Virus record (IMG/VR): IMGVR_UViG_3300008050_000039
Coordinates: 1 to 64,000 of that record
Direction: 5' to 3' (one strand)
DNA from: a virus
Length of the DNA stretch: 64,000 nt
Positions 1-64,000 of this stretch are shown here, one piece after another. The notes beneath the pieces are model-generated. The model was not told the DNA's origin. It worked only from the letters and a program-made list of their open reading frames with translations, and did no database searches. A program made the translations under genes and the position numbers. Every line of letters starts with the position of its first letter. Positions within the stretch are counted from its first letter, which is position 1.

Positions 1-1270
1 AACAGGCGGCTCTTGGGCGGCAACAAATACAAATAGTATATTCCCTCTTGGCGCAAGACAATATCCCGAAATGGGGGATATGGCCGAAGCAAGGTATTTA
101 TGGTATGCCCCACGGATTCATGTAGTCAGCGACATTAACTATATCCCAGGAACCTATGTGACATACACCGACCAATCACATGATTTGAGTAATGAAGCAT
201 TAGTTATCCAAAAAACAGAATGGCAAGTTAAAGACAGAAATACTGAAAAAGTTACACTACACCTTGAACGGGATGAATCCAGATATGCCGCCGGCATTTC
301 AGCATATTTATTCCCTACACTTGGCGATACAGGCAGACATAATCCCGCCGGTAGCCACCACCGACCAGGAAATGGGGGAACACCTACCCCTCCCGACGGT
401 CATGGTGGCGCAGGTGGGCGTGAAGATGGCCCCGATGATGGCGGCTCACCCCCCCCAAGCCGACCACAGGGGCCGGAAGACGGTGTGCCTTACAATCCAG
501 GCGGTGGCTACAATCCAGGCGGTGGTGTGGTCGGAAACACACTAAACCCCCCTTTCAATGGAAGTTTGTTTTCATCCGGTCAAGGGGCCAACAATACCAC
601 TTCATCATACCATTCTAATTTGAAAGAACGAATGGGGCTACATAACGACCAATTCTCCAATCAAGGACAATGGGCGATACTCGGTCAAAAGAAACCGACT
701 AAAGCACCGTCGGCTATGATACCCGTTGATGGGTTAGATGCGGAAATAAAACCAAAAGAGGGTAATGCAGTAAGAACGAATGAAGGTTTCGTCTTGCCTG
801 GAAAGGGGCATCCCGATACTGCCGGATTTGTAAAACATAGTATTGAAACAACCATACCAATACCTGTCGGTGTTATCGGTGAACAAATATCTATTATAGG
901 AACAGTTAGTTGTGGGTCGGGCGCAACATCACACAAACTTTCTTATCTATACATTACAGTTGAATGTCCAGAAACTTCACAATCAATATCACATACAGTC
1001 GGTATAGAATCCGGCGTCAACAAATCGGTTCGTGAATTAATGCCTACCCGTTTAGTTCAAGGTTTGGACACAGCAAATAACCATGTCAAGGTGACAATCA
1101 CACGCAAGCCTGGAACAGCAACTACAATGGGTGGTGTTTCTGTTACCGATAACGCAGATAATTTTTCAGTAGTTCTCCATAACCTAAAGGTTAATTTCAA
1201 TCGTTCATCAGTAGTGAGTAAATCACAAGCAAATGAGTTTCAAACGCATGGTGATTTCACAAAGAATTAA
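1..1270 (+). CDS. Tail/baseplate protein, C-terminal part (5' partial)
   Basis: The frame is open from base 2, so the first ATG at 71 is not the true start and the gene enters from outside the window. About 422 residues are present. The first ~95 residues are mixed alpha/beta and end in LHLERDESR, a style common at the end of tail hub proteins. A Gly/Pro/Asp-rich linker follows (about residues 110-180), then a beta-rich C-terminal domain. If the genome is circular, this is the end of the gene that starts at 61857, because the frames join exactly. The stop overlaps by 4 bp the stop of the convergent minus-strand gene. The baseplate role is inferred from position. Confidence 0.6.
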   Translation, partial: TGGSWAATNTNSIFPLGARQYPEMGDMAEARYLWYAPRIHVVSDINYIPGTYVTYTDQSHDLSNEALVIQKTEWQVKDRNTEKVTLHLERDESRYAAGISAYLFPTLGDTGRHNPAGSHHRPGNGGTPTPPDGHGGAGGREDGPDDGGSPPPSRPQGPEDGVPYNPGGGYNPGGGVVGNTLNPPFNGSLFSSGQGANNTTSSYHSNLKERMGLHNDQFSNQGQWAILGQKKPTKAPSAMIPVDGLDAEIKPKEGNAVRTNEGFVLPGKGHPDTAGFVKHSIETTIPIPVGVIGEQISIIGTVSCGSGATSHKLSYLYITVECPETSQSISHTVGIESGVNKSVRELMPTRLVQGLDTANNHVKVTITRKPGTATTMGGVSVTDNADNFSVVLHNLKVNFNRSSVVSKSQANEFQTHGDFTKN

Positions 1271-1494
1271 TTTAGTGGGTGGCTTATTTTTTTATCCCCA
1301 AGAACCCATCTAAGGGTTTTAATCACACCTTGAAGTGCCTTGTAATTTCGTGCGTGATAGATTTTATCTTTATGAGTAGTGCCGTTACTATATTCCGAGC
1401 GGTGGTAATTGCATTTCTTTTCGGCGGCATCAAGCATTTCTTCTATTTCTTCCCATGTTCGGTTATATGTAAATAATTCTTCAAGTCTGTTCAT
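1267..1494 (-). CDS. Small hypothetical protein, last gene of the replication block
   Basis: A predicted 75-residue charged helical protein starting MNRLEELFTYN. I chose the ATG at 1494 because GGGTGG lies just upstream; a start four codons earlier is also open. It overlaps the end of the ERCC4-like nuclease gene by 14 bp, so it is probably translationally coupled. Its stop overlaps the stop of the convergent tail gene, leaving no room for a terminator between the two transcription units. No family recognised. Confidence 0.6.
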   Translation of the reverse strand: MNRLEELFTYNRTWEEIEEMLDAAEKKCNYHRSEYSNGTTHKDKIYHARNYKALQGVIKTLRWVLGDKKISHPLN

Positions 1495-2212
1495 TAGACC
1501 ACCCATCCCTCAAAGTTAAAATCAGTTTTGCTTTTACCCTACCAACGCCTTCAATTTGCATTAGGTCTTTTTGTGTTGTTCGTAATCTAAGAACATTTCT
1601 CAATCCCCCAAACTTATCAAGTATGCGCTCGGCAGTTTCCGGTGTTATCCCCGATAGGGCGGATAGTGCGGCTACTTGGGGGTGTAAATCCCCACGGTTT
1701 GGGGTCTTTTGTATTTCGTGGGGTATCGGGCTTATCTTACCACGGATATTCAAATGAGTATGGTTTTGTGCTAACCAATCCACAAAGTCATTCATGGTTT
1801 TCAATTGCATGATTTGGATATTAGGGAACCGTTGAAAAAATGTCACTTTAAAAGCACTAATTACTTTCTCCATCCGTTGTCTTTCAATAGCGATACGCTT
1901 TGCGGTTGGTCGCCCACCGGCAACCCACGGCTTTAATTGCGTGCCATAAATAACAAGCATTGGTCGCTCGTAAGCGAGTTCTAATTCTTGTAATTGATTA
2001 ACTATTGTTCGGCCATTACGACCACTACCAATTATGCTTCTGTAAAGGTCATTGATTTCTTTTGCTTCTATGCCCCAATTTCCCATGACATAATCGGCAA
2101 CGGGGAGGCGTTTGATTCGTGCCTGTCCTTTTTGGTTTTGGTTTCTGTCACCCATTTTCATTAATAGTTTGTGCTTGAGTTTTTCATTCTCCCTGTCGTC
2201 TATTATTAACAT
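1481..2212 (-). CDS. ERCC4/XPF-type nuclease with C-terminal HhH domain
   Basis: 243 residues. The N-terminal half has the ERCC4 nuclease layout: DDREN at residues 5-9, then GIEAKEINDLYRS, which corresponds to the family motif ERKxxxD with Ala in place of the central Arg. The C-terminus has two helix-hairpin-helix-like segments, LSGITPETAERILDKFGG and MQIEGVGRVKAKLI, typical of structure-specific DNA binding. XPF/Hef-family enzymes cut branched or flap DNA, which would suit processing of replication or recombination intermediates. The start has a good ribosome site (AGGTGATGTT). It lies 4 bp after the primase gene. The altered ERK motif leaves catalytic activity open. Confidence 0.85.
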   Translation of the reverse strand: MLIIDDRENEKLKHKLLMKMGDRNQNQKGQARIKRLPVADYVMGNWGIEAKEINDLYRSIIGSGRNGRTIVNQLQELELAYERPMLVIYGTQLKPWVAGGRPTAKRIAIERQRMEKVISAFKVTFFQRFPNIQIMQLKTMNDFVDWLAQNHTHLNIRGKISPIPHEIQKTPNRGDLHPQVAALSALSGITPETAERILDKFGGLRNVLRLRTTQKDLMQIEGVGRVKAKLILTLRDGWSNEQT

Positions 2213-2216
2213 AACA

Positions 2217-3233
2217 TCACCTCAAAGTGCCATCTTTGCGCCAACAGGGGCCACCACAAAGAGTTCGTGCTTGAAACCAACCACATGAGGGGGAGCGGTC
2301 ATACCCAATGACGCCTCGCACATATTTCCGAGTAATGGTTGGGTTGTAATCACGCCACCCTAACGATTCAATAAATGAACAAATCGTGTCCACCATTTTC
2401 GCTTTGCCGTCGCCGTCTATTGATTCGGCGGAGGCAAACCATCTAAGGTTCTCCGCCATGTGTTGAACCAATGCTACCCGAATATCATGGGTTGGGTTAG
2501 ATACGCGAATGCCCTTTTCAATACAAGGGGGGATAGGCACTTGTTCTGCTGTTCCTATGGGGCCATCAAATACTGATAAGGCGACCCTTTCTTGGAGGGG
2601 GTTGTTTGCCGCCCACCGAACAAGACTGAATCCCTTTTCATTTGGGCGTCTGCCTCTATACGGGTCATGGATTGATAATGAGGGGTCGGGGCGAGAGGGG
2701 ACGACATAACCCTGCGGGTCAGCCATGAATGCCTCAAGGTCTATGTTCACAGCCCAACGCTTACGCTTGATATTGAATGTGTCGGGAATGCGTGTTAGTT
2801 TTTGTGGGTGGCCTACACCATCAAGTGTAGCCAATCCCTTACCTTTTACCCGTTGGTATCGGTCAAGGTGTCGCGCCCAATCAGAACCAATTACCGGCGT
2901 TTCAAACAATTCGTGAACATGAAAACCCCTGCCGGTTGCCACAAGCCTCACATCACCACTTAGACGCCTTACAAGTTCGGCGGTATCAAGTTTAACCTGT
3001 TCTATACCCCCACGCTCGCCGCTATCAAAATCCCACCATGCTCGGTCTATGACAGCACTTGCGGTATCAGTTTTCCACGGTCTATTTCTATCCCTGTCAC
3101 GGAAAGAAAAAAGTGAAGTATAACATGAGGCTTTGCCGTTGACTTGCTTAACATATTTATCAAACTTGGCCCTGCTATCGCACAGGCTACGGTGCAATCC
3201 GATTTCGCGAGGGAACCCTAATAGACTCTTCAT
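2217..3233 (-). CDS. Archaeo-eukaryotic primase, PriS-like catalytic domain joined to PriL-like Fe-S domain
   Basis: 338 residues. The PriS-type catalytic part shows AWWDFDSGERGG (metal-binding DxD) near residue 67 and VATGRGFHVHE (the SGxGxHxH-type motif) near residue 98. The last ~115 residues resemble the PriL C-terminal domain: PPCI, then a helical stretch, then SPSCGWF, RTLCGG and GPCW. This gives four cysteines that could hold a 4Fe-4S cluster. In cells the two parts are usually separate subunits. The protein would make primers for the polymerase at 5102-7348. Start: CGGTGATATT then ATG. The fusion assignment rests on motif reading. Confidence 0.85.
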   Translation of the reverse strand: MKSLLGFPREIGLHRSLCDSRAKFDKYVKQVNGKASCYTSLFSFRDRDRNRPWKTDTASAVIDRAWWDFDSGERGGIEQVKLDTAELVRRLSGDVRLVATGRGFHVHELFETPVIGSDWARHLDRYQRVKGKGLATLDGVGHPQKLTRIPDTFNIKRKRWAVNIDLEAFMADPQGYVVPSRPDPSLSIHDPYRGRRPNEKGFSLVRWAANNPLQERVALSVFDGPIGTAEQVPIPPCIEKGIRVSNPTHDIRVALVQHMAENLRWFASAESIDGDGKAKMVDTICSFIESLGWRDYNPTITRKYVRGVIGYDRSPSCGWFQARTLCGGPCWRKDGTLR

Positions 3234-3257
3234 AATATCACCGTGTTTTGTCCGAAC

Positions 3258-3494
3258 CTAAGAGGCTTGAACGGTGGTCTGTTCGCCACATTGAGAACAA
3301 ACACATTTTTTTGCCGAAGCGGTTGGGCCATCAACCTGTCCGGTGATGGTGATTATTGTAGGGCTTTCGTCTTTGAATGTAGTGCTACCACACACACAAG
3401 TTACTAATCCCTCTTCGCCGGCACTAATCTCAAAATTGTGGTTGCCGCCTTGATGCTCTTTGAAGGATTTAGGATTCTTTACTCGCTTACTCAT
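3258..3494 (-). CDS. Small zinc-ribbon protein
   Basis: 78 residues with two cysteine knuckles, TCVCGS and CVCSQCGE, separated by about 30 residues, consistent with a single zinc ribbon. The start overlaps the end of the Cas4-like gene by 8 bp, and a GGAGATG ribosome site lies inside that gene. Function unknown; its place between the primase and the nuclease suggests a DNA- or replisome-related role. Confidence 0.75.
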   Translation of the reverse strand: MSKRVKNPKSFKEHQGGNHNFEISAGEEGLVTCVCGSTTFKDESPTIITITGQVDGPTASAKKCVCSQCGEQTTVQAS

Positions 3495-4359
3495 TGTGTT
3501 TCATCTCCATTTCGTTTTGTTCGGGGAACATGGGTTCGCATAAGCCGGTCAATTCTGCGTCACAGGCCAAGTTGAAATCACACCATGTTGGACAGAAATA
3601 ATCGTTCCATTTCATATCCCACCTTCGGGATTTAAGCGAAGTGATGATAGTATTATAACCTTTTGCGAATGCTGATAATGACCGACCATTTATTTTTTCA
3701 ATCATACTCACGCCCTGTTCTTCACCGACATAAACTTCCTTTTTAGGACTGTTCATCATATCAGTTAAAAACTTTTCATTCATACAGTCGGGAGTTAAAT
3801 ACATAAAGTGCGTGATGTTTTCGTGGCCGAGAGCAGTAAGCATATTATAATAAAAACATAATTCTTTTCGGGTTCGTGTTAATTTCCCTGCGGCCATGTT
3901 TCCGGTTTTCAATTCCACGATAACGATGCCGCCGTCGGGATGCCGAATCACACCATCAATCATACCGACTATAACCACTTCATGTTCTTCGTCAAATAAA
4001 TAATGCTTGACTTCTGCTTCTATAACTTCTAAGTCGCCCCAAAAAGCAATACGCTGTTCTTCCATTTGCGCCAAAGCGTTTAGTGTTGTGTCGCCCGATT
4101 CGCCCCCTAATAGATTACGGAAATCGGAACCATCATACTTGGTATAAGCATTTTCAAGACACGAATGGATTTCGCTACCACGAATCATGGCATCGGTTGG
4201 TGGTGGTTGGGGTATGTCTGCTATGTATCTCCACCAATACTGACGCGGACACATCAAGTAGCCCATGTAGGATGATTTACTAACACGAAGGTATTGACCC
4301 TCGGATGGGTTATATGAAGAGTTATCTATTTCTTCACTTGTTGCTTTTCGTAGCACCAT
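3487..4359 (-). CDS. Cas4/RecB-like PD-(D/E)XK exonuclease
   Basis: 290 residues. The N-terminal MCPRQYWWRY gives the first cysteine and aromatic cluster, GMIDGVIRHPDGGIVIVELK supplies the catalytic Asp and the ExK of the PD-(D/E)XK fold, and the C-terminal CPTWC...C group completes four cysteines for an Fe-S cluster. This arrangement is that of Cas4/AddB-like nucleases. No cas1/cas2 genes or CRISPR are in the window, so a role in viral recombination or replication is more likely than adaptation. The start follows GGGGGAATCAACAG. Confidence 0.85.
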   Translation of the reverse strand: MVLRKATSEEIDNSSYNPSEGQYLRVSKSSYMGYLMCPRQYWWRYIADIPQPPPTDAMIRGSEIHSCLENAYTKYDGSDFRNLLGGESGDTTLNALAQMEEQRIAFWGDLEVIEAEVKHYLFDEEHEVVIVGMIDGVIRHPDGGIVIVELKTGNMAAGKLTRTRKELCFYYNMLTALGHENITHFMYLTPDCMNEKFLTDMMNSPKKEVYVGEEQGVSMIEKINGRSLSAFAKGYNTIITSLKSRRWDMKWNDYFCPTWCDFNLACDAELTGLCEPMFPEQNEMEMKHNE

Positions 4360-4636
4360 CTGTTGATTCCCCCTTCGCTTTCTTGGTCTTAGTAGTTTTC
4401 ACTACCTTAACCTCACTTTCCCCGTCGCTCCCTAATACTTTGTCAAAATCCATTGCCTTTTCTGCTTGGGCTACCGAAGCAAGATGGGTTGGTATAATGT
4501 GGTCGGCGGCTAATCCCAAAGAAGCACCTTCGCGCCTTCGTTCAAAACCAGCGTGCCACCAAACACATTCCGCACCGTATTTCTTAATAGCGGCCTTCAA
4601 TGCCGTTGCGTCACCTAAAACAAGAACATTACTCAT
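4334..4636 (-). CDS. Hypothetical protein with basic Lys-rich tail
   Basis: 100 residues: a compact N-terminal region (VLVLGDATALKAAIKKYGAE) followed by a Lys/Thr/Ser/Asp-rich disordered tail from about residue 75. Overlaps the downstream Cas4-like gene by 26 bp. No family recognised. Confidence 0.65.
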   Translation of the reverse strand: MSNVLVLGDATALKAAIKKYGAECVWWHAGFERRREGASLGLAADHIIPTHLASVAQAEKAMDFDKVLGSDGESEVKVVKTTKTKKAKGESTDGATKSNK

Positions 4637-4671
4637 ATATACACCATCCTACGAGCGTTATGTAAAGGTAA

Positions 4672-5040
4672 TTATTCTTCCTCGGTGCTGATTTCCGCTA
4701 CCACAGCATCAACATCGGTATCGCCTTCGCTAACATCTAACCCGCCACCACAGGAAGGGCAAACGCGTTCTAATTCTAATTCTTTTAACATTGGGCGGAA
4801 AATAACCTGCTTACATGAGCCGCATTCTGTCTGTTCCGCAAGACCCATTTCTTGTAGTGTGGCGAACATAATAACATTTAGTCGCTCAATGTCTTGGCTA
4901 ACAGCACGAATCAAACCCTGTTGTGTCGCGCTGAGGCGACTGATTTCAGCGACCATTTCTTTGTTAGTCATTTTCTTTGGCATTCGCATACCCCCCTTTC
5001 CAGGCTCTAAGCCCCCGTTCCCTCTATCTGCTATTGGCAT
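4672..5040 (-). CDS. Zinc-ribbon protein with helical N-terminus
   Basis: 122 residues. Helical residues 25-70 (possible coiled coil) precede a zinc ribbon, ECGSCKQV...RVCPSCGGG, and a very acidic tail. The ATG at 5040 follows the strong leader GAGGAAGTGATGAT, so the start is well supported. The gene is the first of a unit that probably runs through the Cas4, primase and ERCC4 genes. A clear TATA promoter lies upstream at 5073-5089. Function unknown. Confidence 0.75.
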   Translation of the reverse strand: MPIADRGNGGLEPGKGGMRMPKKMTNKEMVAEISRLSATQQGLIRAVSQDIERLNVIMFATLQEMGLAEQTECGSCKQVIFRPMLKELELERVCPSCGGGLDVSEGDTDVDAVVAEISTEEE

Positions 5041-5072
5041 ATCATCACTTCCTCTATTAACACCTAATAACT

Positions 5073-5089
5073 AATAGGTTATAAGGGTT
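5073..5089 (-). promoter_or_regulatory. TATA-type promoter for the 5040 unit
   Basis: Read on the minus strand the sequence is AACCCTTATAACCTATT, 33 bp upstream of the ATG at 5040. The same 17 bases occur at 12451-12467 in front of the gene starting at 12399. Spacing and A/T content fit an archaeal TATA box. Confidence 0.65.
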
Positions 5090-5101
5090 ATCATCGGGCA
5101 T

Positions 5102-7348
5102 TTAAACCCACAAAACCCCCGTTAATCCATTTAAGGCGTTAAGTATAGGTTGTATAGACCAACCCGCTACCAAATAATAAGGCGTTATTTTATTCACAAC
5201 AAACCGTTCCGCCAAATCCCTATAACCAATTTCGGTGATACTTTCTATTTCTGATGGGTCGTCAAAGGCAATATACTTACCCTCATTGTTTAGGGTGACA
5301 AGGAAAAATGAGCCTTTTCTATACCCCTTCCCTAAGTGGCGATTAGCCCATTCCGCCGCCGCACTATTACCGGACAACACCTTATAGTCGGACAAATCCC
5401 TTTCCAATTTACCCCTCATACATAGTGGAGCGGTTTCATAATCACCACTAACTATGCCGGCAACTAACGACTCAAGACTTTGCGTTAATTCACCCTCTCC
5501 TTTCCCTTCCAACAAAGCGGTTATTGTTTGTTGCATGGCCGACTTCATTATATCGGGCATTCTGGATTGTTTCAATTCTATTCCTTTGACATAGATTTTC
5601 GGTTCGTGCGCTTCGCCTTCTGTCCATGCCACACGCCCCGCATAACGGTTCTTCGCCATGAGAACCATACGCTCGGCCCATCGTTCAAACTCAACCACGA
5701 TAGGGGCCATCTGTTCATTTAAGCGAGCGTTTAATTTTTCGCCCTCTTCTGGCGACGGTATTTCAACGAAAACAGAATCGGTATGTCCATAAATCACATT
5801 ATAACCTTCATCTATACACAATTGTTTTAGGTTGGATAGGGTGCGCCGACTCGTATAGGTAATGGCGGCGGCTACTTTAGGATGATACAAACCATGCTTA
5901 CTATCCCCCGCGACCCCATACATTGATGCCACAAGTGATTTACAAGCATACTGCATCGTGTCCCACCGCACACGCTCTTGCACATCATCGGTGGCTTTCA
6001 TGCGGGCCTTGAAGTCATTGCGGAGGTCGGTGATATAATCCATCTGTCGTATGAGCAACCCCTGCTCATCCTTTCTGAAACAAACACCATTGCCGCAATC
6101 ATCCCCCTCTTCATCTAATGTTTCCCACGATATATTATTCTGTGCCGCGTTACTATGATACATGGCTTTTATATCAAAGGAACCAACGGATTCATAGATA
6201 CCTGCTTCTGCTTTCATTACATCGGCCCCTTGATACGCCACCTTTTCAAATTGGGGAGTAGTCGGGATGCGGGCTGTAAAATCTGGGTCGCGTAAAGTAA
6301 GACAGGTGAACATTTTTGTTATAAAAGGCGTGGATTTAATATCACATTGGACGATGTGTTGAAGCGCAATATGATAATCCAAAGCGTTAACTGCGGCATC
6401 TAACTTTGGTAAGAGGCGAACATCTTGGCGGCAATAGTCAAGGTATGTTCCTATGTCCGAATAATAAGTATCGTGTCCATCGGCTAATTCAACCTTCTGT
6501 TCACCCAAACATTCTAACGCCACATCACCCAAACCATATCCAGGCAATTTCCCGTTTTTCAATTCCCACAATTTACTAAACGCAAGCATGAGGTCAATAC
6601 AATTCCGCCCAACAATCGGTTGCGACCAATCACGAAACTCATGACGAAATCGCCGCATAGGACTTAAACTTTCGGGACTCATTTTGTTGGCCCGTAATCG
6701 TTCTGCGATTACTTTAATATCAGCACCCACAACAAACCAACCCGTAATAATATCGGGGTCATGTGATTTCATGTGCTTAACAAAGTGTTTGAGCATTGAA
6801 GCCTCATTATCAAAAGCAATTGCCGGTATGTCAAACTCAACCTCATTCTTATCTTCTGGATGATTAAGACAAGGCATAGTAAAGTATTTACCTGCCGGAT
6901 AATCTGAATGAACGAACCACAAAAACTCTCGGTCTGTATATGAGTCATGCACACAAATAACCCTAAGAGCATTTGTTTCGGGGTTCCATTCACAATCCAA
7001 CGACCAAACTCTATGCTCATAAGTGGGGATTGGTTCTTCTCCGTCCAACAAGCGGTCAGTTAATACACGATTTACAAACGGGATATTACATTCCCAAGTT
7101 TGGTTGATACCTTGATGATGTTTTATTTTGGTGACTTCGGCGGGGTCAGGCATTATTATTTTTGTCAACGGTTCGCCATAGACCCCTTCATAACCGGATT
7201 CTTTGCTCGCCGCATCAAGTAGGTGAGCGTCGTCGTCATGGACAAAACCATAAGGATAATAATTATTAATCGTAAGTGTCTTTCGCTCAGTATCGGCATC
7301 ACGATAACGCACGATTACATTACGCCCTCTTCCCCTTTCCACTATCAT
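5102..7348 (-). CDS. polB: Family B DNA polymerase
   Basis: 748 residues. 3'-5' exonuclease motifs: WSLDCEW (Exo I), ITGWFVVGADI (Exo II) and YCRQDVRLL (Exo III). Polymerase motifs: DIKAMYHSNAAQNNIS (A), KSLVASMYG (B), YGHTDSVFV (C) and YVKGIELKQSR (KxY region). Motif C has His where most family B enzymes have the first Asp of YGDTDS; the second Asp is kept. Expected to be the main replicative polymerase, with proofreading. The ATG at 7348 follows a short leader with a TATA-like box near 7380. Confidence 0.95.
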   Translation of the reverse strand: MIVERGRGRNVIVRYRDADTERKTLTINNYYPYGFVHDDDAHLLDAASKESGYEGVYGEPLTKIIMPDPAEVTKIKHHQGINQTWECNIPFVNRVLTDRLLDGEEPIPTYEHRVWSLDCEWNPETNALRVICVHDSYTDREFLWFVHSDYPAGKYFTMPCLNHPEDKNEVEFDIPAIAFDNEASMLKHFVKHMKSHDPDIITGWFVVGADIKVIAERLRANKMSPESLSPMRRFRHEFRDWSQPIVGRNCIDLMLAFSKLWELKNGKLPGYGLGDVALECLGEQKVELADGHDTYYSDIGTYLDYCRQDVRLLPKLDAAVNALDYHIALQHIVQCDIKSTPFITKMFTCLTLRDPDFTARIPTTPQFEKVAYQGADVMKAEAGIYESVGSFDIKAMYHSNAAQNNISWETLDEEGDDCGNGVCFRKDEQGLLIRQMDYITDLRNDFKARMKATDDVQERVRWDTMQYACKSLVASMYGVAGDSKHGLYHPKVAAAITYTSRRTLSNLKQLCIDEGYNVIYGHTDSVFVEIPSPEEGEKLNARLNEQMAPIVVEFERWAERMVLMAKNRYAGRVAWTEGEAHEPKIYVKGIELKQSRMPDIMKSAMQQTITALLEGKGEGELTQSLESLVAGIVSGDYETAPLCMRGKLERDLSDYKVLSGNSAAAEWANRHLGKGYRKGSFFLVTLNNEGKYIAFDDPSEIESITEIGYRDLAERFVVNKITPYYLVAGWSIQPILNALNGLTGVLWV

Positions 7349-7376
7349 AACAATTCCCCATTATGAAGTCATTACT

Positions 7377-7394
7377 GTTAGAATATAAGGGTTC
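7377..7394 (-). promoter_or_regulatory. TATA-type promoter for the DNA polymerase gene
   Basis: The minus strand reads CGAACCCTTATATTCTAAC, about 30 bp upstream of the polymerase ATG. It matches the AACCCTTATA pattern at 5073 and 12451. It sits in the 54-bp gap after the methyltransferase gene. Confidence 0.5.
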
Positions 7395-7402
7395 GCTTCG
7401 GC

Positions 7403-8656
7403 CTAAATCCAATCGCGCTCATCATCCACTCGTTGTCCTAATTCAGCAAGTGTTTTCCCAATTCGTTCTTCGGCCAACACCACATAATCTGGGTTCAGTT
7501 CAATACCAACCGCTTTGCGACCGTTGGCAAGAGCGACCGCTATGGTTGTGCCGCTACCTAAGAACGGGTCTAAGACCACGCAGGGGACAGGGGTCGGATA
7601 AGAACAATCACAGGTTGGCCCCCATCGGTGCAAAGCAGTAATGTTTTCAATTTTGTTTTTCCGCGGCACGCGGTTTCCGCTACCGGCGAAATCATCTGAA
7701 CGGTGGGCTTCTGAAATCTCCCTCTCCTTTTTCCATTCGGTGTTTTGGTAGTCACAATCGGGGCATCTATTATGTTGTGTGGGGATAAAACCGTTGCATT
7801 CGGAACAGGCTTTACCTACGGTTCGCTTGTAAGGGGCGTTACAGTCACCACAACAGCCCTGTTCGCTCGTTCCGGCTCGTATGCAGGGTTCAATCAATTC
7901 GGGTGGATATACGGCGAAGTGTGCGCCTTTGTATGGTTTGGGCGATACCCACCATACCGAGCGTTTATTTCGTTTTGTGGTATTAGTAGCATCGGGTATT
8001 TTAATTGCATCCGAATCAAAATAGTAATGTTTGCTCTTAGTTAGAAGGAATATGTATTCGTGATTCTTCGTGCATCGGTCACGCACCGATTCGGGCATAC
8101 AGTTTGGTTTGGCCCATATAATATCCTGTCGCAACCACCAACCATCCTGTTGTAGTGCGAACGCGACTCGCCACGGAATACCCACAAGGTCTTTTGGTTT
8201 GAGGTCGCCACCACTTGCGGCATACGAATCACCAAGATTCAGCCATAATGTGCCTTCGGGTTTCAAGACCCTGCGAACCTCTCGGAATATCTCGGTGATG
8301 TTGGCCGTATATTGTTCCGGTGTAGGTTCAAGTCCTAACTGTCCGAACCACGCCTTACAATGCCCGCAATACGCCTGTTCTTGGGGTTCCCAATAGGCCG
8401 ACTTCAATTGAAGGCTGTTGTCGTTGTTGCGGGTGTTTTCGCTTGGGCGTGTGTAACCTTCCCAATCGTGGTCGCAATCGGGATTACCGCCCCATACGAT
8501 ACCATCTCCGCCGTAATCACGCAACCCCCAATAAGGAGGGGAGGTTATACAAGTATGCACCGATTCATCGGGCATGGTTCTCAATACCGTTAGACTATCG
8601 CCTGTTAGTATTTTGAACGGTTCATCATTGTTTAGAACCGACACAATCTCACCCAA
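7403..8656 (-). CDS. DNA N4-cytosine/N6-adenine methyltransferase
   Basis: 417 residues. TSPPYWGLRDYG is the catalytic (S/D)PPY motif IV and DPFLGSGTTIAVAL is the AdoMet-binding FxGxG motif; their order (catalytic first) fits the beta group. Cysteine pairs in the middle (YCGHCKAW, CCGDC, CSEC, CPDC) suggest inserted zinc ribbons. Probably modifies viral DNA for protection or regulation; no cognate restriction gene is visible. The start appears to be TTG at 8656, overlapping the upstream small membrane protein gene; no upstream ATG is in frame. Confidence 0.9.
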   Translation of the reverse strand: MGEIVSVLNNDEPFKILTGDSLTVLRTMPDESVHTCITSPPYWGLRDYGGDGIVWGGNPDCDHDWEGYTRPSENTRNNDNSLQLKSAYWEPQEQAYCGHCKAWFGQLGLEPTPEQYTANITEIFREVRRVLKPEGTLWLNLGDSYAASGGDLKPKDLVGIPWRVAFALQQDGWWLRQDIIWAKPNCMPESVRDRCTKNHEYIFLLTKSKHYYFDSDAIKIPDATNTTKRNKRSVWWVSPKPYKGAHFAVYPPELIEPCIRAGTSEQGCCGDCNAPYKRTVGKACSECNGFIPTQHNRCPDCDYQNTEWKKEREISEAHRSDDFAGSGNRVPRKNKIENITALHRWGPTCDCSYPTPVPCVVLDPFLGSGTTIAVALANGRKAVGIELNPDYVVLAEERIGKTLAELGQRVDDERDWI

Positions 8657-8750
8657 ACCATTGAATCAAGTCACCGATGAGTATTATAGGTATAACAACA
8701 ATTAGTGATGTGATGCCCAACACACAACCGAAGAAATCAGTTAGACGCAT
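8649..8750 (-). CDS. 33-residue single-pass membrane protein
   Basis: A short ORF (MRLTDFFGCVLGITSL...) consisting mostly of one hydrophobic segment (about residues 8-26). It starts just before the stop of the zinc-ribbon gene and ends inside the methyltransferase start. This chained overlap matches the packing of neighbouring genes and is the main reason to call it. Function unknown. Confidence 0.45.
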   Translation of the reverse strand: MRLTDFFGCVLGITSLIVVIPIILIGDLIQWFG

Positions 8751-8859
8751 TATCATCCCTCACAATTTGTTTTATTTCTTCGCCACATTCTTTACATACA
8801 CCGGAAAGTTTCAGCCACTTCACCGCGTCACACATAGGACAAATACCAACCTTAGTCAT
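8737..8859 (-). CDS. 40-residue zinc-ribbon protein
   Basis: Starts at the ATG at 8859 (MTKVGICPMC), preceded by GGGTGGGTTTA, and overlaps the previous stop as TAATG. Two knuckles, CPMC and CKEC, are 15 residues apart. A longer open frame upstream would overlap the previous gene and lacks a ribosome site. Function unknown. Confidence 0.65.
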   Translation of the reverse strand: MTKVGICPMCDAVKWLKLSGVCKECGEEIKQIVRDDNASN

Positions 8860-9026
8860 TAAACCCACCCCGCTTGATAGACCCAATCCATTGTTGAAAG
8901 TATAGCGAGAATAACAGCGAACAAACGCCAACGGTCGCCTCTTGATTTAGCCGTTCTTTCATTCTCGGCCATGTGTTGAATCAACCTATCGGTTGCTTCG
9001 CTATCCTCCTTTTTGACATACGGCAT
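8859..9026 (-). CDS. 55-residue membrane-anchored protein
   Basis: MPYVKKEDSEATDRLIQHM..., with a charged N-terminus and one hydrophobic segment near residues 35-47 (RLFAVILAILS). Its ATG overlaps the sliding-clamp stop as TAATG and its stop overlaps the next ATG the same way, which supports translation. No family recognised. Confidence 0.55.
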   Translation of the reverse strand: MPYVKKEDSEATDRLIQHMAENERTAKSRGDRWRLFAVILAILSTMDWVYQAGWV

Positions 9027-9904
9027 TATATCAACCCCGCCTGTAAAACGAAATCCTGTTCTTTATACGATGATGAAGAGGCAGTCGGTAATCGCGCAAT
9101 CATACGAATACCTTGACCTTCGGGCCTAAAGTCTAAGAAATCAAGAATGACCTTTCCAGTATAGTGAACGAATACATTGTCAAGACCACCTTCAAATGTG
9201 GCCTCCCAATCTCCCTCGTTCTCGCTAACATTACCCAATTGTATTTCGGTGCGACCCTTTATTTCCGCACCAACAGCAACGGACAATACCTTATCCTTAG
9301 CGGTGAAAGTATATCGGTTAAGTCGCTGTCCGTTGATACTATCACAACGCAACGCTTCATACAGGTCATTGGATTCAATTATCCATGTAGCAAAGGGCTT
9401 ACGCACCTCATCGTGTGGAGGGTTCATATAATATCCGGTTTGGCGGATTTGTGTAGCCCTCTTGCGGCTGTTTTCTTCCCAATCATTAAGTGTAGTGGGC
9501 GAGTTAGTAAAGGCGCGGCCCTCGCCGCCCGTCACTATTGTTGTTTGTTTTTTGCCCGACTTGATTTGTAATTTTCCCTTTCCCCCATCATATCTAAGAG
9601 TTACAGAAGTGCTGTGCATAGACAGGATTCCCAATAACTTATCAATGTCAAGTATAGGGATTGTAGCGATTTGCTCGCCCTGCGGATTGGTTGCTGTGCG
9701 CTCATCGTCACACACCGCGCTAAAACGACTCAAGGATGAAACACCATCTCGGACAAGCGAAGTGGTTGATACAATACCTTTCGTGGCTTGAAGAATACAA
9801 CCATGCACCTGTGACATAGGTTTTCCGTTCACATATTGCTTTCGCTGTGTCAGTTTTAATAATCTGCTTAATCCACTATTTTCCATTTCCATTACATATA
9901 CCAT
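9026..9904 (-). CDS. PCNA-like sliding clamp
   Basis: 292 residues from the ATG at 9904. I chose this start because GGGGGAATGAAA precedes it with the same spacing as the GGGGGAATAAAC leaders elsewhere in the window. Beta-rich pattern with segments such as IPILDIDKLLGILSMHSTSVTLRY and a C-terminal RPEGQGIRMIARLP resembling the last strands of PCNA folds. It lies between the polymerase and the clamp loader. Would form a ring tethering the polymerase. Sequence similarity to cellular PCNA is weak, so the call rests on pattern and context. Confidence 0.7.
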   Translation of the reverse strand: MVYVMEMENSGLSRLLKLTQRKQYVNGKPMSQVHGCILQATKGIVSTTSLVRDGVSSLSRFSAVCDDERTATNPQGEQIATIPILDIDKLLGILSMHSTSVTLRYDGGKGKLQIKSGKKQTTIVTGGEGRAFTNSPTTLNDWEENSRKRATQIRQTGYYMNPPHDEVRKPFATWIIESNDLYEALRCDSINGQRLNRYTFTAKDKVLSVAVGAEIKGRTEIQLGNVSENEGDWEATFEGGLDNVFVHYTGKVILDFLDFRPEGQGIRMIARLPTASSSSYKEQDFVLQAGLI

Positions 9905-10187
9905 TTTCATTCCCCCTTTTGTTTTCGTCTTTGATAATCCAGGACTTAACTCTCGCTGAATCAAGTGTGTATTCTAATTGCTTATATCTCTTTAGATGAT
10001 GGCCTGTGCCTTTGGTTGATAATTGACCCCAATGATTAGGAATATATTTATTGATTTCAACTGCGGTTTCCGACGATTTGCGCCATGTGCTAAAATAACC
10101 ACCTTCTATCAATTCTAATATAGCCTGTTTGATAATCCTTTTGCGTGTCAACCCCTTCGGGCGACCACGCCGTTCATCTGCCATCAC
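9876..10187 (-). CDS. Basic HTH-like protein with AT-hook-type motif
   Basis: 103 residues. RRGRPKGLTRKRI at the N-terminus resembles an AT-hook, followed by a helical region and a pattern (LKRYKQLEYTL...KSWIIKDEN) resembling the end of other winged-helix-like proteins of this virus at 13382, 15199, 17736 and 21425. Overlaps the sliding-clamp start. Likely a small DNA-binding regulator. Confidence 0.6.
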   Translation of the reverse strand: MMADERRGRPKGLTRKRIIKQAILELIEGGYFSTWRKSSETAVEINKYIPNHWGQLSTKGTGHHLKRYKQLEYTLDSARVKSWIIKDENKRGNENGICNGNGK

Positions 10188-11152
10188 TCATCCCCTGTTT
10201 CCTTCTTTGTTTCCCATGTTAGGAAAGGCAAACCTCTCCAATCCACTTTACCACCACCAACTGAAAGAATGGTGTGTGTTTCCCCTAAGTGTTCCATGTG
10301 CCGACCTTTCATCTCTTCAATGTCTGCCTTGACAACCCATTCACCGTCTTTCAAGGATTTGTCGCCCTTGACACCGGATGCAATGTCTGCCGTTTTCATG
10401 TATCGTGTTAGGAATATCTGCTGTGAAAAACAACGCATCGTTCCCTTTTCCCATTCGGGTCTTTCACCAACGGTCATTAGAACCTTTTTGCCCCCACCAT
10501 CACCGACATATTCTTTAATCTGCTTTAGGTGGAAGGTGAAGAATACCTTTGGCACACTAAGACTGTGAATACGGCCTATGGCATCACGGAATAACTGATT
10601 ACGGGTTCTCCACTCTTTCTGATTGAATGAATCGCCTTCGTCTTTAATGACTCCACGCCTCAATAGAACCCCTGTCATGGCGTGTTCACACCACTTGAGG
10701 AATGTTGAGCCACCGTCAAAAATTACTGCCGCATGAGAATCTGGGTTCTCGGCCAAATCCTCGGCCAATATATTGACGAACCAATTTACCTTATCCACCA
10801 ACGCAACATAATTAATTGAGTTATCCTCGTTGAAAATACTATCATCGGTTTCATCGTGGAGAGGGAGAACGGCTATGTTCTCGGCATCGGGATATAGGTA
10901 ATCAACCGTTGCTTTTGCGCTGTTGTCAAAATCAAGAATGGTTATTTGTTTGCCGCTTTCAATTTCTGCCCTAAGTAAATCAAGTGCAAGTCCTGTCTTA
11001 GCGGTATTCTCACGCCCGACTAAAGCACATCTAACGGGAACGGATTGCGCCCGCTTGTTAACGAATCGGTTGCGGTAGTATGCCGCATCATAGACTGGCT
11101 TAGGAGCCGCGGTTGACGGAGCCGTGGTTGCGGTAGCACCCCAACCCGACAT
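10184..11152 (-). CDS. RecA/RadA-fold ATPase
   Basis: 322 residues from the ATG at 11152, which overlaps the previous stop (TAATG). LVGRENTAKTGLAL is a Walker A loop with Ala where the usual Gly precedes the Lys-Thr, and HAAVIFDGGSTFL is Walker B-like. The layout fits the RadA/Sak4-type recombinase or AAA_24 group found in phages. Likely assists recombination-dependent replication with the ssDNA-binding candidate next to it. Confidence 0.75.
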   Translation of the reverse strand: MSGWGATATTAPSTAAPKPVYDAAYYRNRFVNKRAQSVPVRCALVGRENTAKTGLALDLLRAEIESGKQITILDFDNSAKATVDYLYPDAENIAVLPLHDETDDSIFNEDNSINYVALVDKVNWFVNILAEDLAENPDSHAAVIFDGGSTFLKWCEHAMTGVLLRRGVIKDEGDSFNQKEWRTRNQLFRDAIGRIHSLSVPKVFFTFHLKQIKEYVGDGGGKKVLMTVGERPEWEKGTMRCFSQQIFLTRYMKTADIASGVKGDKSLKDGEWVVKADIEEMKGRHMEHLGETHTILSVGGGKVDWRGLPFLTWETKKETGDE

Positions 11153-12399
11153 TAAGCATCCCACCCGTCGCCACCATCAGTAGTTGTTTCATCGGCCTCA
11201 AGTGCAATAGGGCTGATTTCATCAAAGGCCCACCACCCATTTACACTAAATCGGTATTCATCATCCTGTGTTTTCCACGGTTGACCCACAAGGAGAACCT
11301 TAGTGCCGACTGCGAAATCCACAAGGTTTTCTTGGCCCGCCGGAACATAAACTTCGGTCATTTCCGCCGTTGAAGTAATATCAAAATCAGCACATACCAA
11401 ACTATACCCACCATTATCGCGGGGGTCAATATGGATAACCTCGGCACACACACCGATTATTCTATCCCACCAACCGTCTGTGCCGTTGTTAGCATCATAG
11501 AATGCGGGGATTTTATCAAGACCCGCTAAGAAATCGTCTTGTAAGTAGTCGGGCATTATGCCGCCGAAAATATCACCATCGGCCATAACAGGTGGCCCAT
11601 TAAAGACCGATGCGGCGGTAGGGTCAGCAGTAAATATACTTACACCCGCTTTGGCGTAGCCGGTCAAACCGTTCTTAGCAAGTCTGAATGCGTAGGTTCC
11701 TGGAACAAAGGTTGGCACCATATCTTCTGCCGCTTTACCGCTCGCTTTGACTGTAATGGGTGTCCATTCTCCGTTGTCGCCCTGTGGCCGACCTAAGAAT
11801 AACGAAGTGCGTTCACGCTCTTGGGTAGGTCGCGGTGCGCCATACTTGAAGTTGGGGTCGCCACTCGGAAAGTTAGGGTTGTTCTTATCCCAAACAATGT
11901 AGTAGTGAGTATTCGCATCCAATTCAATTGTTCCCTTTGGCAATGAATCAACCTCGGTTGTATCAGCACCCTCAACAAACATTTGCTTTAGTAGTAGCGA
12001 GGGATTAGCGGTTCTTGAGTAAGTGCCGTCATGGTTGTTCTCATAAAGCACGACTTTGCCCTGTGCCACCAATGCCTCTCGGCCATCGTGAGGTAGGTTA
12101 AGTAGTGTGGTTGTCATTTTCTTGTATAGAATTGCGCCCCAATCCTTGTATCGTGGGGCGTTGACGAACATACCTTCATAGAGGGTTGCTCCGCTACGCT
12201 TCAATGAGCGGGTATCATTTGCAATCTGTCGTGCCGCTACTCTTAGTGCCAACACTTCACAATCACCTTCACTCTTGCCGGCGTTTTCCCATTCTTTACC
12301 ATGCTCGGTGAGAACGAGTGTAAGGCGACTACGCACCACTTCAACACTCGCTCCAACCGACTTGGCTACATTCTCAATCATTTTTTCATCCAATGTCAT
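11152..12399 (-). CDS. Candidate ssDNA-binding (RPA-like) protein
   Basis: 415 residues. Several beta-rich stretches compatible with OB folds (WDRIIGVCAEVIHIDPRDNG, VDFAVGTKVLLVGQPWK) and a strongly acidic C-terminal tail ending GGDGWDA, a hallmark of many SSBs. The gene lies between the clamp loader and the RadA-like ATPase, a typical place for an SSB. No diagnostic zinc motif is visible. The start follows ATGGAAGTGATGAT, nearly the same leader as at 5040. Confidence 0.5.
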   Translation of the reverse strand: MTLDEKMIENVAKSVGASVEVVRSRLTLVLTEHGKEWENAGKSEGDCEVLALRVAARQIANDTRSLKRSGATLYEGMFVNAPRYKDWGAILYKKMTTTLLNLPHDGREALVAQGKVVLYENNHDGTYSRTANPSLLLKQMFVEGADTTEVDSLPKGTIELDANTHYYIVWDKNNPNFPSGDPNFKYGAPRPTQERERTSLFLGRPQGDNGEWTPITVKASGKAAEDMVPTFVPGTYAFRLAKNGLTGYAKAGVSIFTADPTAASVFNGPPVMADGDIFGGIMPDYLQDDFLAGLDKIPAFYDANNGTDGWWDRIIGVCAEVIHIDPRDNGGYSLVCADFDITSTAEMTEVYVPAGQENLVDFAVGTKVLLVGQPWKTQDDEYRFSVNGWWAFDEISPIALEADETTTDGGDGWDA

Positions 12400-12450
12400 A
12401 TCATCACTTCCATTTGTTCCCGTCTTTTGGGGTAATTTGTCCTACAAACT

Positions 12451-12467
12451 AATAGGTTATAAGGGTT
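12451..12467 (-). promoter_or_regulatory. TATA-type promoter for the SSB/RadA/clamp unit
   Basis: The minus-strand sequence AACCCTTATAACCTATT is identical over 17 bases to the promoter at 5073-5089. It overlaps the stop codon of the clamp-loader gene and lies about 52 bp upstream of the ATG at 12399. Confidence 0.65.
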
Positions 12468-13389
12468 ATGTTTCCCCCTTTTTGGCACACAACCTAACAA
12501 AATTATACCTTACTATTTCGCCATCAACACCTGCTATCAAATCCCGTTCCGAAGTCACCGCCGCATCAATCACTTTCATTTTTGATTCGGACTTGGCCGA
12601 AGAACCGACAGCAAACTTAAACACTTGTCGGATAGCGGCTCGGACAGGGATGCCCTTTAACTCTTTCAAAGCGGATTCAAAATCGTTGTCCTTGAAAGCA
12701 CGCATTAAAAATACATCACAACGAAGTGGGTCGTCAATTAATGAACGGAGAAAACGACTACGCGATTCCCCGTCCGGTTGAGCGGCATACGCCTGTAAAG
12801 CATTAATGGCGTTGCGTAAATCCCCTGTATGCGCCTTCGCTATTTGCGTCAATACGGTATCGTAACTCTCCATAACATTCTCAATTTCGGATATTTCTTT
12901 TAGCCGATGGCAAATATCATCCTGTTCTATTGCTTTGAATTGACGCAGGGTGCATCGTGATTGAAGCCACGGAGAAACCTTACTCAAATCATTACAAGTC
13001 AGTATGAAGAACCCTTGTGAGTTTTCAATCACACCCTTCAAAGCGGATTGGGCGGCGGGAGTTAATTGGTCTGCCTCGTCAAGTAAAAATATCTGCTGAT
13101 AATTACCCACCCTTGACATTGGCAGTAATTCATCCTCCACAAACTCTATGCCTCGTTGCTTTTTACTTGAAGCGTTGAATACATGGATTTGCCAACCTAA
13201 CTCATTAGCCAAAGCGAGAGCGACAGAAGTTTTCCCTGTTCCTGGTTCGGGGGAATAAAACAAATAATGTTGCATGACAGCACTAAAGTTTTCATTGGCA
13301 ACCTGTTCCATCTCTCGGATAATGTCGGGTTGCCCCACCACCGATTGAAGGTCGGGTCTATGCTTAACAGCCCATACTGCGTTATTCAT
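12466..13389 (-). CDS. RFC small subunit-like clamp loader ATPase
   Basis: 307 residues from the ATG at 13389 (MNNAVWAVKHRP), preceded by GGGGGTTATCGG. Walker A SPEPGTGKTS, Walker B IFLLDEADQL, sensor 1 FILTCND and the LQSRCT arginine-finger motif are all present, as in archaeal RFC-S. Loads the sliding clamp at 9026. No RFC large subunit is recognised in the window, so either the virus uses the host subunit or a homo-oligomer. Confidence 0.95.
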   Translation of the reverse strand: MNNAVWAVKHRPDLQSVVGQPDIIREMEQVANENFSAVMQHYLFYSPEPGTGKTSVALALANELGWQIHVFNASSKKQRGIEFVEDELLPMSRVGNYQQIFLLDEADQLTPAAQSALKGVIENSQGFFILTCNDLSKVSPWLQSRCTLRQFKAIEQDDICHRLKEISEIENVMESYDTVLTQIAKAHTGDLRNAINALQAYAAQPDGESRSRFLRSLIDDPLRCDVFLMRAFKDNDFESALKELKGIPVRAAIRQVFKFAVGSSAKSESKMKVIDAAVTSERDLIAGVDGEIVRYNFVRLCAKKGET

Positions 13390-13687
13390 CCGATAACCCC
13401 CATACTGCGCCATATTTTGTCATACCCGTTGCGTGGGTATGTGATTGCTTAACGAAACGATTATCCCTATTGAGAAGGTTGTTTATAGAATTGGGTGAAG
13501 CAGGTAGTTTAGTAAAGCGTCTGCCGTTAACTTGTCTAACTTCATTCATTAAATCATGGTCGCAGGTTGGCCCTTTCTCCTTGATATATCTAATAGCCCC
13601 TTCACGCCATCTCGCAAAACGAAGTCGTGTTCCCTTTGCCAATTCTGGATTGTATGTTCCCTTTCTTCCACCAATGTTTTCTCTCAT
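13382..13687 (-). CDS. Winged-helix-like DNA-binding protein (paralogue family)
   Basis: 101 residues with a helical N-terminus (GAIRYIKEKGPTCDHDLMNE) and a wing-like end, NNLLNRDNRFVKQ...YGAVWGL. The last segment resembles VLHRDPRFEIVG...VSLWAL of the protein at 17736. The start follows GGGGGGTTTATT. Upstream neighbour of the clamp loader and probably co-transcribed with it. A regulatory role is inferred. Confidence 0.6.
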   Translation of the reverse strand: MRENIGGRKGTYNPELAKGTRLRFARWREGAIRYIKEKGPTCDHDLMNEVRQVNGRRFTKLPASPNSINNLLNRDNRFVKQSHTHATGMTKYGAVWGLSDE

Positions 13688-13708
13688 AATAAACCCCCCA
13701 TATTTGTA

Positions 13709-14173
13709 TTAAATAAGCCCCTCTCTATCGTTCAGTATATGCTTCACCAAATAATAAATGTCAGTCGCCACAAGCACTATGTTCTTTCCCTCGCCTTCGT
13801 TTTGTAATAACAAACTCATACCAATTAATATGCCCCGCAACTTGTCGTCGCTTATCCCTTCAACAATCTCTTTTGCCTTTACGCATACCTCTTCACGGTA
13901 AATAAAATCCCTTTCCTGTTCACTTAACCCGTCACGACTACTAATTAATGATGGGAAATCGTCAGTATATATGAGCATAGCACCCACCAACTCATCTAAT
14001 AATTCTATGTTGACAGGAGATAACAAATCGTTTAATGCCTCCATTGTTTGTAGTTTATCTCCAACTAACTCGTTCTGTCTTTTGACTAAATCAAGCATCC
14101 AATCAAAGGGGTTATCTCCTAAAGTCAACTCATCCACCTGTTCATTATCATTCTCGTCAATCGGTTCCGTCAT
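13709..14173 (-). CDS. Acidic hypothetical protein
   Basis: 154 residues, strongly acidic N-terminus (MTEPIDENDNEQVDELTLGD), otherwise helical with Leu-rich amphipathic segments. Overlaps the gene at 14170 by 4 bp. No family recognised; acidic helical proteins of this kind can be DNA mimics or adaptor proteins, but nothing in the sequence decides this. Confidence 0.65.
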   Translation of the reverse strand: MTEPIDENDNEQVDELTLGDNPFDWMLDLVKRQNELVGDKLQTMEALNDLLSPVNIELLDELVGAMLIYTDDFPSLISSRDGLSEQERDFIYREEVCVKAKEIVEGISDDKLRGILIGMSLLLQNEGEGKNIVLVATDIYYLVKHILNDREGLI

Positions 14174-14661
14174 AAGTCTTCGCCATCAAATTGTGAGAGA
14201 GTCAAATAACACTTTGTATTGTTTGTGGATGAGGTCTTGTCAGTCATGCGTCGTTCCTCGGCGTTCATTTCACCCACCGACACATAGCCCGCTTTCCTTA
14301 CTGCTTTTGTCCGCTTGTTCTTTTTTGTTTTCTTATCGTTGTGTTTTTTACACATGGTCGCCCAAGCCCCCATCTGTTCGGGGTCTATCACCTTGAGCGA
14401 CGAATGGTATGGGCGGACACCGGAACCACGACAACCCTTTTTGCCGAAGCGGGAAAACATAGTGAACCAAGAAATCGTGACGCCCCTTTTGGCGGCATCA
14501 GCGAACATAATATATCCGCCGTTTTTGTGGTTCGTCTGTGTGATGTCAGTTACGGTGAACGGCCCGCGTGGTAAAAACTCTCTATATATGGGGGGTAGCA
14601 TTTCCCTCATTTCATTAGTAGCAATCACCTGTCCGATTTTAAATATACAACGCTTTGTCAT
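14170..14661 (-). CDS. Basic hypothetical protein, first gene of a box-controlled unit
   Basis: 163 residues; a basic Lys-rich segment (KKHNDKKTKKNKRTKAVRK) follows a mixed alpha/beta N-terminus. The start has the recurrent leader GGGGGAATAAAC before ATG. Upstream is the 20-bp regulatory box at 14719. No family recognised. Confidence 0.7.
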   Translation of the reverse strand: MTKRCIFKIGQVIATNEMREMLPPIYREFLPRGPFTVTDITQTNHKNGGYIMFADAAKRGVTISWFTMFSRFGKKGCRGSGVRPYHSSLKVIDPEQMGAWATMCKKHNDKKTKKNKRTKAVRKAGYVSVGEMNAEERRMTDKTSSTNNTKCYLTLSQFDGEDL

Positions 14662-14701
14662 GTTTATTCCCCCTGTCTTGTAATTAACCCTGTAATTATT
14701 T

Positions 14702-14739
14702 GGTTATAAGTCTTTCTAAACGCAGTTAACGGAAGCAAC
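14702..14739 (-). promoter_or_regulatory. Box-plus-TATA promoter, copy 1
   Basis: Minus strand: TTGCTTCCGTTAACTGCGTT (14719-14738), then TAGAAAGA, then CTTATAACC (14702-14710). It lies 41 bp upstream of the ATG at 14661. One of eight copies with fixed box-to-TATA spacing. Confidence 0.75.
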
Positions 14740-14742
14740 AAC

Positions 14743-14910
14743 CTATGTATATCGGGTTATTTTCATGGGTTGTTTGCGACCACATTTCGGGCATAAAATA
14801 TCACTTGTGCTAAACGGGCTTTGGTATAATATAACCCATTTCGTTCCACACCTAATATCACCTTTATTCGTTGCCAAACATTCAATGCTTACTTCGGTTA
14901 TTTTACTCAT
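14743..14910 (-). CDS. 55-residue zinc-ribbon protein
   Basis: From the ATG at 14910 (MSKITEVSIECLATN). Cysteines in IECLATNKGDIRCGTKW and ILCPKCGRKQ form a likely zinc site. The upstream stop is two bases before the start (TGAAATG), and a GGCGGGTGA site lies within the upstream gene. A longer frame exists but would overlap that gene fully. Confidence 0.65.
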   Translation of the reverse strand: MSKITEVSIECLATNKGDIRCGTKWVILYQSPFSTSDILCPKCGRKQPMKITRYT

Positions 14911-14911
14911 T

Positions 14912-15166
14912 TCATTCACCCGCCTTTTCGTTATAGTCGGGATGCTCTTTCGGCAATCGGTGTTGTCGTCGCTTACCCAAATTAACAAGTAATTTTTTGA
15001 CATTAGCACCGGCTGTATTGAACCGCTTTAGTGCCACCGCGTCCCCCGCGGGAACCATGTCACCCTTAACGGCTTCAACATCTATATTGTTAAGTATATG
15101 TTTTATCAATTCGTATTCTGCATGAGTCACAGTTTTCGCCCGTCTTTTGTGTATGGTATCACCCAA
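14912..15166 (-). CDS. Small basic hypothetical protein
   Basis: 84 residues, Lys/Arg-rich at both ends, helical middle (HAEYELIKHILNN). The start is probably TTG at 15166, after GAGGGTTG; no ATG is available near it. A TATA-like box lies at 15179-15197. No family recognised. Confidence 0.55.
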   Translation of the reverse strand: MGDTIHKRRAKTVTHAEYELIKHILNNIDVEAVKGDMVPAGDAVALKRFNTAGANVKKLLVNLGKRRQHRLPKEHPDYNEKAGE

Positions 15167-15178
15167 ACAACCCTCAAA

Positions 15179-15197
15179 CTAAAAGGGTATAAAGGTT
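15179..15197 (-). promoter_or_regulatory. TATA-type promoter for the gene at 15166
   Basis: The minus strand reads AACCTTTATACCCTTTTAG, similar to the AACCCTTATAACCTATTAG sites at 5073 and 12451. The distance to the start is only about 13-20 bp, so the transcript leader would be very short. Confidence 0.45.
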
Positions 15198-15198
15198 G

Positions 15199-15612
15199 TC
15201 ATTCAATAGATTCGGCTTCCCTAATACAATGTAGGCAAACATCACTATCAGTAGGCAACACGCGCACACGACCACAGGGGGAGCATTTAATCGCCTTCGC
15301 CTTTTCGTTTGGTGTCATTACCGTAGTAGTGCGTGTAAGTATAATATCCTCCTTGTTGCGGATTAACTCTCGGTCAATATCATAGACGGCGTGGAAAGTT
15401 TCACCACCGATTACATTTTCCACTTTCTCCCGCCCGATTTGAACCACTTGAACATTCTTACACATGAGGGATGATAGACTATGGGGGGAGGGGACGGTTC
15501 GTATTGATTTGTGTTCTGCAAGCAACGAAGCCATCCCCTCTTTTGTCATTGCCCCGTTCTCCCACAGCAGGTCAATGATGATGCGGCGAATGCGACGATT
15601 GTTAGCACTCAT
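15199..15612 (-). CDS. Winged-helix protein with C-terminal zinc ribbon
   Basis: 137 residues from the ATG at 15612 (an ATG at 15630 is also possible). N-terminal helix-turn-helix-like region (IIIDLLWENGAMTKEGMAS) and wing-like segment, then IKCSPCGRVRV...VCLHCIRE, a two-knuckle zinc ribbon. It shares the general pattern of the winged-helix paralogues of this window and adds a zinc ribbon. Likely a transcriptional regulator. Confidence 0.6.
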   Translation of the reverse strand: MSANNRRIRRIIIDLLWENGAMTKEGMASLLAEHKSIRTVPSPHSLSSLMCKNVQVVQIGREKVENVIGGETFHAVYDIDRELIRNKEDIILTRTTTVMTPNEKAKAIKCSPCGRVRVLPTDSDVCLHCIREAESIE

Positions 15613-15664
15613 TTGTATTTCCCACGACATGATATTTATTAAGGCTATTGAATACTTACATATA

Positions 15665-15868
15665 TCAATCATCACTAATACTTAAATACATTGATGAGTT
15701 AATGAAACCATCATCGTCGGTGGCATCAGCCGGAGGGTATCGTTTAGTATTCAAACCACTTTTTGAATACTCTTCACCATAATACCATTGACTTATTTTA
15801 TCAATTATAAAAACAAGAACCATACAAAAGAACGGAGCGGCCAAACAAACAAATGGACTTATAACCAA
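15665..15868 (-). CDS. Small membrane protein
   Basis: 67 residues: one N-terminal hydrophobic segment (FVCLAAPFFCMVLVFIID) then a polar acidic tail. The start is TTG at 15868 with a strong ribosome site (GGAGGGGGTGAAGGA) inside the upstream gene, which it overlaps by 10 bp. Function unknown. Confidence 0.6.
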   Translation of the reverse strand: MVISPFVCLAAPFFCMVLVFIIDKISQWYYGEEYSKSGLNTKRYPPADATDDDGFINSSMYLSISDD

Positions 15869-16530
15869 TCCTTCACCCCCTCCTTTCTCTTTTTCACTCC
15901 TTTCGGTAAAGATTTAATATCCTTACTTCGTATTTGGTTCGCCACTCTCGCATCATCGTTAACGATGATTTGCCAATAACAATCACTTGAACGAAATGGG
16001 GGGGGAACCTCATTTGTTGTTTTCTTTTTAGGCCAATCCACTTTACCCTCACTAACTTTCAAACCATAGGTCAGAACAGCATAAGCGTATTCATCCGGTA
16101 AAGTCATAGCAACCTTAGCCAAACGACGGTGTAATTCTATATCGTCGGTTTGGTTTCTCTTAATAAAAGCATAAGCGAGAGGGAGGGGGATTGTTTCTAT
16201 TTGCGTCTTTGCTCTCACTCGGTCTTTCCACCGAAGCAGGGCTACTGCATTACGATAGAAAGAACGATTGGGGCGATTGAGGGATTGATGGATAATGGTT
16301 ATCGCCTCGCTCTTTGAAGTTAAGCGGGGCAACTTATCCACCACGACAACCAAACGGAAAGCGACTAATGGCGACCACTCTAAAATATCTGTTTCGGTAA
16401 AGCGGCGTGGGTTGCGAAGTATGTATGTTCGCTCCGGTGCTGTTGGGGGGTATTGCATAACCCTATCCATAACAATTGGGTTCTCGCCCAGGAAATCGGT
16501 ATCGTCGGCAGTTAAAATAATTATTCCCAA
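15859..16530 (-). CDS. Hypothetical protein of the replication-side cluster
   Basis: 223 residues, mixed alpha/beta, basic C-terminus (KKRKEGVKDWL). VAFRLVVVVDKLPRLTS followed by helical repeats faintly recalls a clamp-loader delta-like layout, but there is no Walker motif and I do not assign it. Overlaps both neighbours by about 10 bp. Confidence 0.65.
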   Translation of the reverse strand: MGIIILTADDTDFLGENPIVMDRVMQYPPTAPERTYILRNPRRFTETDILEWSPLVAFRLVVVVDKLPRLTSKSEAITIIHQSLNRPNRSFYRNAVALLRWKDRVRAKTQIETIPLPLAYAFIKRNQTDDIELHRRLAKVAMTLPDEYAYAVLTYGLKVSEGKVDWPKKKTTNEVPPPFRSSDCYWQIIVNDDARVANQIRSKDIKSLPKGVKKRKEGVKDWL

Positions 16531-16796
16531 TCACACACCCCTTCTTCAAGAATATAATTTACTAATCGTTTGTATTGTGCGATACTAAAATACCATACCT
16601 CTCTAACGACTTTGGGTGTGATTTCATAACGACCATGATACCATTTTAACCCATCATCTGTTAATAGAGGCAACAACTCATCCTTCTGCATCAATTCTAA
16701 TATCTTAGGAAACTCATTCCGATAAATCGGTTTGGTAGTTAGTAGGCGGTTGCTACGCCGCCACTTCACCGTCTTACCTCTCTTATCGTCACTCAT
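16521..16796 (-). CDS. Small hypothetical protein
   Basis: 91 residues with a basic N-terminus (DDKRGKTVKWRRSNRLL) and aromatic-rich helical C-terminal half. Overlaps neighbours on both sides by 4-10 bp, as expected for a coupled operon. No family recognised. Confidence 0.65.
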   Translation of the reverse strand: MSDDKRGKTVKWRRSNRLLTTKPIYRNEFPKILELMQKDELLPLLTDDGLKWYHGRYEITPKVVREVWYFSIAQYKRLVNYILEEGVCDWE

Positions 16797-17428
16797 TCGC
16801 TTACCTCAAAGTCGGCTTCAATAATATGGGTTGGTGCTTTCAATGCCGCAAAGTGTAATTCCACTTGGTCTAACAATTCTGGATGCGGCGCAAGCACATG
16901 AACAAGTGCGCCCATCACACTACCTAATTGTGCTTCGGCTAAAAGCAATTGTGATTCAACGCCGATTTCCTTTTTCAATTGCCCCACTAACTTTAGTGAT
17001 TGGTTGGCTTGACCTGCTAACTTCGTTGCATCGTGAATCCACTCGGAAGTGATTTCCCCTTCACCTCGTTGTTGTTCTAACTCATCAAGCCACGATACTA
17101 AACGAACCACAATCCCTTCGGCCATATCAAGCGTGCTGATGCTCTCCTGTCGCAATTTCTCAATATGTGCCGCCTCTTCGGGGTCATATTGGATATGGTT
17201 ATCCATGTGTTCGTCGCAGGTTCCCTGCGGCCAATTGTGTTTTTTCTCCAAATAAGCGGGTGCTATCTCATCGTTCTTAATTCCCAATTCATATTCTTTC
17301 ATGTTTGAGTTATCACAAAAAGGACAGTCGTTTGATTCTAAGACCCAACGCAATGTTTCAATGGCGAAGGCGTCCTGTTCGCGGGCCAACCGGCGTTCTA
17401 TTTCAATCCGTGTTTTCATCAGCGTCAC
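16793..17428 (-). CDS. Zinc-binding helical protein, possibly small-terminase-like
   Basis: 211 residues. DCPFCDNSNMKEYELG followed by GTCDEHMDNHIQ gives a CxxC...HxxxH zinc pattern that many phage DNA-binding proteins use ahead of an HTH-like unit. The rest is long amphipathic helices. Such proteins are often small terminase subunits, but this gene is 24 kb from the large terminase, so the link is only a possibility. Confidence 0.6.
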   Translation of the reverse strand: MTLMKTRIEIERRLAREQDAFAIETLRWVLESNDCPFCDNSNMKEYELGIKNDEIAPAYLEKKHNWPQGTCDEHMDNHIQYDPEEAAHIEKLRQESISTLDMAEGIVVRLVSWLDELEQQRGEGEITSEWIHDATKLAGQANQSLKLVGQLKKEIGVESQLLLAEAQLGSVMGALVHVLAPHPELLDQVELHFAALKAPTHIIEADFEVSE

Positions 17429-17618
17429 CTCTCTCTTCGTCGTTGAATGATGCTAAGTGCTTTTTTTCCCTGCGTCTGTGGCATTCTTCCACATCATCAT
17501 ACAATTTTGGATATTTCATTATTGATATATCCAATATCCTTATTGTTTCTAATTGACATACTACCTTATCCAATCGCTCTATTTCGGCAATCAATTCTTT
17601 TTTCGTTTTATTTAGCAT
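17403..17618 (-). CDS. Coiled-coil protein
   Basis: 71 residues from the ATG at 17618 (MLNKTKKELIAEIERLDKVV), a heptad-like helix followed by a charged tail. The AGGTGA ribosome site lies 8 bp upstream; a GTG four codons earlier is possible. Overlaps the next gene by 26 bp. Confidence 0.6.
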   Translation of the reverse strand: MLNKTKKELIAEIERLDKVVCQLETIRILDISIMKYPKLYDDVEECHRRREKKHLASFNDEERGDADENTD

Positions 17619-17619
17619 T

Positions 17620-17736
17620 TTAATTTTCACCTGCCTTTTTATTATAACATTCTAAACAATATATTCGGCTATGCAAAACTTCGGTTTCTTCCAACAGACA
17701 AATTAGGTGACATTCTGGACATTGATAATCAGCCAT
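17620..17736 (-). CDS. 38-residue zinc-ribbon protein
   Basis: MADYQCPECHLICLLEE..., with knuckles CPEC and CLEC about 21 residues apart. The ATG overlaps the preceding stop as TAATG, and a GGGGGGGTGCG stretch lies upstream. Its cysteine layout and overlaps support a real gene. Confidence 0.6.
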   Translation of the reverse strand: MADYQCPECHLICLLEETEVLHSRIYCLECYNKKAGEN

Positions 17737-18035
17737 TAACGCACCCCCCCATACCATTCTTCGTCTTTCACTAACGCCCATAAAGATACCCGTTTGCTGG
17801 ATGCTAATGTTCTTACATATACTTGGCCCACGATTTCAAATCGCGGGTCACGGTGCAATACCTGTCCGAATGCTCTTGGGGTTTTGGGCGCACAAGACCT
17901 TGATTCGCGGAGCGGTGTTCCGTTTAGTAATACTGCCCCATCTATTAATTCTGATAATGTCATTGGTTTGTTTTTTGTGCGCGCATAACGCCACATTGCA
18001 TCTCTCGTTCTTTTGTGTTTCAATTTAAGTCCCAT
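17736..18035 (-). CDS. Winged-helix-like DNA-binding protein (paralogue family)
   Basis: 99 residues. RDAMWRYARTKNKPMTLSEL looks like an HTH, then VLHRDPRFEIVGQVYV and VSLWAL form the wing-like end shared with 13382. Very basic N-terminus (GLKLKHKRTR). The start follows GGAGGCGGTTTTACG. A regulatory role is inferred. Confidence 0.65.
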   Translation of the reverse strand: MGLKLKHKRTRDAMWRYARTKNKPMTLSELIDGAVLLNGTPLRESRSCAPKTPRAFGQVLHRDPRFEIVGQVYVRTLASSKRVSLWALVKDEEWYGGVR

Positions 18036-18250
18036 CGTAAAACCGCCTCCTTATCATCAAGTTTTTTGTTCTCTAATATCCGCAACCAAGTTTCAATACC
18101 CAAACGAAGAAACTCACTACGGGTCATACCGGCCTCTTCTGCCATTTTATCAATTGTGTTTTTCATTTCTTTTGTTAGGCGGAATGATACTAACCTTCCA
18201 ACATCGCGTCTAACTCTATATGTCAGTATTGTTTTACTATTTGGCTCCAT
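18020..18250 (-). CDS. Ribbon-helix-helix (CopG-like) regulator
   Basis: 76 residues from the ATG at 18250 (MEPNSKTILTYRV). RLVSFRLTKEMKNTIDKMAE and GMTRSEFLRLGIETWLR match the strand-helix-helix pattern of RHH repressors. It starts inside the stop of the helicase gene (TGATG). Likely a dimeric DNA-binding repressor and one candidate for recognising the dyad repeats in the window. Confidence 0.75.
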   Translation of the reverse strand: MEPNSKTILTYRVRRDVGRLVSFRLTKEMKNTIDKMAEEAGMTRSEFLRLGIETWLRILENKKLDDKEAVLRWDLN

Positions 18251-19638
18251 CAAACACCACCCTTGCCCCAAGAAATTACTTGTTCTTTCGCACTCAAACT
18301 ACCCTTAATAGGCTTGGGTTTAGGTGTATTCGCATTAATATAACCAATACGGCATAGCATCCCTTTGCGACCCCTGCCGGTTGATTCCGGTTGAACCTCC
18401 TTATACCATTCCTGGCCTTCAAGGTTTTCAATAATCCAACGCTTCGCTGATTGGTAATCCCCACCCGTCACCATTTTACTAACCTCTTTAACAAGGGTGG
18501 ATTTCGGTAAGTCTTTCATCCAAAAGGTTTCACGAATTAATAGTAAGTCGGCATCCATTACCCGTCGCCTCATTTTCAAAGACTGGTTAAGGATAATACG
18601 CAAGGTATCATCAAGCGTGACGATAAGCGGTTGCCCACCTTTCCATTCGTCTTTCATCATGTGGTAGCCAATAGCAAGTCGGCGGAACAAGTCAGCCTCA
18701 AAAGAGCGCACATCGTCACGCTGAATCCACTCTCCTATTTCTTCGTCAAATATAACACCCGTCGGTGGTTGGGCTATTATATCATCCATTCGTTGTTTGA
18801 ACCACCGTTTAATTTCAATGGCGTGGTTAGCCAATACAACCCGTTCTTCGGTTGTCATGTTTGATTGCCGGTGTTGTGCCTGTTTGAACAACCGTTCTTT
18901 TTCCGGCGTCATTTCAATATCAATGATAAAGAATCGGCGGTCAAGCCCGCTATCCAATTCAAATCGGGCCGGTTGTGTTCCCGCCCAAACAGTATAGCGA
19001 GTAGTATAACGAACCCAACCCGCTTTCATTGATTTTTGAACCCTACCATTATCAAGTGAAGTCAACAATTGGTTTTTCATATCCATAGAATGGTCTTTCT
19101 TTGAAGCGTCGCTCATACTACTAAACTCTTCAAAGCCGAGAAACCCGCCGCACATTTCACGCGCAAGTGGTCGCCCTGCTATTTGTGAATCTTCGTTCAA
19201 GGAGCCAAACATACCTGCTTCTGTCACGCTGTTCGGCCCCATCATTGTTCTAAGACCCTGCCCCAAATCTGCGTCGGGAGAATATAACAATCCGGTTCCC
19301 TCCGCTAAGAACATCAGAATTAGAATGGATTTACCACTACCCTTTGTTCCGCGAAGCATTAAATGAATCCGTGTGTCCGGCAATTGCGACATAGGCGTAT
19401 AGATTGGTGGGCCGGTATGACGCAACGGACAAACACTAATTGTAAAATCGGTTTCATCAACATAGGGTGATTCTGGGTCAAAATCACACCGACTACATTT
19501 GTTGACCGCATTAAATAAATGCGCCCCAATTGAACAAATGAAAATCGGTAATTTGTCTGCTACATCTATGTAATGGTTGCCTTCGGCAAAATCCGTCACG
19601 GCCGAAAATATATCAACAACTTTTGATTTCTGACTCAT
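18250..19638 (-). CDS. AAA+ ATPase, MCM-like helicase
   Basis: 462 residues from the ATG at 19638 (ATGA overlap with the previous stop). N-terminal zinc-type group CSRCDFDPES...CPLRH, then Walker A LRGTKGSGKSILIL, Walker B-like GGFLGFEEFSS and GLDRRFFIIDIE (arginine-finger region), and a winged-helix-like C-terminus. The order zinc-AAA+-WH is that of MCM helicases, although the N-terminal domain is short. The best candidate for the replicative helicase of this virus. Confidence 0.8.
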   Translation of the reverse strand: MSQKSKVVDIFSAVTDFAEGNHYIDVADKLPIFICSIGAHLFNAVNKCSRCDFDPESPYVDETDFTISVCPLRHTGPPIYTPMSQLPDTRIHLMLRGTKGSGKSILILMFLAEGTGLLYSPDADLGQGLRTMMGPNSVTEAGMFGSLNEDSQIAGRPLAREMCGGFLGFEEFSSMSDASKKDHSMDMKNQLLTSLDNGRVQKSMKAGWVRYTTRYTVWAGTQPARFELDSGLDRRFFIIDIEMTPEKERLFKQAQHRQSNMTTEERVVLANHAIEIKRWFKQRMDDIIAQPPTGVIFDEEIGEWIQRDDVRSFEADLFRRLAIGYHMMKDEWKGGQPLIVTLDDTLRIILNQSLKMRRRVMDADLLLIRETFWMKDLPKSTLVKEVSKMVTGGDYQSAKRWIIENLEGQEWYKEVQPESTGRGRKGMLCRIGYINANTPKPKPIKGSLSAKEQVISWGKGGV

Positions 19639-20459
19639 TGCCACATCACCCCCGTATCATTATTTATTTTGACGCCGGTTTCGCGCGCCATATTATATCG
19701 CACCTCGTCCGAACCCGCCTCCATTTCATCGTGTAACTCAAGCAAAACATTTTCTATTTTTTGTGCTTCTTCATCATCCATTTCCAAATCAAGATAATAC
19801 CCACAATACTTGCTTAAGGCATATTGCGCGTCTTTATCTATGTTTGGATTTGATTTGTCATGGGCGGCACAAACAACGACAGAAGGTTCGTTTGTCATTA
19901 AACTAAATAGATAAGGGAAAACCCAACATGGTTGGTTCATCATCAAATCCTTTTGCAACTCACTATCTTCGGTGAAGTCATAGGTCACATATTCTTTTTG
20001 GTTTATGTCAAGGAACGCCGCATCATTTGTATATTGTTGAATCGTGGTCGTAGTAAGCAAAGTAAAGTTGTTGACACCAAGACCGATTAGGCCGTCTAAT
20101 GTATCACGCACCACACTATACGAATACAACCACGCGTGGGGGTTAGCATCCGGTCTTGCTTGCAACGGAAACCAATTGGTGACACGCAAAACATACACGA
20201 CCTTATCCACTTTGTTTTTTATTCGGTATAAAATCCAACCTGGGTGCATAGGTTCGGGAATAGTATTGAATGCTTCAACAGAATGAAGTCTTGAACAAAG
20301 GTATGCTATCGGCTCGGCCTCGCCCACACAACTCATTATGGTAAGAAAACCGGCGTGGCCCTGTTCACCCTGTAATCCCACCAACAAAGTTGCGTCCTCA
20401 CTCGGTTCGGGCTTGCCATCAAGCCAATAGAAATCAATATCATTATGTCGCTCAAGCAT
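19635..20459 (-). CDS. Putative PAC2-like (proteasome assembly chaperone fold) protein
   Basis: 274 residues. ATLLVGLQGEQGHAGFLTIM and later LYRIKNKVDKVVYVLRVTNW, then a helix and LIGLGVNNFTLLTT, resemble the PAC2 domain of archaeal proteasome-chaperone homologues. The C-terminal quarter is acidic and helical. If correct, the virus might act on host proteasomes; the match is by pattern only. Placed directly upstream of the helicase; start after GGCAGGTGAATAAT. Confidence 0.45.
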   Translation of the reverse strand: MLERHNDIDFYWLDGKPEPSEDATLLVGLQGEQGHAGFLTIMSCVGEAEPIAYLCSRLHSVEAFNTIPEPMHPGWILYRIKNKVDKVVYVLRVTNWFPLQARPDANPHAWLYSYSVVRDTLDGLIGLGVNNFTLLTTTTIQQYTNDAAFLDINQKEYVTYDFTEDSELQKDLMMNQPCWVFPYLFSLMTNEPSVVVCAAHDKSNPNIDKDAQYALSKYCGYYLDLEMDDEEAQKIENVLLELHDEMEAGSDEVRYNMARETGVKINNDTGVMWQ

Positions 20460-20709
20460 TATTATTCACCTGCCATGTTTTCGGGTCACTTGACTTAACA
20501 ACCAAAGCACGAATACAATTCGTTTCGTCACGCATTTCCATCCATTGGCCCTCTTTCGCATTACGCGCCCATTGACAGAATCTCTTAAAATCCCATAACT
20601 GCGCCGCGTCAACAACCGGCTTCATAGCCGACACTAATGGATTAACGCCATCAAAGACAATTCTCTTCAAGACACCGTTTTCTGTCAATACTACAATCCA
20701 CTTACTCAT
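20452..20709 (-). CDS. Small hypothetical protein
   Basis: 85 residues, starting with a beta hairpin-like stretch (KWIVVLTENGVLKRIVFDG) and then helices rich in Trp. Overlaps both neighbours by 8 bp. No family recognised. Confidence 0.6.
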   Translation of the reverse strand: MSKWIVVLTENGVLKRIVFDGVNPLVSAMKPVVDAAQLWDFKRFCQWARNAKEGQWMEMRDETNCIRALVVKSSDPKTWQVNNNA

Positions 20710-20902
20710 GAATCCAACCCCTGCACTTTACCTTTTTACCGCACCAAATACAATGAACCTTTACTGTCAACATTAGATTCTTTGTCTGCTGGATGGTTGC
20801 TGATTCCGCGTAGTTATTCAAATCCTTTGTTAACCCATCAACTACAAAAAGGTGTGAATCTTGGCCGGCAGGTGATTGGTCGCAAACCCCTTTGTCGCTC
20901 AT
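20702..20902 (-). CDS. Small protein with C-terminal zinc knuckle
   Basis: 66 residues. The last 20 residues contain VHCIWCGKKVKCRGW, three close cysteines plus His that could bind zinc. Overlaps the next gene start by 8 bp and the previous stop by 4 bp. Confidence 0.6.
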   Translation of the reverse strand: MSDKGVCDQSPAGQDSHLFVVDGLTKDLNNYAESATIQQTKNLMLTVKVHCIWCGKKVKCRGWIHE

Positions 20903-21129
20903 TCATCCACCGCCCAATGTCCTATCAGCGTGTCGCATTGAAAACAACGCAATTCATTGTTCTCTCCAAAATCCATCATCCATTGGATGCTTAGACTTGT
21001 TTCCCCACACACTCTCCGATTCTTACAGGCGATAGCACCATCACGACTACGCGTGACTATATTACCATCCGGCAACAAACTAATTCGTATTTCCATTTCT
21101 CCTTTATTATTTAATTTTTCACTCTTCAT
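20899..21129 (-). CDS. Small zinc-binding protein
   Basis: 76 residues; GAIACKNRRVCGET and LRCFQCDTLIGHW supply four cysteines. The ATG at 21129 follows GGGGGAATAGAT, the window's standard leader, so the longer start is preferred over the internal MEIR. A TATA-like sequence (GGTATATTTAG on the minus strand, near 21150-21160) precedes it. First gene of the unit that ends with the helicase and downstream genes. Confidence 0.65.
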   Translation of the reverse strand: MKSEKLNNKGEMEIRISLLPDGNIVTRSRDGAIACKNRRVCGETSLSIQWMMDFGENNELRCFQCDTLIGHWAVDE

Positions 21130-21171
21130 ATCTATTCCCCCTTTGTCACTAAATATACCTTATGACTATTT

Positions 21172-21394
21172 GCTTTTAATTCTTTTTGTTGTTCAGAAAG
21201 AATTGAGAAAGAATTAATCGCTTGACTGCGAGCCTGTTTGGTTAATTCTTTTATTTCTTCATTAGGTTGTTGGTTAGACCTACTAACTAAACTACCTTTG
21301 AAAGAATAAAAGAAATAACCTAAACGCTTGACTGCGCCCTTGTTATTATTTCTGGACAATACTGAAAGAGGAAAAAGAATTAATTTACCCCCCA
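21172..21394. repeat. ~200-bp symmetric element A (GACTG-centred dyads)
   Basis: AT-rich element built around an axis near 21280: GGTTAATTCTTTTATTTCTT on one side and AAGAATAAAAGAAATAACC on the other are near-perfect inverted arms. CGCTTGACTGCG occurs on each side (about 21219-21230 and 21325-21336), each flanked by its own AAAGAATTAA/TTAATTCTTT-type arms (21208-21251) or AGAAATAA/TTATTTCT arms (21311-21353). Related elements lie at 36756 and 44588. An ORF through it (21132-21446) is probably not a gene. Confidence 0.75.
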
Positions 21395-21424
21395 ATAATG
21401 GAGAAATCGTGCAACTACTGCACA

Positions 21425-21688
21425 TTAAAAATCCCTCCCCGCCCACTTCTGAAATGTTAACTCATTTTCTAAAACCCATAACTTAGCGGTATCTTCCTTG
21501 ATGAAATTATGAACCTTACAAACAGATGAGATAATTCCTGGTGTTGACTTCAAAATCTGACCTACCTCTTTTGTTGAGCCGGTTAGATTTAATTTGTCTT
21601 TGATGCTGTCGCTCGTCAACCCCAATGGATGCTCACGCAACAGGGCGACCATTCGCAATCGTATTCGTATATGCCTTCGTGCCTTCAT
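21425..21688 (-). CDS. Winged-helix-like DNA-binding protein (paralogue family)
   Basis: 87 residues from the ATG at 21688 (MKARRHIRIRLRM), overlapping the upstream stop as ATGA. LREHPLGLTSDSIKDKLNL is a good HTH, then EVGQILKSTPGI and AKLWVLENE form the wing-like end seen in its paralogues. The last gene before element A. A likely regulator. Confidence 0.65.
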   Translation of the reverse strand: MKARRHIRIRLRMVALLREHPLGLTSDSIKDKLNLTGSTKEVGQILKSTPGIISSVCKVHNFIKEDTAKLWVLENELTFQKWAGRDF

Positions 21689-21816
21689 ATCCATTCCTCA
21701 CTTCTATTTTCCAATTGACAGACAGGGCAAACATAACATGATTCATTACTTAAATCCGGTTTCATGCTGACGCCATGACGGGCGCAAACAGGCTCGCTCT
21801 CGCCCTCACCGGACAT
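21685..21816 (-). CDS. 43-residue zinc-binding protein
   Basis: MSGEGESEPVCARHG...ESCYVCPVCQ: one Cys-x2-His pair and a CxxCxxC cluster suggest zinc binding. Its stop overlaps the next ATG by 4 bp. A TATA-like TTTATAAC lies about 27 bp upstream, so it may also be transcribed on its own. Confidence 0.55.
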   Translation of the reverse strand: MSGEGESEPVCARHGVSMKPDLSNESCYVCPVCQLENRSEEWI

Positions 21817-21864
21817 ACTCTCGCACCCCATACCATGTTATAAACATTGTGTTTTGCTCTAAAA

Positions 21865-22002
21865 TCATTGTTTTTCATCCCCCATATACGGCCCTAATCT
21901 CTTGACCTGTTTCTTGAATAACGCCCGAACCACAAAGCCCCAAAAAGCACATTCAAGGATTGTCAATAAGAGAGTAACACCCACTAACATTTCAAGGTTC
22001 AC
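21865..22002 (-). CDS. 45-residue single-pass membrane protein
   Basis: Starts at GTG 22002, overlapping the previous stop as GTGA and preceded by GGAGGTGAAGGC. One transmembrane segment (LVGVTLLLTILECAFWGFVV), then a basic cytoplasmic-type stretch (KKQVKRLG). Function unknown. Confidence 0.6.
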   Translation of the reverse strand: MNLEMLVGVTLLLTILECAFWGFVVRALFKKQVKRLGPYMGDEKQ

Positions 22003-22271
22003 GCCTTCACCTCCACGCTTCGGGTGTATGGTTTGCATGACGAATACCGTTTTTCTCCACAATGTTCGCAATCCCACAAATCAAGTCTGCGCCGAGCAAT
22101 TGGTGTCCAACCATAGGAAATGTGCCATCCCGTATTGAGCCATTCATGCTCGCACCCCTCTTCGCGTTTTTGTTCCAATTCTTTTTTGCGTTCCTCAAGC
22201 AAATGCTCATGGTGTGCTTCAAGACTACCGTTAAGGTATGCTCTTTCATCCGAAGTATAACCGCCTCTCAT
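21999..22271 (-). CDS. Small zinc-ribbon protein with charged helix
   Basis: 90 residues from the ATG at 22271 (ATGA overlap). A charged helix (HHEHLLEERKKELEQKREE) leads into EGCEHEWL...DCEHCGEKRYSSC, a probable zinc ribbon. Function unknown. Confidence 0.6.
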   Translation of the reverse strand: MRGGYTSDERAYLNGSLEAHHEHLLEERKKELEQKREEGCEHEWLNTGWHISYGWTPIARRRLDLWDCEHCGEKRYSSCKPYTRSVEVKA

Positions 22272-22594
22272 TCCATCACCTTCCAATTTTTAGACATTTC
22301 TTTAATAAGGCGCATCATCTCATTAACGAAATCAACAGCCATTTCTTCATCCATGTTAATTACAATATATTTTGTGAAATCAACGGTTGAACCACTTGGA
22401 CAACCTGCCCCGAATTGAATAGAAACCTCAGTCACCATCTCGGTCAAGTAGTCACCGCATATAGGACAATGCAACACATCACTTGAGGGGTCATTATAAA
22501 ACATACCCCAATTCTTCACCAAGCCATCAAACAGCCCTTGTATGGTAGCGTCTTCTTCCACACAATCTTCACAAGTTAATTTTTTATCCTTCAT
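22268..22594 (-). CDS. Zinc-binding hypothetical protein
   Basis: 108 residues: LTCEDC at the N-terminus and LHCPICGDY further in, giving two CxxC pairs; helical C-terminus. Follows the gene at 22595 without a gap. No family recognised. Confidence 0.6.
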   Translation of the reverse strand: MKDKKLTCEDCVEEDATIQGLFDGLVKNWGMFYNDPSSDVLHCPICGDYLTEMVTEVSIQFGAGCPSGSTVDFTKYIVINMDEEMAVDFVNEMMRLIKEMSKNWKVME

Positions 22595-22843
22595 TCAAGC
22601 ATCACCCCTTTCATCTAAGTCTTTACGGTAATTTCGTATTACTACCGCATATTGCTTCATCATATCGCGATATTTGCGAGTTAGACCGGACACACCACCC
22701 GAAGGTTTGTTCCCCACCCACGGCCACGCTTCAAGCATCAATGCCTTTAGGTTCTCATTTTGCTCTCTCAGCCGAGCATTCTCCATCGTGATTTCGTCTA
22801 TCCGGTCAAGGTAAGGGGTCGGGTCAACTCTAATGTCGCTCAT
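22595..22843 (-). CDS. Coiled-coil hypothetical protein
   Basis: 82 residues. RIDEITMENARLREQNENLK is a clear leucine-zipper-like helix; a second basic helix follows. It overlaps the upstream stop by 4 bp. Possibly a dimeric adaptor. Confidence 0.6.
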   Translation of the reverse strand: MSDIRVDPTPYLDRIDEITMENARLREQNENLKALMLEAWPWVGNKPSGGVSGLTRKYRDMMKQYAVVIRNYRKDLDERGDA

Positions 22844-23151
22844 TGTTCATCACCGCCTTCATCCATAATATCATTAAACAATACCATGAACCGTTCCAAT
22901 AGGTTTTTTCCGGTTCCCTTGATACCAAAATACTTTTTCACATTGGTTACTTTCCAACCGCGAGTCGGTATCACACCATGATTACAATACATTGTCAAAT
23001 CGCGCTTACTGACAATAAGGTTCCAAATTGCTTGGCCCATCGGAGAGCCATTAACCGTCATAATTTGTTCACCTCTTTCAAGTGCTTCTGCTTCGGCTTG
23101 TAATTCTTGGATGAAAGGCGAATCTAAATCGTAAGGCTTTTTCGCACTCAT
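22840..23151 (-). CDS. Hypothetical protein
   Basis: 103 residues, helical and acidic at the ends, with a central beta segment (GVIPTRGWKVTNVKKYFGIK). Overlaps both neighbours as ATGA. No family recognised. Confidence 0.6.
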   Translation of the reverse strand: MSAKKPYDLDSPFIQELQAEAEALERGEQIMTVNGSPMGQAIWNLIVSKRDLTMYCNHGVIPTRGWKVTNVKKYFGIKGTGKNLLERFMVLFNDIMDEGGDEQ

Positions 23152-23297
23152 TCAAACACCCCCTTCATTACCTCTTCCCATTCTAATTTTTGTATTTCTG
23201 TCCAATTGCTGTAATTCTGCAATCGTGCGCTATCCTTTATTTTCTGTGACGACCCCTGTTGGTCTTGGCTATTGTTTCTGTTCTTTTTCCTTGTCAT
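23148..23297 (-). CDS. 49-residue leader-type protein, first gene of a box-controlled unit
   Basis: MTRKKNRNNSQDQQGSSQKI... starts after GGGGGAATAAAC. The NSQDQQGS stretch recurs near the N-terminus of the first genes at 31897 and 30181, and the DNA coding for it is also nearly the same. The rest is a short charged helix. It is the first gene under promoter copy 2. Confidence 0.65.
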   Translation of the reverse strand: MTRKKNRNNSQDQQGSSQKIKDSARLQNYSNWTEIQKLEWEEVMKGVFE

Positions 23298-23336
23298 GTT
23301 TATTCCCCCTGCTCTAATTTATCCTAAACCCTATCT

Positions 23337-23374
23337 CCTTTTAAGTCTTTCGCTACGCAGTTAACGAAAGCAAG
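23337..23374 (-). promoter_or_regulatory. Box-plus-TATA promoter, copy 2
   Basis: Minus strand: CTTGCTTTCGTTAACTGCGT, then AGCGAAAGA, then CTTAAAAGG (23337-23345). The TAA inside GTTAAC is the stop codon of the upstream gene at 23361, so that gene ends inside the box. Confidence 0.75.
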
Positions 23375-23807
23375 AATCAAGCGGTGTTTGGTAGTCATAC
23401 TTGAGTAAGTAATCTAAAATTGATGCTATCATTCCCGAAAAATCATGTTCGGTTCCGTCACCATCACCCATCCTGTTGTATAGGGCAGGTCGTTCCTGTA
23501 TGCGTAGTGGCAAATTACCAAAATACCATATTGGCGCATGGCCGGTATGTCCTTTCGGTGCTTTGTTTTTGAATACTGAATAATAATCATTACCCGCTTG
23601 CGGACATATAACAAATACCACCCTATTGTCGTTGTGATTGACGAAGGCGTAACCACCGTTTTGCCTTCCCGACCCTGTTTCAACAGGGTATGTTTGAATG
23701 GTGATGCTATCAAGCAAAAGCATTGTATCAGCCGCTTTTATGAAAAGTGATTCAAAGACGATTTCCGCGTCATTGTGAATACGCTTTATTCTGAAAGACT
23801 TACTCAT
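23361..23807 (-). CDS. Hypothetical protein ending inside the promoter box
   Basis: 148 residues, beta-rich first half (VVFVICPQAGNDYYSVF) and helical end. Its last codons (DSCFR, stop) are read from the regulatory box of the next unit. Overlaps the upstream gene by 4 bp. No family recognised. Confidence 0.65.
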   Translation of the reverse strand: MSKSFRIKRIHNDAEIVFESLFIKAADTMLLLDSITIQTYPVETGSGRQNGGYAFVNHNDNRVVFVICPQAGNDYYSVFKNKAPKGHTGHAPIWYFGNLPLRIQERPALYNRMGDGDGTEHDFSGMIASILDYLLKYDYQTPLDSCFR

Positions 23808-24634
23808 TCCTCTTCACCTCCGGTGATAATAGCCTCTCCTTCATCGGGCATCATCAACCACGATACATCACAAACGGCTTTCTTTTCAGCCTTGAGCGTG
23901 GATTGACATTGAACATCAAACTCACCCCAATCATCCGGCCAACCATGAACGGCGGCATTATCCACACACACTTTACGGAATAAATCTGTCACCGCTCGTA
24001 TTATTCTATTAGCGGGCGGGCTATCAAGAAGTGATGCCTCTTCGTTAGTAGTAAGGTGAAACTTAAATTGGATTTTGTTTCCTTTAATTACAGACTCCCC
24101 CACTCTAAATGAGAACAGCCTTTTTCCTTCGCTATTATTATAATAGCATATCCATCCTGTTGTATGAACAAAATTACCGTCTTTGGTGGGTAAGTTTAAC
24201 CTGTCCCAATCCACCCATGTTCTCGCTGATTTACCGCGCAATCTCGGTGCTTTCTTTTTTATTATTTCGTTTTCATCAACGGTGTATAAGACGCCTTCGT
24301 AATTCGTGTCTTTCAACCTCTCGTTCATATCATCCACTAATTCACGAAGTAGTGCCTTTTCTTTAGCCAATAATGAAGTGCCGAATATGAATCGTGTCGC
24401 ACACCCAACCGGCCATTGATTAACTGATAACACCGTCTTTGATTCTTCATAACCAAAATATAAATCATCTTCGGGCATTTTATTACCCCAATAATCAGTC
24501 GGCCTAAAGCCCGCATTGACTAATTGTTGTTGCAACAACAATGCTCTTTCTTTACTAAAGTTTTGTAATTTATACCCGATTGTTACTGCTCGCCATGCTT
24601 TTCGTTCCATTGTGCTTTCACTATCTCCATCCAT
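23804..24634 (-). CDS. Hypothetical protein
   Basis: 276 residues, mixed alpha/beta, ends in an acidic tail (IITGGEEE). Contains a basic patch (IIKKKAPRLRGKSARTW) that could touch nucleic acid. No family recognised. Overlaps its neighbours by 1-4 bp. Confidence 0.65.
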   Translation of the reverse strand: MDGDSESTMERKAWRAVTIGYKLQNFSKERALLLQQQLVNAGFRPTDYWGNKMPEDDLYFGYEESKTVLSVNQWPVGCATRFIFGTSLLAKEKALLRELVDDMNERLKDTNYEGVLYTVDENEIIKKKAPRLRGKSARTWVDWDRLNLPTKDGNFVHTTGWICYYNNSEGKRLFSFRVGESVIKGNKIQFKFHLTTNEEASLLDSPPANRIIRAVTDLFRKVCVDNAAVHGWPDDWGEFDVQCQSTLKAEKKAVCDVSWLMMPDEGEAIITGGEEE

Positions 24635-24984
24635 CAGACAACACCCCCCGCATCGTATTCAATTTCATTTAACCAATCGGCAAAATCATCCATAAATACT
24701 ATGAAGCGTTTATCCATTTTCATTTCTCCTGGTTTTTTATTTAGCGTCTTGGCAAACCATGACATAGTGCTATTTGTGACTGAAAGTTTGATACCATCCA
24801 ATCCGTGTTCTGAACCTGCTTGTCTAAGGTGATAGCCCGACGGCATACTCTTTGTCTTACTGTAAATAGGCTTTGCCGACCACTTAAAGGGGCCACCTAA
24901 CCACGATGGGGCATTTACGACATGGCGTAATGATACTTGCACCCCAAATCCGTTACCCAACATGAAAGTCATTTCTTCGTTCAT
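24634..24984 (-). CDS. Hypothetical protein
   Basis: 116 residues, N-terminal beta-rich half and a C-terminal helix (FIVFMDDFADWLNEIEYD). Part of the promoter-copy-3 unit. No family recognised. Confidence 0.65.
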   Translation of the reverse strand: MNEEMTFMLGNGFGVQVSLRHVVNAPSWLGGPFKWSAKPIYSKTKSMPSGYHLRQAGSEHGLDGIKLSVTNSTMSWFAKTLNKKPGEMKMDKRFIVFMDDFADWLNEIEYDAGGVV

Positions 24985-25868
24985 TCAACCACCCCCTCAA
25001 AATTATTGACGATATTTTCCGCATTTTCAATTAATATCCGAGCCTCTTTCTCTTTCTCTTTTTCCCTATTGACCCTATCCGCCCATTCTCGTTGTCGTTC
25101 ATCAATATAATTTTCAATCCATTGCACATTAAGCCATTCGTCAAGGTGTTTTTTGTCAGTTAGTAATTGATTTGTTATTTTGGTATGTTTTTTACGAAGG
25201 TTAAGGTAGTTATCCACATTAAGATTGATATATGCTTGTATGTAATGGTAATTCGGTATGAGGATAGAACGGTCTATTTTGAATTGGTTTTTGAAAAGGT
25301 GCATCTTCGGTGTGCTATCCCTCATATATAACAAACGGTTATATGTATGATTTCGGTATATAGTATATCCATTCTCTTCAACATCTTCAATACTTCGGGG
25401 ATAAACACGCTCATTATTATTATCCTTTTCAACCCACCACGAAGTAATAATCCTAGTGTTTATCACAACATCTCGCCCTTCTGTTGAACCAAGATTATTA
25501 TTATTATCAAATACCCAATCTTCTAATGATTCAATCTCTTCGGGTTCTGGGAAGGGAGTATTACGGAAATTGACTCCGCCTTTCTTTCCACTTGTAATAT
25601 AATTCACGCGTGGGTGTTTCTTACGCATTTCAATAGTGTGTTTAAGATAGGCCGGCCTTCTATCATTCCCTCGCGCCGCAGTTATTGCGAAGTATTTAGC
25701 CCAAGCCTTATTCCAAGCGATTATTGATGTGGTGTTGGTGAAGTCATAATCCGATGGATTGATGGTGATATTGTTATGAGTATCTTTGACGCCATTTACC
25801 ATAAGGTTCTCAATGATATGCCACTTATCCTTTTCGTTCATGTCCCAAGAATAACCACCCAAACTCAT
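24981..25868 (-). CDS. Asn-rich hypothetical protein
   Basis: 295 residues from the ATG at 25868 (MSLGGYSWDMNEK), overlapping the stop of the 55-residue gene as ATGA. Unusually Asn- and Tyr-rich, with a long charged C-terminal helix (NREKEKEKEARILIENAE). No family recognised. Confidence 0.7.
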   Translation of the reverse strand: MSLGGYSWDMNEKDKWHIIENLMVNGVKDTHNNITINPSDYDFTNTTSIIAWNKAWAKYFAITAARGNDRRPAYLKHTIEMRKKHPRVNYITSGKKGGVNFRNTPFPEPEEIESLEDWVFDNNNNLGSTEGRDVVINTRIITSWWVEKDNNNERVYPRSIEDVEENGYTIYRNHTYNRLLYMRDSTPKMHLFKNQFKIDRSILIPNYHYIQAYINLNVDNYLNLRKKHTKITNQLLTDKKHLDEWLNVQWIENYIDERQREWADRVNREKEKEKEARILIENAENIVNNFEGVVE

Positions 25869-26032
25869 TCGCTCACCTCCAAAAACGGGCCATCGTCTGT
25901 CGCACCTTTCGTAGCCACGCTTATATCGCTTGGTTCCCCTTCGTAAAGACCCATCTCTTCGCAAGCACCACATTGGGTTGCGCTGTCGTTGAACCTTATA
26001 TCCAATTTCAATCCATTATATTCTATTTTCAT
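25865..26032 (-). CDS. 55-residue protein, first gene of a box-controlled unit
   Basis: MKIEYNGLKLDIRFND...CGACEEMG...; one CxxC pair and an acidic C-terminus. The ATG at 26032 follows AGGAAGTGATGAT, the same leader type as 5040 and 12399, which makes the start firm. Confidence 0.7.
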   Translation of the reverse strand: MKIEYNGLKLDIRFNDSATQCGACEEMGLYEGEPSDISVATKGATDDGPFLEVSE

Positions 26033-26083
26033 ATCATCACTTCCTTTTTTTGTCCTCTCGTATTTTGTCCTAACACTACTGGG

Positions 26084-26121
26084 CTTATAATCCTTCCTAT
26101 AACGCAGTTAACGAAAGCAAG
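26084..26121 (-). promoter_or_regulatory. Box-plus-TATA promoter, copy 3
   Basis: Minus strand: CTTGCTTTCGTTAACTGCGT, TATAGGAAGG, then ATTATAAG (26084-26091). Lies 52 bp upstream of the ATG at 26032. Confidence 0.75.
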
Positions 26122-26144
26122 AATTAACATTTCCGATTCGCCGC

Positions 26145-26411
26145 TCATATTTGCCCAAGCCCCCTCAAAAACTCTCCGATGTCGTCATGAGCAAAGTATT
26201 CTTCGGCCAAATCTAACGCCTGTGTAATGTTATCACAATCAACGAATGTTGGGCCACCACATGAAGGATATTTGAACCAATTATGCTTACAGCCTAATTT
26301 ACCATCGTGATATTGAACCCCCCAATGGTGATGATTTTTTGTCTTTCGTATTGGCGTGATTATTACAACCCCAACCATACCGTCGTGCTTTTCAATTTTC
26401 ATTGCTCTCAT
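26145..26411 (-). CDS. Hypothetical protein with His/Cys-rich middle
   Basis: 88 residues from the ATG at 26411 (MRAMKIEKHDG), preceded by GGAGGTGAAGGA. KLGCKHNWFKYPSCGG could hold a metal. It ends just upstream of promoter copy 3. Confidence 0.6.
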   Translation of the reverse strand: MRAMKIEKHDGMVGVVIITPIRKTKNHHHWGVQYHDGKLGCKHNWFKYPSCGGPTFVDCDNITQALDLAEEYFAHDDIGEFLRGLGQI

Positions 26412-26584
26412 TCCTTCACCTCCAATACTATACCGTATTCCTGTTCTAAACAATCCAAACAAATTACCTCATCTTTTTCGTTTTCTCTTATACTTTTAGT
26501 GGGAGAATTAACGACTTTGAATATACCAAACTTATAATCACAAGCATTGCCGCATTCACAACGAGGCGTCCCTGTTTCAGTCAT
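26408..26584 (-). CDS. 58-residue zinc-ribbon protein
   Basis: MTETGTPRCECGNACDYKF...VICLDCLEQEYG: CxCxxxC and CxxC groups. The start overlaps the ArdC-like stop (TAATG) and the stop overlaps the next ATG (ATGA). Confidence 0.65.
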   Translation of the reverse strand: MTETGTPRCECGNACDYKFGIFKVVNSPTKSIRENEKDEVICLDCLEQEYGIVLEVKE

Positions 26585-27678
26585 TATTCATCACCCTCCT
26601 TTTTGTCCTCAACGCCGAAGAAATCCGGCATAAGTAATTCCGCCGCCTTCTGTGATTTGGCCGCCGCTTTGAATATGAAATCAACCCCACCATCCTTCGC
26701 ATCACGAATCTTTTTCATCCATGATTGGAGGTATGCCGCATGATTTTCCAAGCCCTCTTCTGCCATTTTATTTGGTATGGATATGGCCGCACAAAGCAAT
26801 GCCGCACCCATCTCCGCCACTAATTCTTCGTGAGCATAATTTTCACTACCGAACATACCGGACATATCGCGATTGAGTCGGCCTGGATTTCCTGTCCAAT
26901 GAGTCAATTCGTGAAGAATGGTTGAGAGTCGTCCCTCAATCGTCTTGAAATCATCACGCTTCGGCACTTGAACGAAGTCGCCACTAACCCTGTAAAAAGC
27001 CTTGCCGCCTTTCTCTCGGAAATCAACACCATTCATTTTGATAATCTCATCCACTTCGTTTTCAGCCTTGATTCTTCGCTTACCCTTGAGAGTCTTTGTC
27101 GCCTTTGGTTTTGGCAACGGTGGCAACCCTGTTTGGTCGCGATTGAATACATTGAACCAATCCATCATAGGTATTTTCTTGAAAGAATCGGGGTCGTCTT
27201 TGTCGGGGAATACAAGCATATTCCAATAGATAACTACCGTTGATTGTTGAGCCTTTTTGATACCATACCACTTGGTCGGTTTTTTCCAACGCTTACCGTC
27301 TTTGGTTTCAGCCCATTCCCATTCACCGTTCTTAATCGCGTGTGAAGTAGCAATCTTTTTCCATTGATTGAAGGTTCCCCATTCATTTGATTTGAAACCT
27401 TTGTCCATTGCTTCGCTTATTAACCACCAAACATTGATGCCGCGATATGGCTTTTTAGCGGCTACACGCATAGGCAGACCACCAACGCCGCCTTCCCACG
27501 GCTTTTCCCACGGCCTAACGCCCTTTTTCATTTGCTTGATTATAGAGTTAGCAACCTGTTCTTTGATTTGCGCTCGTCGCTCTCGCTTGCTGTATTTCGC
27601 CTTTCCTTTACTCTTTGTCTTTGTGCCGGCCTTTGCCGCGCCCTGTCGGGTCTTTGTCTGTGTTTTATTCTTTGTCAT
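26584..27678 (-). CDS. ArdC-like antirestriction protein (ssDNA-binding N-terminus plus zincin)
   Basis: 364 residues. A basic N-terminal leader, then the ArdC-type ssDNA-binding region (VANSIIKQMKKGVRPWEKPW, KPYRGINVWWL) and a metallopeptidase domain with STILHELTHWTG (HExxH). ArdC proteins of plasmids and phages protect incoming DNA from restriction; the protease part is conserved but its target is unclear. First gene under promoter copy 4; its N-terminus (MTKNKTQTKTRQGAA) resembles the leaders of other first genes. Start after AGGAAGTGATAAA. Confidence 0.85.
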   Translation of the reverse strand: MTKNKTQTKTRQGAAKAGTKTKSKGKAKYSKRERRAQIKEQVANSIIKQMKKGVRPWEKPWEGGVGGLPMRVAAKKPYRGINVWWLISEAMDKGFKSNEWGTFNQWKKIATSHAIKNGEWEWAETKDGKRWKKPTKWYGIKKAQQSTVVIYWNMLVFPDKDDPDSFKKIPMMDWFNVFNRDQTGLPPLPKPKATKTLKGKRRIKAENEVDEIIKMNGVDFREKGGKAFYRVSGDFVQVPKRDDFKTIEGRLSTILHELTHWTGNPGRLNRDMSGMFGSENYAHEELVAEMGAALLCAAISIPNKMAEEGLENHAAYLQSWMKKIRDAKDGGVDFIFKAAAKSQKAAELLMPDFFGVEDKKEGDE

Positions 27679-27747
27679 TTTATCACTTCCTTTTTATTTT
27701 TTGTTCTGCTCCAATATCTCTTCGCATATATATCCATTATACCACTA

Positions 27748-27785
27748 CTATTTAACCTTTTCTGAACGCAGTTAACGGAAGCAAG
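27748..27785 (-). promoter_or_regulatory. Box-plus-TATA promoter, copy 4
   Basis: Minus strand: CTTGCTTCCGTTAACTGCGT, TCAGAAAA, then GGTTAAATAG (27748-27757). Drives the ArdC-like gene. Confidence 0.75.
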
Positions 27786-27814
27786 AAATGGATTTACCAT
27801 TAAAAAAATCCTGG

Positions 27815-28228
27815 TCATTCCCCCACCCCACAACATTTTCCACATCGGGCTTCACCTGCCTCTTCGTCATACCACCCATCCACGCCATCTAATTCGGGCA
27901 TAAACTTGAGTCGCAAACTGCGCCCCGTTCCATCGTTCATTTGTAGTAATTCGTAACGGATAGAGTTTTCAAGTCGCTTCGGTAATTTGCGATTGTGAAA
28001 TCGTGCCATATTTATCGCCTCTATATCCTCTTCGGGTGTCCACGCAGTAAAAATAACATGAAATATACATGACGGCACTTGAATATCACAAACAGGACAT
28101 TTGAAGTTTAATTCCGCAATCTCTAATCGGCCCCGTCTGCGCTCAAAGAAATATCCCAATTCTTCGGGTGCTATTTTTTTATCACCCTGCGGGCCTCGCG
28201 GGGGTATATTTTCAAAAGTTATTCCCAT
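27815..28228 (-). CDS. Zinc-binding hypothetical protein
   Basis: 137 residues from the ATG at 28228 (MGITFENIPPRG), preceded by GGGGAGGAAATTAAT. FKCPVCDIQVPSC in the middle and ARCGKCCGVGE at the end suggest two metal sites. Last gene of the unit under promoter copy 5. Confidence 0.65.
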   Translation of the reverse strand: MGITFENIPPRGPQGDKKIAPEELGYFFERRRGRLEIAELNFKCPVCDIQVPSCIFHVIFTAWTPEEDIEAINMARFHNRKLPKRLENSIRYELLQMNDGTGRSLRLKFMPELDGVDGWYDEEAGEARCGKCCGVGE

Positions 28229-28229
28229 A

Positions 28230-28841
28230 TTAATTTCCTCCCCATTGTTCAGCCATTGCTTCGGCAAACCCTTCAAATGTGATGCTTCGCTGTTTCCATC
28301 TGTCGGCTGACGGGCCAATATAATATATCCGGCATCGTTCTTTCATTGGTAATTTTTTCGTTTCCGCTTTCAAATCCGATGTGGGTTTGAGTGGGTCTAA
28401 ACCCTTGAGCCAAAGACAGGTCGCCTTCGTTTCTAAATGCCCAAACATATACGGTTGAATTAATTGAGTATATTTAAGACCACCGATACGCTCTATTGCG
28501 TATTTATGGGGTATTGGATTCTCAATACATATTTTAGGAATATCAACATTGAGTAAGTAATTGAAGAAGTCGGCCGCTTCATCAAGGTCGTTCCATCTAT
28601 CGGGGTCTTTATGCAACCACGATACACCACTATTAGCAAAATATGTGCATGGGGGGTGGGCTATCAATAAATCCCATTTTAGATTCATGGCGATAACTTC
28701 GCGAATATCATTTTGAAAATGATACGGCGAACCATCATCAGCAGGGAGCAAATCACAAGACCAAGCATTGTGGCCCCTTTTTCTAAACGCTTCGCGAACA
28801 ACACCACTAAACTCACACGCAACCAAAACTCTTAACCTCAT
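28230..28841 (-). CDS. C5-cytosine methyltransferase-like protein
   Basis: 203 residues. VLVACEFSGVVREAFRKRGH is an AdoMet-site-like start, IAHPPCTYFANSG carries the PPC catalytic motif and ICIENPIPH is an ENV-like motif. The C-terminal target-recognition part is short, as in many phage versions. Probably modifies viral DNA; overlaps the next gene. Confidence 0.7.
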   Translation of the reverse strand: MRLRVLVACEFSGVVREAFRKRGHNAWSCDLLPADDGSPYHFQNDIREVIAMNLKWDLLIAHPPCTYFANSGVSWLHKDPDRWNDLDEAADFFNYLLNVDIPKICIENPIPHKYAIERIGGLKYTQLIQPYMFGHLETKATCLWLKGLDPLKPTSDLKAETKKLPMKERCRIYYIGPSADRWKQRSITFEGFAEAMAEQWGGN

Positions 28842-29170
28842 AGTTCACCACACATCCCCAATTTTATTTGTTCCTCAACAGTCCAATAGACCCACTCGGC
28901 CCATGTATCATTGAGGAAATAATCTTTTTGCTCGCCCTCTTTGAATGGTCGGATTTTATACCATACTTCACCTTTAACCCATCTCCAATCAATTTTCTGA
29001 CCTTCACCATTAGGGGAATATCGCCCGTTTGAGAAGTTCCATAATGTTTGATGAATAACCGACCCATCGGCCCAATCACTAAAAGCGATTTCAACCATGC
29101 GTTCTGGGGTATAGGCTTTGGCATTAATAACCAATTTTTTCCAATTATTAGGGTTCATATCAACCTTCAT
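28838..29170 (-). CDS. Hypothetical protein
   Basis: 110 residues, Trp-rich (DWADGSVIHQTLWNF, DWRWVKGEVWYKI, WAEWVYWTVEE). Overlaps both neighbours by 4 bp. No family recognised. Confidence 0.6.
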   Translation of the reverse strand: MKVDMNPNNWKKLVINAKAYTPERMVEIAFSDWADGSVIHQTLWNFSNGRYSPNGEGQKIDWRWVKGEVWYKIRPFKEGEQKDYFLNDTWAEWVYWTVEEQIKLGMCGEL

Positions 29171-29244
29171 TGTTCATCACCTTCAACCTGCTCCCATTGT
29201 TCAAAAATGTATGTCGGCGTTTTTATTCTGTATAATAATATCAT
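29167..29244 (-). CDS. 25-residue ORF with standard leader
   Basis: MILLYRIKTPTYIFEQWEQV...; too short for a domain call, but it has the full GGGGGAATAAAT leader and an ATGA overlap with the next gene, so it is probably translated. Confidence 0.45.
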   Translation of the reverse strand: MILLYRIKTPTYIFEQWEQVEGDEQ

Positions 29245-29256
29245 ATTTATTCCCCC

Positions 29257-29613
29257 TCAAATCTCGTATAGTGAAAAGTTCCAAGCATTACCCAATTCAA
29301 AGTAATAACCGCATTCCCGCAACACAATGTTCAATTCCTCTCTCAATTTCCATCTATTGCGGTCGCCATAATTCAAAGCCTCATAGACTGCCCCTTCAAA
29401 GGTGCAGGTAATCGTATCATCATTGGCGTATTCGGTATAGTCGCTGGCCTTAATGTCTTTGATAATATATTTTTTGCCATTCTGCCAAGCCCACGCTTGA
29501 TTATTAAAGTAAATGCGGGTATCAGCAATGTGGGGTGAATTATCCCAAGAGTATTCTTTGCTCATCTTTTTGAATACGGCTTCAATTTTTTGTGCGATTT
29601 TGTATTTTCTCAT
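29257..29613 (-). CDS. Hypothetical protein
   Basis: 118 residues from the ATG at 29613 (MRKYKIAQKIEAVF), after GGGGGGCGATAGA. Mixed alpha/beta with a basic N-terminal helix and a beta segment (TRIYFNNQAWAWQNGKKYII). No family recognised. Confidence 0.65.
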   Translation of the reverse strand: MRKYKIAQKIEAVFKKMSKEYSWDNSPHIADTRIYFNNQAWAWQNGKKYIIKDIKASDYTEYANDDTITCTFEGAVYEALNYGDRNRWKLREELNIVLRECGYYFELGNAWNFSLYEI

Positions 29614-29614
29614 T

Positions 29615-30181
29615 CTATCGCCCCCCGAACCCGAACATTTCATTGAAAAGTGCATTTTTGAAATCCTGTGCGGCATCACTACGGTTTAGATGGCTACCAT
29701 CAGAATATCGCCTAATATCATCATAATACTCAAGGCAAAGAAAGTTCTCGGCATAATTTTCCATGAAGGTTTTATGCGCCCCGCATAGATTAATTCCCGC
29801 GCCATCCCACCAATCGTGATAACGGTATTCAATTCGCCCGCCGTCGTGAAATCTGATTTCATCGGATGGCCCGCCGTATGACAATTGGTATCGCCAATAA
29901 CCATAAATCTCGTCGCAATCCTCTTCGGGATATTCTTCGTCGCAATCGCACCAAGTATGAGGCTTGACATAATCAAGGCATAAACCGTATTCATTCGGTT
30001 CCCCATCCTCTTCGGGCTTATACCCCTCTTCGTTGTATTCCTCTTCGTATTCACCTTCGTTAAACTTTACGAAGTCTGTCATTCTGCTATCCCATCGGTC
30101 ATTGATTAGGTCAGCGCATTTCGGTTGTTCTGATGCCCCCTGTTGGACTTGGCTATTCTCTTTGTTTATTTCATCTGTCAT
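29615..30181 (-). CDS. Very acidic Tyr/Cys-rich protein with shared leader
   Basis: 188 residues. The N-terminus MTDEINKENSQVQQGASEQ belongs to the shared leader group. A long Glu/Tyr/Asp-rich part follows (EGEYEEEYNEEGYKPEEDG), then Cys- and His-containing segments (DYVKPHTWCDCDEE, INLCGAHKTF). First gene under promoter copy 5, start after GGGGGAATAAAA. A DNA-mimic role is conceivable but unproven. Confidence 0.7.
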   Translation of the reverse strand: MTDEINKENSQVQQGASEQPKCADLINDRWDSRMTDFVKFNEGEYEEEYNEEGYKPEEDGEPNEYGLCLDYVKPHTWCDCDEEYPEEDCDEIYGYWRYQLSYGGPSDEIRFHDGGRIEYRYHDWWDGAGINLCGAHKTFMENYAENFLCLEYYDDIRRYSDGSHLNRSDAAQDFKNALFNEMFGFGGR

Positions 30182-30183
30182 TT

Positions 30184-30411
30184 TTATTCCCCCTGTTGAT
30201 TCTCCCTCACCTTACTACTATTTAACCCCTTCGCAACGCAGTTAACGGAAGCAAGATTCCTGGTGATTTTGTAAAAAATTAATATCTGTGGCGTGTCATA
30301 CATTCGGTATCGGATTTGCCATGTATGAGGCTGTCGCGCAAAAGACCATTTGATATATCGCGTGTGCGGGTTTTCCCATTTCCCACAAGTAAGAATTGTG
30401 TCCGGCTTCAT
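30184..30411 (-). CDS. Hypothetical protein whose 3' end reads through a promoter box
   Basis: 75 residues from the ATG at 30411, which follows GGGGGAGAATTAAT. The last ~22 residues (LASVNCVAKGLNSSK...) are encoded by promoter copy 5. The same frame through the box appears in the ORF at 33969. The N-terminal 50 residues look like a real protein; the tail may be incidental. Confidence 0.5.
   Translation of the reverse strand: MKPDTILTCGKWENPHTRYIKWSFARQPHTWQIRYRMYDTPQILIFYKITRNLASVNCVAKGLNSSKVRENQQGE
30218..30255 (-). promoter_or_regulatory. Box-plus-TATA promoter, copy 5
   Basis: Minus strand: CTTGCTTCCGTTAACTGCGT, TGCGAAGG, then GGTTAAATAG (30218-30227). Lies 37 bp upstream of the ATG at 30181, inside the 3' end of the gene at 30184. 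Confidence 0.75.
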
Positions 30412-30412
30412 A

Positions 30413-30712
30413 TTAATTCTCCCCCTTTTTTCTGATTTTGTCGTCCGGTTTCATGCTGATAGGAATTGTTCCTATATCTAACTCTAACTCTCCCCAAACA
30501 TTTATCCGCTTTGGGATAGCGGGGTCGGACATTAATTCGTCTTTGAATAATACCTTTTCACATTTGACGCAAATTAATTTCAAATCGTTGCCTTTGGTGG
30601 TTCGCGTGAGTCTTTGTGAGGGTTTTAATTTCCTTACCCCTGCCATCGGGAAACGACTACGGTTTCCGCACCGCTCGCACTTTTGGGGTAGTAATGGTCT
30701 TTCATTCTCCAT
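30413..30712 (-). CDS. Zinc-ribbon protein
   Basis: 99 residues from the ATG at 30712 (MENERPLLPQKC). QKCERCGNRSR and LICVKCEKVL are the two knuckles. Overlaps the previous gene by 11 bp. Confidence 0.65.
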   Translation of the reverse strand: MENERPLLPQKCERCGNRSRFPMAGVRKLKPSQRLTRTTKGNDLKLICVKCEKVLFKDELMSDPAIPKRINVWGELELDIGTIPISMKPDDKIRKKGEN

Positions 30713-30926
30713 ATACACACCACCTGCTACAATCTCGGCAAATAACAACGGTTGTGATACGACCCGCGACCAATCTCTCAACATGAGCGCAAGACAATTC
30801 CGGCGGGAAAACTGGATTCGCACAATTACAACCATAGACGAAATGCCCGCCATGCGAGCCGACTTTTCGTGGCCCTATATTTATGAAGTAATCTTTTTTT
30901 GATACACTTTTCATTTTGTCAATCAT
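30702..30926 (-). CDS. Small zinc-binding protein
   Basis: 74 residues from the ATG at 30926 (TGATG overlap with the previous stop). CNCANPVFPPELSCAH and VICRDCSRWC give seven or more potential metal ligands. No family recognised. Confidence 0.6.
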   Translation of the reverse strand: MIDKMKSVSKKDYFINIGPRKVGSHGGHFVYGCNCANPVFPPELSCAHVERLVAGRITTVVICRDCSRWCVYGE

Positions 30927-31240
30927 CAAGCATCACCCCATCTTTGAATACGAAGCCGCTCGCCCGACAATTCGGTGACATTAAACTTCGTGGGCGCGAA
31001 CCCAAGTGCTTCAACCTTGACATACATTTGTTTTTGGCGCAACCCCGTTGGATATGTGATAATTCTCCAATTTGAGAGTTTAGTGACTTTGATATTGAAA
31101 ATCTCACCCTGTTTAGCGTTATGTTCTTCGCCTATGACTTCGGCAACCTCTTTCAAAACCTGCTGTGTGGTTTTGTATTGATTACGGCCAAATACCTTAT
31201 CCCTGTGTTTTTTATATTTTTTATATTCATTACGATTCAT
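30926..31240 (-). CDS. Small basic hypothetical protein
   Basis: 104 residues: a Lys-rich N-terminus (NEYKKYKKHRDKVFGRNQYK), then beta-rich segments (FNIKVTKLSNWRIITYP, QMYVKVEALG). Could be RNA- or DNA-binding. No family recognised. Confidence 0.6.
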   Translation of the reverse strand: MNRNEYKKYKKHRDKVFGRNQYKTTQQVLKEVAEVIGEEHNAKQGEIFNIKVTKLSNWRIITYPTGLRQKQMYVKVEALGFAPTKFNVTELSGERLRIQRWGDA

Positions 31241-31244
31241 AATT

Positions 31245-31682
31245 TCAAGCCTCCCTTATTGTGTGGCAATAGGTTGTAGTTTCTTCCATTTCATATTTTG
31301 GCTCAAGCAATTTACGAAGGGGCGTGACATAATCCGACCCCATATAACTCGCCTCACCATTACTACTGAACAAATCATAGAGAACCCCACCATCATATAC
31401 TAAGTGGAGCAAACCTTCAACCGGAACATCGTGATAAGTGATATTACCCCCGCGACCTCTTGAAATCGGGTAAGAAAAAGTGTTTTCAAATAATCGGCAA
31501 CCACTTGACATACCGTTAAGCCCTTCGTCAACCCTTTTCACCCCATCATCGTCAACCCACTTAAAAGTAAATCGCTTGTGTAAGTATTTCCTAATTTTCT
31601 TGGCTAACCTTTGTGCCTTAGCGGGTAGGTGTCCAATGTGGAAATCCTTATGCCATCCGTCGTCAATTTTATTATCGCTCAT
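31245..31682 (-). CDS. Hypothetical protein
   Basis: 145 residues from the ATG at 31682 (MSDNKIDDGWHKDF), overlapping the previous stop as ATGA. Contains a charged helix (AKAQRLAKKIRKYLHKRF) and a Gly/Arg-rich turn. No family recognised. Confidence 0.65.
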   Translation of the reverse strand: MSDNKIDDGWHKDFHIGHLPAKAQRLAKKIRKYLHKRFTFKWVDDDGVKRVDEGLNGMSSGCRLFENTFSYPISRGRGGNITYHDVPVEGLLHLVYDGGVLYDLFSSNGEASYMGSDYVTPLRKLLEPKYEMEETTTYCHTIREA

Positions 31683-31897
31683 GGTTTCACCCACAAACTC
31701 AAACAACGGCCGCATCGGTAATATGGTAATTTATTCTTTGTGCGCTTGAGTAAATCCTTGTTGAGAACCGGCTGTTCACATTCACACCTTAGCGGTGCGA
31801 TACCGTGTTCATTGACACAATCGGTTTCCCAAAGTGTCGGCTTTTCTTTTGTTGACCCCTGTTGGTCTTGGCTATCTGTGTTTTTTACATCTTTCAT
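31679..31897 (-). CDS. Zinc-ribbon protein with shared leader
   Basis: 72 residues from the ATG at 31897, starting MKDVKNTDSQDQQGSTKEK. RCECEQPV and YRCGRCLSLW form the zinc ribbon. The start MKDVKN is identical to that of the gene at 35876; SQDQQGS matches 23297. First gene under promoter copy 6. Confidence 0.7.
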   Translation of the reverse strand: MKDVKNTDSQDQQGSTKEKPTLWETDCVNEHGIAPLRCECEQPVLNKDLLKRTKNKLPYYRCGRCLSLWVKP

Positions 31898-31966
31898 TTT
31901 TTCACATCCTGTTTTGGGGGTGGTTGTTTGTGTTCCCCCTCTCACAATTAGTCCTTGTTTTCCAAG

Positions 31967-32003
31967 TTAATAAACCTTTCGCAACGCAGTTAACGGAAGC
32001 AAC
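31967..32003 (-). promoter_or_regulatory. Box-plus-TATA promoter, copy 6
   Basis: Minus strand: TTGCTTCCGTTAACTGCGTT, GCGAAAGG, then TTTATTAA (31967-31974). GAAAGG just before TTTATTAA resembles an archaeal BRE/TATA pair. Confidence 0.75.
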
Positions 32004-32008
32004 GGGCA

Positions 32009-33709
32009 TTAATCCTTATATTTTCGCATTATCTCACCCCACTTTACGCGATTCACGATAAGCGATTCGTCGCCCTTGAATGAATCCTTCTTCTTGGCGG
32101 TTGCCCGCTCAATGTTGATAGTCATACCGAGTCGTGGTATATTTGCTGATGATGAGAACCATTTTAAGTCGCCCTTCGCGCTACGCATGAGAACGATTGT
32201 TCCGTCGCCATACATAGAATTATAACCACGCGTCATTATAACTTCGGCTTCAATGCCGCCGATTTTATCTCCGATTTCGGCCGGATATGCTACCGTATTT
32301 TCAGTTTTCGTCTTTGCTTTCAATTTTTCATCAGCCTGTCGCTTGAACCAATTCGCCCAACAAACATACATTGAGGCGGCGAATGAGGCAGACTTAGAAT
32401 CCACAATTCCCGCTTCATAAATTGTAATTAAATTACGCTCAAAGGTTGAACGCCAATCCTTAAAATTATTTTTAGAGCCACCCGCGAAGTGCTTATCCAT
32501 GAAATCAAGAACCGAATTAGTAATGAACCGAGTCGTTTCACTTGGTTGAGCATTTTCACCCACCAAATCAAGCCACCCACCAAATATCATTTTCCCTTTG
32601 CGGTCAATATGATAGATGAACCATTCATAGAGTATTTTACGCCCCTCCACTTGATTTTTTATGGCCTTCGTATTATTGCTAATTTCAACATTGAGTAAAT
32701 GTTTGCCCGAACCTTTTTCATACGCACCACGCGCCGAATAATATGAACAGGCGATTTCCAAAAATCGGTTCAATGAATAAACGGGGCGTTCTTTCGCACC
32801 CGCACCACCGCCCGCACCTTGATATTCATGCGAACCCTTCAAAGTGTGCTGGATATTATACAATTTTTCAAGCATATTCGGGTCAATGTTCGTGTATTCA
32901 AAGAGGCAGGTCGTGCCGACAAACCGAACCCGTTTTCGCTTTTTGTGCATGACGGCGATTAATTTATTTCGCTTTCGTTTTACTGAACAATGGTCGCAAT
33001 GATGAGGATATTTTTTAGGTGCTTTTTTAGACAGCATTTCGTCACCGATTTTAGATATTGAGGGAACGGTTCGCATGATAACAGGATTACCTTTTTCACC
33101 GCCGCCAATCGGTTCAATCGTTGCCAATACCTCCCAATCGGATTTACCGAATAAATCGTGCTTGACTATGACTTTTGACTGCCGTTGAACCTTTCTAATT
33201 TTCAGCATGGTTTCGTCGGTATTTTCACCATAGGCTTGATATTCATAGGGTTCGCCACCGGAAGCGGTCAACCGCATTTCTGTCTTTTTCACCCAATTAA
33301 AATCGGGGGGATATTGAAGGTGAAAATCAGTAATCCAAATATAACGCGGCGGCTCTTCATCCTGTTCGCCGCCTTCGTGCCAATTTTGCCAAGCATACGA
33401 CTCAATATAAGAGTCTAATGATTGAAATAGACTACCGTTGGTATTTTGTGAGAACATACTCGGCCGATATTTCATTGCTGGATTGCTTTTTGAGGGTTTC
33501 CACAAACCTATTCGCTTCAATTTGTTAAACTGCCGTTTATGCACTTGAGGCGTGACATACCACGCCCCCAAATCCACAATTCCTGGCTCACCGATTTCCC
33601 ATTCAAAACGGATTTTCCGCGAGTCTGCCGCTCTTTGAATGCGTTTTAACAATTTTTTGATTGATGGAACGCGCTGTGGCGGGACTGAAAATCTCATCGT
33701 TTTAATCAT
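32009..33709 (-). CDS. Large hypothetical protein with zinc-finger domain
   Basis: 566 residues from the ATG at 33709 (MIKTMRFSVPPQRV), ATGA overlap. Around residues 270-310, HHCDHCSVKRKRN...VRFVGTTCLFEYTN matches a recurring phage/plasmid domain with CxxC near R-x-R and a later VGxxCL. The C-terminal part has a basic helix and beta segments. Function of the family unknown to me. Confidence 0.7.
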   Translation of the reverse strand: MIKTMRFSVPPQRVPSIKKLLKRIQRAADSRKIRFEWEIGEPGIVDLGAWYVTPQVHKRQFNKLKRIGLWKPSKSNPAMKYRPSMFSQNTNGSLFQSLDSYIESYAWQNWHEGGEQDEEPPRYIWITDFHLQYPPDFNWVKKTEMRLTASGGEPYEYQAYGENTDETMLKIRKVQRQSKVIVKHDLFGKSDWEVLATIEPIGGGEKGNPVIMRTVPSISKIGDEMLSKKAPKKYPHHCDHCSVKRKRNKLIAVMHKKRKRVRFVGTTCLFEYTNIDPNMLEKLYNIQHTLKGSHEYQGAGGGAGAKERPVYSLNRFLEIACSYYSARGAYEKGSGKHLLNVEISNNTKAIKNQVEGRKILYEWFIYHIDRKGKMIFGGWLDLVGENAQPSETTRFITNSVLDFMDKHFAGGSKNNFKDWRSTFERNLITIYEAGIVDSKSASFAASMYVCWANWFKRQADEKLKAKTKTENTVAYPAEIGDKIGGIEAEVIMTRGYNSMYGDGTIVLMRSAKGDLKWFSSSANIPRLGMTINIERATAKKKDSFKGDESLIVNRVKWGEIMRKYKD

Positions 33710-33975
33710 GCGACCACCCCCGCGATAACCAATACCCCATGAATACTCATGCCGGCCATTGTTGTTAATGTTGTGATTGTGAAAAGCGTTAGCCACGATA
33801 CCGAAAACGGTATTTTCATTTTCAAACATTTGATGCCTTGCCATGTAGCCCACACAATAAATGCCGGCAACATAAACGACAAACAAATACCACCCATGAT
33901 AGGATAATTATAAACCACCCTGTCATAGATTCGTCCAGTTTTTTCACTCAATTTTTTCAATTTTTCATTTAACAT
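33706..33975 (-). CDS. Two-pass membrane protein
   Basis: 89 residues: a basic N-terminal helix, then two hydrophobic segments (GGICLSFMLPAFIVWATW and LTLFTITTLTTMAGMSI). The start follows GGGGGGATTGAA. First full-length gene under promoter copy 7. Two short TM helices resemble holins, but there is no further support. Confidence 0.65.
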   Translation of the reverse strand: MLNEKLKKLSEKTGRIYDRVVYNYPIMGGICLSFMLPAFIVWATWQGIKCLKMKIPFSVSWLTLFTITTLTTMAGMSIHGVLVIAGVVA

Positions 33976-34073
33976 TTCAATCCCCCCTTTCTTAATTCTA
34001 AAGAATAAGTGTGGGTTAATAAGGTTTGTGCTACGCAGTTAACGGAAGCAAGCCCAGGTTTTTTATCAGTCAT
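33969..34073 (-). CDS. 34-residue ORF through promoter copy 7
   Basis: MTDKKPGLASVNCVAQ...; has a full leader (GGGGGATGAATAAA) before the ATG and reads the promoter box in the same frame (LASVNCVA) as the gene at 30184. It may be a translated leader, an old duplicate of a first-gene start, or incidental. Confidence 0.35.
   Translation of the reverse strand: MTDKKPGLASVNCVAQTLLTHTYSLELRKGGLKC
34016..34052 (-). promoter_or_regulatory. Box-plus-TATA promoter, copy 7
   Basis: Minus strand: CTTGCTTCCGTTAACTGCGT, AGCACAAA, then CCTTATTAA (34016-34024). Drives the membrane-protein gene at 33975. Confidence 0.75.
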
Positions 34074-34074
34074 T

Positions 34075-34809
34075 TTATTCATCCCCCTGTGTAACGCGTT
34101 TGACCCTGTGAATAGACTGGATTCGTTGTTGACGGGTTGAGCGCGTCCAATCGTGCATTTCGCCGGCTCGCGCTGTGAAAACATGGCTCGCGGTTTTTAT
34201 TAAGAATATACCGCGCTTTGGCAACGCGTCTTTGATTTTGCCGACGGTTTTCACCATTGAAAGTGGGTGCTTGAGCAATTTTTTGAACGGTTCATAATTG
34301 GTATCGTAGTCGGAAATATGAGGCATCCTTTCAATGGCGAAGCCGAATGATTTGATGGCCGCGTGATATTTACCGGCATTGCTACCTTTTCTGAATATCC
34401 GCCCCCGTAGCGCGAGCGCGCCATGCGCCTCTTCATAAGTGACGCCGCACGCAATCGCGGTGGCTTTTACGGTGCAATCGTTAGTTTCGCCCCAATGTTT
34501 TGAACGCTTATCCATTTTTTGATAGAGTTTTGTTTCCTTTGGCGCGGGTGGTTTTGGTGCTGAGCCGCGTCGCTTGATTTTTCGTGGATTCTTTGGCCCT
34601 TCATCATAATAACCGACTATATGGTGATAAGAATATGGCTCGCGTTTGTTAATTTGCGTATCGCCACATTTACAATGAAGCCCTTTGGTTTTTGACTCGT
34701 AAAGTGGATGGCCGCAAAATTGATTTGAGCCGTTTTCGCGCTTTCTCCAACCATGATACATGGGATAGTCGCCGCCATACCAATCTTGATAGTATGCTCG
34801 CTTAGACAT
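34075..34809 (-). CDS. Papain-like (cysteine-protease-fold) protein
   Basis: 244 residues. The N-terminal ~80 residues have a Cys-rich site (FCGHPLYESKTKGLHCKCG). The second half fits a phage family with NDCTVKATAIACGVTYEEAH (Cys), IKTASHVFTARAGE (His) and MHDWTR (Asp), a Cys-His-Asp arrangement like papain or transglutaminase folds. Enzyme activity and substrate are unknown. Confidence 0.65.
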   Translation of the reverse strand: MSKRAYYQDWYGGDYPMYHGWRKRENGSNQFCGHPLYESKTKGLHCKCGDTQINKREPYSYHHIVGYYDEGPKNPRKIKRRGSAPKPPAPKETKLYQKMDKRSKHWGETNDCTVKATAIACGVTYEEAHGALALRGRIFRKGSNAGKYHAAIKSFGFAIERMPHISDYDTNYEPFKKLLKHPLSMVKTVGKIKDALPKRGIFLIKTASHVFTARAGEMHDWTRSTRQQRIQSIHRVKRVTQGDE

Positions 34810-35077
34810 TTTTACTCACCTCATAACTTTCGCTGATGGATAATTTACCCATATCATTTTCGTCAATTTCAAGCACTAAATGATTTTCATCACAAAGCGG
34901 GCAACGCATCATAACATAGTATTTCCATAACATATTTTCACTAAAATTGTGACCTTTTTCAATGGTGATTAGGCTTGGGATTATGAATCGTGGAGATTTT
35001 AACTTTGAACAACAATCCCATTCAAAGTTTTTGCGGAAATCCCACACCATATTTCGTAAGTTTTTGTCCGTTGTCAT
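34802..35077 (-). CDS. Hypothetical protein with CxxC pairs
   Basis: 91 residues; WDCCSKLK and MRCPLCDENH could bind zinc. Overlaps the gene at 34075 by 8 bp. No family recognised. Confidence 0.6.
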   Translation of the reverse strand: MTTDKNLRNMVWDFRKNFEWDCCSKLKSPRFIIPSLITIEKGHNFSENMLWKYYVMMRCPLCDENHLVLEIDENDMGKLSISESYEVSKNV

Positions 35078-35078
35078 T

Positions 35079-35294
35079 TCAGACGCACCCCCGAATCATG
35101 CGTGAGGCGCGTGAGATGATTTTTGAACCAAGCCAAACGGCCCGACCTTCTGAATCACGATTTTCGGGAACGACCCATTCAAGGGCAACGGCTTGACCTA
35201 TACGGTTCATAGTGACCCATGCGCGGCGACCGTCGGGATTTGTGATGGCGACGGCGGTTTGCGCGTCATTGATTTGCATTTTGAAATCACTCAA
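35079..35294 (-). CDS. Small hypothetical protein
   Basis: 71 residues, beta-rich (AVAITNPDGRRAWVTMNRIG), basic C-terminal helix. Overlaps the next gene by 4 bp. No family recognised. Confidence 0.6.
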   Translation of the reverse strand: MSDFKMQINDAQTAVAITNPDGRRAWVTMNRIGQAVALEWVVPENRDSEGRAVWLGSKIISRASRMIRGCV

Positions 35295-35665
35295 GATTTT
35301 CGCCCCCTGCGTGCTTCGCGCTGTGCGCGTGTGCGGACTTTGAATCGTGGTTGGTGTTTTTTGGGTTCGGCCTTTGGTTTTGGCTTTGGCTTTGGCTTCG
35401 GTGGCGCGTTTTCGCGTGCCTTCTTGCGTCGGCGGAGGCGTGCTTTCATGTTTCGTATGAGTCGCTTTTCGTTAGCGATTGCGTCGGCTTTGGCTTGCTT
35501 GGCTTTGACTTCGTGGGGCATAAGTGGCATTGTGCCATTCTTGAAGAATGACTTTGTGAAGGCTTTGACTTCATCAAAATTGGTTTGGTCGGTTAGGTCG
35601 TCACCCTCGCGAGCCGGCATTGAGCCGACCGATTGAGTGGCGATTTTTTGCTTTCGTCGGGCCAT
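35291..35665 (-). CDS. Highly basic protein with Lys-Pro repeat
   Basis: 124 residues from the ATG at 35665 (MARRKQKIATQSVG), two bases after the previous stop. The C-terminal half is Arg/Lys-rich (NMKARLRRRKKAREN) with a PKPKPKPKPK run encoded by a short tandem repeat. Probably nucleic-acid-binding. Confidence 0.65.
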   Translation of the reverse strand: MARRKQKIATQSVGSMPAREGDDLTDQTNFDEVKAFTKSFFKNGTMPLMPHEVKAKQAKADAIANEKRLIRNMKARLRRRKKARENAPPKPKPKPKPKAEPKKHQPRFKVRTRAQREARRGRKS

Positions 35666-35666
35666 T

Positions 35667-35876
35667 TCAAATTGCCCCCATTGCTGATTCAAGGTCTGTC
35701 CAATAGCCACACGCATCACATTCCGCACCTATATTATCAAGCCAAAAGAAGGCGTGCCGGCATTTCCGGCATCGTATCTTTTTGTTGCCGCAACCAATTT
35801 GTTTCGGTTGCAACTTGATAACATTGCTTGCGCCCTGTGAAGGGGTTGCAAAGTTTTCGTTTTTTACATCTTTCAT
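35667..35876 (-). CDS. Zinc-ribbon protein with shared leader
   Basis: 69 residues, MKDVKNENFATPSQGASNV at the start (the shared leader), then IGCGNKKIRCRKCRH...AECDACGYW, a zinc ribbon. First gene under promoter copy 8, preceded by a ladder of 8-bp ATG-containing repeats. Confidence 0.7.
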   Translation of the reverse strand: MKDVKNENFATPSQGASNVIKLQPKQIGCGNKKIRCRKCRHAFFWLDNIGAECDACGYWTDLESAMGAI

Positions 35877-35888
35877 TTTTTCACTTCC

Positions 35889-35934
35889 ATTTTTTTCATT
35901 TTTTCATTTTTTCATTTTTTCATTTGGGGATTCG
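35889..35934 (-). repeat. Tandem 8-bp repeat ahead of the 35876 gene
   Basis: On the minus strand ATGAAAAA is repeated four to five times, then GGAAGTGAAAAAATG gives the real start. Because the unit is 8 bp, the repeated ATGs fall in all three frames. Confidence 0.7.
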
Positions 35935-35982
35935 GCGCTGTTCTTTACTGCCCCTTTCCCACAATTATACATATCTTTACTC

Positions 35983-36020
35983 CTTTATATACTTACCGGA
36001 ACGCAGTTAACGGAAGCAAG
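35983..36020 (-). promoter_or_regulatory. Box-plus-TATA promoter, copy 8
   Basis: Minus strand: CTTGCTTCCGTTAACTGCGT, TCCGGTAAG, then TATATAAAGG (35983-35994), the best TATA box of the set. The first of the series next to the repeat-rich region. Confidence 0.8.
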
Positions 36021-36294
36021 AAACGGTGCCTTTGTGACACCACCACAAACGGATAGGTTCCCTCGCGCGAGGGAAATGTCGCTTTCGCTGAAAACCTATA
36101 CTGGATTATACCCGCACGCGTGACGCGCGAGCGCACACATGAGGCGAAAAAACAGGGTTTTGCTTTTTCGTTTTTACACGGATGCAAACAATTTTTATAA
36201 AAAACCAAGCATCACACAAGGGGGGGTCGCATTTTTTCTCCGCGTGGATTTTTGGTTTTTGTTGTTTTTTTTGGTTTAAATGGTGGATATAGGA

Positions 36295-36335
36295 GCGGCC
36301 AAAATTAATGGCTTGCAGTCCAACCTTTCGGCCGT
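36295..36335. repeat. 41-bp dyad ACGGCC-N29-GGCCGT, copy a
   Basis: Left arm GCGGCC, right arm GGCCGT, 41 bp outer edge to outer edge. CAGTC (the complement of GACTG) begins one base right of the centre. Confidence 0.7.
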
Positions 36336-36387
36336 AATTTTCATTTGGTTTCATTTACTCATATCATGAGAGGTATAGTGTGTTAAA

Positions 36388-36428
36388 ACGGCCAAAACGA
36401 TGGACTGCGTTTGATATTTTTTGGCCGT
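36388..36428. repeat. 41-bp dyad ACGGCC-N29-GGCCGT, copy b
   Basis: Arms ACGGCCAAAA and TTTTTTGGCCGT; GACTG ends one base left of the centre, followed by CG as in the promoter boxes. Confidence 0.75.
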
Positions 36429-36435
36429 TATGTAT

Positions 36436-36463
36436 TGTTATTTTTTCCCTGGTTTTTCTAACA
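36436..36463. repeat. 28-bp dyad TGTTA-N18-TAACA, copy i
   Basis: TGTTATTTTTT on the left and TTTTTCTAACA on the right; exactly 28 bp. The other copies of this family have the same arm spacing. Confidence 0.7.
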
Positions 36464-36481
36464 ATTGCTGTATCCAGCGTA

Positions 36482-36509
36482 TGTTATTTTTTTGATTATT
36501 ATTCTAACA
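36482..36509. repeat. 28-bp dyad TGTTA-N18-TAACA, copy ii
   Basis: TGTTATTTTTTT to TTCTAACA, 28 bp, 18 bp after copy i. Confidence 0.7.
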
Positions 36510-36535
36510 GTTATTTTTTAATCGGATTTTGTAAC

Positions 36536-36563
36536 TGTTATTTTTTCGTGGATTTTCCTAACA
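36536..36563. repeat. 28-bp dyad TGTTA-N18-TAACA, copy iii
   Basis: TGTTATTTTTTCG to TTTTCCTAACA, 28 bp, directly before a GGCCGT half-site at 36571. Confidence 0.7.
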
Positions 36564-36628
36564 TTGTTTTGGCCGTTATGTAGTCTTGGTATCAATTCGC
36601 CTATGGTTGTTGTGGTGGTGTTTTGAAA

Positions 36629-36669
36629 GCGGCCAAAAGAGGCAACGGGTTTTCATTTTTTTTGGCCGT
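36629..36669. repeat. 41-bp dyad ACGGCC-N29-GGCCGT, copy c
   Basis: Arms GCGGCCAAAA and TTTTGGCCGT with exactly 41 bp span; the only copy without the central GACTG. Confidence 0.65.
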
Positions 36670-36703
36670 TTCTCTATGGGCCAATCCCCAAGCCCAAAAT
36701 CCC

Positions 36704-36731
36704 TGTTATTTTTTTTCTCTTTTTTCTAACA
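36704..36731. repeat. 28-bp dyad TGTTA-N18-TAACA, copy iv
   Basis: TGTTATTTTTTTTC to TTTTTCTAACA, 28 bp, flanked by CCC and GGG that extend the symmetry. Confidence 0.7.
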
Positions 36732-36755
36732 GGGCCAAACCCCAAGCCCCACGAA

Positions 36756-36956
36756 AATTAATTCTTTTTATTGTTTTCGCGATTCACAGAAAGAATTAAT
36801 CGTATTCAGTCAAGCGGTTTTTTTTATTCTTTTATTGTTTCAATAGTATGTAGGTTAGTAACCTATTAACTAAACCATTAATGAAAGAATAAAAGAATAA
36901 ACCTAATCGTTGTGCTGGTCTGGATTTATTCTTTCTGAATTAATTTTGTTGACAAA
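36756..36956. repeat. ~200-bp symmetric element B
   Basis: Shares order and content with element A: CAGAAAGAATTAATCG, CAGTCAAGCG, TATTCTTTTATTG, GTTAGTAACCTATTAACTAA, ATGAAAGAATAAAAGAATAA and TTATTCTTTCTGAATTAATT. A 43-bp dyad AAAGAATAA/TTATTCTTT lies at 36892-36934. Confidence 0.7.
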
Positions 36957-37059
36957 AAGAATAAACAAAACCAGGAAAATCTCCGCGTGAAAATCTTTTT
37001 GTGGTGGTTTTTTTGTTTTTTTCTGTGCGGTTTTTTGGGGGGTTTTACCCAAATAAAAA

Positions 37060-37100
37060 AGGGCCAAAAAAACAGGGGCGCAGTCATGCCTTTTGGCCGT
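37060..37100. repeat. 41-bp dyad, copy d
   Basis: Arms AGGGCCAAAA and TTTTGGCCGT, 41 bp, with GCGCAGTC at the centre in reverse orientation; its complement GACTGCGCCCCTG matches the core in element A. Confidence 0.7.
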
Positions 37101-37278
37101 AATTTCAAAATGAAGGTGACGACTGAGGCCACAAACCCCCTGATGGACAAAAACGGCCAAAAGAGGTTTAGTTAATAAGTAAAATAAGCGTTAATTAATA
37201 ATTAAAACTGCATCTGGGGGCTTAATATGCAGATTTTTGGACTTTTGGGGTTTTTTTCAAAAAATGATATTTTTTGGC

Positions 37279-37306
37279 CGTTATTTTTTGGGGTCAAAAT
37301 ATAACA
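37279..37306. repeat. 28-bp dyad (CGTTA/TAACA variant), copy v
   Basis: CGTTATTTTTTGG to ATATAACA, 28 bp, with one base changed in the left arm. It shares the left GGCCGTTA with a half-site of the 41-bp family. Confidence 0.55.
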
Positions 37307-37311
37307 GAAAA

Positions 37312-37340
37312 TGTTATTATTTGGGGTCAGATTAATAACA
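37312..37340. repeat. 29-bp TGTTA/TAACA dyad, copy vi
   Basis: TGTTATTATTTGG to TTAATAACA; one base longer than the others, so possibly a degenerate copy. Confidence 0.5.
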
Positions 37341-37420
37341 ATCGCCGCGATTGGCGGCGGCCGCGCTCCTTAGTTAGCGAGTGAACCGTGGGCTTATAGT
37401 CTTTTCGTTGCCTACGCGAA

Positions 37421-37448
37421 TGTTATAAAAAACGGCCAAAAAATAACA
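37421..37448. repeat. 28-bp dyad TGTTA-N18-TAACA, copy vii
   Basis: TGTTATAAAAAACGGCC to AAAAATAACA, exactly 28 bp, with a GGCC half-site of the other family in its centre. Confidence 0.65.
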
Positions 37449-37491
37449 AAAAAACTCACGACTGGCCAGTAAATAGGATTGACAGACAAAA

Positions 37492-37532
37492 ACGGCCAAA
37501 ACGCTTGACTGGATTCCATAATTTCGGGCCGT
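37492..37532. repeat. 41-bp dyad, copy f
   Basis: Arms ACGGCCAAAACG and CGGGCCGT; GACTG at 37507-37511 ends one base left of the centre, preceded by CGCTT as in elements A-C. Sequence after the right arm (TTTCTAAA) is shared with the copy at 39160. Confidence 0.75.
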
Positions 37533-37707
37533 TTCTAAAGGGGCCAAACCCCCAAGCCCTAAACCCCCCAAAAAAAGAGGCGGCGGCCATGACAAAAAGG
37601 GGCAAAAATCGCCAAAATCCGCACAACGACACGATGGGTTCATATCCGATGGCCCCACTTGCTGAAGCAATCATGTAAGCGAAAGCATGAGGGGAGTCAA
37701 ACGAATA

Positions 37708-37779
37708 GCGAAAAATATGAAAAATATGAATGAAATAAATGGAGCGAAAAATATGAAAAATATGAATGAAATAAATGGA
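37708..37779 (+). repeat. 36-bp tandem duplication at a gene leader
   Basis: Two identical 36-bp units (37708-37743 and 37744-37779), each coding for AKNMKNMNEING if translated. A third copy of most of the unit starts the gene at 38210. Confidence 0.85.
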
Positions 37780-37818
37780 AACATGACAACGAATGACGGC
37801 ATAAAGGGAGGTGAAAAA

Positions 37819-38073
37819 ATGGATGATGAATGGATGATGAAACACGAATACAAGCACATAAGCCTTGAAGGGTTGATTATTGGTAGCATACGACAAGGGG
37901 GCTTAGAAGCGGCCTTAGAAGTGATGAATAGCCCTAACTATTGGTTAGGTTGCGAACGCGAAATGTGGGCATTGAATATGGGTTCAATATACGATGATGC
38001 GCGCGGCGGTTCAATCAATGAAAAGGTTGGCTTGATGCTACAAACACGACAAACACCACACAATACATGGTGA
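37819..38073 (+). CDS. Small hypothetical protein of the rightward cluster
   Basis: 84 residues from the ATG at 37819 (MDDEWMMKHEYKHIS), chosen because AAAGGGAGGTGAAAAA precedes it. The open frame extends upstream through the duplicated 36-bp leader to 37687, so a longer protein with a repeat N-terminus is possible. No family recognised. Confidence 0.65.
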   Translation: MDDEWMMKHEYKHISLEGLIIGSIRQGGLEAALEVMNSPNYWLGCEREMWALNMGSIYDDARGGSINEKVGLMLQTRQTPHNTW

Positions 38074-38080
38074 AGTGATA

Positions 38081-38203
38081 ATGGCGGGGGTGTCAAAACC
38101 CCTGCCTAAATCCCTTAAATGGGCATTGCGTAACGATGCGTTGATATACTCAACCACCCTCACAGGGTTCAGACCGCAACGAATGGCGGCAAAAAGGAGT
38201 TAG
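38081..38203 (+). CDS. 40-residue basic ORF
   Basis: MAGVSKPLPKSLKWALRND...; starts 7 bp after the previous stop with a GAAGTGATA site, ends just before the next leader. Basic (net Lys/Arg). No family recognised. Confidence 0.5.
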   Translation: MAGVSKPLPKSLKWALRNDALIYSTTLTGFRPQRMAAKRS

Positions 38204-38209
38204 AAAAAT

Positions 38210-38488
38210 ATGAAAAATATGAATGAAATAAATGGAAACATGAACGGAGAGGTTGAGGGAGGCAACGCGATTGAAGCATACCGACGCAAACATAGAATTG
38301 GTAATAACTTGAATAATGTTATCAGCGTATTGATTGACTTCCATAGTGAATTAGTGGAACAATCATACTTAGGGTATGAAGTGCTTGAGGAAGTAGTTGA
38401 TGATTTGAAGCGCATCAACCAAGAGCAAAAAGCATTGAGAGAACAAATCGCGGCGTTACTTCTAAGGCCGCTTGAAACAAGAGGCTGA
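38210..38488 (+). CDS. Helical protein starting with the duplicated leader
   Basis: 92 residues: MKNMNEINGNMNGEVEGGN then a long amphipathic helix (LEEVVDDLKRINQEQKALRE). AAAAGGAGTT lies 8 bp before the ATG, so the repeated leader is translated here. Likely forms coiled-coil dimers. Confidence 0.7.
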   Translation: MKNMNEINGNMNGEVEGGNAIEAYRRKHRIGNNLNNVISVLIDFHSELVEQSYLGYEVLEEVVDDLKRINQEQKALREQIAALLLRPLETRG

Positions 38489-38493
38489 ATAGA

Positions 38494-38796
38494 ATGCCAC
38501 GACACGATAATTACAACGGTCGCTTCATCATTCAAGACACCGAAGGGGCGACCTTCAAGTGGTCTTGCAGGGGTTGCGACCGATACAGCGAGCAATTAGG
38601 TTACAGCGATAAGCGCAACGGCCCTATACAGGCATTCAATGACGCGCATGAACACGCAACAAAGTGCTTGAACCGACTTCGTATTGAACAGGGAACGAAT
38701 GAATGGCCTACTCATTATTTGGTTAGGGATTTCATTTCAGACTACATAGACGCAACAGCCCAAACCGTTTGGGTTGATGTTAAACTTTCAAACTGA
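38494..38796 (+). CDS. Small zinc-finger-like protein
   Basis: 100 residues. SCRGCDRYSEQ followed by AFNDAHEHATKC suggests a CxxC...HxH/C zinc site. Follows the previous stop by 5 bp. No family recognised. Confidence 0.65.
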   Translation: MPRHDNYNGRFIIQDTEGATFKWSCRGCDRYSEQLGYSDKRNGPIQAFNDAHEHATKCLNRLRIEQGTNEWPTHYLVRDFISDYIDATAQTVWVDVKLSN

Positions 38797-38810
38797 ATGA
38801 GGTTGTCAAT

Positions 38811-39077
38811 ATGTCAAAGAGCATCACAGGGCGTCACCCCGCTAAAGGTGGCAAAGGGGTTAGTCCAAGTGGCAACCCCGCCCCCTTCGGGGGGCATCCT
38901 TCTAAGGGTGCGTTGCGGCCCCTCTATGGTCGCTTCGCGTCCTCACCCTGCCCTACCTACCGCCGGCATTTTTTCGGGCGTCTTGGGGGCTTTTTTCGTC
39001 CGGTTTTTTCGTCCGGTTTTTTCTCTTTTTTCTTCTTTTTTCTTTGGGCCGTTTTTGGGGGTTGGTTTTGTTTTTGA
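38811..39077 (+). CDS. Doubtful ORF through hairpin and T-rich DNA
   Basis: 88 residues if real (MSKSITGRHPAKGGKGV...); the ATG has a GAGGTTGTCA site. The second half is a Phe run read from T-rich repeats, so at most the N-terminal part is a protein. The region more likely carries RNA structure. Confidence 0.25.
   Translation: MSKSITGRHPAKGGKGVSPSGNPAPFGGHPSKGALRPLYGRFASSPCPTYRRHFFGRLGGFFRPVFSSGFFSFFFFFLWAVFGGWFCF
38880..38895 (+). other. GC hairpin with TTCG loop
   Basis: GCCCCC-TTCG-GGGGGC: a perfect 6-bp stem with a UUCG tetraloop in RNA, in a GC-rich 150-bp patch inside an AT-rich genome. The preceding ACCCCGC...AAGGGGT (about 38837-38860) can form another stem. Possible structured RNA or terminator. 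Confidence 0.55.
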
Positions 39078-39085
39078 AATCTTTT

Positions 39086-39120
39086 GGCCGTTTTTTCTTT
39101 TGGCCGTTTTCTTTTGGCCG
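39086..39120. repeat. Three GGCCG half-sites in T-rich DNA
   Basis: TTTTGGCCGTTTT occurs three times at 14-16 bp spacing, just before 41-bp dyad copy g. The tract TTTTTTCTTTT between them is also an archaeal-type T-tract that could end upstream transcripts. Confidence 0.55.
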
Positions 39121-39159
39121 TTGCCGGCATGAACCCATTGAAGCGAGCATATCACGAAA

Positions 39160-39200
39160 ACGGCCAAAACGCACGACTGAAAGGCTGATTTTCGGGCCGT
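39160..39200. repeat. 41-bp dyad, copy g
   Basis: ACGGCCAAAACG to CGGGCCGT, 41 bp; GACTG at 39175-39179 ends one base left of the centre. Close sequence match to the copy at 37492. It lies about 310 bp upstream of the gene at 39512; nothing else recognisable fills 39201-39511. Confidence 0.75.
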
Positions 39201-39511
39201 TTCTAAAACCTGCTAATTTGGCGAAAATTGGCACATTTGAAAAGTTGAAAATTAAGGCGAAAACGCACAAAGTCGCGGTCGCGATGTCACGCGAAAACGA
39301 AAATAAGCGCGTCAAACGCGACCGATTTAATAAAAATCCCACCCCGAATAATAATCAAAAAAAGACCCAAAAAAGCGAAACGGAATCGGTCAAATACCTC
39401 ACAAAAATCGTCAAAATCGCACATCCCTCGCGTAGGGGTTGATATACGACCACACAATCGGACAACTACGGAACGAAACACCGACAACCCAAAAATGAGA
39501 GGCGAAAAAAA

Positions 39512-40576
39512 ATGAGAGAACATGAAAACAGAAGAAAAAGAACGGCCGCCGGTATGGTGGCAAGCATTGTCTTGACAATGTTTGAATTAATCAAGTGTGT
39601 CAACTTCGGAAACACCAACCGAAGTTATGAGGCATTAGAGGCACGCTTGAATGGGTGCAAAGTCAAAGAAGTGCGAAAAGTTGCAAAGTCCTTGCAAGTA
39701 TCAACAAAAGGCATACGGTCATTGACTAAGGCCCAACTAATTGAACGCATCATGAAAGAAAAATACGGATATGACGCAAAGGCTCCCTACTTTCAGACCG
39801 GCGACGAGTTGAAAGTTGACTTTCAAAAATTAGACCCTTCGCTACAACTTGACAACGAGGGGCAATTCATCAAAGCAGACGGAATACTCAACCCGCATGA
39901 GCCGACAAATAAAATCAAGTCGCCATATCAGCGCGCACCTTCGTATGATTACATGGATGCAAAAACCAAAGCGAAGCACCGAGTAGCGACAAACGAAGCA
40001 GGTCAAGCAGTTAGTCGCCGTTATTCGGCCTCAATCAAAGTCCCACTATTGAACCCTTCAAATGGCACTTTCAAGACATACGCCGACGGCCGAATTAAGT
40101 TAGTGCGTCATGAAATGCGCGTGGGCTACCTTGACACAAACGACGAAGAGCGATATAGTGGTCGTGTCAAAACCGGCACAAGCAACCGCCGCACCGCTAC
40201 AATCCTAAGACAGGTTATGATTGAAAATAACGAGGGCGCTTATTTGGTGTGGGTTGCAATACTCAAGACCTCAAGTCACTTGATTGATTCAATCACCCTA
40301 CCAAACTTCGCAAGCGATGAAGAAGTGACTCAAGCACTTGATTCAATCAACAAGGCGTGGCAATTCGCCGCACAGGTTGAAGAGGCGTCACGGTATGGCC
40401 GATGTGGTGATGAATTAGTATCGTGCGACCTTGACCCAACAAAGGCACACAACTGCTTAACTCAAGCCTACGCTAAGCAATCAAACAAGGACTACATCAA
40501 GAGTGTTAGGGGCCGTCATTCAATGCTACCATACGACCACGCCGTTATGATGCTATATGAGGGGGTGAGTGAATGA
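39512..40576 (+). CDS. SAP-domain-like DNA-binding protein
   Basis: 354 residues. CKVKEVRKVAKSLQVSTKGI...LTKAQLIERI near residues 48-80 fits a SAP motif (helix-loop-helix DNA binding). The rest is mixed alpha/beta with basic patches (NEAGQAVSRRYSASIKVP, RHEMRVGYL). GAGAGGCGAAAAAA precedes the ATG. Possibly an origin- or dyad-binding protein, given its position beside the repeats; not proven. Overlaps the next gene by 4 bp. Confidence 0.65.
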   Translation: MREHENRRKRTAAGMVASIVLTMFELIKCVNFGNTNRSYEALEARLNGCKVKEVRKVAKSLQVSTKGIRSLTKAQLIERIMKEKYGYDAKAPYFQTGDELKVDFQKLDPSLQLDNEGQFIKADGILNPHEPTNKIKSPYQRAPSYDYMDAKTKAKHRVATNEAGQAVSRRYSASIKVPLLNPSNGTFKTYADGRIKLVRHEMRVGYLDTNDEERYSGRVKTGTSNRRTATILRQVMIENNEGAYLVWVAILKTSSHLIDSITLPNFASDEEVTQALDSINKAWQFAAQVEEASRYGRCGDELVSCDLDPTKAHNCLTQAYAKQSNKDYIKSVRGRHSMLPYDHAVMMLYEGVSE

Positions 40577-41166
40577 AGAAGCCATGCCGCTTCAAGAAGT
40601 GCAAGGGAGTTATTCACCGCGGCTCATGCCCCGTTAGGGTGGCATTGGGTCGCAAGGGTGGCAATGTGAAAACCGCCACTCTATCACCGGCCCAACTCAA
40701 GCAACGCAAGCAAGCAAGCAAGCAAGCACGCACACCATCAGCAAGCCGAAATAAACTCAACAGCGAGCGCATGAAAGCAAAGCAGGCAGCAAGCAAGAAG
40801 GCCGGCCTTTGTCTATACTGTCACACAGCCCATGAAGGAATATGCCCCCTTGCATCAAGGGGCGGTCATAATTCAATCACCGTCCGCACTATCAAAGAAG
40901 CGCGAAAAACAATCAAGCGCCGGACTGCTCTCAAGAATCGCAAAGAAATGGAGCGCCGCGCCGCGATTCAATTTAGGCCACTTCTAACACTTGACGCAAT
41001 TCCATCAAGTTGGGTGTTTGTTTGCATCCGTTGCAACGCATCACAGAAAACCGGCACTATGTCGGTTGCATTTGCTGATGATGTGGGATTCGGACTTTGC
41101 AAGACTTGCGATAATCAAATCGTTGAGAATATCTCGTTTGGCATTGACTCCAGGATTGACGGCTAA
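40573..41166 (+). CDS. Basic multi-zinc-knuckle protein
   Basis: 197 residues with three Cys groups: PCRFKKCKGVIHRGSC, LCLYCHTAHEGIC and VCIRCN...LCKTCD. Between the first two is a Lys/Gln/Ala-rich run from an (AAGC)n repeat at 40698-40728. Strongly basic; probably nucleic-acid-binding. Ends just before the hairpin at 41175. Confidence 0.7.
   Translation: MKKPCRFKKCKGVIHRGSCPVRVALGRKGGNVKTATLSPAQLKQRKQASKQARTPSASRNKLNSERMKAKQAASKKAGLCLYCHTAHEGICPLASRGGHNSITVRTIKEARKTIKRRTALKNRKEMERRAAIQFRPLLTLDAIPSSWVFVCIRCNASQKTGTMSVAFADDVGFGLCKTCDNQIVENISFGIDSRIDG
40698..40728 (+). repeat. (AAGC)n microsatellite within a gene
   Basis: About six imperfect AAGC units coding KQASKQAR-type residues; a possible site of slippage, since the unit is 4 bp. 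Confidence 0.65.
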
Positions 41167-41174
41167 AATTGCCC

Positions 41175-41201
41175 CCTATGGCCCCGTAAAGGGGCCATAG
41201 G
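41175..41201 (+). terminator. Strong hairpin terminator after the rightward cluster
   Basis: CCTATGGCCCC-GTAAA-GGGGCCATAGG: an 11-bp perfect stem with 5-nt loop, 9 bp after the stop at 41166. The following 41202-41390 has only a short tandem (GGCTTAGAAT twice) and no gene. Confidence 0.75.
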
Positions 41202-41391
41202 TGGCTCTTAATCTGAATTAGGTTCATACCTACTACTACGGGGGTGAAATGGCTTAGAATGGCTTAGAATGGCCTTGCGTGGTCTTTGTGGTTTTTTGGT
41301 GGTTTTTCGCGCATGGTTTGAGGTTTGACCTTGAAGGACGCCAAAACCCAAAAAAACCGAGGACTCATATAGAGCCAACCACCACGCGCAA

Positions 41392-41437
41392 TTTTTTACA
41401 ATTTTTTTTTACAATTTTTTTTTTGCGATTTTTTTAT
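41392..41437 (+). terminator. Archaeal-type T-tracts between convergent genes
   Basis: Four runs of 6-10 T separated by ACAA or GCGA, in the gap between the rightward cluster and the leftward terminase gene. Archaeal RNA polymerase stops at such T-runs on the coding strand. Confidence 0.6.
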
Positions 41438-41517
41438 AAGGGTTCATGGGTTCGGGTTAATTGGTTGCGGGGATAGTCGGTATCTTTCCCCCCTTTCGCC
41501 GGTTCCCCCGCGACCAC

Positions 41518-43062
41518 CTATTCCCAAAGGTTTTTACTTTTCCTGGTGTTTATGACTTTGCCGCCGACGCCGCTTGCGTTATTTCGGTTTGGTGTTTGTC
41601 TTTTTTTGTTTTTTCCGTTTGTCCATTCTCCGGTTTTCATTGATTTCATTACAACGGGAACGCCGATTTCTGGTATTTGAAATTGGTCTATTGCGTGTGC
41701 GAATGCCATGACACAATCATTGTGTTTTCCCAAATCCACGATAAGGCCGTCACGCCACGCATGGCTCTCAAACTCTTCAAGTAGTATGCCGGTTATTTTA
41801 CGGGTATCATCCGAGCCGAAGGGGAATATGACCCGTTCCTGTTCAAACCAAACTCGCAACCGATTCAGTAGTCCCTGTTTCAAGGTGCGGTTGCTGACCT
41901 TACTCTTTCGGTAATCTGGAACTGCCCCCTTCTGTCGTAATAGGTTCTCATACATCTGTTGGAACCCAACATCTTCTGCCGCAAAGGGTGGATTACCATA
42001 TCGTTTCAACCAATCCACGACAACATCAGCCTGTTTGTCCGGTGGGAAATCGTTGCGCCTCCACATATTCACAAAATGAATATCCCCATCATCATCCTGT
42101 CTAAGCACGACCATAACGCTGTAATCCTGTCCTAATCCGTGTGCGGGGTCAAACCCGATTGAATAGCGGCCTTGTGGATAGTCTTTGCCCCATTCAAGCA
42201 CCGAATCCATATCAAGGTGTTTTCGTGTCAAGGCTCGCGGGAATACAGCCGCCTCATCATCCACGACACGACATAGAAACTCTTGAATGAAGGATAAGTC
42301 GCCCATAGCGGATTTCTGTTCCAATAGATAATCTATGTTTCGGTATTCCGGCCATAACTCTATCGGATTTACGCCGTCGGGGTCTGACCGCCATTCATCC
42401 CAATTTCCAATAGCCGACCAAGTGCCGGTTTTCCACGCATCGTTGTTCAGCATTTCGGTATGGTAAAGGTCTGTCATGGACATAGGGGTTCCAATGACAT
42501 AAAACCATGTTCCAGGGTCAAGCATTGGTGTAACTTTTTTCTGAAACCAATGGCGGAGGTTTTTCATAGATATATCGCCCATATCATCTAACACATCGTC
42601 AAAGGCCACGCAAGCGGGATGCTCGCCACGAATTGCACTACCAACCGATGTAGCACGAATCCAAGACCCATTAGTAAAATACAATTCTAATTTATTTCCC
42701 CGCGTGCGGTCAAGGTATCTGGATAGTTGTGGGTGCTGTTTAATATCCTCCCTAATTTCCTCAAGCCTCCTTGAAGCCGTGTCCTTGCTTGCGGAGAACA
42801 ACCAAACGGAAAAGGGTTTTTTATTATGTCGGTCAAACAGGCAATGGTGGAGTAACTTCACACGAAGAGTAGTGGATTTTGAGTGGCCTCTTGGGGCAAT
42901 CAGACAAACACGGTGAACTTGCGCTCCCTGTCTATCGCTATACATTTCCATCCATTCGCCAATATGGGTTCCCCAAGTATAACCAAGCCACCGATAGAAA
43001 AACTTAACATCGTTTTTAGCCCGTTCCATGCTAAATTGTGTTTTTATTTCCACTATTGCCAC
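41518..43062 (-). CDS. terL: Terminase large subunit
   Basis: 514 residues. ATPase: Walker A APRGHSKST and Walker B CVAFDDVLDD. Nuclease (RNase H fold): IGFDPAHGLGQDYS, FAAEDVG and KHNDCVMAFAHA supply the acidic residues. Packages DNA through the portal coded at 45397. It is transcribed opposite to the head and tail genes. Start at GTG 43062 (or GTG 43053); no strong ribosome site. Confidence 0.95.
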   Translation of the reverse strand: MAIVEIKTQFSMERAKNDVKFFYRWLGYTWGTHIGEWMEMYSDRQGAQVHRVCLIAPRGHSKSTTLRVKLLHHCLFDRHNKKPFSVWLFSASKDTASRRLEEIREDIKQHPQLSRYLDRTRGNKLELYFTNGSWIRATSVGSAIRGEHPACVAFDDVLDDMGDISMKNLRHWFQKKVTPMLDPGTWFYVIGTPMSMTDLYHTEMLNNDAWKTGTWSAIGNWDEWRSDPDGVNPIELWPEYRNIDYLLEQKSAMGDLSFIQEFLCRVVDDEAAVFPRALTRKHLDMDSVLEWGKDYPQGRYSIGFDPAHGLGQDYSVMVVLRQDDDGDIHFVNMWRRNDFPPDKQADVVVDWLKRYGNPPFAAEDVGFQQMYENLLRQKGAVPDYRKSKVSNRTLKQGLLNRLRVWFEQERVIFPFGSDDTRKITGILLEEFESHAWRDGLIVDLGKHNDCVMAFAHAIDQFQIPEIGVPVVMKSMKTGEWTNGKNKKRQTPNRNNASGVGGKVINTRKSKNLWE

Positions 43063-43070
43063 CCTATATA

Positions 43071-44552
43071 TCAGTTATGGTCGCAAGGAGCATATAATGA
43101 GCCTACTAAGCCCTGTTTTTTATCTATCAAATGAGCGCATAGACCTGCTCTTGATACATAGCCGTTTTTAGCATGGTATCTATCGTGTGACGCTAATGAA
43201 GGTAGTTGGACAACGAATGCGCCTTCGCTTTCAATTAATTGTCGGTGGTGTTTATGTCCATGAAACCAAATGTGGTTTTCACATAAGCCCCAATTTCGCC
43301 TTTCTTCGGTAGCCATGATAGCAGGTAGTTTATTTGGTCGCACCGAATCGCCATGTGTAAATCCGATAAGAGTATTACCATAAGTTACATATTGTCTATA
43401 AGCAGGGGAAACCACTACCTCAACATCTTCAACGCCTTCGTAGGCGGCTGATAAATACATCATCAAAGCAACAGAAGAATGTCTGTCGTGATTTCCAGGC
43501 ATGAATACGACCTTAACAGGGGCTACTGACCTAAGCAAGTCAATATGTTCTCTTGCTAAAGTGCATCCGGTCATTAGTATTTCGGCGGGGCTACCGCACA
43601 TATCTTGTGTTGTTCCCTTTGTTGTTGTTCCGGCGGAAGTATCAACATGAAACCAGTCACTACCCGTAGCCAATATAATTTCTTCGGGTCGGTCTGGTAA
43701 TTTTTGGATTAGGTTTCCGGTTTTCTCCATCAAGCGCGAGCGTGCTTCGTCAAAACCATATTGTTCGCCTACTTCATCAACCCACCCATATTTACCCCAA
43801 TGTAAATCAGTTGGACTAATGACGATGGCATATTTATTATCCTTGCCCCAATGCTTCGGGCTAATAGTGGCGACCTTTTTAGGTGCTTTAGTTTGGTTGT
43901 TAAGTATATCACGGAATTGGTTGAGTAGTATGTCGTCTAATTCACGGAGGATATTAGCATCCTTTTCAATTTCAGCCCATTTCCGCTTTTCTAATTTTCT
44001 ATGGAATGACCTGCGTTGTTGAACCAACATATCATCAATCAATTCATCAACAGGCTTTGCGAGCATTTCTTCATCGGTAAATGGTTCCATATCACGAACC
44101 CACCCATGCTTGCGGATATATTCTTTAACCCATTGGCGCGGAAAATCCTGTTCCCTTGCAACTATTGTGGAGGTATTAGTCACACCATCCATATTAGAGT
44201 ATGATTGTTTCATGGCTCGGTGTTGTTCGCCAGGAACCACTATAATACCGGCCGCGCACTCAAGGTAAGTTAAATATGTATCACTATCATTATCATAATA
44301 ATAATTAGTATCAAGACGCCATCCTTCTTCTTTATCAGTTTCTTCCTTAGTCGCTGGGTTCAAAGAATTATTACTGTCTTTAGCCAACCACCGTTGAATT
44401 GCAAGACGCCAAGCATTCATCCCTCTTGTTGAATCAATCTTATGTAGGAACCTTGCAAAAGCAATTTGTGATTTATGCCCCATTACAACATATTGCTCTA
44501 TCAATTCGTCGCCGCCCACAGAATACCCTCTATCTTTCTCGCCCATGTTCAT
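43071..44552 (-). CDS. Calcineurin-like metallophosphoesterase
   Basis: 493 residues from the ATG at 44552. The C-terminal domain has all metal motifs: SPTDLHWGKYG (DxH), ATGSDWFHVD (GD), MPGNHDRHS (GNHD), FTHGDS and WFHGHKHH (GHxH). The N-terminal ~200 residues are helical and contain a possible HTH (KSQIAFARFLHK). Could be a nuclease or phosphatase acting on DNA ends, given linkage to terL 9 bp downstream. Confidence 0.85.
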   Translation of the reverse strand: MNMGEKDRGYSVGGDELIEQYVVMGHKSQIAFARFLHKIDSTRGMNAWRLAIQRWLAKDSNNSLNPATKEETDKEEGWRLDTNYYYDNDSDTYLTYLECAAGIIVVPGEQHRAMKQSYSNMDGVTNTSTIVAREQDFPRQWVKEYIRKHGWVRDMEPFTDEEMLAKPVDELIDDMLVQQRRSFHRKLEKRKWAEIEKDANILRELDDILLNQFRDILNNQTKAPKKVATISPKHWGKDNKYAIVISPTDLHWGKYGWVDEVGEQYGFDEARSRLMEKTGNLIQKLPDRPEEIILATGSDWFHVDTSAGTTTKGTTQDMCGSPAEILMTGCTLAREHIDLLRSVAPVKVVFMPGNHDRHSSVALMMYLSAAYEGVEDVEVVVSPAYRQYVTYGNTLIGFTHGDSVRPNKLPAIMATEERRNWGLCENHIWFHGHKHHRQLIESEGAFVVQLPSLASHDRYHAKNGYVSRAGLCAHLIDKKQGLVGSLYAPCDHN

Positions 44553-44587
44553 ATCGTGCAACTAATTGCTTATCAATGTTCCGATTT

Positions 44588-44797
44588 TTTAATTATTTTT
44601 GTTATTTCACTTAGTTGCAGAAAGATTTAAGGTCACACAGTCAAGCGTTTGCACTAATTCTTTTATTTCCTCTTTAATGTTTAGTCTTACCCCCCCTTAA
44701 TAAACCCTTTAAGAAAGAATAAAATAATAAGTGAAGTAGGGGCGCAGTCATACGGTTATTTGTTTCTGTAATAATTTTTTCTATAAAAATAATTAAC
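44588..44797. repeat. ~200-bp symmetric element C
   Basis: Third relative of elements A and B: GCAGAAAGATTTAA, CACAGTCAAGCG, TAATTCTTTTATTTC, AAGAAAGAATAAAATAA and GGCGCAGTCATACGG. A 43-bp dyad lies at 44621-44663. It fills most of the gap between the divergent metallophosphoesterase and virion transcription units, so it probably includes their promoters; no gene is seen in 44553-44843. Confidence 0.7.
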
Positions 44798-44843
44798 AAA
44801 CTATGCCAACATTAATTACACAAACGATTAATAGTATGTTATT

Positions 44844-45119
44844 GTGCGAAAAGAAAAGGTTAGTGCTTGGGATTTTAATGAGTTATGGGGTGGGTTATCG
44901 GGTGGTGATGATTTCATGATGTGTTATACTGAAAACATTTGTGTTGATGTTCCTGGAGGTCTTGGGCCTAATATGGCTCTTGTTCTTGGTGTGGCGGAAT
45001 TATTATTTTGGATTCTTACTATGACCGCCGGAAGCAAAATGTTAAAGAAACACAGGGGCATGAGAAAGAAACATGGCAATAGAAGGCGACGCCGCAATAG
45101 CGATTCTGACACGAATTGA
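44844..45119 (+). CDS. Small membrane protein with Arg-rich tail
   Basis: 91 residues from GTG 44844, or 67 from the ATG at 44916. One TM segment (MALVLGVAELLFWILTMTAG) and a very basic C-terminus (GMRKKHGNRRRRRN). First gene of the virion module. A lysis role is possible but not shown. Confidence 0.55.
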   Translation: MRKEKVSAWDFNELWGGLSGGDDFMMCYTENICVDVPGGLGPNMALVLGVAELLFWILTMTAGSKMLKKHRGMRKKHGNRRRRRNSDSDTN

Positions 45120-45357
45120 AAGTGTTAATGACCGCGTTACTGATATAAGCACACGATTAAACGATTCAGACGAAACGATAGAGCGTCTTACCGCCGTTGA
45201 AGGGAAAACCGATATGATTTTAAGTGACCTAAAAGACATAAAAGCGGGGCCGGTTTATTCATTAGACCAATTCATAACTAAAAGAGTAGCACAAGCAACC
45301 GGAGGTGTGGGTGCATTATTTCTTTTGGTTATGTGGTTAATACAGAATTGGTATTAG
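45073..45357 (+). CDS. Coiled-coil protein with C-terminal TM segment
   Basis: 94 residues. Heptad-like helix (RIESVNDRVTDISTRLND...) then GGVGALFLLVMWLIQNW as a tail anchor. Overlaps the previous gene by 47 bp. The layout resembles some phage holin/spanin-like proteins, but evidence is weak. Confidence 0.6.
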   Translation: MAIEGDAAIAILTRIESVNDRVTDISTRLNDSDETIERLTAVEGKTDMILSDLKDIKAGPVYSLDQFITKRVAQATGGVGALFLLVMWLIQNWY

Positions 45358-45396
45358 ACAAGAGGTTTTTATAACAGACCACATAACAACCTTTTT

Positions 45397-46797
45397 GTGG
45401 CGGAGTTTAACTTTTGGGGTTTGCGTCGTAAGAAAGGGGTTGATGGGATAAAAGAAGTAAAAGCAGAACGGGTTTCAACAGCGAAACCATTTCGTTTGGC
45501 GGCAGGTATTCCCGATATTCTCCGTGATGCCGAGAGTTTAGGAACAGATGCAAACTTTGACAATGAGTTTGACCTATACGACCAAATGCTCAAACTTGAC
45601 CCTGAATTGAACGGCGCAGTTAGAGCAGTTTCGCTAACTGCCAACAATTACGAAATAAATTATAGTCGTGGTAAAAATAATAAGATTCGCAATGCTATTC
45701 AAGAATTAGTTGATACATTAGATTTTGACGACTTCTTAATTAACGCTATGCGTGCGCTCATGGTCTATGGGAACGACATAAACAAATTGGTAGGTAAGGC
45801 TGGCGAAGGAATTACCAATATACAATCCCTGCCCGTTAAACAAATTACAATCGTGGATGAGAGGGGGGGGCTTGATACCTATTTTTCGGCCGGTGATGAA
45901 AACCCTATCATCACCGCTAACAGTTACATATTAAGAGAGGGGTCAATGTATCAACAACAATTTTCCGCTAAAGAAATGTTGCATATTAAAATTGACTACC
46001 GCTCAACATGGTTCACAGATATTAAGGGACGAAAAACTTATGGTATATGGGGCGCATCCCGATTCAGCAGTCTAAAAAATCCAATCCGAGCCAAATACAA
46101 CACCATTAATAATCGTGTGGCTTTAGAAGATGCCATGACTAAACAATACATTACGATTGACAAATCGGCTATTGAACATATTACCGACCCCAACGAACAG
46201 AAAGAAAGACTGACACATATTATGGATGAGGTCGCAAAATTATTTGAGGGATTGAGAGGCGACCAAATACCTATCCTACCTCATTATGTTGAATTACACC
46301 ATGTCAATTTAGAAAACAGCATTCCCGACAGCACAGCGTTTCTTGACAGCGTAAATGGTGATATTGCCGCCGTTCTCCAAGTGCCGCGTGTAGCCGCCGG
46401 CCAAGAACGGGGTTCAACCTTCGCCGCTACATACAGCGCAAGCCTATGGGCGGTTCAAGCAATATCCCGTCTGCAAAAAGTCTTAGGGCAATCAGTTATG
46501 CAACTTTTCTCAATCCACCTTGACCTATTGGGTATCGCACATAAGAAACAGGATATACCTACCATATCATTTGAAGCCATGAATCAAGAAACCCCACTAT
46601 CCCTCATGCAACGGGCTAATATGGGTTATGATGGTGGTTTGTTAACTCTTAACCAATGTTTAGATTTATTGAACCTACCGGAAATTGGTAAAGAGGGTAA
46701 TGAAAGAAAAACTGATGTGGTGGAACCCACAGAAGAACCCGAATTACCACGCGAGAATGAACAGAAACCCGAAAACAAAAAACAGGGAGATGAATAA
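45397..46797 (+). CDS. Portal protein
   Basis: 466 residues from GTG 45397. FDLYDQMLKLDPELNGAVRA near the N-terminus, MYGDV-like core strands and a long helical region with VLQVPRVAAGQERGSTFA are typical of HK97-type portals; the charged C-terminal tail is also usual. Forms the dodecameric DNA channel. Directly precedes the protease/scaffold and capsid genes. Confidence 0.9.
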   Translation: MAEFNFWGLRRKKGVDGIKEVKAERVSTAKPFRLAAGIPDILRDAESLGTDANFDNEFDLYDQMLKLDPELNGAVRAVSLTANNYEINYSRGKNNKIRNAIQELVDTLDFDDFLINAMRALMVYGNDINKLVGKAGEGITNIQSLPVKQITIVDERGGLDTYFSAGDENPIITANSYILREGSMYQQQFSAKEMLHIKIDYRSTWFTDIKGRKTYGIWGASRFSSLKNPIRAKYNTINNRVALEDAMTKQYITIDKSAIEHITDPNEQKERLTHIMDEVAKLFEGLRGDQIPILPHYVELHHVNLENSIPDSTAFLDSVNGDIAAVLQVPRVAAGQERGSTFAATYSASLWAVQAISRLQKVLGQSVMQLFSIHLDLLGIAHKKQDIPTISFEAMNQETPLSLMQRANMGYDGGLLTLNQCLDLLNLPEIGKEGNERKTDVVEPTEEPELPRENEQKPENKKQGDE

Positions 46798-47149
46798 ATT
46801 GGTAAGTGCAAAAACATTTAACGACCGATTAGTAAATAAAACAATAGTGCCTATTATTTATTTGTGGATATTGGCCGCAGGTGGCGTGGTAGGTATGGGT
46901 ATTTACAGACCCGATGTTGTTATCCCGAATCTTGATGGTTTTATCGCACTTATCGCCATTATTGGTGGCGTTGCCTCCCCCGCACTAAGTATCATTGTTA
47001 GAATGTGGGAGAACGAACAACAGGCCGATATTGACGGAATACCCGAAGATTTACTACATGGTCGCGAGCGCGATACAGAAGAACACCGCCATAGGATGGC
47101 TGTTGAAAAACATAGTGAAGGTATGGTGGGAGAAAAAGGTGATGAATAA
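46790..47149 (+). CDS. Two-pass membrane protein
   Basis: About 119 residues from the ATG at 46790 (or TTG 46799, which has better spacing from GGGAG). Two TM segments (IVPIIYLWILAAGGVVGMGI and FIALIAIIGGVASPALSIIV) and a charged C-terminus. The topology fits a holin, but a head-associated role is equally possible from position. Confidence 0.6.
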   Translation: MNKLVSAKTFNDRLVNKTIVPIIYLWILAAGGVVGMGIYRPDVVIPNLDGFIALIAIIGGVASPALSIIVRMWENEQQADIDGIPEDLLHGRERDTEEHRHRMAVEKHSEGMVGEKGDE

Positions 47150-48348
47150 TGAGTGAAGATTTTAACAAAGGTGAACAAAACGAAATAAATGTAGTTTTTG
47201 ACAAAACGAAAACAAGTGTGACACTTGACCTTGAAATAAATAAAGCCGTCACTATCGTTGAGGCGAGTAGTGGTAAAACTATTATTGAGATAACAGGTAT
47301 AGCCTTTCATGAAGGCCGTAATAAGAATAGGTGGGAAATAACCCGTAAAGCGGCAGACTTTGTGGCTGAACAAATGATTAATGTTGATGTGACCCTCAAC
47401 CACCCCGACCCCGATGATATAGGTTTCGGCCGAAATATGGAAGGGGGCGTGGACAAAGCAGTAGTTGGTATTGTCACGCACGCGAGCGTTGAAGATAAAG
47501 ACGATGGAAAGTGGGTTGTTAATTATGTAGCGCAGGTTCATAGAGCAGAATTGTTTGAGGCTCTTGAATCCGGTCTTTGGCTCCGCTCCGACTATGGGGT
47601 AAGTATTGGTGGCTTCGGTATTCCTACTACCGCCAATGAAGATGGAATGGTTTTTGATGATGATTTTACTTTAGACCATTTGGCGATTGTTCACCGGCCG
47701 GCATACAACCGAGCAAGTATTGATACGGTGGAGAGGGTTGAAATTACGAATATAGAGGTCATTGAGCCGGAAGTTTCCGCATCATTTAAGTATCACTCGG
47801 CATCTGACACAATTCAGCAAGAGGTTGTAGCAATGACTGATGAGCAAATAGAACAGAACGAGGCAAAAGAAGAGAGGGATGCTTTGGCATCTGAAATTGA
47901 GAGCCTAAAGGCAGACATAATTTTGAGAAACGCTGAAATTGAATCCTTTAAGGCGGCAGAAGAGGCGAAAGTTGAAGAGGCTCGCCAAGAACTTGTTGAG
48001 AAAGCAAGTGACATGGGATTGAAGGGTCACGAAGAACTTTCAACTGATGTTATATCCTCCCTTATCGCTTCATGGCAAGAAGCAAACCCAGAACCCGCAC
48101 CCGTAGTAATGGAAGCGGCAGTTTCAACCCCTACCACAGATTCAACCCCTGTTGAAGCAACCACCAATCAGCCGGTAGTCGCAAACTTCCTAAATGGCGT
48201 CTTAGTTGAGTCAAAAGAAGAGATTTACGGCCGATGTTGGAACGCATGGGCAAGAGCATGGAACGAACAACTCACTACTGATGAGCGCAAAGACGACGCA
48301 ATGCGTGCTAAGTATTACGACGAAATAAAGACCGAAGGAGGTCAATAA
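47149..48348 (+). CDS. Prohead protease fused to scaffold domain
   Basis: 399 residues. The N-terminal S78/U35-like protease part shows VTLNHPDPDDIG (His), YGVSIGGFG (Ser) and LDHLAIVHRPAYNRASI, the motif order of HK97-type proteases. A coiled coil (about 215-290) and a Pro/Thr-rich linker follow, as expected for an internal scaffold. Cleaves scaffold and capsid during maturation. Confidence 0.85.
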   Translation: MSEDFNKGEQNEINVVFDKTKTSVTLDLEINKAVTIVEASSGKTIIEITGIAFHEGRNKNRWEITRKAADFVAEQMINVDVTLNHPDPDDIGFGRNMEGGVDKAVVGIVTHASVEDKDDGKWVVNYVAQVHRAELFEALESGLWLRSDYGVSIGGFGIPTTANEDGMVFDDDFTLDHLAIVHRPAYNRASIDTVERVEITNIEVIEPEVSASFKYHSASDTIQQEVVAMTDEQIEQNEAKEERDALASEIESLKADIILRNAEIESFKAAEEAKVEEARQELVEKASDMGLKGHEELSTDVISSLIASWQEANPEPAPVVMEAAVSTPTTDSTPVEATTNQPVVANFLNGVLVESKEEIYGRCWNAWARAWNEQLTTDERKDDAMRAKYYDEIKTEGGQ

Positions 48349-48349
48349 T

Positions 48350-48817
48350 ATGGCATACGGACAAGGAGCAGACCCACGAAACGCAACACTAAAGACAGGC
48401 GCATATTCAAAGGGGCCAGGAAAATTACTAACAATGGACAGCACAAACAATACTGTTGATTTGACAGCAGTTAGCGAAATCGCAATCGGTGTTTCAGCCG
48501 GCGATTCAAGCCGAACTGCGGCATTAGCACTTGATACATCGGCAGGGGCAACAGTCGCTTACTACCCAATGGGTGGTGTTTTGATGATTCAATCAGCCGC
48601 TTCACAAACTTACACAACAGGCTGTTTAGTTTATGCAACTGGTGATGGTTTGGCAACTGCTTCATCCGCCTCATCTGCAAAGGTTATTGGAACCTATGTT
48701 GGTGAAGGCGAAGCAACCACAGCACTTGTCGCAAACGGAAACGGCGACACAGATGGCGCACTACTTTCAGAAGGCAATATGATTGCTGTTAATACTAACG
48801 GAGCAGTTACCGCTTGA
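48350..48817 (+). CDS. Head decoration protein
   Basis: 155 residues, Ala/Gly/Ser/Thr-rich beta protein (GKLLTMDSTNNTVDLTAVSE, KVIGTYVGEGEATTALVA) with the look of the DUF2190/head-stabilising family. Position directly before the major capsid gene supports this. Confidence 0.7.
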   Translation: MAYGQGADPRNATLKTGAYSKGPGKLLTMDSTNNTVDLTAVSEIAIGVSAGDSSRTAALALDTSAGATVAYYPMGGVLMIQSAASQTYTTGCLVYATGDGLATASSASSAKVIGTYVGEGEATTALVANGNGDTDGALLSEGNMIAVNTNGAVTA

Positions 48818-48852
48818 GGATAATGAAAAATAAAAAATGGAGATGATGAAAA

Positions 48853-49764
48853 ATGGCAAATAATACTTTAGAAGAGATTTTGAATGTCGGGGCGGCCACA
48901 GGGCCATTCTCAACAGGTGACGCAGTATTGGAGCAGACTCTAAGAGATTTTATCCAACTACAATCAACCACAATCGCAATAGGAACAAAAGTCGTTGGCG
49001 TGCGAAATGTTGCATGGCTTGAGTTTAAGTTTTACACAGGCGTAAATGGAACTTTCAGTTATCCACTTGATGATAACGCAGTCACAGACCCAACAAAGGT
49101 CGGAACTGCTAACTACACAGCACAACTAAGCAAAGGACAGGGCCGTTGTGTATTCCTTGACACAGTAAGACTTCGTGGCGAATCATGGGAAAACATTGAC
49201 CGCCAACAACTCGGTATCATCCGAGCGCGTGCTGACAAGATAGACAACCACATTCTAACCACACTTGTTGCAGGTGCAGGTCAAACACAGGCCGCAACTT
49301 CAACTTTCGGTAGCGCAACTGCTGACGAAGAATCGGATTTACTTACAGCAATGGATTTAATCTATGCAAACGCAAGAGTAAGTGGTGATGAATCACTCGC
49401 ACTTATCCTACCTGCTGACAAGAGAAGTGCAATGCTTAACACACAACTCTTCGGCAATGTCGTTGAGTCACTACAAGACCACTTGGGCCGAGTAGCAAAC
49501 CTCCGTGTTTATTACAGCCGTGATTACGGTAGCGGTAATGCACTCGGAAACGATGCACTATTATTGATTCCAGGTTCCGAAACAGCCGAGTTTTTCCAAT
49601 ATAACGGAGCCGGTGTTATGGAAACAGAATTGACCCGCCTCCCGGGTGTTGGTTATGATTGGCTTTTGACTTCCTACTTCGGTAGTGTTGTTCACGAACA
49701 CCAAGACGGTGCTTCAAGCGGCACTACAAACCGCATTGTTAAGATTACCGGCGTGCGTGCTTAG
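48853..49764 (+). CDS. Major capsid protein (HK97 fold)
   Basis: 303 residues. DAVLEQTLRDFIQLQSTTIA, the E-loop-like region with RLRGESWENID, and a C-terminal SYFGSVVHEHQDGAS...NRIVKITGVRA ending resemble HK97-fold capsid proteins. The GGAGATGATGAAAA leader precedes the ATG. Follows protease and decoration genes as usual. Confidence 0.85.
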   Translation: MANNTLEEILNVGAATGPFSTGDAVLEQTLRDFIQLQSTTIAIGTKVVGVRNVAWLEFKFYTGVNGTFSYPLDDNAVTDPTKVGTANYTAQLSKGQGRCVFLDTVRLRGESWENIDRQQLGIIRARADKIDNHILTTLVAGAGQTQAATSTFGSATADEESDLLTAMDLIYANARVSGDESLALILPADKRSAMLNTQLFGNVVESLQDHLGRVANLRVYYSRDYGSGNALGNDALLLIPGSETAEFFQYNGAGVMETELTRLPGVGYDWLLTSYFGSVVHEHQDGASSGTTNRIVKITGVRA

Positions 49765-49801
49765 AACTAACACTTTAACTGAAAAATAGGGAGATGAAAA
49801 A

Positions 49802-50317
49802 ATGGCTGGACAAAACAACCAAAATAGAAAATTACAAAATCTTATCAACATTGGTAAGATGGCAGATGATTCAGTCGGCGCATCCGAATTAGTGGATGAT
49901 TCAGTCGGTAATGCGGCATTAGGTAGCCTTCAAGAAAAGACACTACTTTATGAGTATGACTTCGCAGTAAGCGGTGGTTCAGCAGGTGCAATCGCACTTA
50001 CAGGCAGGGGTGGGGTCGCACCAACACAACTACCGGACAATGCAGTAATCACAAATGTAACCATTGAAGGTGTAACCGACAATACAAGCGGTGGTTCAGC
50101 AACAATCGCTCTTGGATATACAGGACAAACAGGTGCATTCTTAGCCGCAACAGCATATAATAATGCTATGTGGGATGTGAATGCAGTAACTTCGGGCGCA
50201 CCTGTTGTCGCTACCGGAAAAACAACTGCCGCAGTAGCAGTTCTCGCAACAATCGCAACAGCAGACCTAACAGCCGGTAAGTGGTATGTTTGGGTAACTT
50301 ACTTTGAAGGTGCGTGA
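49802..50317 (+). CDS. Structural beta protein, possible head fibre/decoration
   Basis: 171 residues. MADDSVGASELVDDSVGNAA is a short duplicated N-terminal motif often seen in capsid fibres; the rest is a Gly/Ala/Thr-rich beta domain. Leader GGGAGATGAAAAA. Virion role inferred. Confidence 0.6.
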   Translation: MAGQNNQNRKLQNLINIGKMADDSVGASELVDDSVGNAALGSLQEKTLLYEYDFAVSGGSAGAIALTGRGGVAPTQLPDNAVITNVTIEGVTDNTSGGSATIALGYTGQTGAFLAATAYNNAMWDVNAVTSGAPVVATGKTTAAVAVLATIATADLTAGKWYVWVTYFEGA

Positions 50318-50323
50318 GGCTAA

Positions 50324-50419
50324 ATGCCTACTCTTAATGAGGTCGTTCATGGCCCATCTAAGGCCAAGCCTAAGAAAAAGGCTAAGAAAAAAACAAAGCC
50401 TAAGTCTAAGAAAGAATAG
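50324..50419 (+). CDS. 31-residue Lys-rich peptide
   Basis: MPTLNEVVHGPSKAKPKKKA...; after the first ten residues it is nearly all Lys/Pro/Ser/Ala. GTGAGGCTAA gives a good ribosome site. May neutralise DNA or aid packaging; too short for a family match. Confidence 0.6.
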   Translation: MPTLNEVVHGPSKAKPKKKAKKKTKPKSKKE

Positions 50420-50450
50420 TGAAGCATAGTGAAGTGTAAAGTGAAGGGAT

Positions 50451-50825
50451 ATGGAAAAGAAACCGACAAAGGCTTATCTTGTAAAGCAACTTAGGAAACG
50501 GGAAATACCGATTCCTAAAGACGCAACAATAGAAATCTTAAAGCACCGCCTCAAATACTGGTTAGGTGGCGAGGGGTTTCATGTTAGACCGCTTAAATAT
50601 ACCGGAGCGATTAATTTTAGTAATTCCCCCGTTAAATTACTTACTGATAAAAACGCGCTATATTGGATTCCGAACAGCAAAATGGCTCATGTTATTGTCG
50701 GTTCACGCGTCGTTTTGATTTTAGATAGAACAAACAAACCTTCAAATGACGCTATCATACTTGATGTGCCAATAGACTACGATGAGGTGTTTAACGATGG
50801 CGGTAACGACAGCACAAATCCGTGA
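50451..50825 (+). CDS. SAP/HeH-like connector-region protein
   Basis: 124 residues. TKAYLVKQLRKREIPIPKDA...LKHRLKYWLG matches a HeH/SAP-type helix pair; the C-terminal part is beta-rich. The leader contains GTGAAG repeats. Position suggests a head-completion role. Confidence 0.6.
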   Translation: MEKKPTKAYLVKQLRKREIPIPKDATIEILKHRLKYWLGGEGFHVRPLKYTGAINFSNSPVKLLTDKNALYWIPNSKMAHVIVGSRVVLILDRTNKPSNDAIILDVPIDYDEVFNDGGNDSTNP

Positions 50826-51216
50826 CCTTCTAAATAGGCCACGCGGTCTTAACGAGGGAACAATTAACGAATACCTTACTATCCGTAATAACCAAGTGGA
50901 TAAAGTAGTGCGCGCCTCCGGTTTATTCGGGGTCACAGCGTCTAATGCGCCTACTACCGCACTTAAAGAAGACGCAGTAAAGTTTTTAGTTTGTATGGAT
51001 TGTTTGCGGGTAGTAATAGATACTATCCCTTCATGGGTTCCCGAAAAGAAACAGGGCGCACACGATATTAGATACCAACGACAACTTAAATCCTTTGAAG
51101 AACAGGCACAAAATGCTTTGGATGCAATATCAGAAAAAGGTGGGACTGTTTTTGTCATTGATTCAACAAACAGCAGAATAACAACAACCGGAAATGGTTT
51201 GTCGGGTCTTTTTTAA
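50797..51216 (+). CDS. Head-tail connector-like protein
   Basis: 139 residues from the ATG at 50797 (MAVTTAQIRDLLNRP), which follows GATGAGGTGTTTAAC; helical, with basic and acidic faces, similar in size and place to phage adaptor proteins. Overlaps the previous gene by 29 bp. Confidence 0.55.
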   Translation: MAVTTAQIRDLLNRPRGLNEGTINEYLTIRNNQVDKVVRASGLFGVTASNAPTTALKEDAVKFLVCMDCLRVVIDTIPSWVPEKKQGAHDIRYQRQLKSFEEQAQNALDAISEKGGTVFVIDSTNSRITTTGNGLSGLF

Positions 51217-51253
51217 GCGAAGTGAATATAGTGAAGTGTGAGATGATAAAAGA

Positions 51254-53002
51254 ATGGCAACAGTCACATGGGTAGGTTCAGTTGATACTAATGCGGCAAC
51301 GGGAGCCAACTGGTCGTCCGGCTCTATTCCAGGCTCCGGTGACGATGTAGTTTTCGGCCCCTCATCAAATAATGTTTGTGCTTGGTCGCATACTTCTATC
51401 GGCCAAGTCAATAAAATAATTATTCAAGCCACATTTCCCCACACACTTTTATTTCAAGGAGGGACGGTAATTTGCGCTTCACTTGATGTTTCAAGAGCCG
51501 GAACGGTTGACGCAAATAGCGCAACAGTTTTAATGTTTAATGATGGTGCTTATGATTTCACTAACAGTTATATTAAAATTGATAGTGTAAGTGACACAAG
51601 CCTTAATACATCAACTACGGGTATGTTTGCAAGCACTACGGCAAGAAGTAATCTGACCTTTACGATGATGATTATTGGAACGAGTAGTAGTCAAGGTTTA
51701 ATGTTTGACGATGGGGTTTATCCAAACATTTTTCTTAATGCTGGTTCGGGGGCTTACTTTTTCCCTGCTTATTTAACCCCTAATAATACCTATGGTATGG
51801 TGGATATGTTAGATTTGACATTGGCGGCAAATGTTTCCGCATCTATGACAAACCTTACTATTGCCGAAAATGATTATTCTAAAGTATTTAGATTAGGCGG
51901 CGACTTAACAATTTCTTCAACAACTAATTCTTTTGATATGGGCGTTTCAACTGTTCATTTCAAAGGTAAAGCATCTGGCTCCGCTTTTTATCTTCCTGTT
52001 GACGGCGATACTAATTATGGTTCATCTAATTCTTTTTCGTCGCGATTGTATAGTGTTGTTATTGATGCTGGCGATACGGCCGGCGATTTTGTCCTTATAG
52101 CGGCGGGGTTAACTCTTTCATGTAATAGCCTCACAATTAATGATGATGCTAACCTTTTTGGGCCGGCTACTGACCCAGGTTCGGAAATAATTTTGGTTGA
52201 ACGACCAAAGATTCGTGGTTCTTGGAACTTTCAACAAATAGCAGATGGACACTTTCGTTCTGTAAATACGCATCATGTTCTCGGTGTTTCGCAGGGCGGC
52301 ACAGGTCTTTCAAGTATTAGTGCTACCAAAATACTATTTGGTAATAATAAAGCGGCTGTTGGTATTTCAAGTGATTTCACATGGAACGATTCAACTAAGG
52401 TTCTTTATGTTAATGGTAAATTAACAGTCACAGGTCTTATTGACCCGACGGGCCTTGAACTGACCCCTACCGCCTCAAATCCAGGGGGGGAGGTCGCTAA
52501 TACTCTTTGGCTTGATAGCGGCGATAGTAATAAATTAAAATTAGGGTCAAGCGAAGTTAGTGGTGGTAGCACCCCCGCAACAGCACACATTTCATTATCA
52601 ACAAGCATGGTTGGTTTTCCGTCGGGCGCATATACACCATGCGGATTAGATACAGCAGACTTTGATACAGCAGGTGCTTGGGATAATACAAATAAGTATT
52701 ATGTTGTGCCAACAACAGGTAAATACTTCGTATCATTTTCTGTTTCTATTCGCTATACTTCATCCTCAGAAGTCACCATAGCATCATTATATGTTGATAC
52801 GGGGGCTGGTATGAATAACAGGATAAAGACGACTTATGGTAGGGGTTCGGGCGAACCTTCGGGTGGTTCAATTTTATTAAACTTAGATGCGGGGGATAAG
52901 ATAGCCCTTTATTGTTATCATAATGGGGGGGCAGGTAAAAACCTCATTGGTGATTCGGTCACAGAAGGTATAACCTTTTTGAGTATAGCGGAGATTGTTT
53001 AA
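51254..53002 (+). CDS. Beta-solenoid spike with C-terminal C1q-like domain
   Basis: 582 residues. N-terminus VTWVGSVDTNAATGANWSSG resembles the start of beta-helix adhesins; the middle has the tail-fibre motif SQGGTGLSSISATKILFGNN and GKLTVTGLIDPTGLELTP. The last ~135 residues (AHISLSTSMVGFPSG...YYVVPTTGKYFVSFSVSIRY...FLSIAEIV) fit a C1q/TNF-like jelly roll. Such trimers bind surface glycans or proteins, so this is a good receptor-binding candidate. The C1q-like end is common in marine phages. Confidence 0.75.
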   Translation: MATVTWVGSVDTNAATGANWSSGSIPGSGDDVVFGPSSNNVCAWSHTSIGQVNKIIIQATFPHTLLFQGGTVICASLDVSRAGTVDANSATVLMFNDGAYDFTNSYIKIDSVSDTSLNTSTTGMFASTTARSNLTFTMMIIGTSSSQGLMFDDGVYPNIFLNAGSGAYFFPAYLTPNNTYGMVDMLDLTLAANVSASMTNLTIAENDYSKVFRLGGDLTISSTTNSFDMGVSTVHFKGKASGSAFYLPVDGDTNYGSSNSFSSRLYSVVIDAGDTAGDFVLIAAGLTLSCNSLTINDDANLFGPATDPGSEIILVERPKIRGSWNFQQIADGHFRSVNTHHVLGVSQGGTGLSSISATKILFGNNKAAVGISSDFTWNDSTKVLYVNGKLTVTGLIDPTGLELTPTASNPGGEVANTLWLDSGDSNKLKLGSSEVSGGSTPATAHISLSTSMVGFPSGAYTPCGLDTADFDTAGAWDNTNKYYVVPTTGKYFVSFSVSIRYTSSSEVTIASLYVDTGAGMNNRIKTTYGRGSGEPSGGSILLNLDAGDKIALYCYHNGGAGKNLIGDSVTEGITFLSIAEIV

Positions 53003-53003
53003 T

Positions 53004-53174
53004 ATGAAATCATTAGAACAGGTATTGATGGAGAACTATGCGGGTTTTGACCCAACGATATTCCCCCTTGTCCAAAATGACGGGGATGGTGAATACTTTA
53101 GGCGTGACCTATGGCCCGCCGAACTTGGTGATGCACCAACGGATGAACAATTAGGAGAGTGGATAAATGAGTGA
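53004..53174 (+). CDS. 56-residue acidic protein
   Basis: MKSLEQVLMENYAGFDPTIF...; acidic and helical, ends in WINE. Starts two bases after the spike stop and overlaps the next gene by 8 bp. No family recognised. Confidence 0.55.
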   Translation: MKSLEQVLMENYAGFDPTIFPLVQNDGDGEYFRRDLWPAELGDAPTDEQLGEWINE

Positions 53175-53358
53175 AAGTAATGAAAAACGGAAAGGAAAAA
53201 TAGTGTATAGACCGCCGGAAAAGTGCTATACTAATGTATATATTGAAATAACAGCGCATGGTTATAAGATTTATAGACACGGTATGGAGCGACCATTTAC
53301 TGTAATACCACATAGCGCAGTAAAAGAAGTCTTATACGATAGAGAAAGTGATAGGTGA
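53167..53358 (+). CDS. Small basic hypothetical protein
   Basis: 63 residues, beta-rich (NVYIEITAHGYKIYRHGM) with a basic N-terminus (SNEKRKGKIVYR). AGGAGAGTGGATAA precedes the ATG. No family recognised. Confidence 0.55.
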   Translation: MSESNEKRKGKIVYRPPEKCYTNVYIEITAHGYKIYRHGMERPFTVIPHSAVKEVLYDRESDR

Positions 53359-53365
53359 TATTAGA

Positions 53366-53608
53366 ATGATGTTAGAATGGAATGATATATTAGTGATTGG
53401 TTCTTTGATTGGTATAGTAGGCGGCGCGATTTGGTGGGGCTACAAAAAATACCAAATAGTAATGGCCGATGGTAAAGTAACGATTGATGAAATCGTTAGC
53501 GGCGGTCACGACTTAATGGATAAAATAGCAACAACAAGAGAAGAGATTGATGAAGTCTTATCCACCGATAAAGGCGAAGTATTAAAAGACAAGTTGGGTG
53601 GGGAATAA
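53366..53608 (+). CDS. Single-pass membrane protein
   Basis: 80 residues from the ATG at 53366 (MMLEWNDILVIG), after AGGTGATATTAGA. One TM (LVIGSLIGIVGGAIWWGY), then an acidic helix (DLMDKIATTREEIDEVLS). Function unknown. Confidence 0.55.
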   Translation: MMLEWNDILVIGSLIGIVGGAIWWGYKKYQIVMADGKVTIDEIVSGGHDLMDKIATTREEIDEVLSTDKGEVLKDKLGGE

Positions 53609-53610
53609 TC

Positions 53611-54147
53611 ATGGCTTATTACTGTTCAAATGCTGATGTTGGTATGCGTTTAGGTCTTGATTCCGGCCAACGCAACAGGGCTAATACACGACTTACTGCG
53701 GCAGTTAGAAGGGCCACAATAGATATAGACCAAGAGTTTCGCGGGTATGGGCGTGATGTGCCAAACCGTGAAATTGGAGAAACAACATCAAATGGTGCAG
53801 TAGCGGCAGGTGCTACAACCATAACTCTTACTTCGGGAACTGATTTCGCATCGGCAGGTAATGGAAACATTGATGGTGACTCTTTCGCTTGGACAGGCAA
53901 AAGCACAAACGACCTTACAGGTGTTACGGGTGTTTCGGCAGACCACGCAACAGGCGTTACCGTTCAAGAGGGAGAGTTTGCTCATGTTCTCCGAGAGATA
54001 TGTGGCGACCTTGCGGCGGCTTATTATTTAGAAGACGAGGGAGCATTTCAAACAAGTGGGCCGGAGGGTGGCTTAAGGGGTTCAATTCTAAGAGAGCGTG
54101 GAACCCTTAATCTCCGCCGATTGGCTCATCTCGGCTCGGTTGATTGA
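53611..54147 (+). CDS. Head-tail adaptor (gp6-like) with beta insert
   Basis: 178 residues. CSNADVGMRLGLDSGQRN...AVRRATIDIDQEFRGYG at the start and ICGDLAAAYYLEDEGAF later give the helical core of HK97 gp6-type adaptors; a beta-rich insert (ATTITLTSGTDFASAGN) lies between. Joins portal and tail. Confidence 0.7.
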   Translation: MAYYCSNADVGMRLGLDSGQRNRANTRLTAAVRRATIDIDQEFRGYGRDVPNREIGETTSNGAVAAGATTITLTSGTDFASAGNGNIDGDSFAWTGKSTNDLTGVTGVSADHATGVTVQEGEFAHVLREICGDLAAAYYLEDEGAFQTSGPEGGLRGSILRERGTLNLRRLAHLGSVD

Positions 54148-54159
54148 GGGTGATTAAGA

Positions 54160-54783
54160 ATGGTTGTTGATTTAGGCGTTGGTTCCGATTCCCCTATAAC
54201 CTTTTTGATTGCTTTTGATAAAGGTAAATTGACCCGTATTCTCAAAAAGTTCCGAGCAGAAGCAGTTAAAGTTATTGGTCGGGAAATCAAGAAAATTATG
54301 CAAGAAGAAAAGAACAATACAAAAAACAGACTCAAGAGCAGGGGGGTTTCGGGTTCCGCACCGGATAAAATCGCCCAATCACTTATGGTATTAGGCCCAG
54401 AAGAATACGGTGAAGAGATAGTGGTTCATTTTGGTTCTTCGGATGGTTTTTCATTAGATGGGGTGAAAGGTAGCAGGGGTGGAAAAATAGCGGAATTATA
54501 TGAAGAGGGGCGACCTAAATACAGTTATAATTTCAAAGGTGGTGGAAAGGGGACAGCGCACAAAGAGGGGCGACCAATCGTGCCTTCAAAGATGCGTGGG
54601 GGTGCTGGTTCATCCTTGTCAAACTATCTCCCTCCAGGGACACAGACCCACGCGGGTTATCCTAAATTAGCGTGGAACGCAACAACGAAAGAAAACACAC
54701 AAAGGAAATTAGTATCAAATAGAATACCGGATGCGCTCGCCCGCGCTTTCGGAGAGCATTTTTACGACAAGAGGTTTAGGTGA
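54160..54783 (+). CDS. Neck/tail-completion protein (gp10-like)
   Basis: 207 residues, basic. The helical N-terminus (LTRILKKFRAEAVKVIGREI) and the middle SAPDKIAQSLMV fit the HK97 gp10-type minor head/tail protein. Precedes the tail terminator as usual. Confidence 0.65.
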   Translation: MVVDLGVGSDSPITFLIAFDKGKLTRILKKFRAEAVKVIGREIKKIMQEEKNNTKNRLKSRGVSGSAPDKIAQSLMVLGPEEYGEEIVVHFGSSDGFSLDGVKGSRGGKIAELYEEGRPKYSYNFKGGGKGTAHKEGRPIVPSKMRGGAGSSLSNYLPPGTQTHAGYPKLAWNATTKENTQRKLVSNRIPDALARAFGEHFYDKRFR

Positions 54784-54788
54784 TTTTT

Positions 54789-55880
54789 ATGGCAATAGCA
54801 ACAAAGACACAATTTTGGACAAGTCGTTTGAACGGCGAGAACCCTGCCTCTCCTTCGGTGGCGGCAATAGCAGACAATGATGCGTGGACAGAAGTAGGTT
54901 CCGCAGGTGGTGGTTCAGCGACCACCGATGATTATTGGACAATTACTTCAGACCAAGAATGGAAAGTGGTTCCAACATCAAGTGAATACACTATCGTTGG
55001 TGTCTTTTATTTTAGTGACGCATCTAATATCCCCACCAATGGAACGGTGTTAATGTCGCTGGATAATGGAACGCATAAGGTTGAAGTCAAATCCAAAGGC
55101 ACAAACGCTAAATTAGATTTGGTGGGAGCCACTACGGTAACTACACATGACCTTGATTTGGATATGGGCGACAGCGACGCCGTTCCTGTTTTTCTTCGTT
55201 TGACGCTCGCTTCTGATGGCACAGCAAATCTATATATGCGGGAAATCATAGAGGATGATGATGGGGCTACCCACTATCTGTCCGTCACAGGTGCTTCGGG
55301 TTCAAGTAAAAAAATAGGGTGGGGTAACGATGATGGAACGGTGAAGTGGGCGGCTATTTACGCTACCCATTATGGGGCGTTTAGTCCCGATGAATTAATG
55401 ACTTCTGATTTCGCACAGGACGCGCTCGGTCGCATGGGGCTTGCTACCGTTCAACAATTGAAGGATAGTAAGCGTATGTTTTTGAAAACACATTTAGACG
55501 ATTCCGCTATTGTTTATGGTTACGATATTTCAAGCCAAATGCTGAACCGAATGACCCCACCGACAATCCATGTTTTACTTCGTTCTCTTACCTCTCCGCA
55601 GTTTGACGCGATAGGCGGAGGACGCATAATCCAAGAATATGATGTGATTATTTATGTCACCACAAGAGGCACTAACTATAAAGACGCATACCGAACCTGC
55701 CTCAATATAGCGGGTGAAGTCTTTGACGAATTATACACGAATACAGGGGTTAGAGGGAACACCGATAGTATTATTTCCTATACAGCCGATTTGGACACAA
55801 AATTAGACGATGATGAGGTGGTATGCGTGCATACCCTCACTTTTAGATATATGCGGCGTGTTAATATGCGACACCGTTAG
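54789..55880 (+). CDS. Lectin-like domain fused to tail terminator
   Basis: 363 residues from the ATG at 54789. Residues ~20-215 look like a concanavalin/LamG-type beta sandwich (EYTIVGVFYFSDASNIP, VPVFLRLTLASDGTANLYM); the C-terminal ~140 residues (MFLKTHLDDSAIVYGYD...EYDVIIYVTTRGTNY...TLTFRYMRR) fit a tail-terminator fold. A lectin on a terminator is unusual. Confidence 0.6.
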   Translation: MAIATKTQFWTSRLNGENPASPSVAAIADNDAWTEVGSAGGGSATTDDYWTITSDQEWKVVPTSSEYTIVGVFYFSDASNIPTNGTVLMSLDNGTHKVEVKSKGTNAKLDLVGATTVTTHDLDLDMGDSDAVPVFLRLTLASDGTANLYMREIIEDDDGATHYLSVTGASGSSKKIGWGNDDGTVKWAAIYATHYGAFSPDELMTSDFAQDALGRMGLATVQQLKDSKRMFLKTHLDDSAIVYGYDISSQMLNRMTPPTIHVLLRSLTSPQFDAIGGGRIIQEYDVIIYVTTRGTNYKDAYRTCLNIAGEVFDELYTNTGVRGNTDSIISYTADLDTKLDDDEVVCVHTLTFRYMRRVNMRHR

Positions 55881-55894
55881 ACGCTTGAAAGGTA

Positions 55895-55906
55895 ATACTT
55901 AAGTAT
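55895..55906. promoter_or_regulatory. Palindrome upstream of the tail-tube gene
   Basis: ATACTTAAGTAT, a perfect 12-bp palindrome in the 64-bp gap before the tail-tube gene; AT-rich and about 39 bp before the ATG, so it may act as a TATA/operator for this highly expressed gene. Confidence 0.4.
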
Positions 55907-55944
55907 CAACCCCATAATCAAGTAATGTATAGAGGTAGTTATAC

Positions 55945-56997
55945 ATGGCACAAAGTAGCGAGTTTGACCTTAGATATGTGGCACTTGCCAAAGAAAGCAC
56001 TTATGGAACAGACCCAGAAACCACACCATCAGCCGCTTATTTTTATGGTGAATGTGATGATGAATCTTTTGCCCACAAGTTTGATTTGTTGACACGCGGG
56101 GATATGTCCACAGCAATTGCTTCAAAATCAGTCACCGGAAAAGAATACTCGGAAGGTGGTGTAAATCTTGCACTACAACCGGATGATTTCGGCGGTATGT
56201 GTTTTTTGGGGTTCTTTCCTAACAATTCGTATGGTTCTGCCGCACACACTTTCAACGAAGGCGACAGTTTAACCGCACACGCATACCCATCATTTACAAT
56301 GCGTGTTGGTCGTGAAGATAAAGAACACAAATATACCGGAATGGTAGCAAGCCGAATGAGCGTTAGCGCATCAGCCGGCGAATATACAATGATGAGCGTT
56401 GATTGGGTCGGTAAGGCTGAATCAGCAACACTTGCTATTGATAATGCAAATGCTTGTCTTGGCGCATCCAATGTGTCTTTCAGCACCAACGATGCACTAC
56501 ACTTTGCAGACGGAACAATCTTTTTCGGTCAAGCATCAGATGGAACAGCGACAGCAAAGGTGAAGGCGGTTGATTTTGAGATTAGCCTAAACCGTGACAC
56601 CGACAATGCTTGTTCTATTGGTAGCAATACATATAGTCGTGCGCCTCCTGTCCAAATGCGTGAAATTAGCGGTAGTATTGAGTTTAACCAAGTGGTGCAT
56701 TCGGCGGCTTCATCCACCAATGAACCTACATACGATACTTTGATTGCGGCTGACGGACATTTAATAAACCAAACAACTTCAACACCGGCAATGGTTCTTA
56801 AGTTTTCTGATGAAGCCGGAACCAATTATATTGAGTTTAAGTTCTTCCATCTAAGATTTGAAGCACCCGAAGCAACCGTTAGTGGTCGTGACACACAAAC
56901 AATGAAAGTTAATTTCATTGCCCTTGCAGACCCCAATAACAACAATGATGCCATGAGCGTTAAGATGAAGGGTTCACAGCGAACAACTGCTTACTGA
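55945..56997 (+). CDS. Major tail tube protein
   Basis: 350 residues. RYVALAKESTYGTDPETTPS is the characteristic N-terminus of phage tail tube proteins, followed by a beta-rich body with SFTMRVGREDKEHKYTGM and AVDFEISLNRDTDN. Long enough to include a surface domain. AGAGGTAGTTATAC precedes the ATG. Confidence 0.85.
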   Translation: MAQSSEFDLRYVALAKESTYGTDPETTPSAAYFYGECDDESFAHKFDLLTRGDMSTAIASKSVTGKEYSEGGVNLALQPDDFGGMCFLGFFPNNSYGSAAHTFNEGDSLTAHAYPSFTMRVGREDKEHKYTGMVASRMSVSASAGEYTMMSVDWVGKAESATLAIDNANACLGASNVSFSTNDALHFADGTIFFGQASDGTATAKVKAVDFEISLNRDTDNACSIGSNTYSRAPPVQMREISGSIEFNQVVHSAASSTNEPTYDTLIAADGHLINQTTSTPAMVLKFSDEAGTNYIEFKFFHLRFEAPEATVSGRDTQTMKVNFIALADPNNNNDAMSVKMKGSQRTTAY

Positions 56998-57009
56998 TGG
57001 GGTGTTTAA

Positions 57010-57228
57010 GTGGCTCTTTCAGATAATGTCGGCGGCATAGAGATAACTGATAAGTCAAAACTGACTGTCACTACCGTTGAATCAACTCTTGAAGGTATTG
57101 ACGCCGCGCTTCAAACAGCCCTTCGTAGCGCAACATTCGCCAATTCTGATGTAATTTATTCAATACAAATTATGAGGAATAAAAATAGCAATGATTGTAT
57201 AGCATATATCGTTTGGGAAAACCAATGA
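57010..57228 (+). CDS. Small hypothetical tail-region protein
   Basis: 72 residues from GTG 57010 after GGGGTGTTTAA. Helical middle (LEGIDAALQTALRSATF) and a beta end. No family recognised. Confidence 0.55.
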   Translation: MALSDNVGGIEITDKSKLTVTTVESTLEGIDAALQTALRSATFANSDVIYSIQIMRNKNSNDCIAYIVWENQ

Positions 57229-57289
57229 TTTTAGAGAAATAGAGTAGTGTAGTATTCACAAGTTAGTGAAAAAGAGAAGTGGAGAGAAA

Positions 57290-57649
57290 ATGCCTGTATT
57301 GAAAAAACAGATTGAATTAGACGACGGAACGATGATTTGGGTTCGCCAAGCATCCGGTATGGACAAACTCAAAATTGAGAATATCCAAGCCCGAACCTTT
57401 AGAAAGTTTAGGGAATATGGTCTTGACCCTACCGAATGGACAGAAGAACAACACACCGAGTTTGCAGACGCATTGGATGAAGCGGGCGGCGGTATGGAAA
57501 ACCAAATACAACAATGGGTTCCTAATTGTGTCCTTGAAGAAGATTTCAATATGGATAGTCTTACCTCCGAAGAATTACGAAGAATACTACTATTCGTGCG
57601 CGGTGACGACAAGGAGGGGGCAATCCCTTTAGTCAATTCTTCCGAGTAG
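57290..57649 (+). CDS. Tail assembly chaperone, gpG-like
   Basis: 119 residues from the ATG at 57290 (AGTGGAGAGAAA before it); a GTG at 57266 is also open. Helical (FADALDEAGGGMENQIQQW), acidic end. Placed between tail tube and tape measure like lambda gpG. A CCCTTTA slippery heptamer at 57625-57631 in the right phase lets ribosomes shift -1 into the next frame. Confidence 0.7.
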   Translation: MPVLKKQIELDDGTMIWVRQASGMDKLKIENIQARTFRKFREYGLDPTEWTEEQHTEFADALDEAGGGMENQIQQWVPNCVLEEDFNMDSLTSEELRRILLFVRGDDKEGAIPLVNSSE

Positions 57650-57963
57650 CACCTAACTTATGTATGGCCTACAAGGGAACGACCCCTTCTGAATTATGGT
57701 CGCGCTATGATTGCGAAGGTGGACAACACTTACTTGAAATGGATTTGTTAGTCGCAACGGAAATAAACGAAAGAATATCCGAAGCAACAAGAGATGCGAG
57801 TAAGAAGGATGGCAAGGGTGCGGCGGCCCGCTTGAAGCAGAAGCGAGAGCGGCGCAAAAGCCAACAAATAAATAACGCTGATGATATGTTGAGTATAATT
57901 AGAGAAGCGGGTATGCCTATTGAAGAGGCGACCAACAGTAGTAGCGAAGGTGAAAACGAATGA
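57607..57963 (+). CDS. Tail assembly chaperone, T-part (read by -1 frameshift)
   Basis: The -1 frame is open from 57607 and, after the slip, continues FSQFFRVAPNLCMAYKG... to 57963. An ATG at 57664 could also start it but has no ribosome site. The fusion would be about 224 residues, close to lambda gpG-T. The C-terminal half is charged (ARLKQKRERRKSQQ). Overlaps the tape-measure start by 4 bp. Confidence 0.65.
   Translation, partial: RQGGGNPFSQFFRVAPNLCMAYKGTTPSELWSRYDCEGGQHLLEMDLLVATEINERISEATRDASKKDGKGAAARLKQKRERRKSQQINNADDMLSIIREAGMPIEEATNSSSEGENE
57625..57631 (+). promoter_or_regulatory. Slippery heptamer for -1 frameshift
   Basis: C-CCT-TTA in the zero frame, of the canonical X-XXY-YYZ form, 15 bp before the zero-frame stop. 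Slipping back gives CCC-TTT, after which the frame stays open to 57963. Confidence 0.6.
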
Positions 57964-60900
57964 TATATGGTATTGACCCACAAATCGTTGTCACTATTAT
58001 TGCTACTCTTTTTCTTTTTATCCCGCTACTTTTAAGGTCGGGCGCATCCAGCGTATTCTTTGATGTGGTGGGAACATTTCAAGCCGATAGGCTGTTGGGT
58101 GATTCCGATGCAAAAATGGCAACATTCAATGCTATTATGCTTGATGGTATCGGTAGGATTCAAGAAGGCGCACAAGCACTTAACGACCAATTCAATATGC
58201 TGATTGATAGCGTAATGCCAATGACAGAAGCAATCGCTGACGCACGAATTGAGTTTGAAAAGTTCGTTCAAGAGGGGCAAAACGCAAAAGAATTAGCGGC
58301 CGACATTACCGAAATCGGCGCCCAGTTTGGGTATGCGGCCGACCAATCCCTCGCCGCAGGTGCGCGTATGGCGCAATTATCGTCAATCATTGGCGAAGGA
58401 GCAGTAGTTTCCGCAACAGAAGTCGGTATAAAGTTCGCCCTCATTGGTGGTATGGAAACCGAAGCCGCTATGACTCGGCTTATCAACCTACAACAACAGA
58501 CTAAGTTTATGTATGGTGATGTGGAAAAGGCTACCTTTGATGCAATGTCGGCGGAACAACAGGCTAACCTTGTCCGAGAAAACAGCATGGAGATTCTTAA
58601 CCAATTAAACACCGTTGAGAATAGAAGCGCGGCCACAATGGAGAACATTACATTCGTGATGAATCAGTTTGCGGCACAGGCTGATATGACCGGAGAAAGC
58701 ATTGCTAATATGGCCGCTATGTCGGCTACCTTGATTGAAGCCGGAGAAAATCAAGGTAAAGCAGGGCGAGCCTTGCGTATTATCTATGCTCGGTTGGGTG
58801 CTAACACAAGTGGGGCCGCAGATGCCTTAGAAGGCTACGGTGTGGCCGTAAAAGACGCTCAAGGTAATATGAGGCCACTTAGCGAAGTCTTGCATGATTT
58901 AGACGCTATATGGCCTTCTTTAACAAAGGGAGAGCGACAGGCTTTGGCACAGTCGGTAGCCGGTAAAAATCATTATGTCCGATTCCTTAAAGTGGCTGAA
59001 AATTATAATCGTATGCAAGAATTGGCTGTTGACGCCCTTCACGACCAAGATGCCGCACAGGATGAAGTGAATAAGCGATTAGAAGAAAACATAACTAAAT
59101 TGCGTGAAGCCGAAGCCAACCTCGCTAACTACAAAGCGGAATTGGGCGAAGCATTCCTCCCCGCAATCGCGGCCGCAACACAGAAACAAGCAGACTTTAC
59201 CGAAGCATTGGCTGATATGGCTAATATGGATTTTATAGGAATGGATAAAGCACTTCAATTTATGGTGACGGCCCAACAGTATATGCAAATGTTCGGCCCT
59301 GCTCTTGACCTTTTTATTAACCTTAAGCAAATGACTGTTGCTATACAGACACAACACGCCATCACAAAATCAATGATGGGTGTTGATTTGGTGCGAGCCA
59401 ACGCATACGGTGGTATGCAAAACATGAGTCGCGCTATGACAGGAAATCTTACTCAACAACAATTTTTAGAAAACGCAATAGCCGTTACAGGCGCAGTAAG
59501 AGAAGCACGATACAAAAATATGCAGGTGGCTACTGGTGCAAGGGTAATAGAATTGAAAAAGGTTATAGAGGCGCAACACCAAATTGCCACCTCTCTTGAA
59601 GCACAACTTATTTTTAGTGACTTATTAGTAATAGGGGCAAGAAATGCACAAATTAACGCCAAAAAGGTTGCTGATACATTAAAGGCGCAACACCAAACAA
59701 TGGTTGCGCTTGGGGCGCGAACCCGATTATCATTAGAAGAGGAAATGGGATTGAGAATAAAGAGTCAAGCCGGTATTCATACAGAAATTAGATTATTAAA
59801 TGAAAAATACGCACTTCTCACTCTTGAAGGACAACAAGCATACCAAACCGAATTAGCATTAGAAGGCACTTCGCACGCAACAAAAATGGCTAACATTCGC
59901 GAAGAAATCATGGCAGAAGAAACGCGATACCGCAGAACACAAGTGGATAAAGCACAACAACTACTTTACATTACTAACGAAAGAAACCACGAAAACACAT
60001 TAATAGGATTGAAAGCAGAAGGGATGGCACAAGAACAAGCACACGCAGAAGCAAGGGCGGCGATTTCAGAAACCCATAAGATTTCCGGTTATCACGAAAT
60101 GGCAATGCTTGAGCAAAAATTAAATGCTGAATTAGAATGGATGAACACTTCGGGTATGTTATTATTTAATGAACAAGAAAGATTAATTGCTGTTATTAAA
60201 CATACCGAAGGAGAACAGGCTCATACACAAGCATTAAAAGCGAAAGGAGAAGCAACGAAAGAGTTGAGTATGATTATGTCCGGCAACCTTACCGAAGAAC
60301 AGATGATGATTCAACTTGATGCCACCTTAATTACTCTAAAAACTAAACTTAACGATTTAATTTCCAAAGAAGGATGGGCGGCAATAGAAGCGGCCGGTGG
60401 GCTACACAATATGGCTTTGGGAGAAGATAGGCTCGCCGTAACCTCCGAAAAACTAACACCGAGATTGGCTATGGGTTCGCGGGCAATGAATACCTTTTCT
60501 ATGCGGGCAGGTGTGGCTTCTATGGCATTAGGTATGTTCTCCCATAACTCTAAAGCGGCTAAGGCTTCTATGGCTCTTATGATGCTTAGTATGGCCCCTA
60601 TGATATACCAAGCCGGTAAAGCAACAACAGAATTGGCTGGAACAACGGCGGCATTGTCGGGAAAAGCGGCGGCGGAGGCACAGGCTACCGCCTCCACAGT
60701 AGCACACGCAGGGGCAATGGTCGCAGAAGGGGAAGCGGCAAAAGTCGCTACATTTTGGACAAGTTCTTTTGGTATTGCCCTCAAATCAGTAGGGATTGGT
60801 ATTGCTATTGCCGCAGTCGCCTATCTCGCGGTAACCGTTGCTGAAATGGCGGGTTGGTTTGAGTCGGCCACAGACGCCGCTAATGATTTTGACGCCTCCA

Positions 60901-61820
60901 TACGACAAACTACTGTTACGGCCGAATCGTATGCTTCTTATACCACAACATCATACAAAGATTTAACAGAAAACATTGACGATTTGACCCACCAAATTGA
61001 TTTAATGACTTCTGCACAGGAAAGTGCTACCGATTCAGCGAAGGCACTATACCAAAGCCAAATAAACGACCTAACAACAATCCGTGATTTGGAACAAGAT
61101 ATACTTAATATCAGAAACGCCTCAGCAATGGAGGCGTTAGCACAAAAAGACCCTGCCGCACTTAGAACCCTTTTAGAATTGGGTAGTGCTATGAGGGAGG
61201 TTGAGAATCCAGAAGAATGGGCCGACCCTATCGGCTTTGGGAAAGGACACGATGAAGGGTTGGATAGGATAGCGGCGAGAAGTGCCGCCTTCATAGCAGA
61301 AAATGAAGGGTTGCTTGAAGAATTGGATAGGGCTTATGCCCCGCACTTGCGCGGTTTATTAGTGACGCCGTATGATGAAGGCACTATCCATCTTGGTTCG
61401 GTTAAAGTAAAAGAAGAATACGCTGACCTTTACCAATTTATTATGGATATGGGTATATCAACAGAAGAAGAGTTCACCCAAGCCATAATCGCAATGTTAA
61501 AACAAACAGAAGAAAACGCAGATGATACAGCCGGTGCAATTGATACAGGGGTTATTAACCCAATTGATGATGCAACCAACGCACTATATGAGTTTAACAA
61601 TGCGAGAGAGGAAATGTTCTATGGTATGTCGTCAAGTAACCTTACGGGTGACTTGGTTCGTCAAGTCGTTAGAGAGGGCGTGGAAAATCTAATCAACACA
61701 ACAGAAGTCATAATGACGAATCAATTTATGGGTATGACAACCGAAGAGGCCGCCGATGCAATCATCCAACAGATTGAAGAGAAATCTGGATTGTCGGGTA
61801 TCAACCTATCCATGCAATAG
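57960..61820 (+). CDS. Tape measure protein
   Basis: 1286 residues, the longest gene. N-terminal TM-like segment (VVTIIATLFLFIPLLL), then the TP901-type core (YAADQSLAAGARMAQLSSIIG...AGRALRIIYARLGANTSGAA), long coiled-coil stretches (about 360-850) and hydrophobic segments near 880-990 (SVGIGIAIAAVAYLAVTVAE). At about 1.5 angstrom per residue it would set a tail near 190 nm. Confidence 0.9.
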   Translation: MIYGIDPQIVVTIIATLFLFIPLLLRSGASSVFFDVVGTFQADRLLGDSDAKMATFNAIMLDGIGRIQEGAQALNDQFNMLIDSVMPMTEAIADARIEFEKFVQEGQNAKELAADITEIGAQFGYAADQSLAAGARMAQLSSIIGEGAVVSATEVGIKFALIGGMETEAAMTRLINLQQQTKFMYGDVEKATFDAMSAEQQANLVRENSMEILNQLNTVENRSAATMENITFVMNQFAAQADMTGESIANMAAMSATLIEAGENQGKAGRALRIIYARLGANTSGAADALEGYGVAVKDAQGNMRPLSEVLHDLDAIWPSLTKGERQALAQSVAGKNHYVRFLKVAENYNRMQELAVDALHDQDAAQDEVNKRLEENITKLREAEANLANYKAELGEAFLPAIAAATQKQADFTEALADMANMDFIGMDKALQFMVTAQQYMQMFGPALDLFINLKQMTVAIQTQHAITKSMMGVDLVRANAYGGMQNMSRAMTGNLTQQQFLENAIAVTGAVREARYKNMQVATGARVIELKKVIEAQHQIATSLEAQLIFSDLLVIGARNAQINAKKVADTLKAQHQTMVALGARTRLSLEEEMGLRIKSQAGIHTEIRLLNEKYALLTLEGQQAYQTELALEGTSHATKMANIREEIMAEETRYRRTQVDKAQQLLYITNERNHENTLIGLKAEGMAQEQAHAEARAAISETHKISGYHEMAMLEQKLNAELEWMNTSGMLLFNEQERLIAVIKHTEGEQAHTQALKAKGEATKELSMIMSGNLTEEQMMIQLDATLITLKTKLNDLISKEGWAAIEAAGGLHNMALGEDRLAVTSEKLTPRLAMGSRAMNTFSMRAGVASMALGMFSHNSKAAKASMALMMLSMAPMIYQAGKATTELAGTTAALSGKAAAEAQATASTVAHAGAMVAEGEAAKVATFWTSSFGIALKSVGIGIAIAAVAYLAVTVAEMAGWFESATDAANDFDASIRQTTVTAESYASYTTTSYKDLTENIDDLTHQIDLMTSAQESATDSAKALYQSQINDLTTIRDLEQDILNIRNASAMEALAQKDPAALRTLLELGSAMREVENPEEWADPIGFGKGHDEGLDRIAARSAAFIAENEGLLEELDRAYAPHLRGLLVTPYDEGTIHLGSVKVKEEYADLYQFIMDMGISTEEEFTQAIIAMLKQTEENADDTAGAIDTGVINPIDDATNALYEFNNAREEMFYGMSSSNLTGDLVRQVVREGVENLINTTEVIMTNQFMGMTTEEAADAIIQQIEEKSGLSGINLSMQ

Positions 61821-61856
61821 TGAAGTGAAGAAAGTAAAGTGAAGTAAGGTGAAAAA

Positions 61857-64000
61857 ATGGCACGCTCGGTTACATCAAAGTATGGTTTTTGGCTCGCAGG
61901 TTATTATGACGATTTTAGCGGGGCGCGAGCAATCCCCGATGATAAAAACCAACCATCCTTGACTACAAGTTATGACCGAAAGAAAACACATCACGGCAAC
62001 GCCATGAACGGCGAAGCGACCCTTAATCCCCGCTACCGTTGGGCGTATAATGAGAGGGAAGGGGATGCGGGTTATGGCTCCCTTATTACCGACGCAACAA
62101 ATCTTTTTTTATTAAATAATGGTTCTTATGAATGGTTGACCTTAGATACGACACGACAGAAACCAGAAAAGTGGGAAGGGCGAGCGCAACTACAATACCC
62201 CGATGGCATCGCGAACGCGAACCGTGTCAAGTTTGACAGAACATCGTGGTCGGGGTCGCAGGGCGGCTACCAAAGATTTTGTAATGGTTTTTATACCGCC
62301 GGTTCTTATGTTGTTCCTACGGGGGATGATGATTCAACATTTGGTCGGAGAGATGTTTATAATTTCAACGCTAATAATTATGATGCTAAAAAAGGTGGGT
62401 TACTATCTAATAGTGCCACTAATTCTGTTGCTTATGTCCAATGGGCTAATTTAGTTGGGGCTTGGGCCGGTGAACAAGTAGCGTATAGCCACAATGATAA
62501 TAATAGTGGGGTGACAGAATGCCCCTATGCTGTTTTTACACCGATAAAATCACCGGCTGGAAAACCATTTCTTTGTATAAAATCATTTCATGCCGTGACC
62601 GATTCACACGAAGTTAGTTCAACTAAGCGACCCGCTATTGCATACAATGGCACACTTAACAGTAAAGACACAGGAGATGTTTTTACAATACGATTTGCTA
62701 TCCGTTCATTTGAAGGTAATACTGCCGCCGGCATCAAAGGTATGGTTCCTCCAACAGTCACTATTTTTGCAGGTTTTGATGATAGCCTTAGTGCCACAGA
62801 TGAAACCGGATTTGATGATAATACTAATACTGCGGCTATTGAATGGGAAATTGATTTTCATACTGCTACGGGTTTAGCCGCCGCTTATGACTACTATGAT
62901 ATGCTTTATGATAATACCAATACTAAATTAACTTTTAATAATGACGACCTTTGGATAGACCTTGATTTCGTTATTGATTATGATACAAACAAATATAAAG
63001 TATATCATGATGGAACAGAAGTCACCGCGGCAAATATAACAGCCGGCTCTTATGGTGACGGTTATACTCTCAAGACAAATAATGTGACTTCTTCGGCATT
63101 TACCCCAAGTGATATGTTCGGTTGGCAAATCACGGTTGAACCACAAACAACAACAGGAGGAATAACCCATGCTGGAACAAATATAAGTTTGTTGCTGGAT
63201 AGAGTCGGTTTGGTAAGACCCCTCTCCGACCATCCCGACGGTAGGGTATTACCCCCACTTACTGATATGAAAATGATTTCTCCCGTAAATGGTATTTCCC
63301 AATTACAACTTGATATAGCAGACGACCCCTCCATGAATACTTCAACGGGGGCTGTTGGAACACTTGATAGTTATTATAGCCACCAACTCACTAAGATATT
63401 TAATACTAACAAGGTTGATGATTGGTATTTATTAATGTTCGCATCCGACGAAGGCTACCATACGAAAGAAGCAGGGGCAGGGAGAATTGACCGCCCCGTT
63501 TGGCGTGGCGTCGTTGAGAAGATAGATATTAAACAAAACAAAACAAAAAGACGCACCATAAAATTGAACGCACGCGACCAACTCTCCACTCTTGATAGAC
63601 AGGTTCCTCTTTGGGAATTGGGTCAAGGTAGCATGAACACAGAAGAAAGCGCAACACCTTATTGGGTGCATGATTCTCAAGGATATAATAGTATGATGTA
63701 TCTTGGGGTAGTGGCCCTTAAAACTTTTAAATCAACCGTAGGTTTTGACAAGGATGATGCTTATGTTGAGCGAACAGACCAAAGAACGCAATTGTATTCA
63801 GCACACCCTATACAAATGTATAATAACGAAGATTCAATTTATGGCCCAAACAACATAGAAGAACAATATGAGGGTTATGCTGTCGTGGGTGTGGGTAAAG
63901 AAAGGGCGGGCGGCAACACACAATTATACCTCCGTGGTAATCCAGGCTACACGACAGGTAGTAGCATCACAACCACCAATACAATTTCACACAATGTATC
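61857..64000 (+). CDS. Baseplate/hub protein, N-terminal part (3' partial)
   Basis: At least 714 residues, open to the window end. ATG 61857 follows AAGGTGAAAAA after a GTGAAG repeat stretch. The first half is beta-rich with Asn/Asp/Gly turns and possible lectin-like parts; RPVWRGVVEKIDIKQNKTKR near residue 545 is typical of distal tail/hub proteins. The frame continues exactly into base 1 of the window if the genome is circular, giving a protein of about 1137 residues. Confidence 0.75.
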   Translation, partial: MARSVTSKYGFWLAGYYDDFSGARAIPDDKNQPSLTTSYDRKKTHHGNAMNGEATLNPRYRWAYNEREGDAGYGSLITDATNLFLLNNGSYEWLTLDTTRQKPEKWEGRAQLQYPDGIANANRVKFDRTSWSGSQGGYQRFCNGFYTAGSYVVPTGDDDSTFGRRDVYNFNANNYDAKKGGLLSNSATNSVAYVQWANLVGAWAGEQVAYSHNDNNSGVTECPYAVFTPIKSPAGKPFLCIKSFHAVTDSHEVSSTKRPAIAYNGTLNSKDTGDVFTIRFAIRSFEGNTAAGIKGMVPPTVTIFAGFDDSLSATDETGFDDNTNTAAIEWEIDFHTATGLAAAYDYYDMLYDNTNTKLTFNNDDLWIDLDFVIDYDTNKYKVYHDGTEVTAANITAGSYGDGYTLKTNNVTSSAFTPSDMFGWQITVEPQTTTGGITHAGTNISLLLDRVGLVRPLSDHPDGRVLPPLTDMKMISPVNGISQLQLDIADDPSMNTSTGAVGTLDSYYSHQLTKIFNTNKVDDWYLLMFASDEGYHTKEAGAGRIDRPVWRGVVEKIDIKQNKTKRRTIKLNARDQLSTLDRQVPLWELGQGSMNTEESATPYWVHDSQGYNSMMYLGVVALKTFKSTVGFDKDDAYVERTDQRTQLYSAHPIQMYNNEDSIYGPNNIEEQYEGYAVVGVGKERAGGNTQLYLRGNPGYTTGSSITTTNTISHNV

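Follow-up and report, generated by a model that had tools for sequence, protein, structure and literature searches.

A three-site DNA module of fixed 60/33-bp geometry as a probable regulator platform in a probably archaeal virus

Six 41-bp dyads in a 64,000-nucleotide stretch of viral DNA (the window; IMG/VR record IMGVR_UViG_3300008050_000039, positions 1 to 64,000) are two thirds of a larger composite module and not isolated units: going outwards from the GACTG-side arm of each dyad, a third half-site follows at a distance of exactly 60 bp. The selected word is a half-site of ~10 bp, which also occurs alone. Judged from sequence comparisons, the elements are best explained, with a probability of about 0.55, as the sites at which a virus-coded regulator of transcription, fast-evolving in its specificity, would bind, arranged here as a rigid three-contact platform. 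We know of no description of a three-contact 60/33-bp architecture with a central GACTG in archaeal viruses.

All six dyads of the first-pass annotation, each spanning exactly 41 bp, were recovered, at 36295..36335 (dyad 1, minus strand), 36388..36428 (dyad 2, plus), 36629..36669 (dyad 3, plus), 37060..37100 (dyad 4, minus), 37492..37532 (dyad 5, plus) and 39160..39200 (dyad 6, plus). The arms, ACGGCCAAAA and TTTT(T/C)(T/G)GGCCGT, are longer than had been given, and the two GGCC cores of each dyad, previously placed about 35 bp apart, have centres separated by 33 bp. The GACTG described as lying one base off the centre indeed occupies positions 16-20 of 41 (base 21 being the centre) in five of the six dyads; it is reversed, on the minus strand, in those at 36295 and 37060, and dyad 3 lacks it. 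GGCC-N29-GGCC occurs 7 times in the window against 0.64 expected, and none of 100 dinucleotide shuffles reached 7.

The module consensus is TTTTGGCCGT-(60)-ACGGCCAAAAsGnnnGACTG-(33)-TTTTsGGCCGT. Half-sites are shared between modules 1 and 2, which face each other head to head, the 60-bp half-site of dyad 1 being the left arm of dyad 2 (36388-36397) and that of dyad 2 the right arm of dyad 1 (36326-36335), so that the 60-bp coincidences amount to five independent ones. The outer half-sites of the remaining modules were located at 36567..36576 (TTTTGGCCGT, minus strand; module 3), 37153..37162 (ACGGCCAAAA, plus; module 4), 37432..37441 (plus; module 5, in opposite orientation to the others) and 39098..39107 (minus; module 6). 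The pattern GGCC-N56-GGCC-N29-GGCC was found 6 times against 0.01 expected, and among the 28 GGCC in noncoding DNA the commonest pairwise distances were 33 (6), 93 (6) and 60 bp (5), the next best being represented 3 times. When the noncoding stretches were dinucleotide-shuffled 300 times, no more than two triples ever had the same spacing; position-uniform randomisation of GGCC sites, a poorer control than these shuffles, produced six equal triples in one of 2000 trials.

The 60-bp module spacers showed a mean identity of 0.296 compared with 0.256 when shuffled. Near-random spacers with exact spacings indicate that the geometry was kept and the sequence lost; the proposal of a constrained, multi-contact site fits well, with the three-site module in place of the isolated dyad as its unit. 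An unlikely alternative reading of the same data is that the equal spacing was inherited from one ancestral module duplicated in the genome, the spacers diverging freely and the geometry itself not being selected. The 33-bp spacer does retain some similarity left of the centre (identity 0.57 against 0.27 shuffled, mainly over the GACTG stretch), and the geometry is not seen in the relative L008, both as duplication would allow. Free divergence should, however, bring insertions and deletions, yet six copies hold both spacings exactly; in addition, the 60-bp spacers are nearly at random identity, and the copies stand in both orientations with unrelated left flanks. Selection on spacing is argued from internal copies, because the strict geometry was found in this virus and a near-identical contig only.

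The relative L008 (72% TerL identity, not close) was the only one sharing the word, with 15 copies of GGCCAAAA against 0.54 expected. These were observed at the two equivalent intergenic positions, one preceding the SAP gene of L008 and the other preceding small ORFs, and they adjoin the same SAP / zinc-knuckle / TerL block. Loss of the spacing in close relatives, named in the first-pass annotation as a refutation, was observed in part: L008, the more distant virus, keeps word and position and lacks the 33/60 spacing, whereas the one close contig, 3300025133_000415, is 99.8% identical to the window, with no rearrangement between the two. Apart from this contig and L008, searching the whole collection for the 41-bp dyad, for dyads with a free gap, for tandem words and for the three-site module gave scattered single matches, on contigs without a word array. 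A module scan of bacterial and archaeal genomes also gave single matches, with no word array at the loci read among the matches listed. No match was returned by a DNA similarity search of phage records, and relatives of the SAP gene and the phrog_3754 gene were not found further than the contigs already known.

Exact GGCCAAAA words number 16 in the 64 kb, all within 36.3-39.2 kb and in mixed orientation relative to transcription. Single and clustered half-sites were present as well, namely an unpaired TTTTGGCCGT at 37272..37281 (minus) and tandem TTTTGGCCGT copies at 39082, 39098 and 39112 (39082..39121, minus) upstream of the SAP-domain gene. A second fixed-span dyad family, class B (TGTTA-N18-TAACA, 28 bp), is interleaved with the dyads described above (class A), and all 7 copies of GTTA-N18-TAAC in the window, against 1.03 expected, lie within 1.0 kb (36437-37447). 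Class-B dyads were identified on the plus strand at 36436..36563 (four, starting at 36436, 36482, 36509 and 36536), 36704..36731, 37279..37306, which overlaps the unpaired class-A half-site, and 37421..37448, which has a class-A GGCC at its centre and encloses the outer half-site of module 5.

The interleaving of several dyad families in the largest AT-rich noncoding stretch of the window (36.3-37.5 kb), from which transcription diverges, together with a cumulative GC skew minimum near 34 kb, would suit a replication origin, with class-A modules and class-B dyads as initiator sites (iteron or ORB-like) between the leftward and rightward gene blocks. We regard this as possible but doubtful. The skew tracks gene strand, with a second negative stretch at 42-44 kb where the TerL genes run leftward. 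Module 6 is 1.7 kb distant, upstream of the SAP gene, and in relatives the words occupy many intergenic spaces across several kb; moreover, no initiator gene was recognised, Orc1/Cdc6 and viral initiator domains being absent from the domain scans.

Multi-site transposases bind ends, and integrases core-plus-arm sites, with recognition sites at fixed irregular offsets. The offsets and defined orientation of the three sites are of this kind, and the modules could be recombination or transposition sites, with a recombinase binding them as arrays of the transposon-end or att-like type. The absence of any element between the six ends and of rearrangement relative to the 99.8% identical contig makes this quite improbable, and no integrase, transposase or resolvase was detected in Pfam scans of the tested subset of ORFs. 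An action as RNA (hairpins or attenuators, half-site 2 being able to pair with half-site 1 or 3) is very improbable. Although the arms are complementary and the isolated 39-nt dyads 1-3 folded better than shuffles (z -2.4 to -3.1), dyads 5 and 6 did not (z -0.3 to -0.4) and place AAAA opposite TTCG with no compensation, full modules were not clearly stabler than shuffles (z -0.3 to -1.7), and the matches of an Rfam scan were all below threshold and attributable to chance. Beyond the arms, folding of the dyads and modules as RNA had no support and was rejected.

The reading as regulator sites draws on the other TerL relatives. These have words of their own (GTTAC|AAAA, GCTAC|AAAT, GGGAC|AAAAA and others), over-represented up to >40-fold and set in dense arrays that are mostly intergenic. 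In L020, 4 of 67 words fall inside ORFs, with 53% of the stretch coding. In L020, L032, L044 and L056 the words often precede TATA-like boxes of the TTCATATAG type by 12-17 bp, and fixed-span inward pairs occur at 18-20 bp in L020 (nine) and at 14-16 bp in G002 (nineteen). Word orientation was significantly biased in L020, L026, L032, L044 and L054, with opposite sign in L009, and showed no bias in L031, L056 and L058. Since these arrays of virus-specific contact points adjoin gene switches, they are probably control sites for a protein reader.

A change of word was observed between L054 and L056, which are 91% identical through TerL: the SAP-like proteins then share 30% over 106 aa, and the word differs (GTTACAATA in L054, GTTACATAA in L056), whereas L056 and L058 keep both word and SAP-like protein (82%). 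By sequence comparison, word and neighbouring SAP-like gene change together between L054 and L056; the exchange spans the whole accessory region, and so no one protein is singled out. Between word groups, the sequences of the SAP-like proteins show hardly any relationship.

Two candidate readers are encoded beside the modules on the plus strand. The first, a SAP/Rho_N-type DNA-binding protein (39512..40576), matched Pfam Rho_N at E 6e-4, below the cut-off, and its L008 counterpart passes the Pfam SAP cut-off; the second, a multi-CxxC (zinc-knuckle-like) protein, is encoded by an overlapping gene (40573..41166). Among the protein types named earlier (RHH, winged-helix and SAP), the domain search found the SAP-type gene only, no RHH or winged-helix protein being matched to the sites, and Pfam/PHROG/NCBIfam scans gave no repressor with an N-terminal HTH and a stoperator domain. 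AlphaFold models of the SAP protein (mean pLDDT 33, unusable) and of the zinc-knuckle protein (pLDDT 71.5, pTM 0.32) were set aside. Putative TATA-like boxes were noted on the plus strand at 37637..37648 (GGGTTCATATCC, upstream of ORF 37687-38073 and resembling the relatives' boxes) and 39439..39449 (GTTGATATACG, upstream of the SAP-domain gene). These are the nearest such boxes, ~110 bp from the dyad of module 5 and ~245 bp from that of module 6 instead of the 12-17 bp of the relatives, and modules 1-4 have no evident promoter alongside.

In the proposed mechanism, the half-site ACGGCC|AAAA would be the recognition unit of a virus-encoded DNA-binding protein, most likely the SAP-domain or the zinc-knuckle protein of the operon beside the terminase gene. 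Each virus of the family has its own word, composed of variable bases followed by C and an A-tract. Copies of it are dispersed over intergenic DNA in the short-gene region that lies downstream of terminase, in many cases a short distance before a TATA-like box, and a protein bound there may control how the host transcription machinery assembles. In the window virus, a rigid multimer would assemble on three half-sites and a central GACTG held at exact 60/33-bp offsets, formed by one protein or by a pair of which one reads GACTG. The host is probably archaeal, as suggested by RFC-like AAA, ERCC4 and PolB proteins, the best-listed phage matches of PolB being haloarchaeal viruses at ~24% identity; this assignment is indirect, a TerL search of genome contigs having given no relative. 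More tentatively, the SAP-domain protein, the zinc-knuckle protein and the word arrays might form a swappable cassette beside terminase in an archaeal tailed virus family, with DNA specificity evolving rapidly, in the manner of the immunity regions of temperate bacteriophages and its words organised in this virus as the three-contact platform.

The co-change of regulators and DNA words has long been a topic in virus immunity, with temperate bacteriophages as its main subjects, and a probably archaeal family with many different, easily read word arrays would open it to study in archaea from sequence alone. The arrays would mark transcription control points in these uncultured viruses, and the three-site module offers a concrete DNA probe to fish out its protein. 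One of the closest comparisons is with the operator/stoperator arrays of cluster A mycobacteriophages (L5, Bxb1), which likewise consist of many short, asymmetric, virus-specific sites. Cluster A sites have a predominant orientation to transcription; here such a bias is seen in several relatives, and orientation is mixed in the window. Repressor binding in cluster A blocks transcription and confers immunity. Motifs there diverge between related phages along with the regulator (PMC6550527, PMC9283540), a further likeness, and each 13-14-bp site is bound singly by a monomeric repressor, with no cooperativity (PMC6550527). The 20-30 asymmetric cluster A sites are distributed genome-wide, whereas those of the window are clustered in one region, 36.3-39.2 kb; several viruses here join half-sites into fixed-span pairs and the window virus into a three-site module, and the host is probably archaeal with no HTH repressor found. 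Heteroimmune phages such as lambda and 434 are alike in having homologous circuits in which operator and CI specificities change together (as summarised in PMC6550527), although the evidence here is that word array and accessory genes are exchanged together between metagenomic contigs. Archaeal viral transcription factors are reviewed in PMC5569661. The sites of four relatives (L020, L032, L044, L056) resemble the operators of such factors in lying near viral promoter TATA boxes. Typical archaeal viral operators consist of two half-sites, and the 41-bp dyad, with its third site 60 bp away, far exceeds them in length.

All six dyads proposed in the first-pass annotation were found at 36295, 36388, 36629, 37060, 37492 and 39160, each spanning 41 bp, with ACGGCCAAAA and TTTT(T/C)(T/G)GGCCGT as arms. 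In common orientation, five of the six followed the consensus ACGGCCAAAA-s-G-nnn-GACTG-N11-TTTTsGGCCGT, from which some arms deviated by a single base; GACTG was absent from the copy at 36629. GGCC-N29-GGCC was observed 7 times versus 0.64 expected per window. The complete unit is larger than the dyad and includes a third half-site. The histogram of pair distances among all 28 GGCC of the noncoding stretches showed that 33 (n = 6), 93 (n = 6) and 60 bp (n = 5) stood out, and for every dyad an outer half-site was located exactly 60 bp beyond the GACTG-bearing arm, module 5 alone departing from an otherwise constant relative orientation. GGCC-N56-GGCC-N29-GGCC was observed 6 times versus 0.01 expected, and when the noncoding stretches were dinucleotide-shuffled 300 times, at most two triples had a spacing pair in common. 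Half-sites are shared head to head between modules 1 and 2, leaving five independent 60-bp coincidences.

The 33-bp spacer was conserved mainly around GACTG. The 60-bp spacer was near random between copies (identity 0.296 vs 0.256 shuffled) and the left flank showed no conservation at all, indicating that geometry was kept where sequence was lost. Duplication of a module followed by free spacer drift is an unlikely origin of the copies, since insertions and deletions would be expected and none were seen. The modules were also considered as RNA, but folding was not clearly better than in shuffles, mismatches in dyads 5 and 6 were uncompensated and an Rfam scan gave no credible match.

A second dyad family, class B (TGTTATTTTTT...TAACA), was interleaved with these class-A dyads. 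All 7 window copies of GTTA-N18-TAAC (1.03 expected) fell inside 1.0 kb, and the class-B dyad at 37421 carries a class-A GGCC at its centre. A third type, ATTCTTT-N20-AAAGAAT (34 bp), was present at 36763 and 36929 within 36759-36966, with extra AAAGAAT/ATTCTTT arms between. Three GGGCCAAaCCCCAAGCCC repeats were located at 36679-36696, 36732-36750 and 37541-37559; following dyads 3 and 5, the repeat starts at a distance of 15 bp from the GGCC of the right arm, and the remaining copy lies directly 3' of a class-B dyad. The 41-bp direct repeats (GAAAAATATGAAAAATATGAATGAAATAAATGG...) at 37710-37786 and 38203-38243 encode near-identical N-terminal repeats (MKNMNEING) in two adjacent ORFs, and the near-identical contig L005 differed most from the window in this area (38190-38264).

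The source record is 67.6 kb, of which the window covers 64 kb. The virus is tailed, with TerL, portal and tape-measure proteins, and its gene content, which includes an ERCC4 nuclease, an RFC-like AAA ATPase and a DNA polymerase of family B, makes it most likely archaeal. Haloarchaeal viruses were the best among the phage-collection matches listed for the polymerase (~24% identity). An N6/N4 DNA methylase gene (7403-8656) adjoins the polymerase gene, and an ArdC-like antirestriction protein (ArdcN + MPTase-PolyVal) is encoded at 26584-27678. The flanking genes were common to only one other contig, 3300025133_000415 (99.8%, elements identical).

Except for that contig, the 80 TerL-related contigs compared were ~57-80% identical. 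Those having enough downstream sequence often showed strong over-representation of a virus-specific half-site sequence, or word, mostly in intergenic arrays. L008 uses the window's word: GGCCAAAA occurs 15 times within 6.4 kb versus 0.54 expected, forming two arrays, the first upstream of the L008 SAP-domain gene and the second upstream of small ORFs, beside a SAP/zinc-knuckle/TerL block matching that of the window (SAP 39512-40576, zinc-knuckle 40573-41166). The words in other relatives were GTTAC-AAAA (L020, L032), GTTAC-AATA (L054), GTTAC-ATAA (L056, L058), GTTAC-AATT (L027), GCTAC-AAAT (G002), CTAC-AAAT (L031, L044) and GGGAC-AAAAA (L009), each a variable part followed by C and mostly an A-tract, with CCTACG-AAG (L015, L026) as the exception. 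Inward pairs of fixed span recurred, with virus-specific spans of 18-20 bp in L020 (n = 9), 14-16 bp in G002 (n = 19) and 41 bp in the window (n = 6); the last exceeds the 20-bp span found in L020 by exactly 21 bp (two helical turns), which may be coincidental. The densest such array seen, in G002 (L109 6106-12049), contains TACAAATTTGTA 20 times; nearly every copy takes the form CTACAAATTTGTAG, and several are ~60 bp apart. In 33 relatives (L017 1583-2086 and 32 other loci) a small basic, possibly DNA-binding protein is conserved directly downstream of TerL; in the window this position lacks a comparable ORF, 41167-41517 being noncoding.

A replication origin in the 36.3-37.5 kb cluster is possible, but would leave module 6 and the relatives' dispersed arrays unexplained. 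Recombination sites are improbable, as Pfam scans of the ORFs tested gave no recombinase. A putative virus-encoded regulator that reads the word and controls transcription is most likely. DNA identity between L054 and L056 is 91% through TerL and the gene that follows it, after which homology ends, the SAP-like protein being 30% identical over 106 residues and the zinc-knuckle protein 38%, and their words differ. Between L056 and L058, which are as close in TerL, the word is unchanged and the SAP-like protein is kept at 82% identity. These comparisons suggest that word specificity moves with the neighbouring cassette, as a regulator and its operators would; the L054/L056 exchange spans the whole accessory region and thus picks out no single candidate reader protein. 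Bound to words that precede TATA boxes, the regulator would control how the host polymerase transcribes the short-gene region. In L020, L032, L044 and L056, a TTCATATAG-type TATA box, itself a short distance before a start codon, follows the last word at 12-17 bp. In the window, half-sites and central GACTG would form a rigid three-contact platform, with GACTG perhaps contacted by a partner protein or by another domain of the regulator. The nearest TATA-like boxes in the window are 110 bp downstream of module 5 and 245 bp downstream of module 6, which obliges the model to assume either promoters that escaped detection or regulation from a distance. This distance is the main weakness of the proposed regulator, together with L008 not having the 33/60 geometry and with the candidate status of the reader proteins.

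In a limited literature search, a survey of the genomes of magroviruses, a group to which this virus may or may not belong, made no mention of repeats, intergenic elements or promoters (PMC10160649). In cluster A mycobacteriophages, operator/stoperator arrays (PMC6550527, PMC9283540) similarly comprise many virus-specific sites, with orientation bias (here in several relatives but not in others, and mixed in the window) and co-divergence of sites with the regulator (here putative). The window's arrangement is nevertheless not a member of that system, because Pfam, PHROG and NCBIfam scans gave no HTH repressor, the sites are regional and multi-half-site geometry is central.
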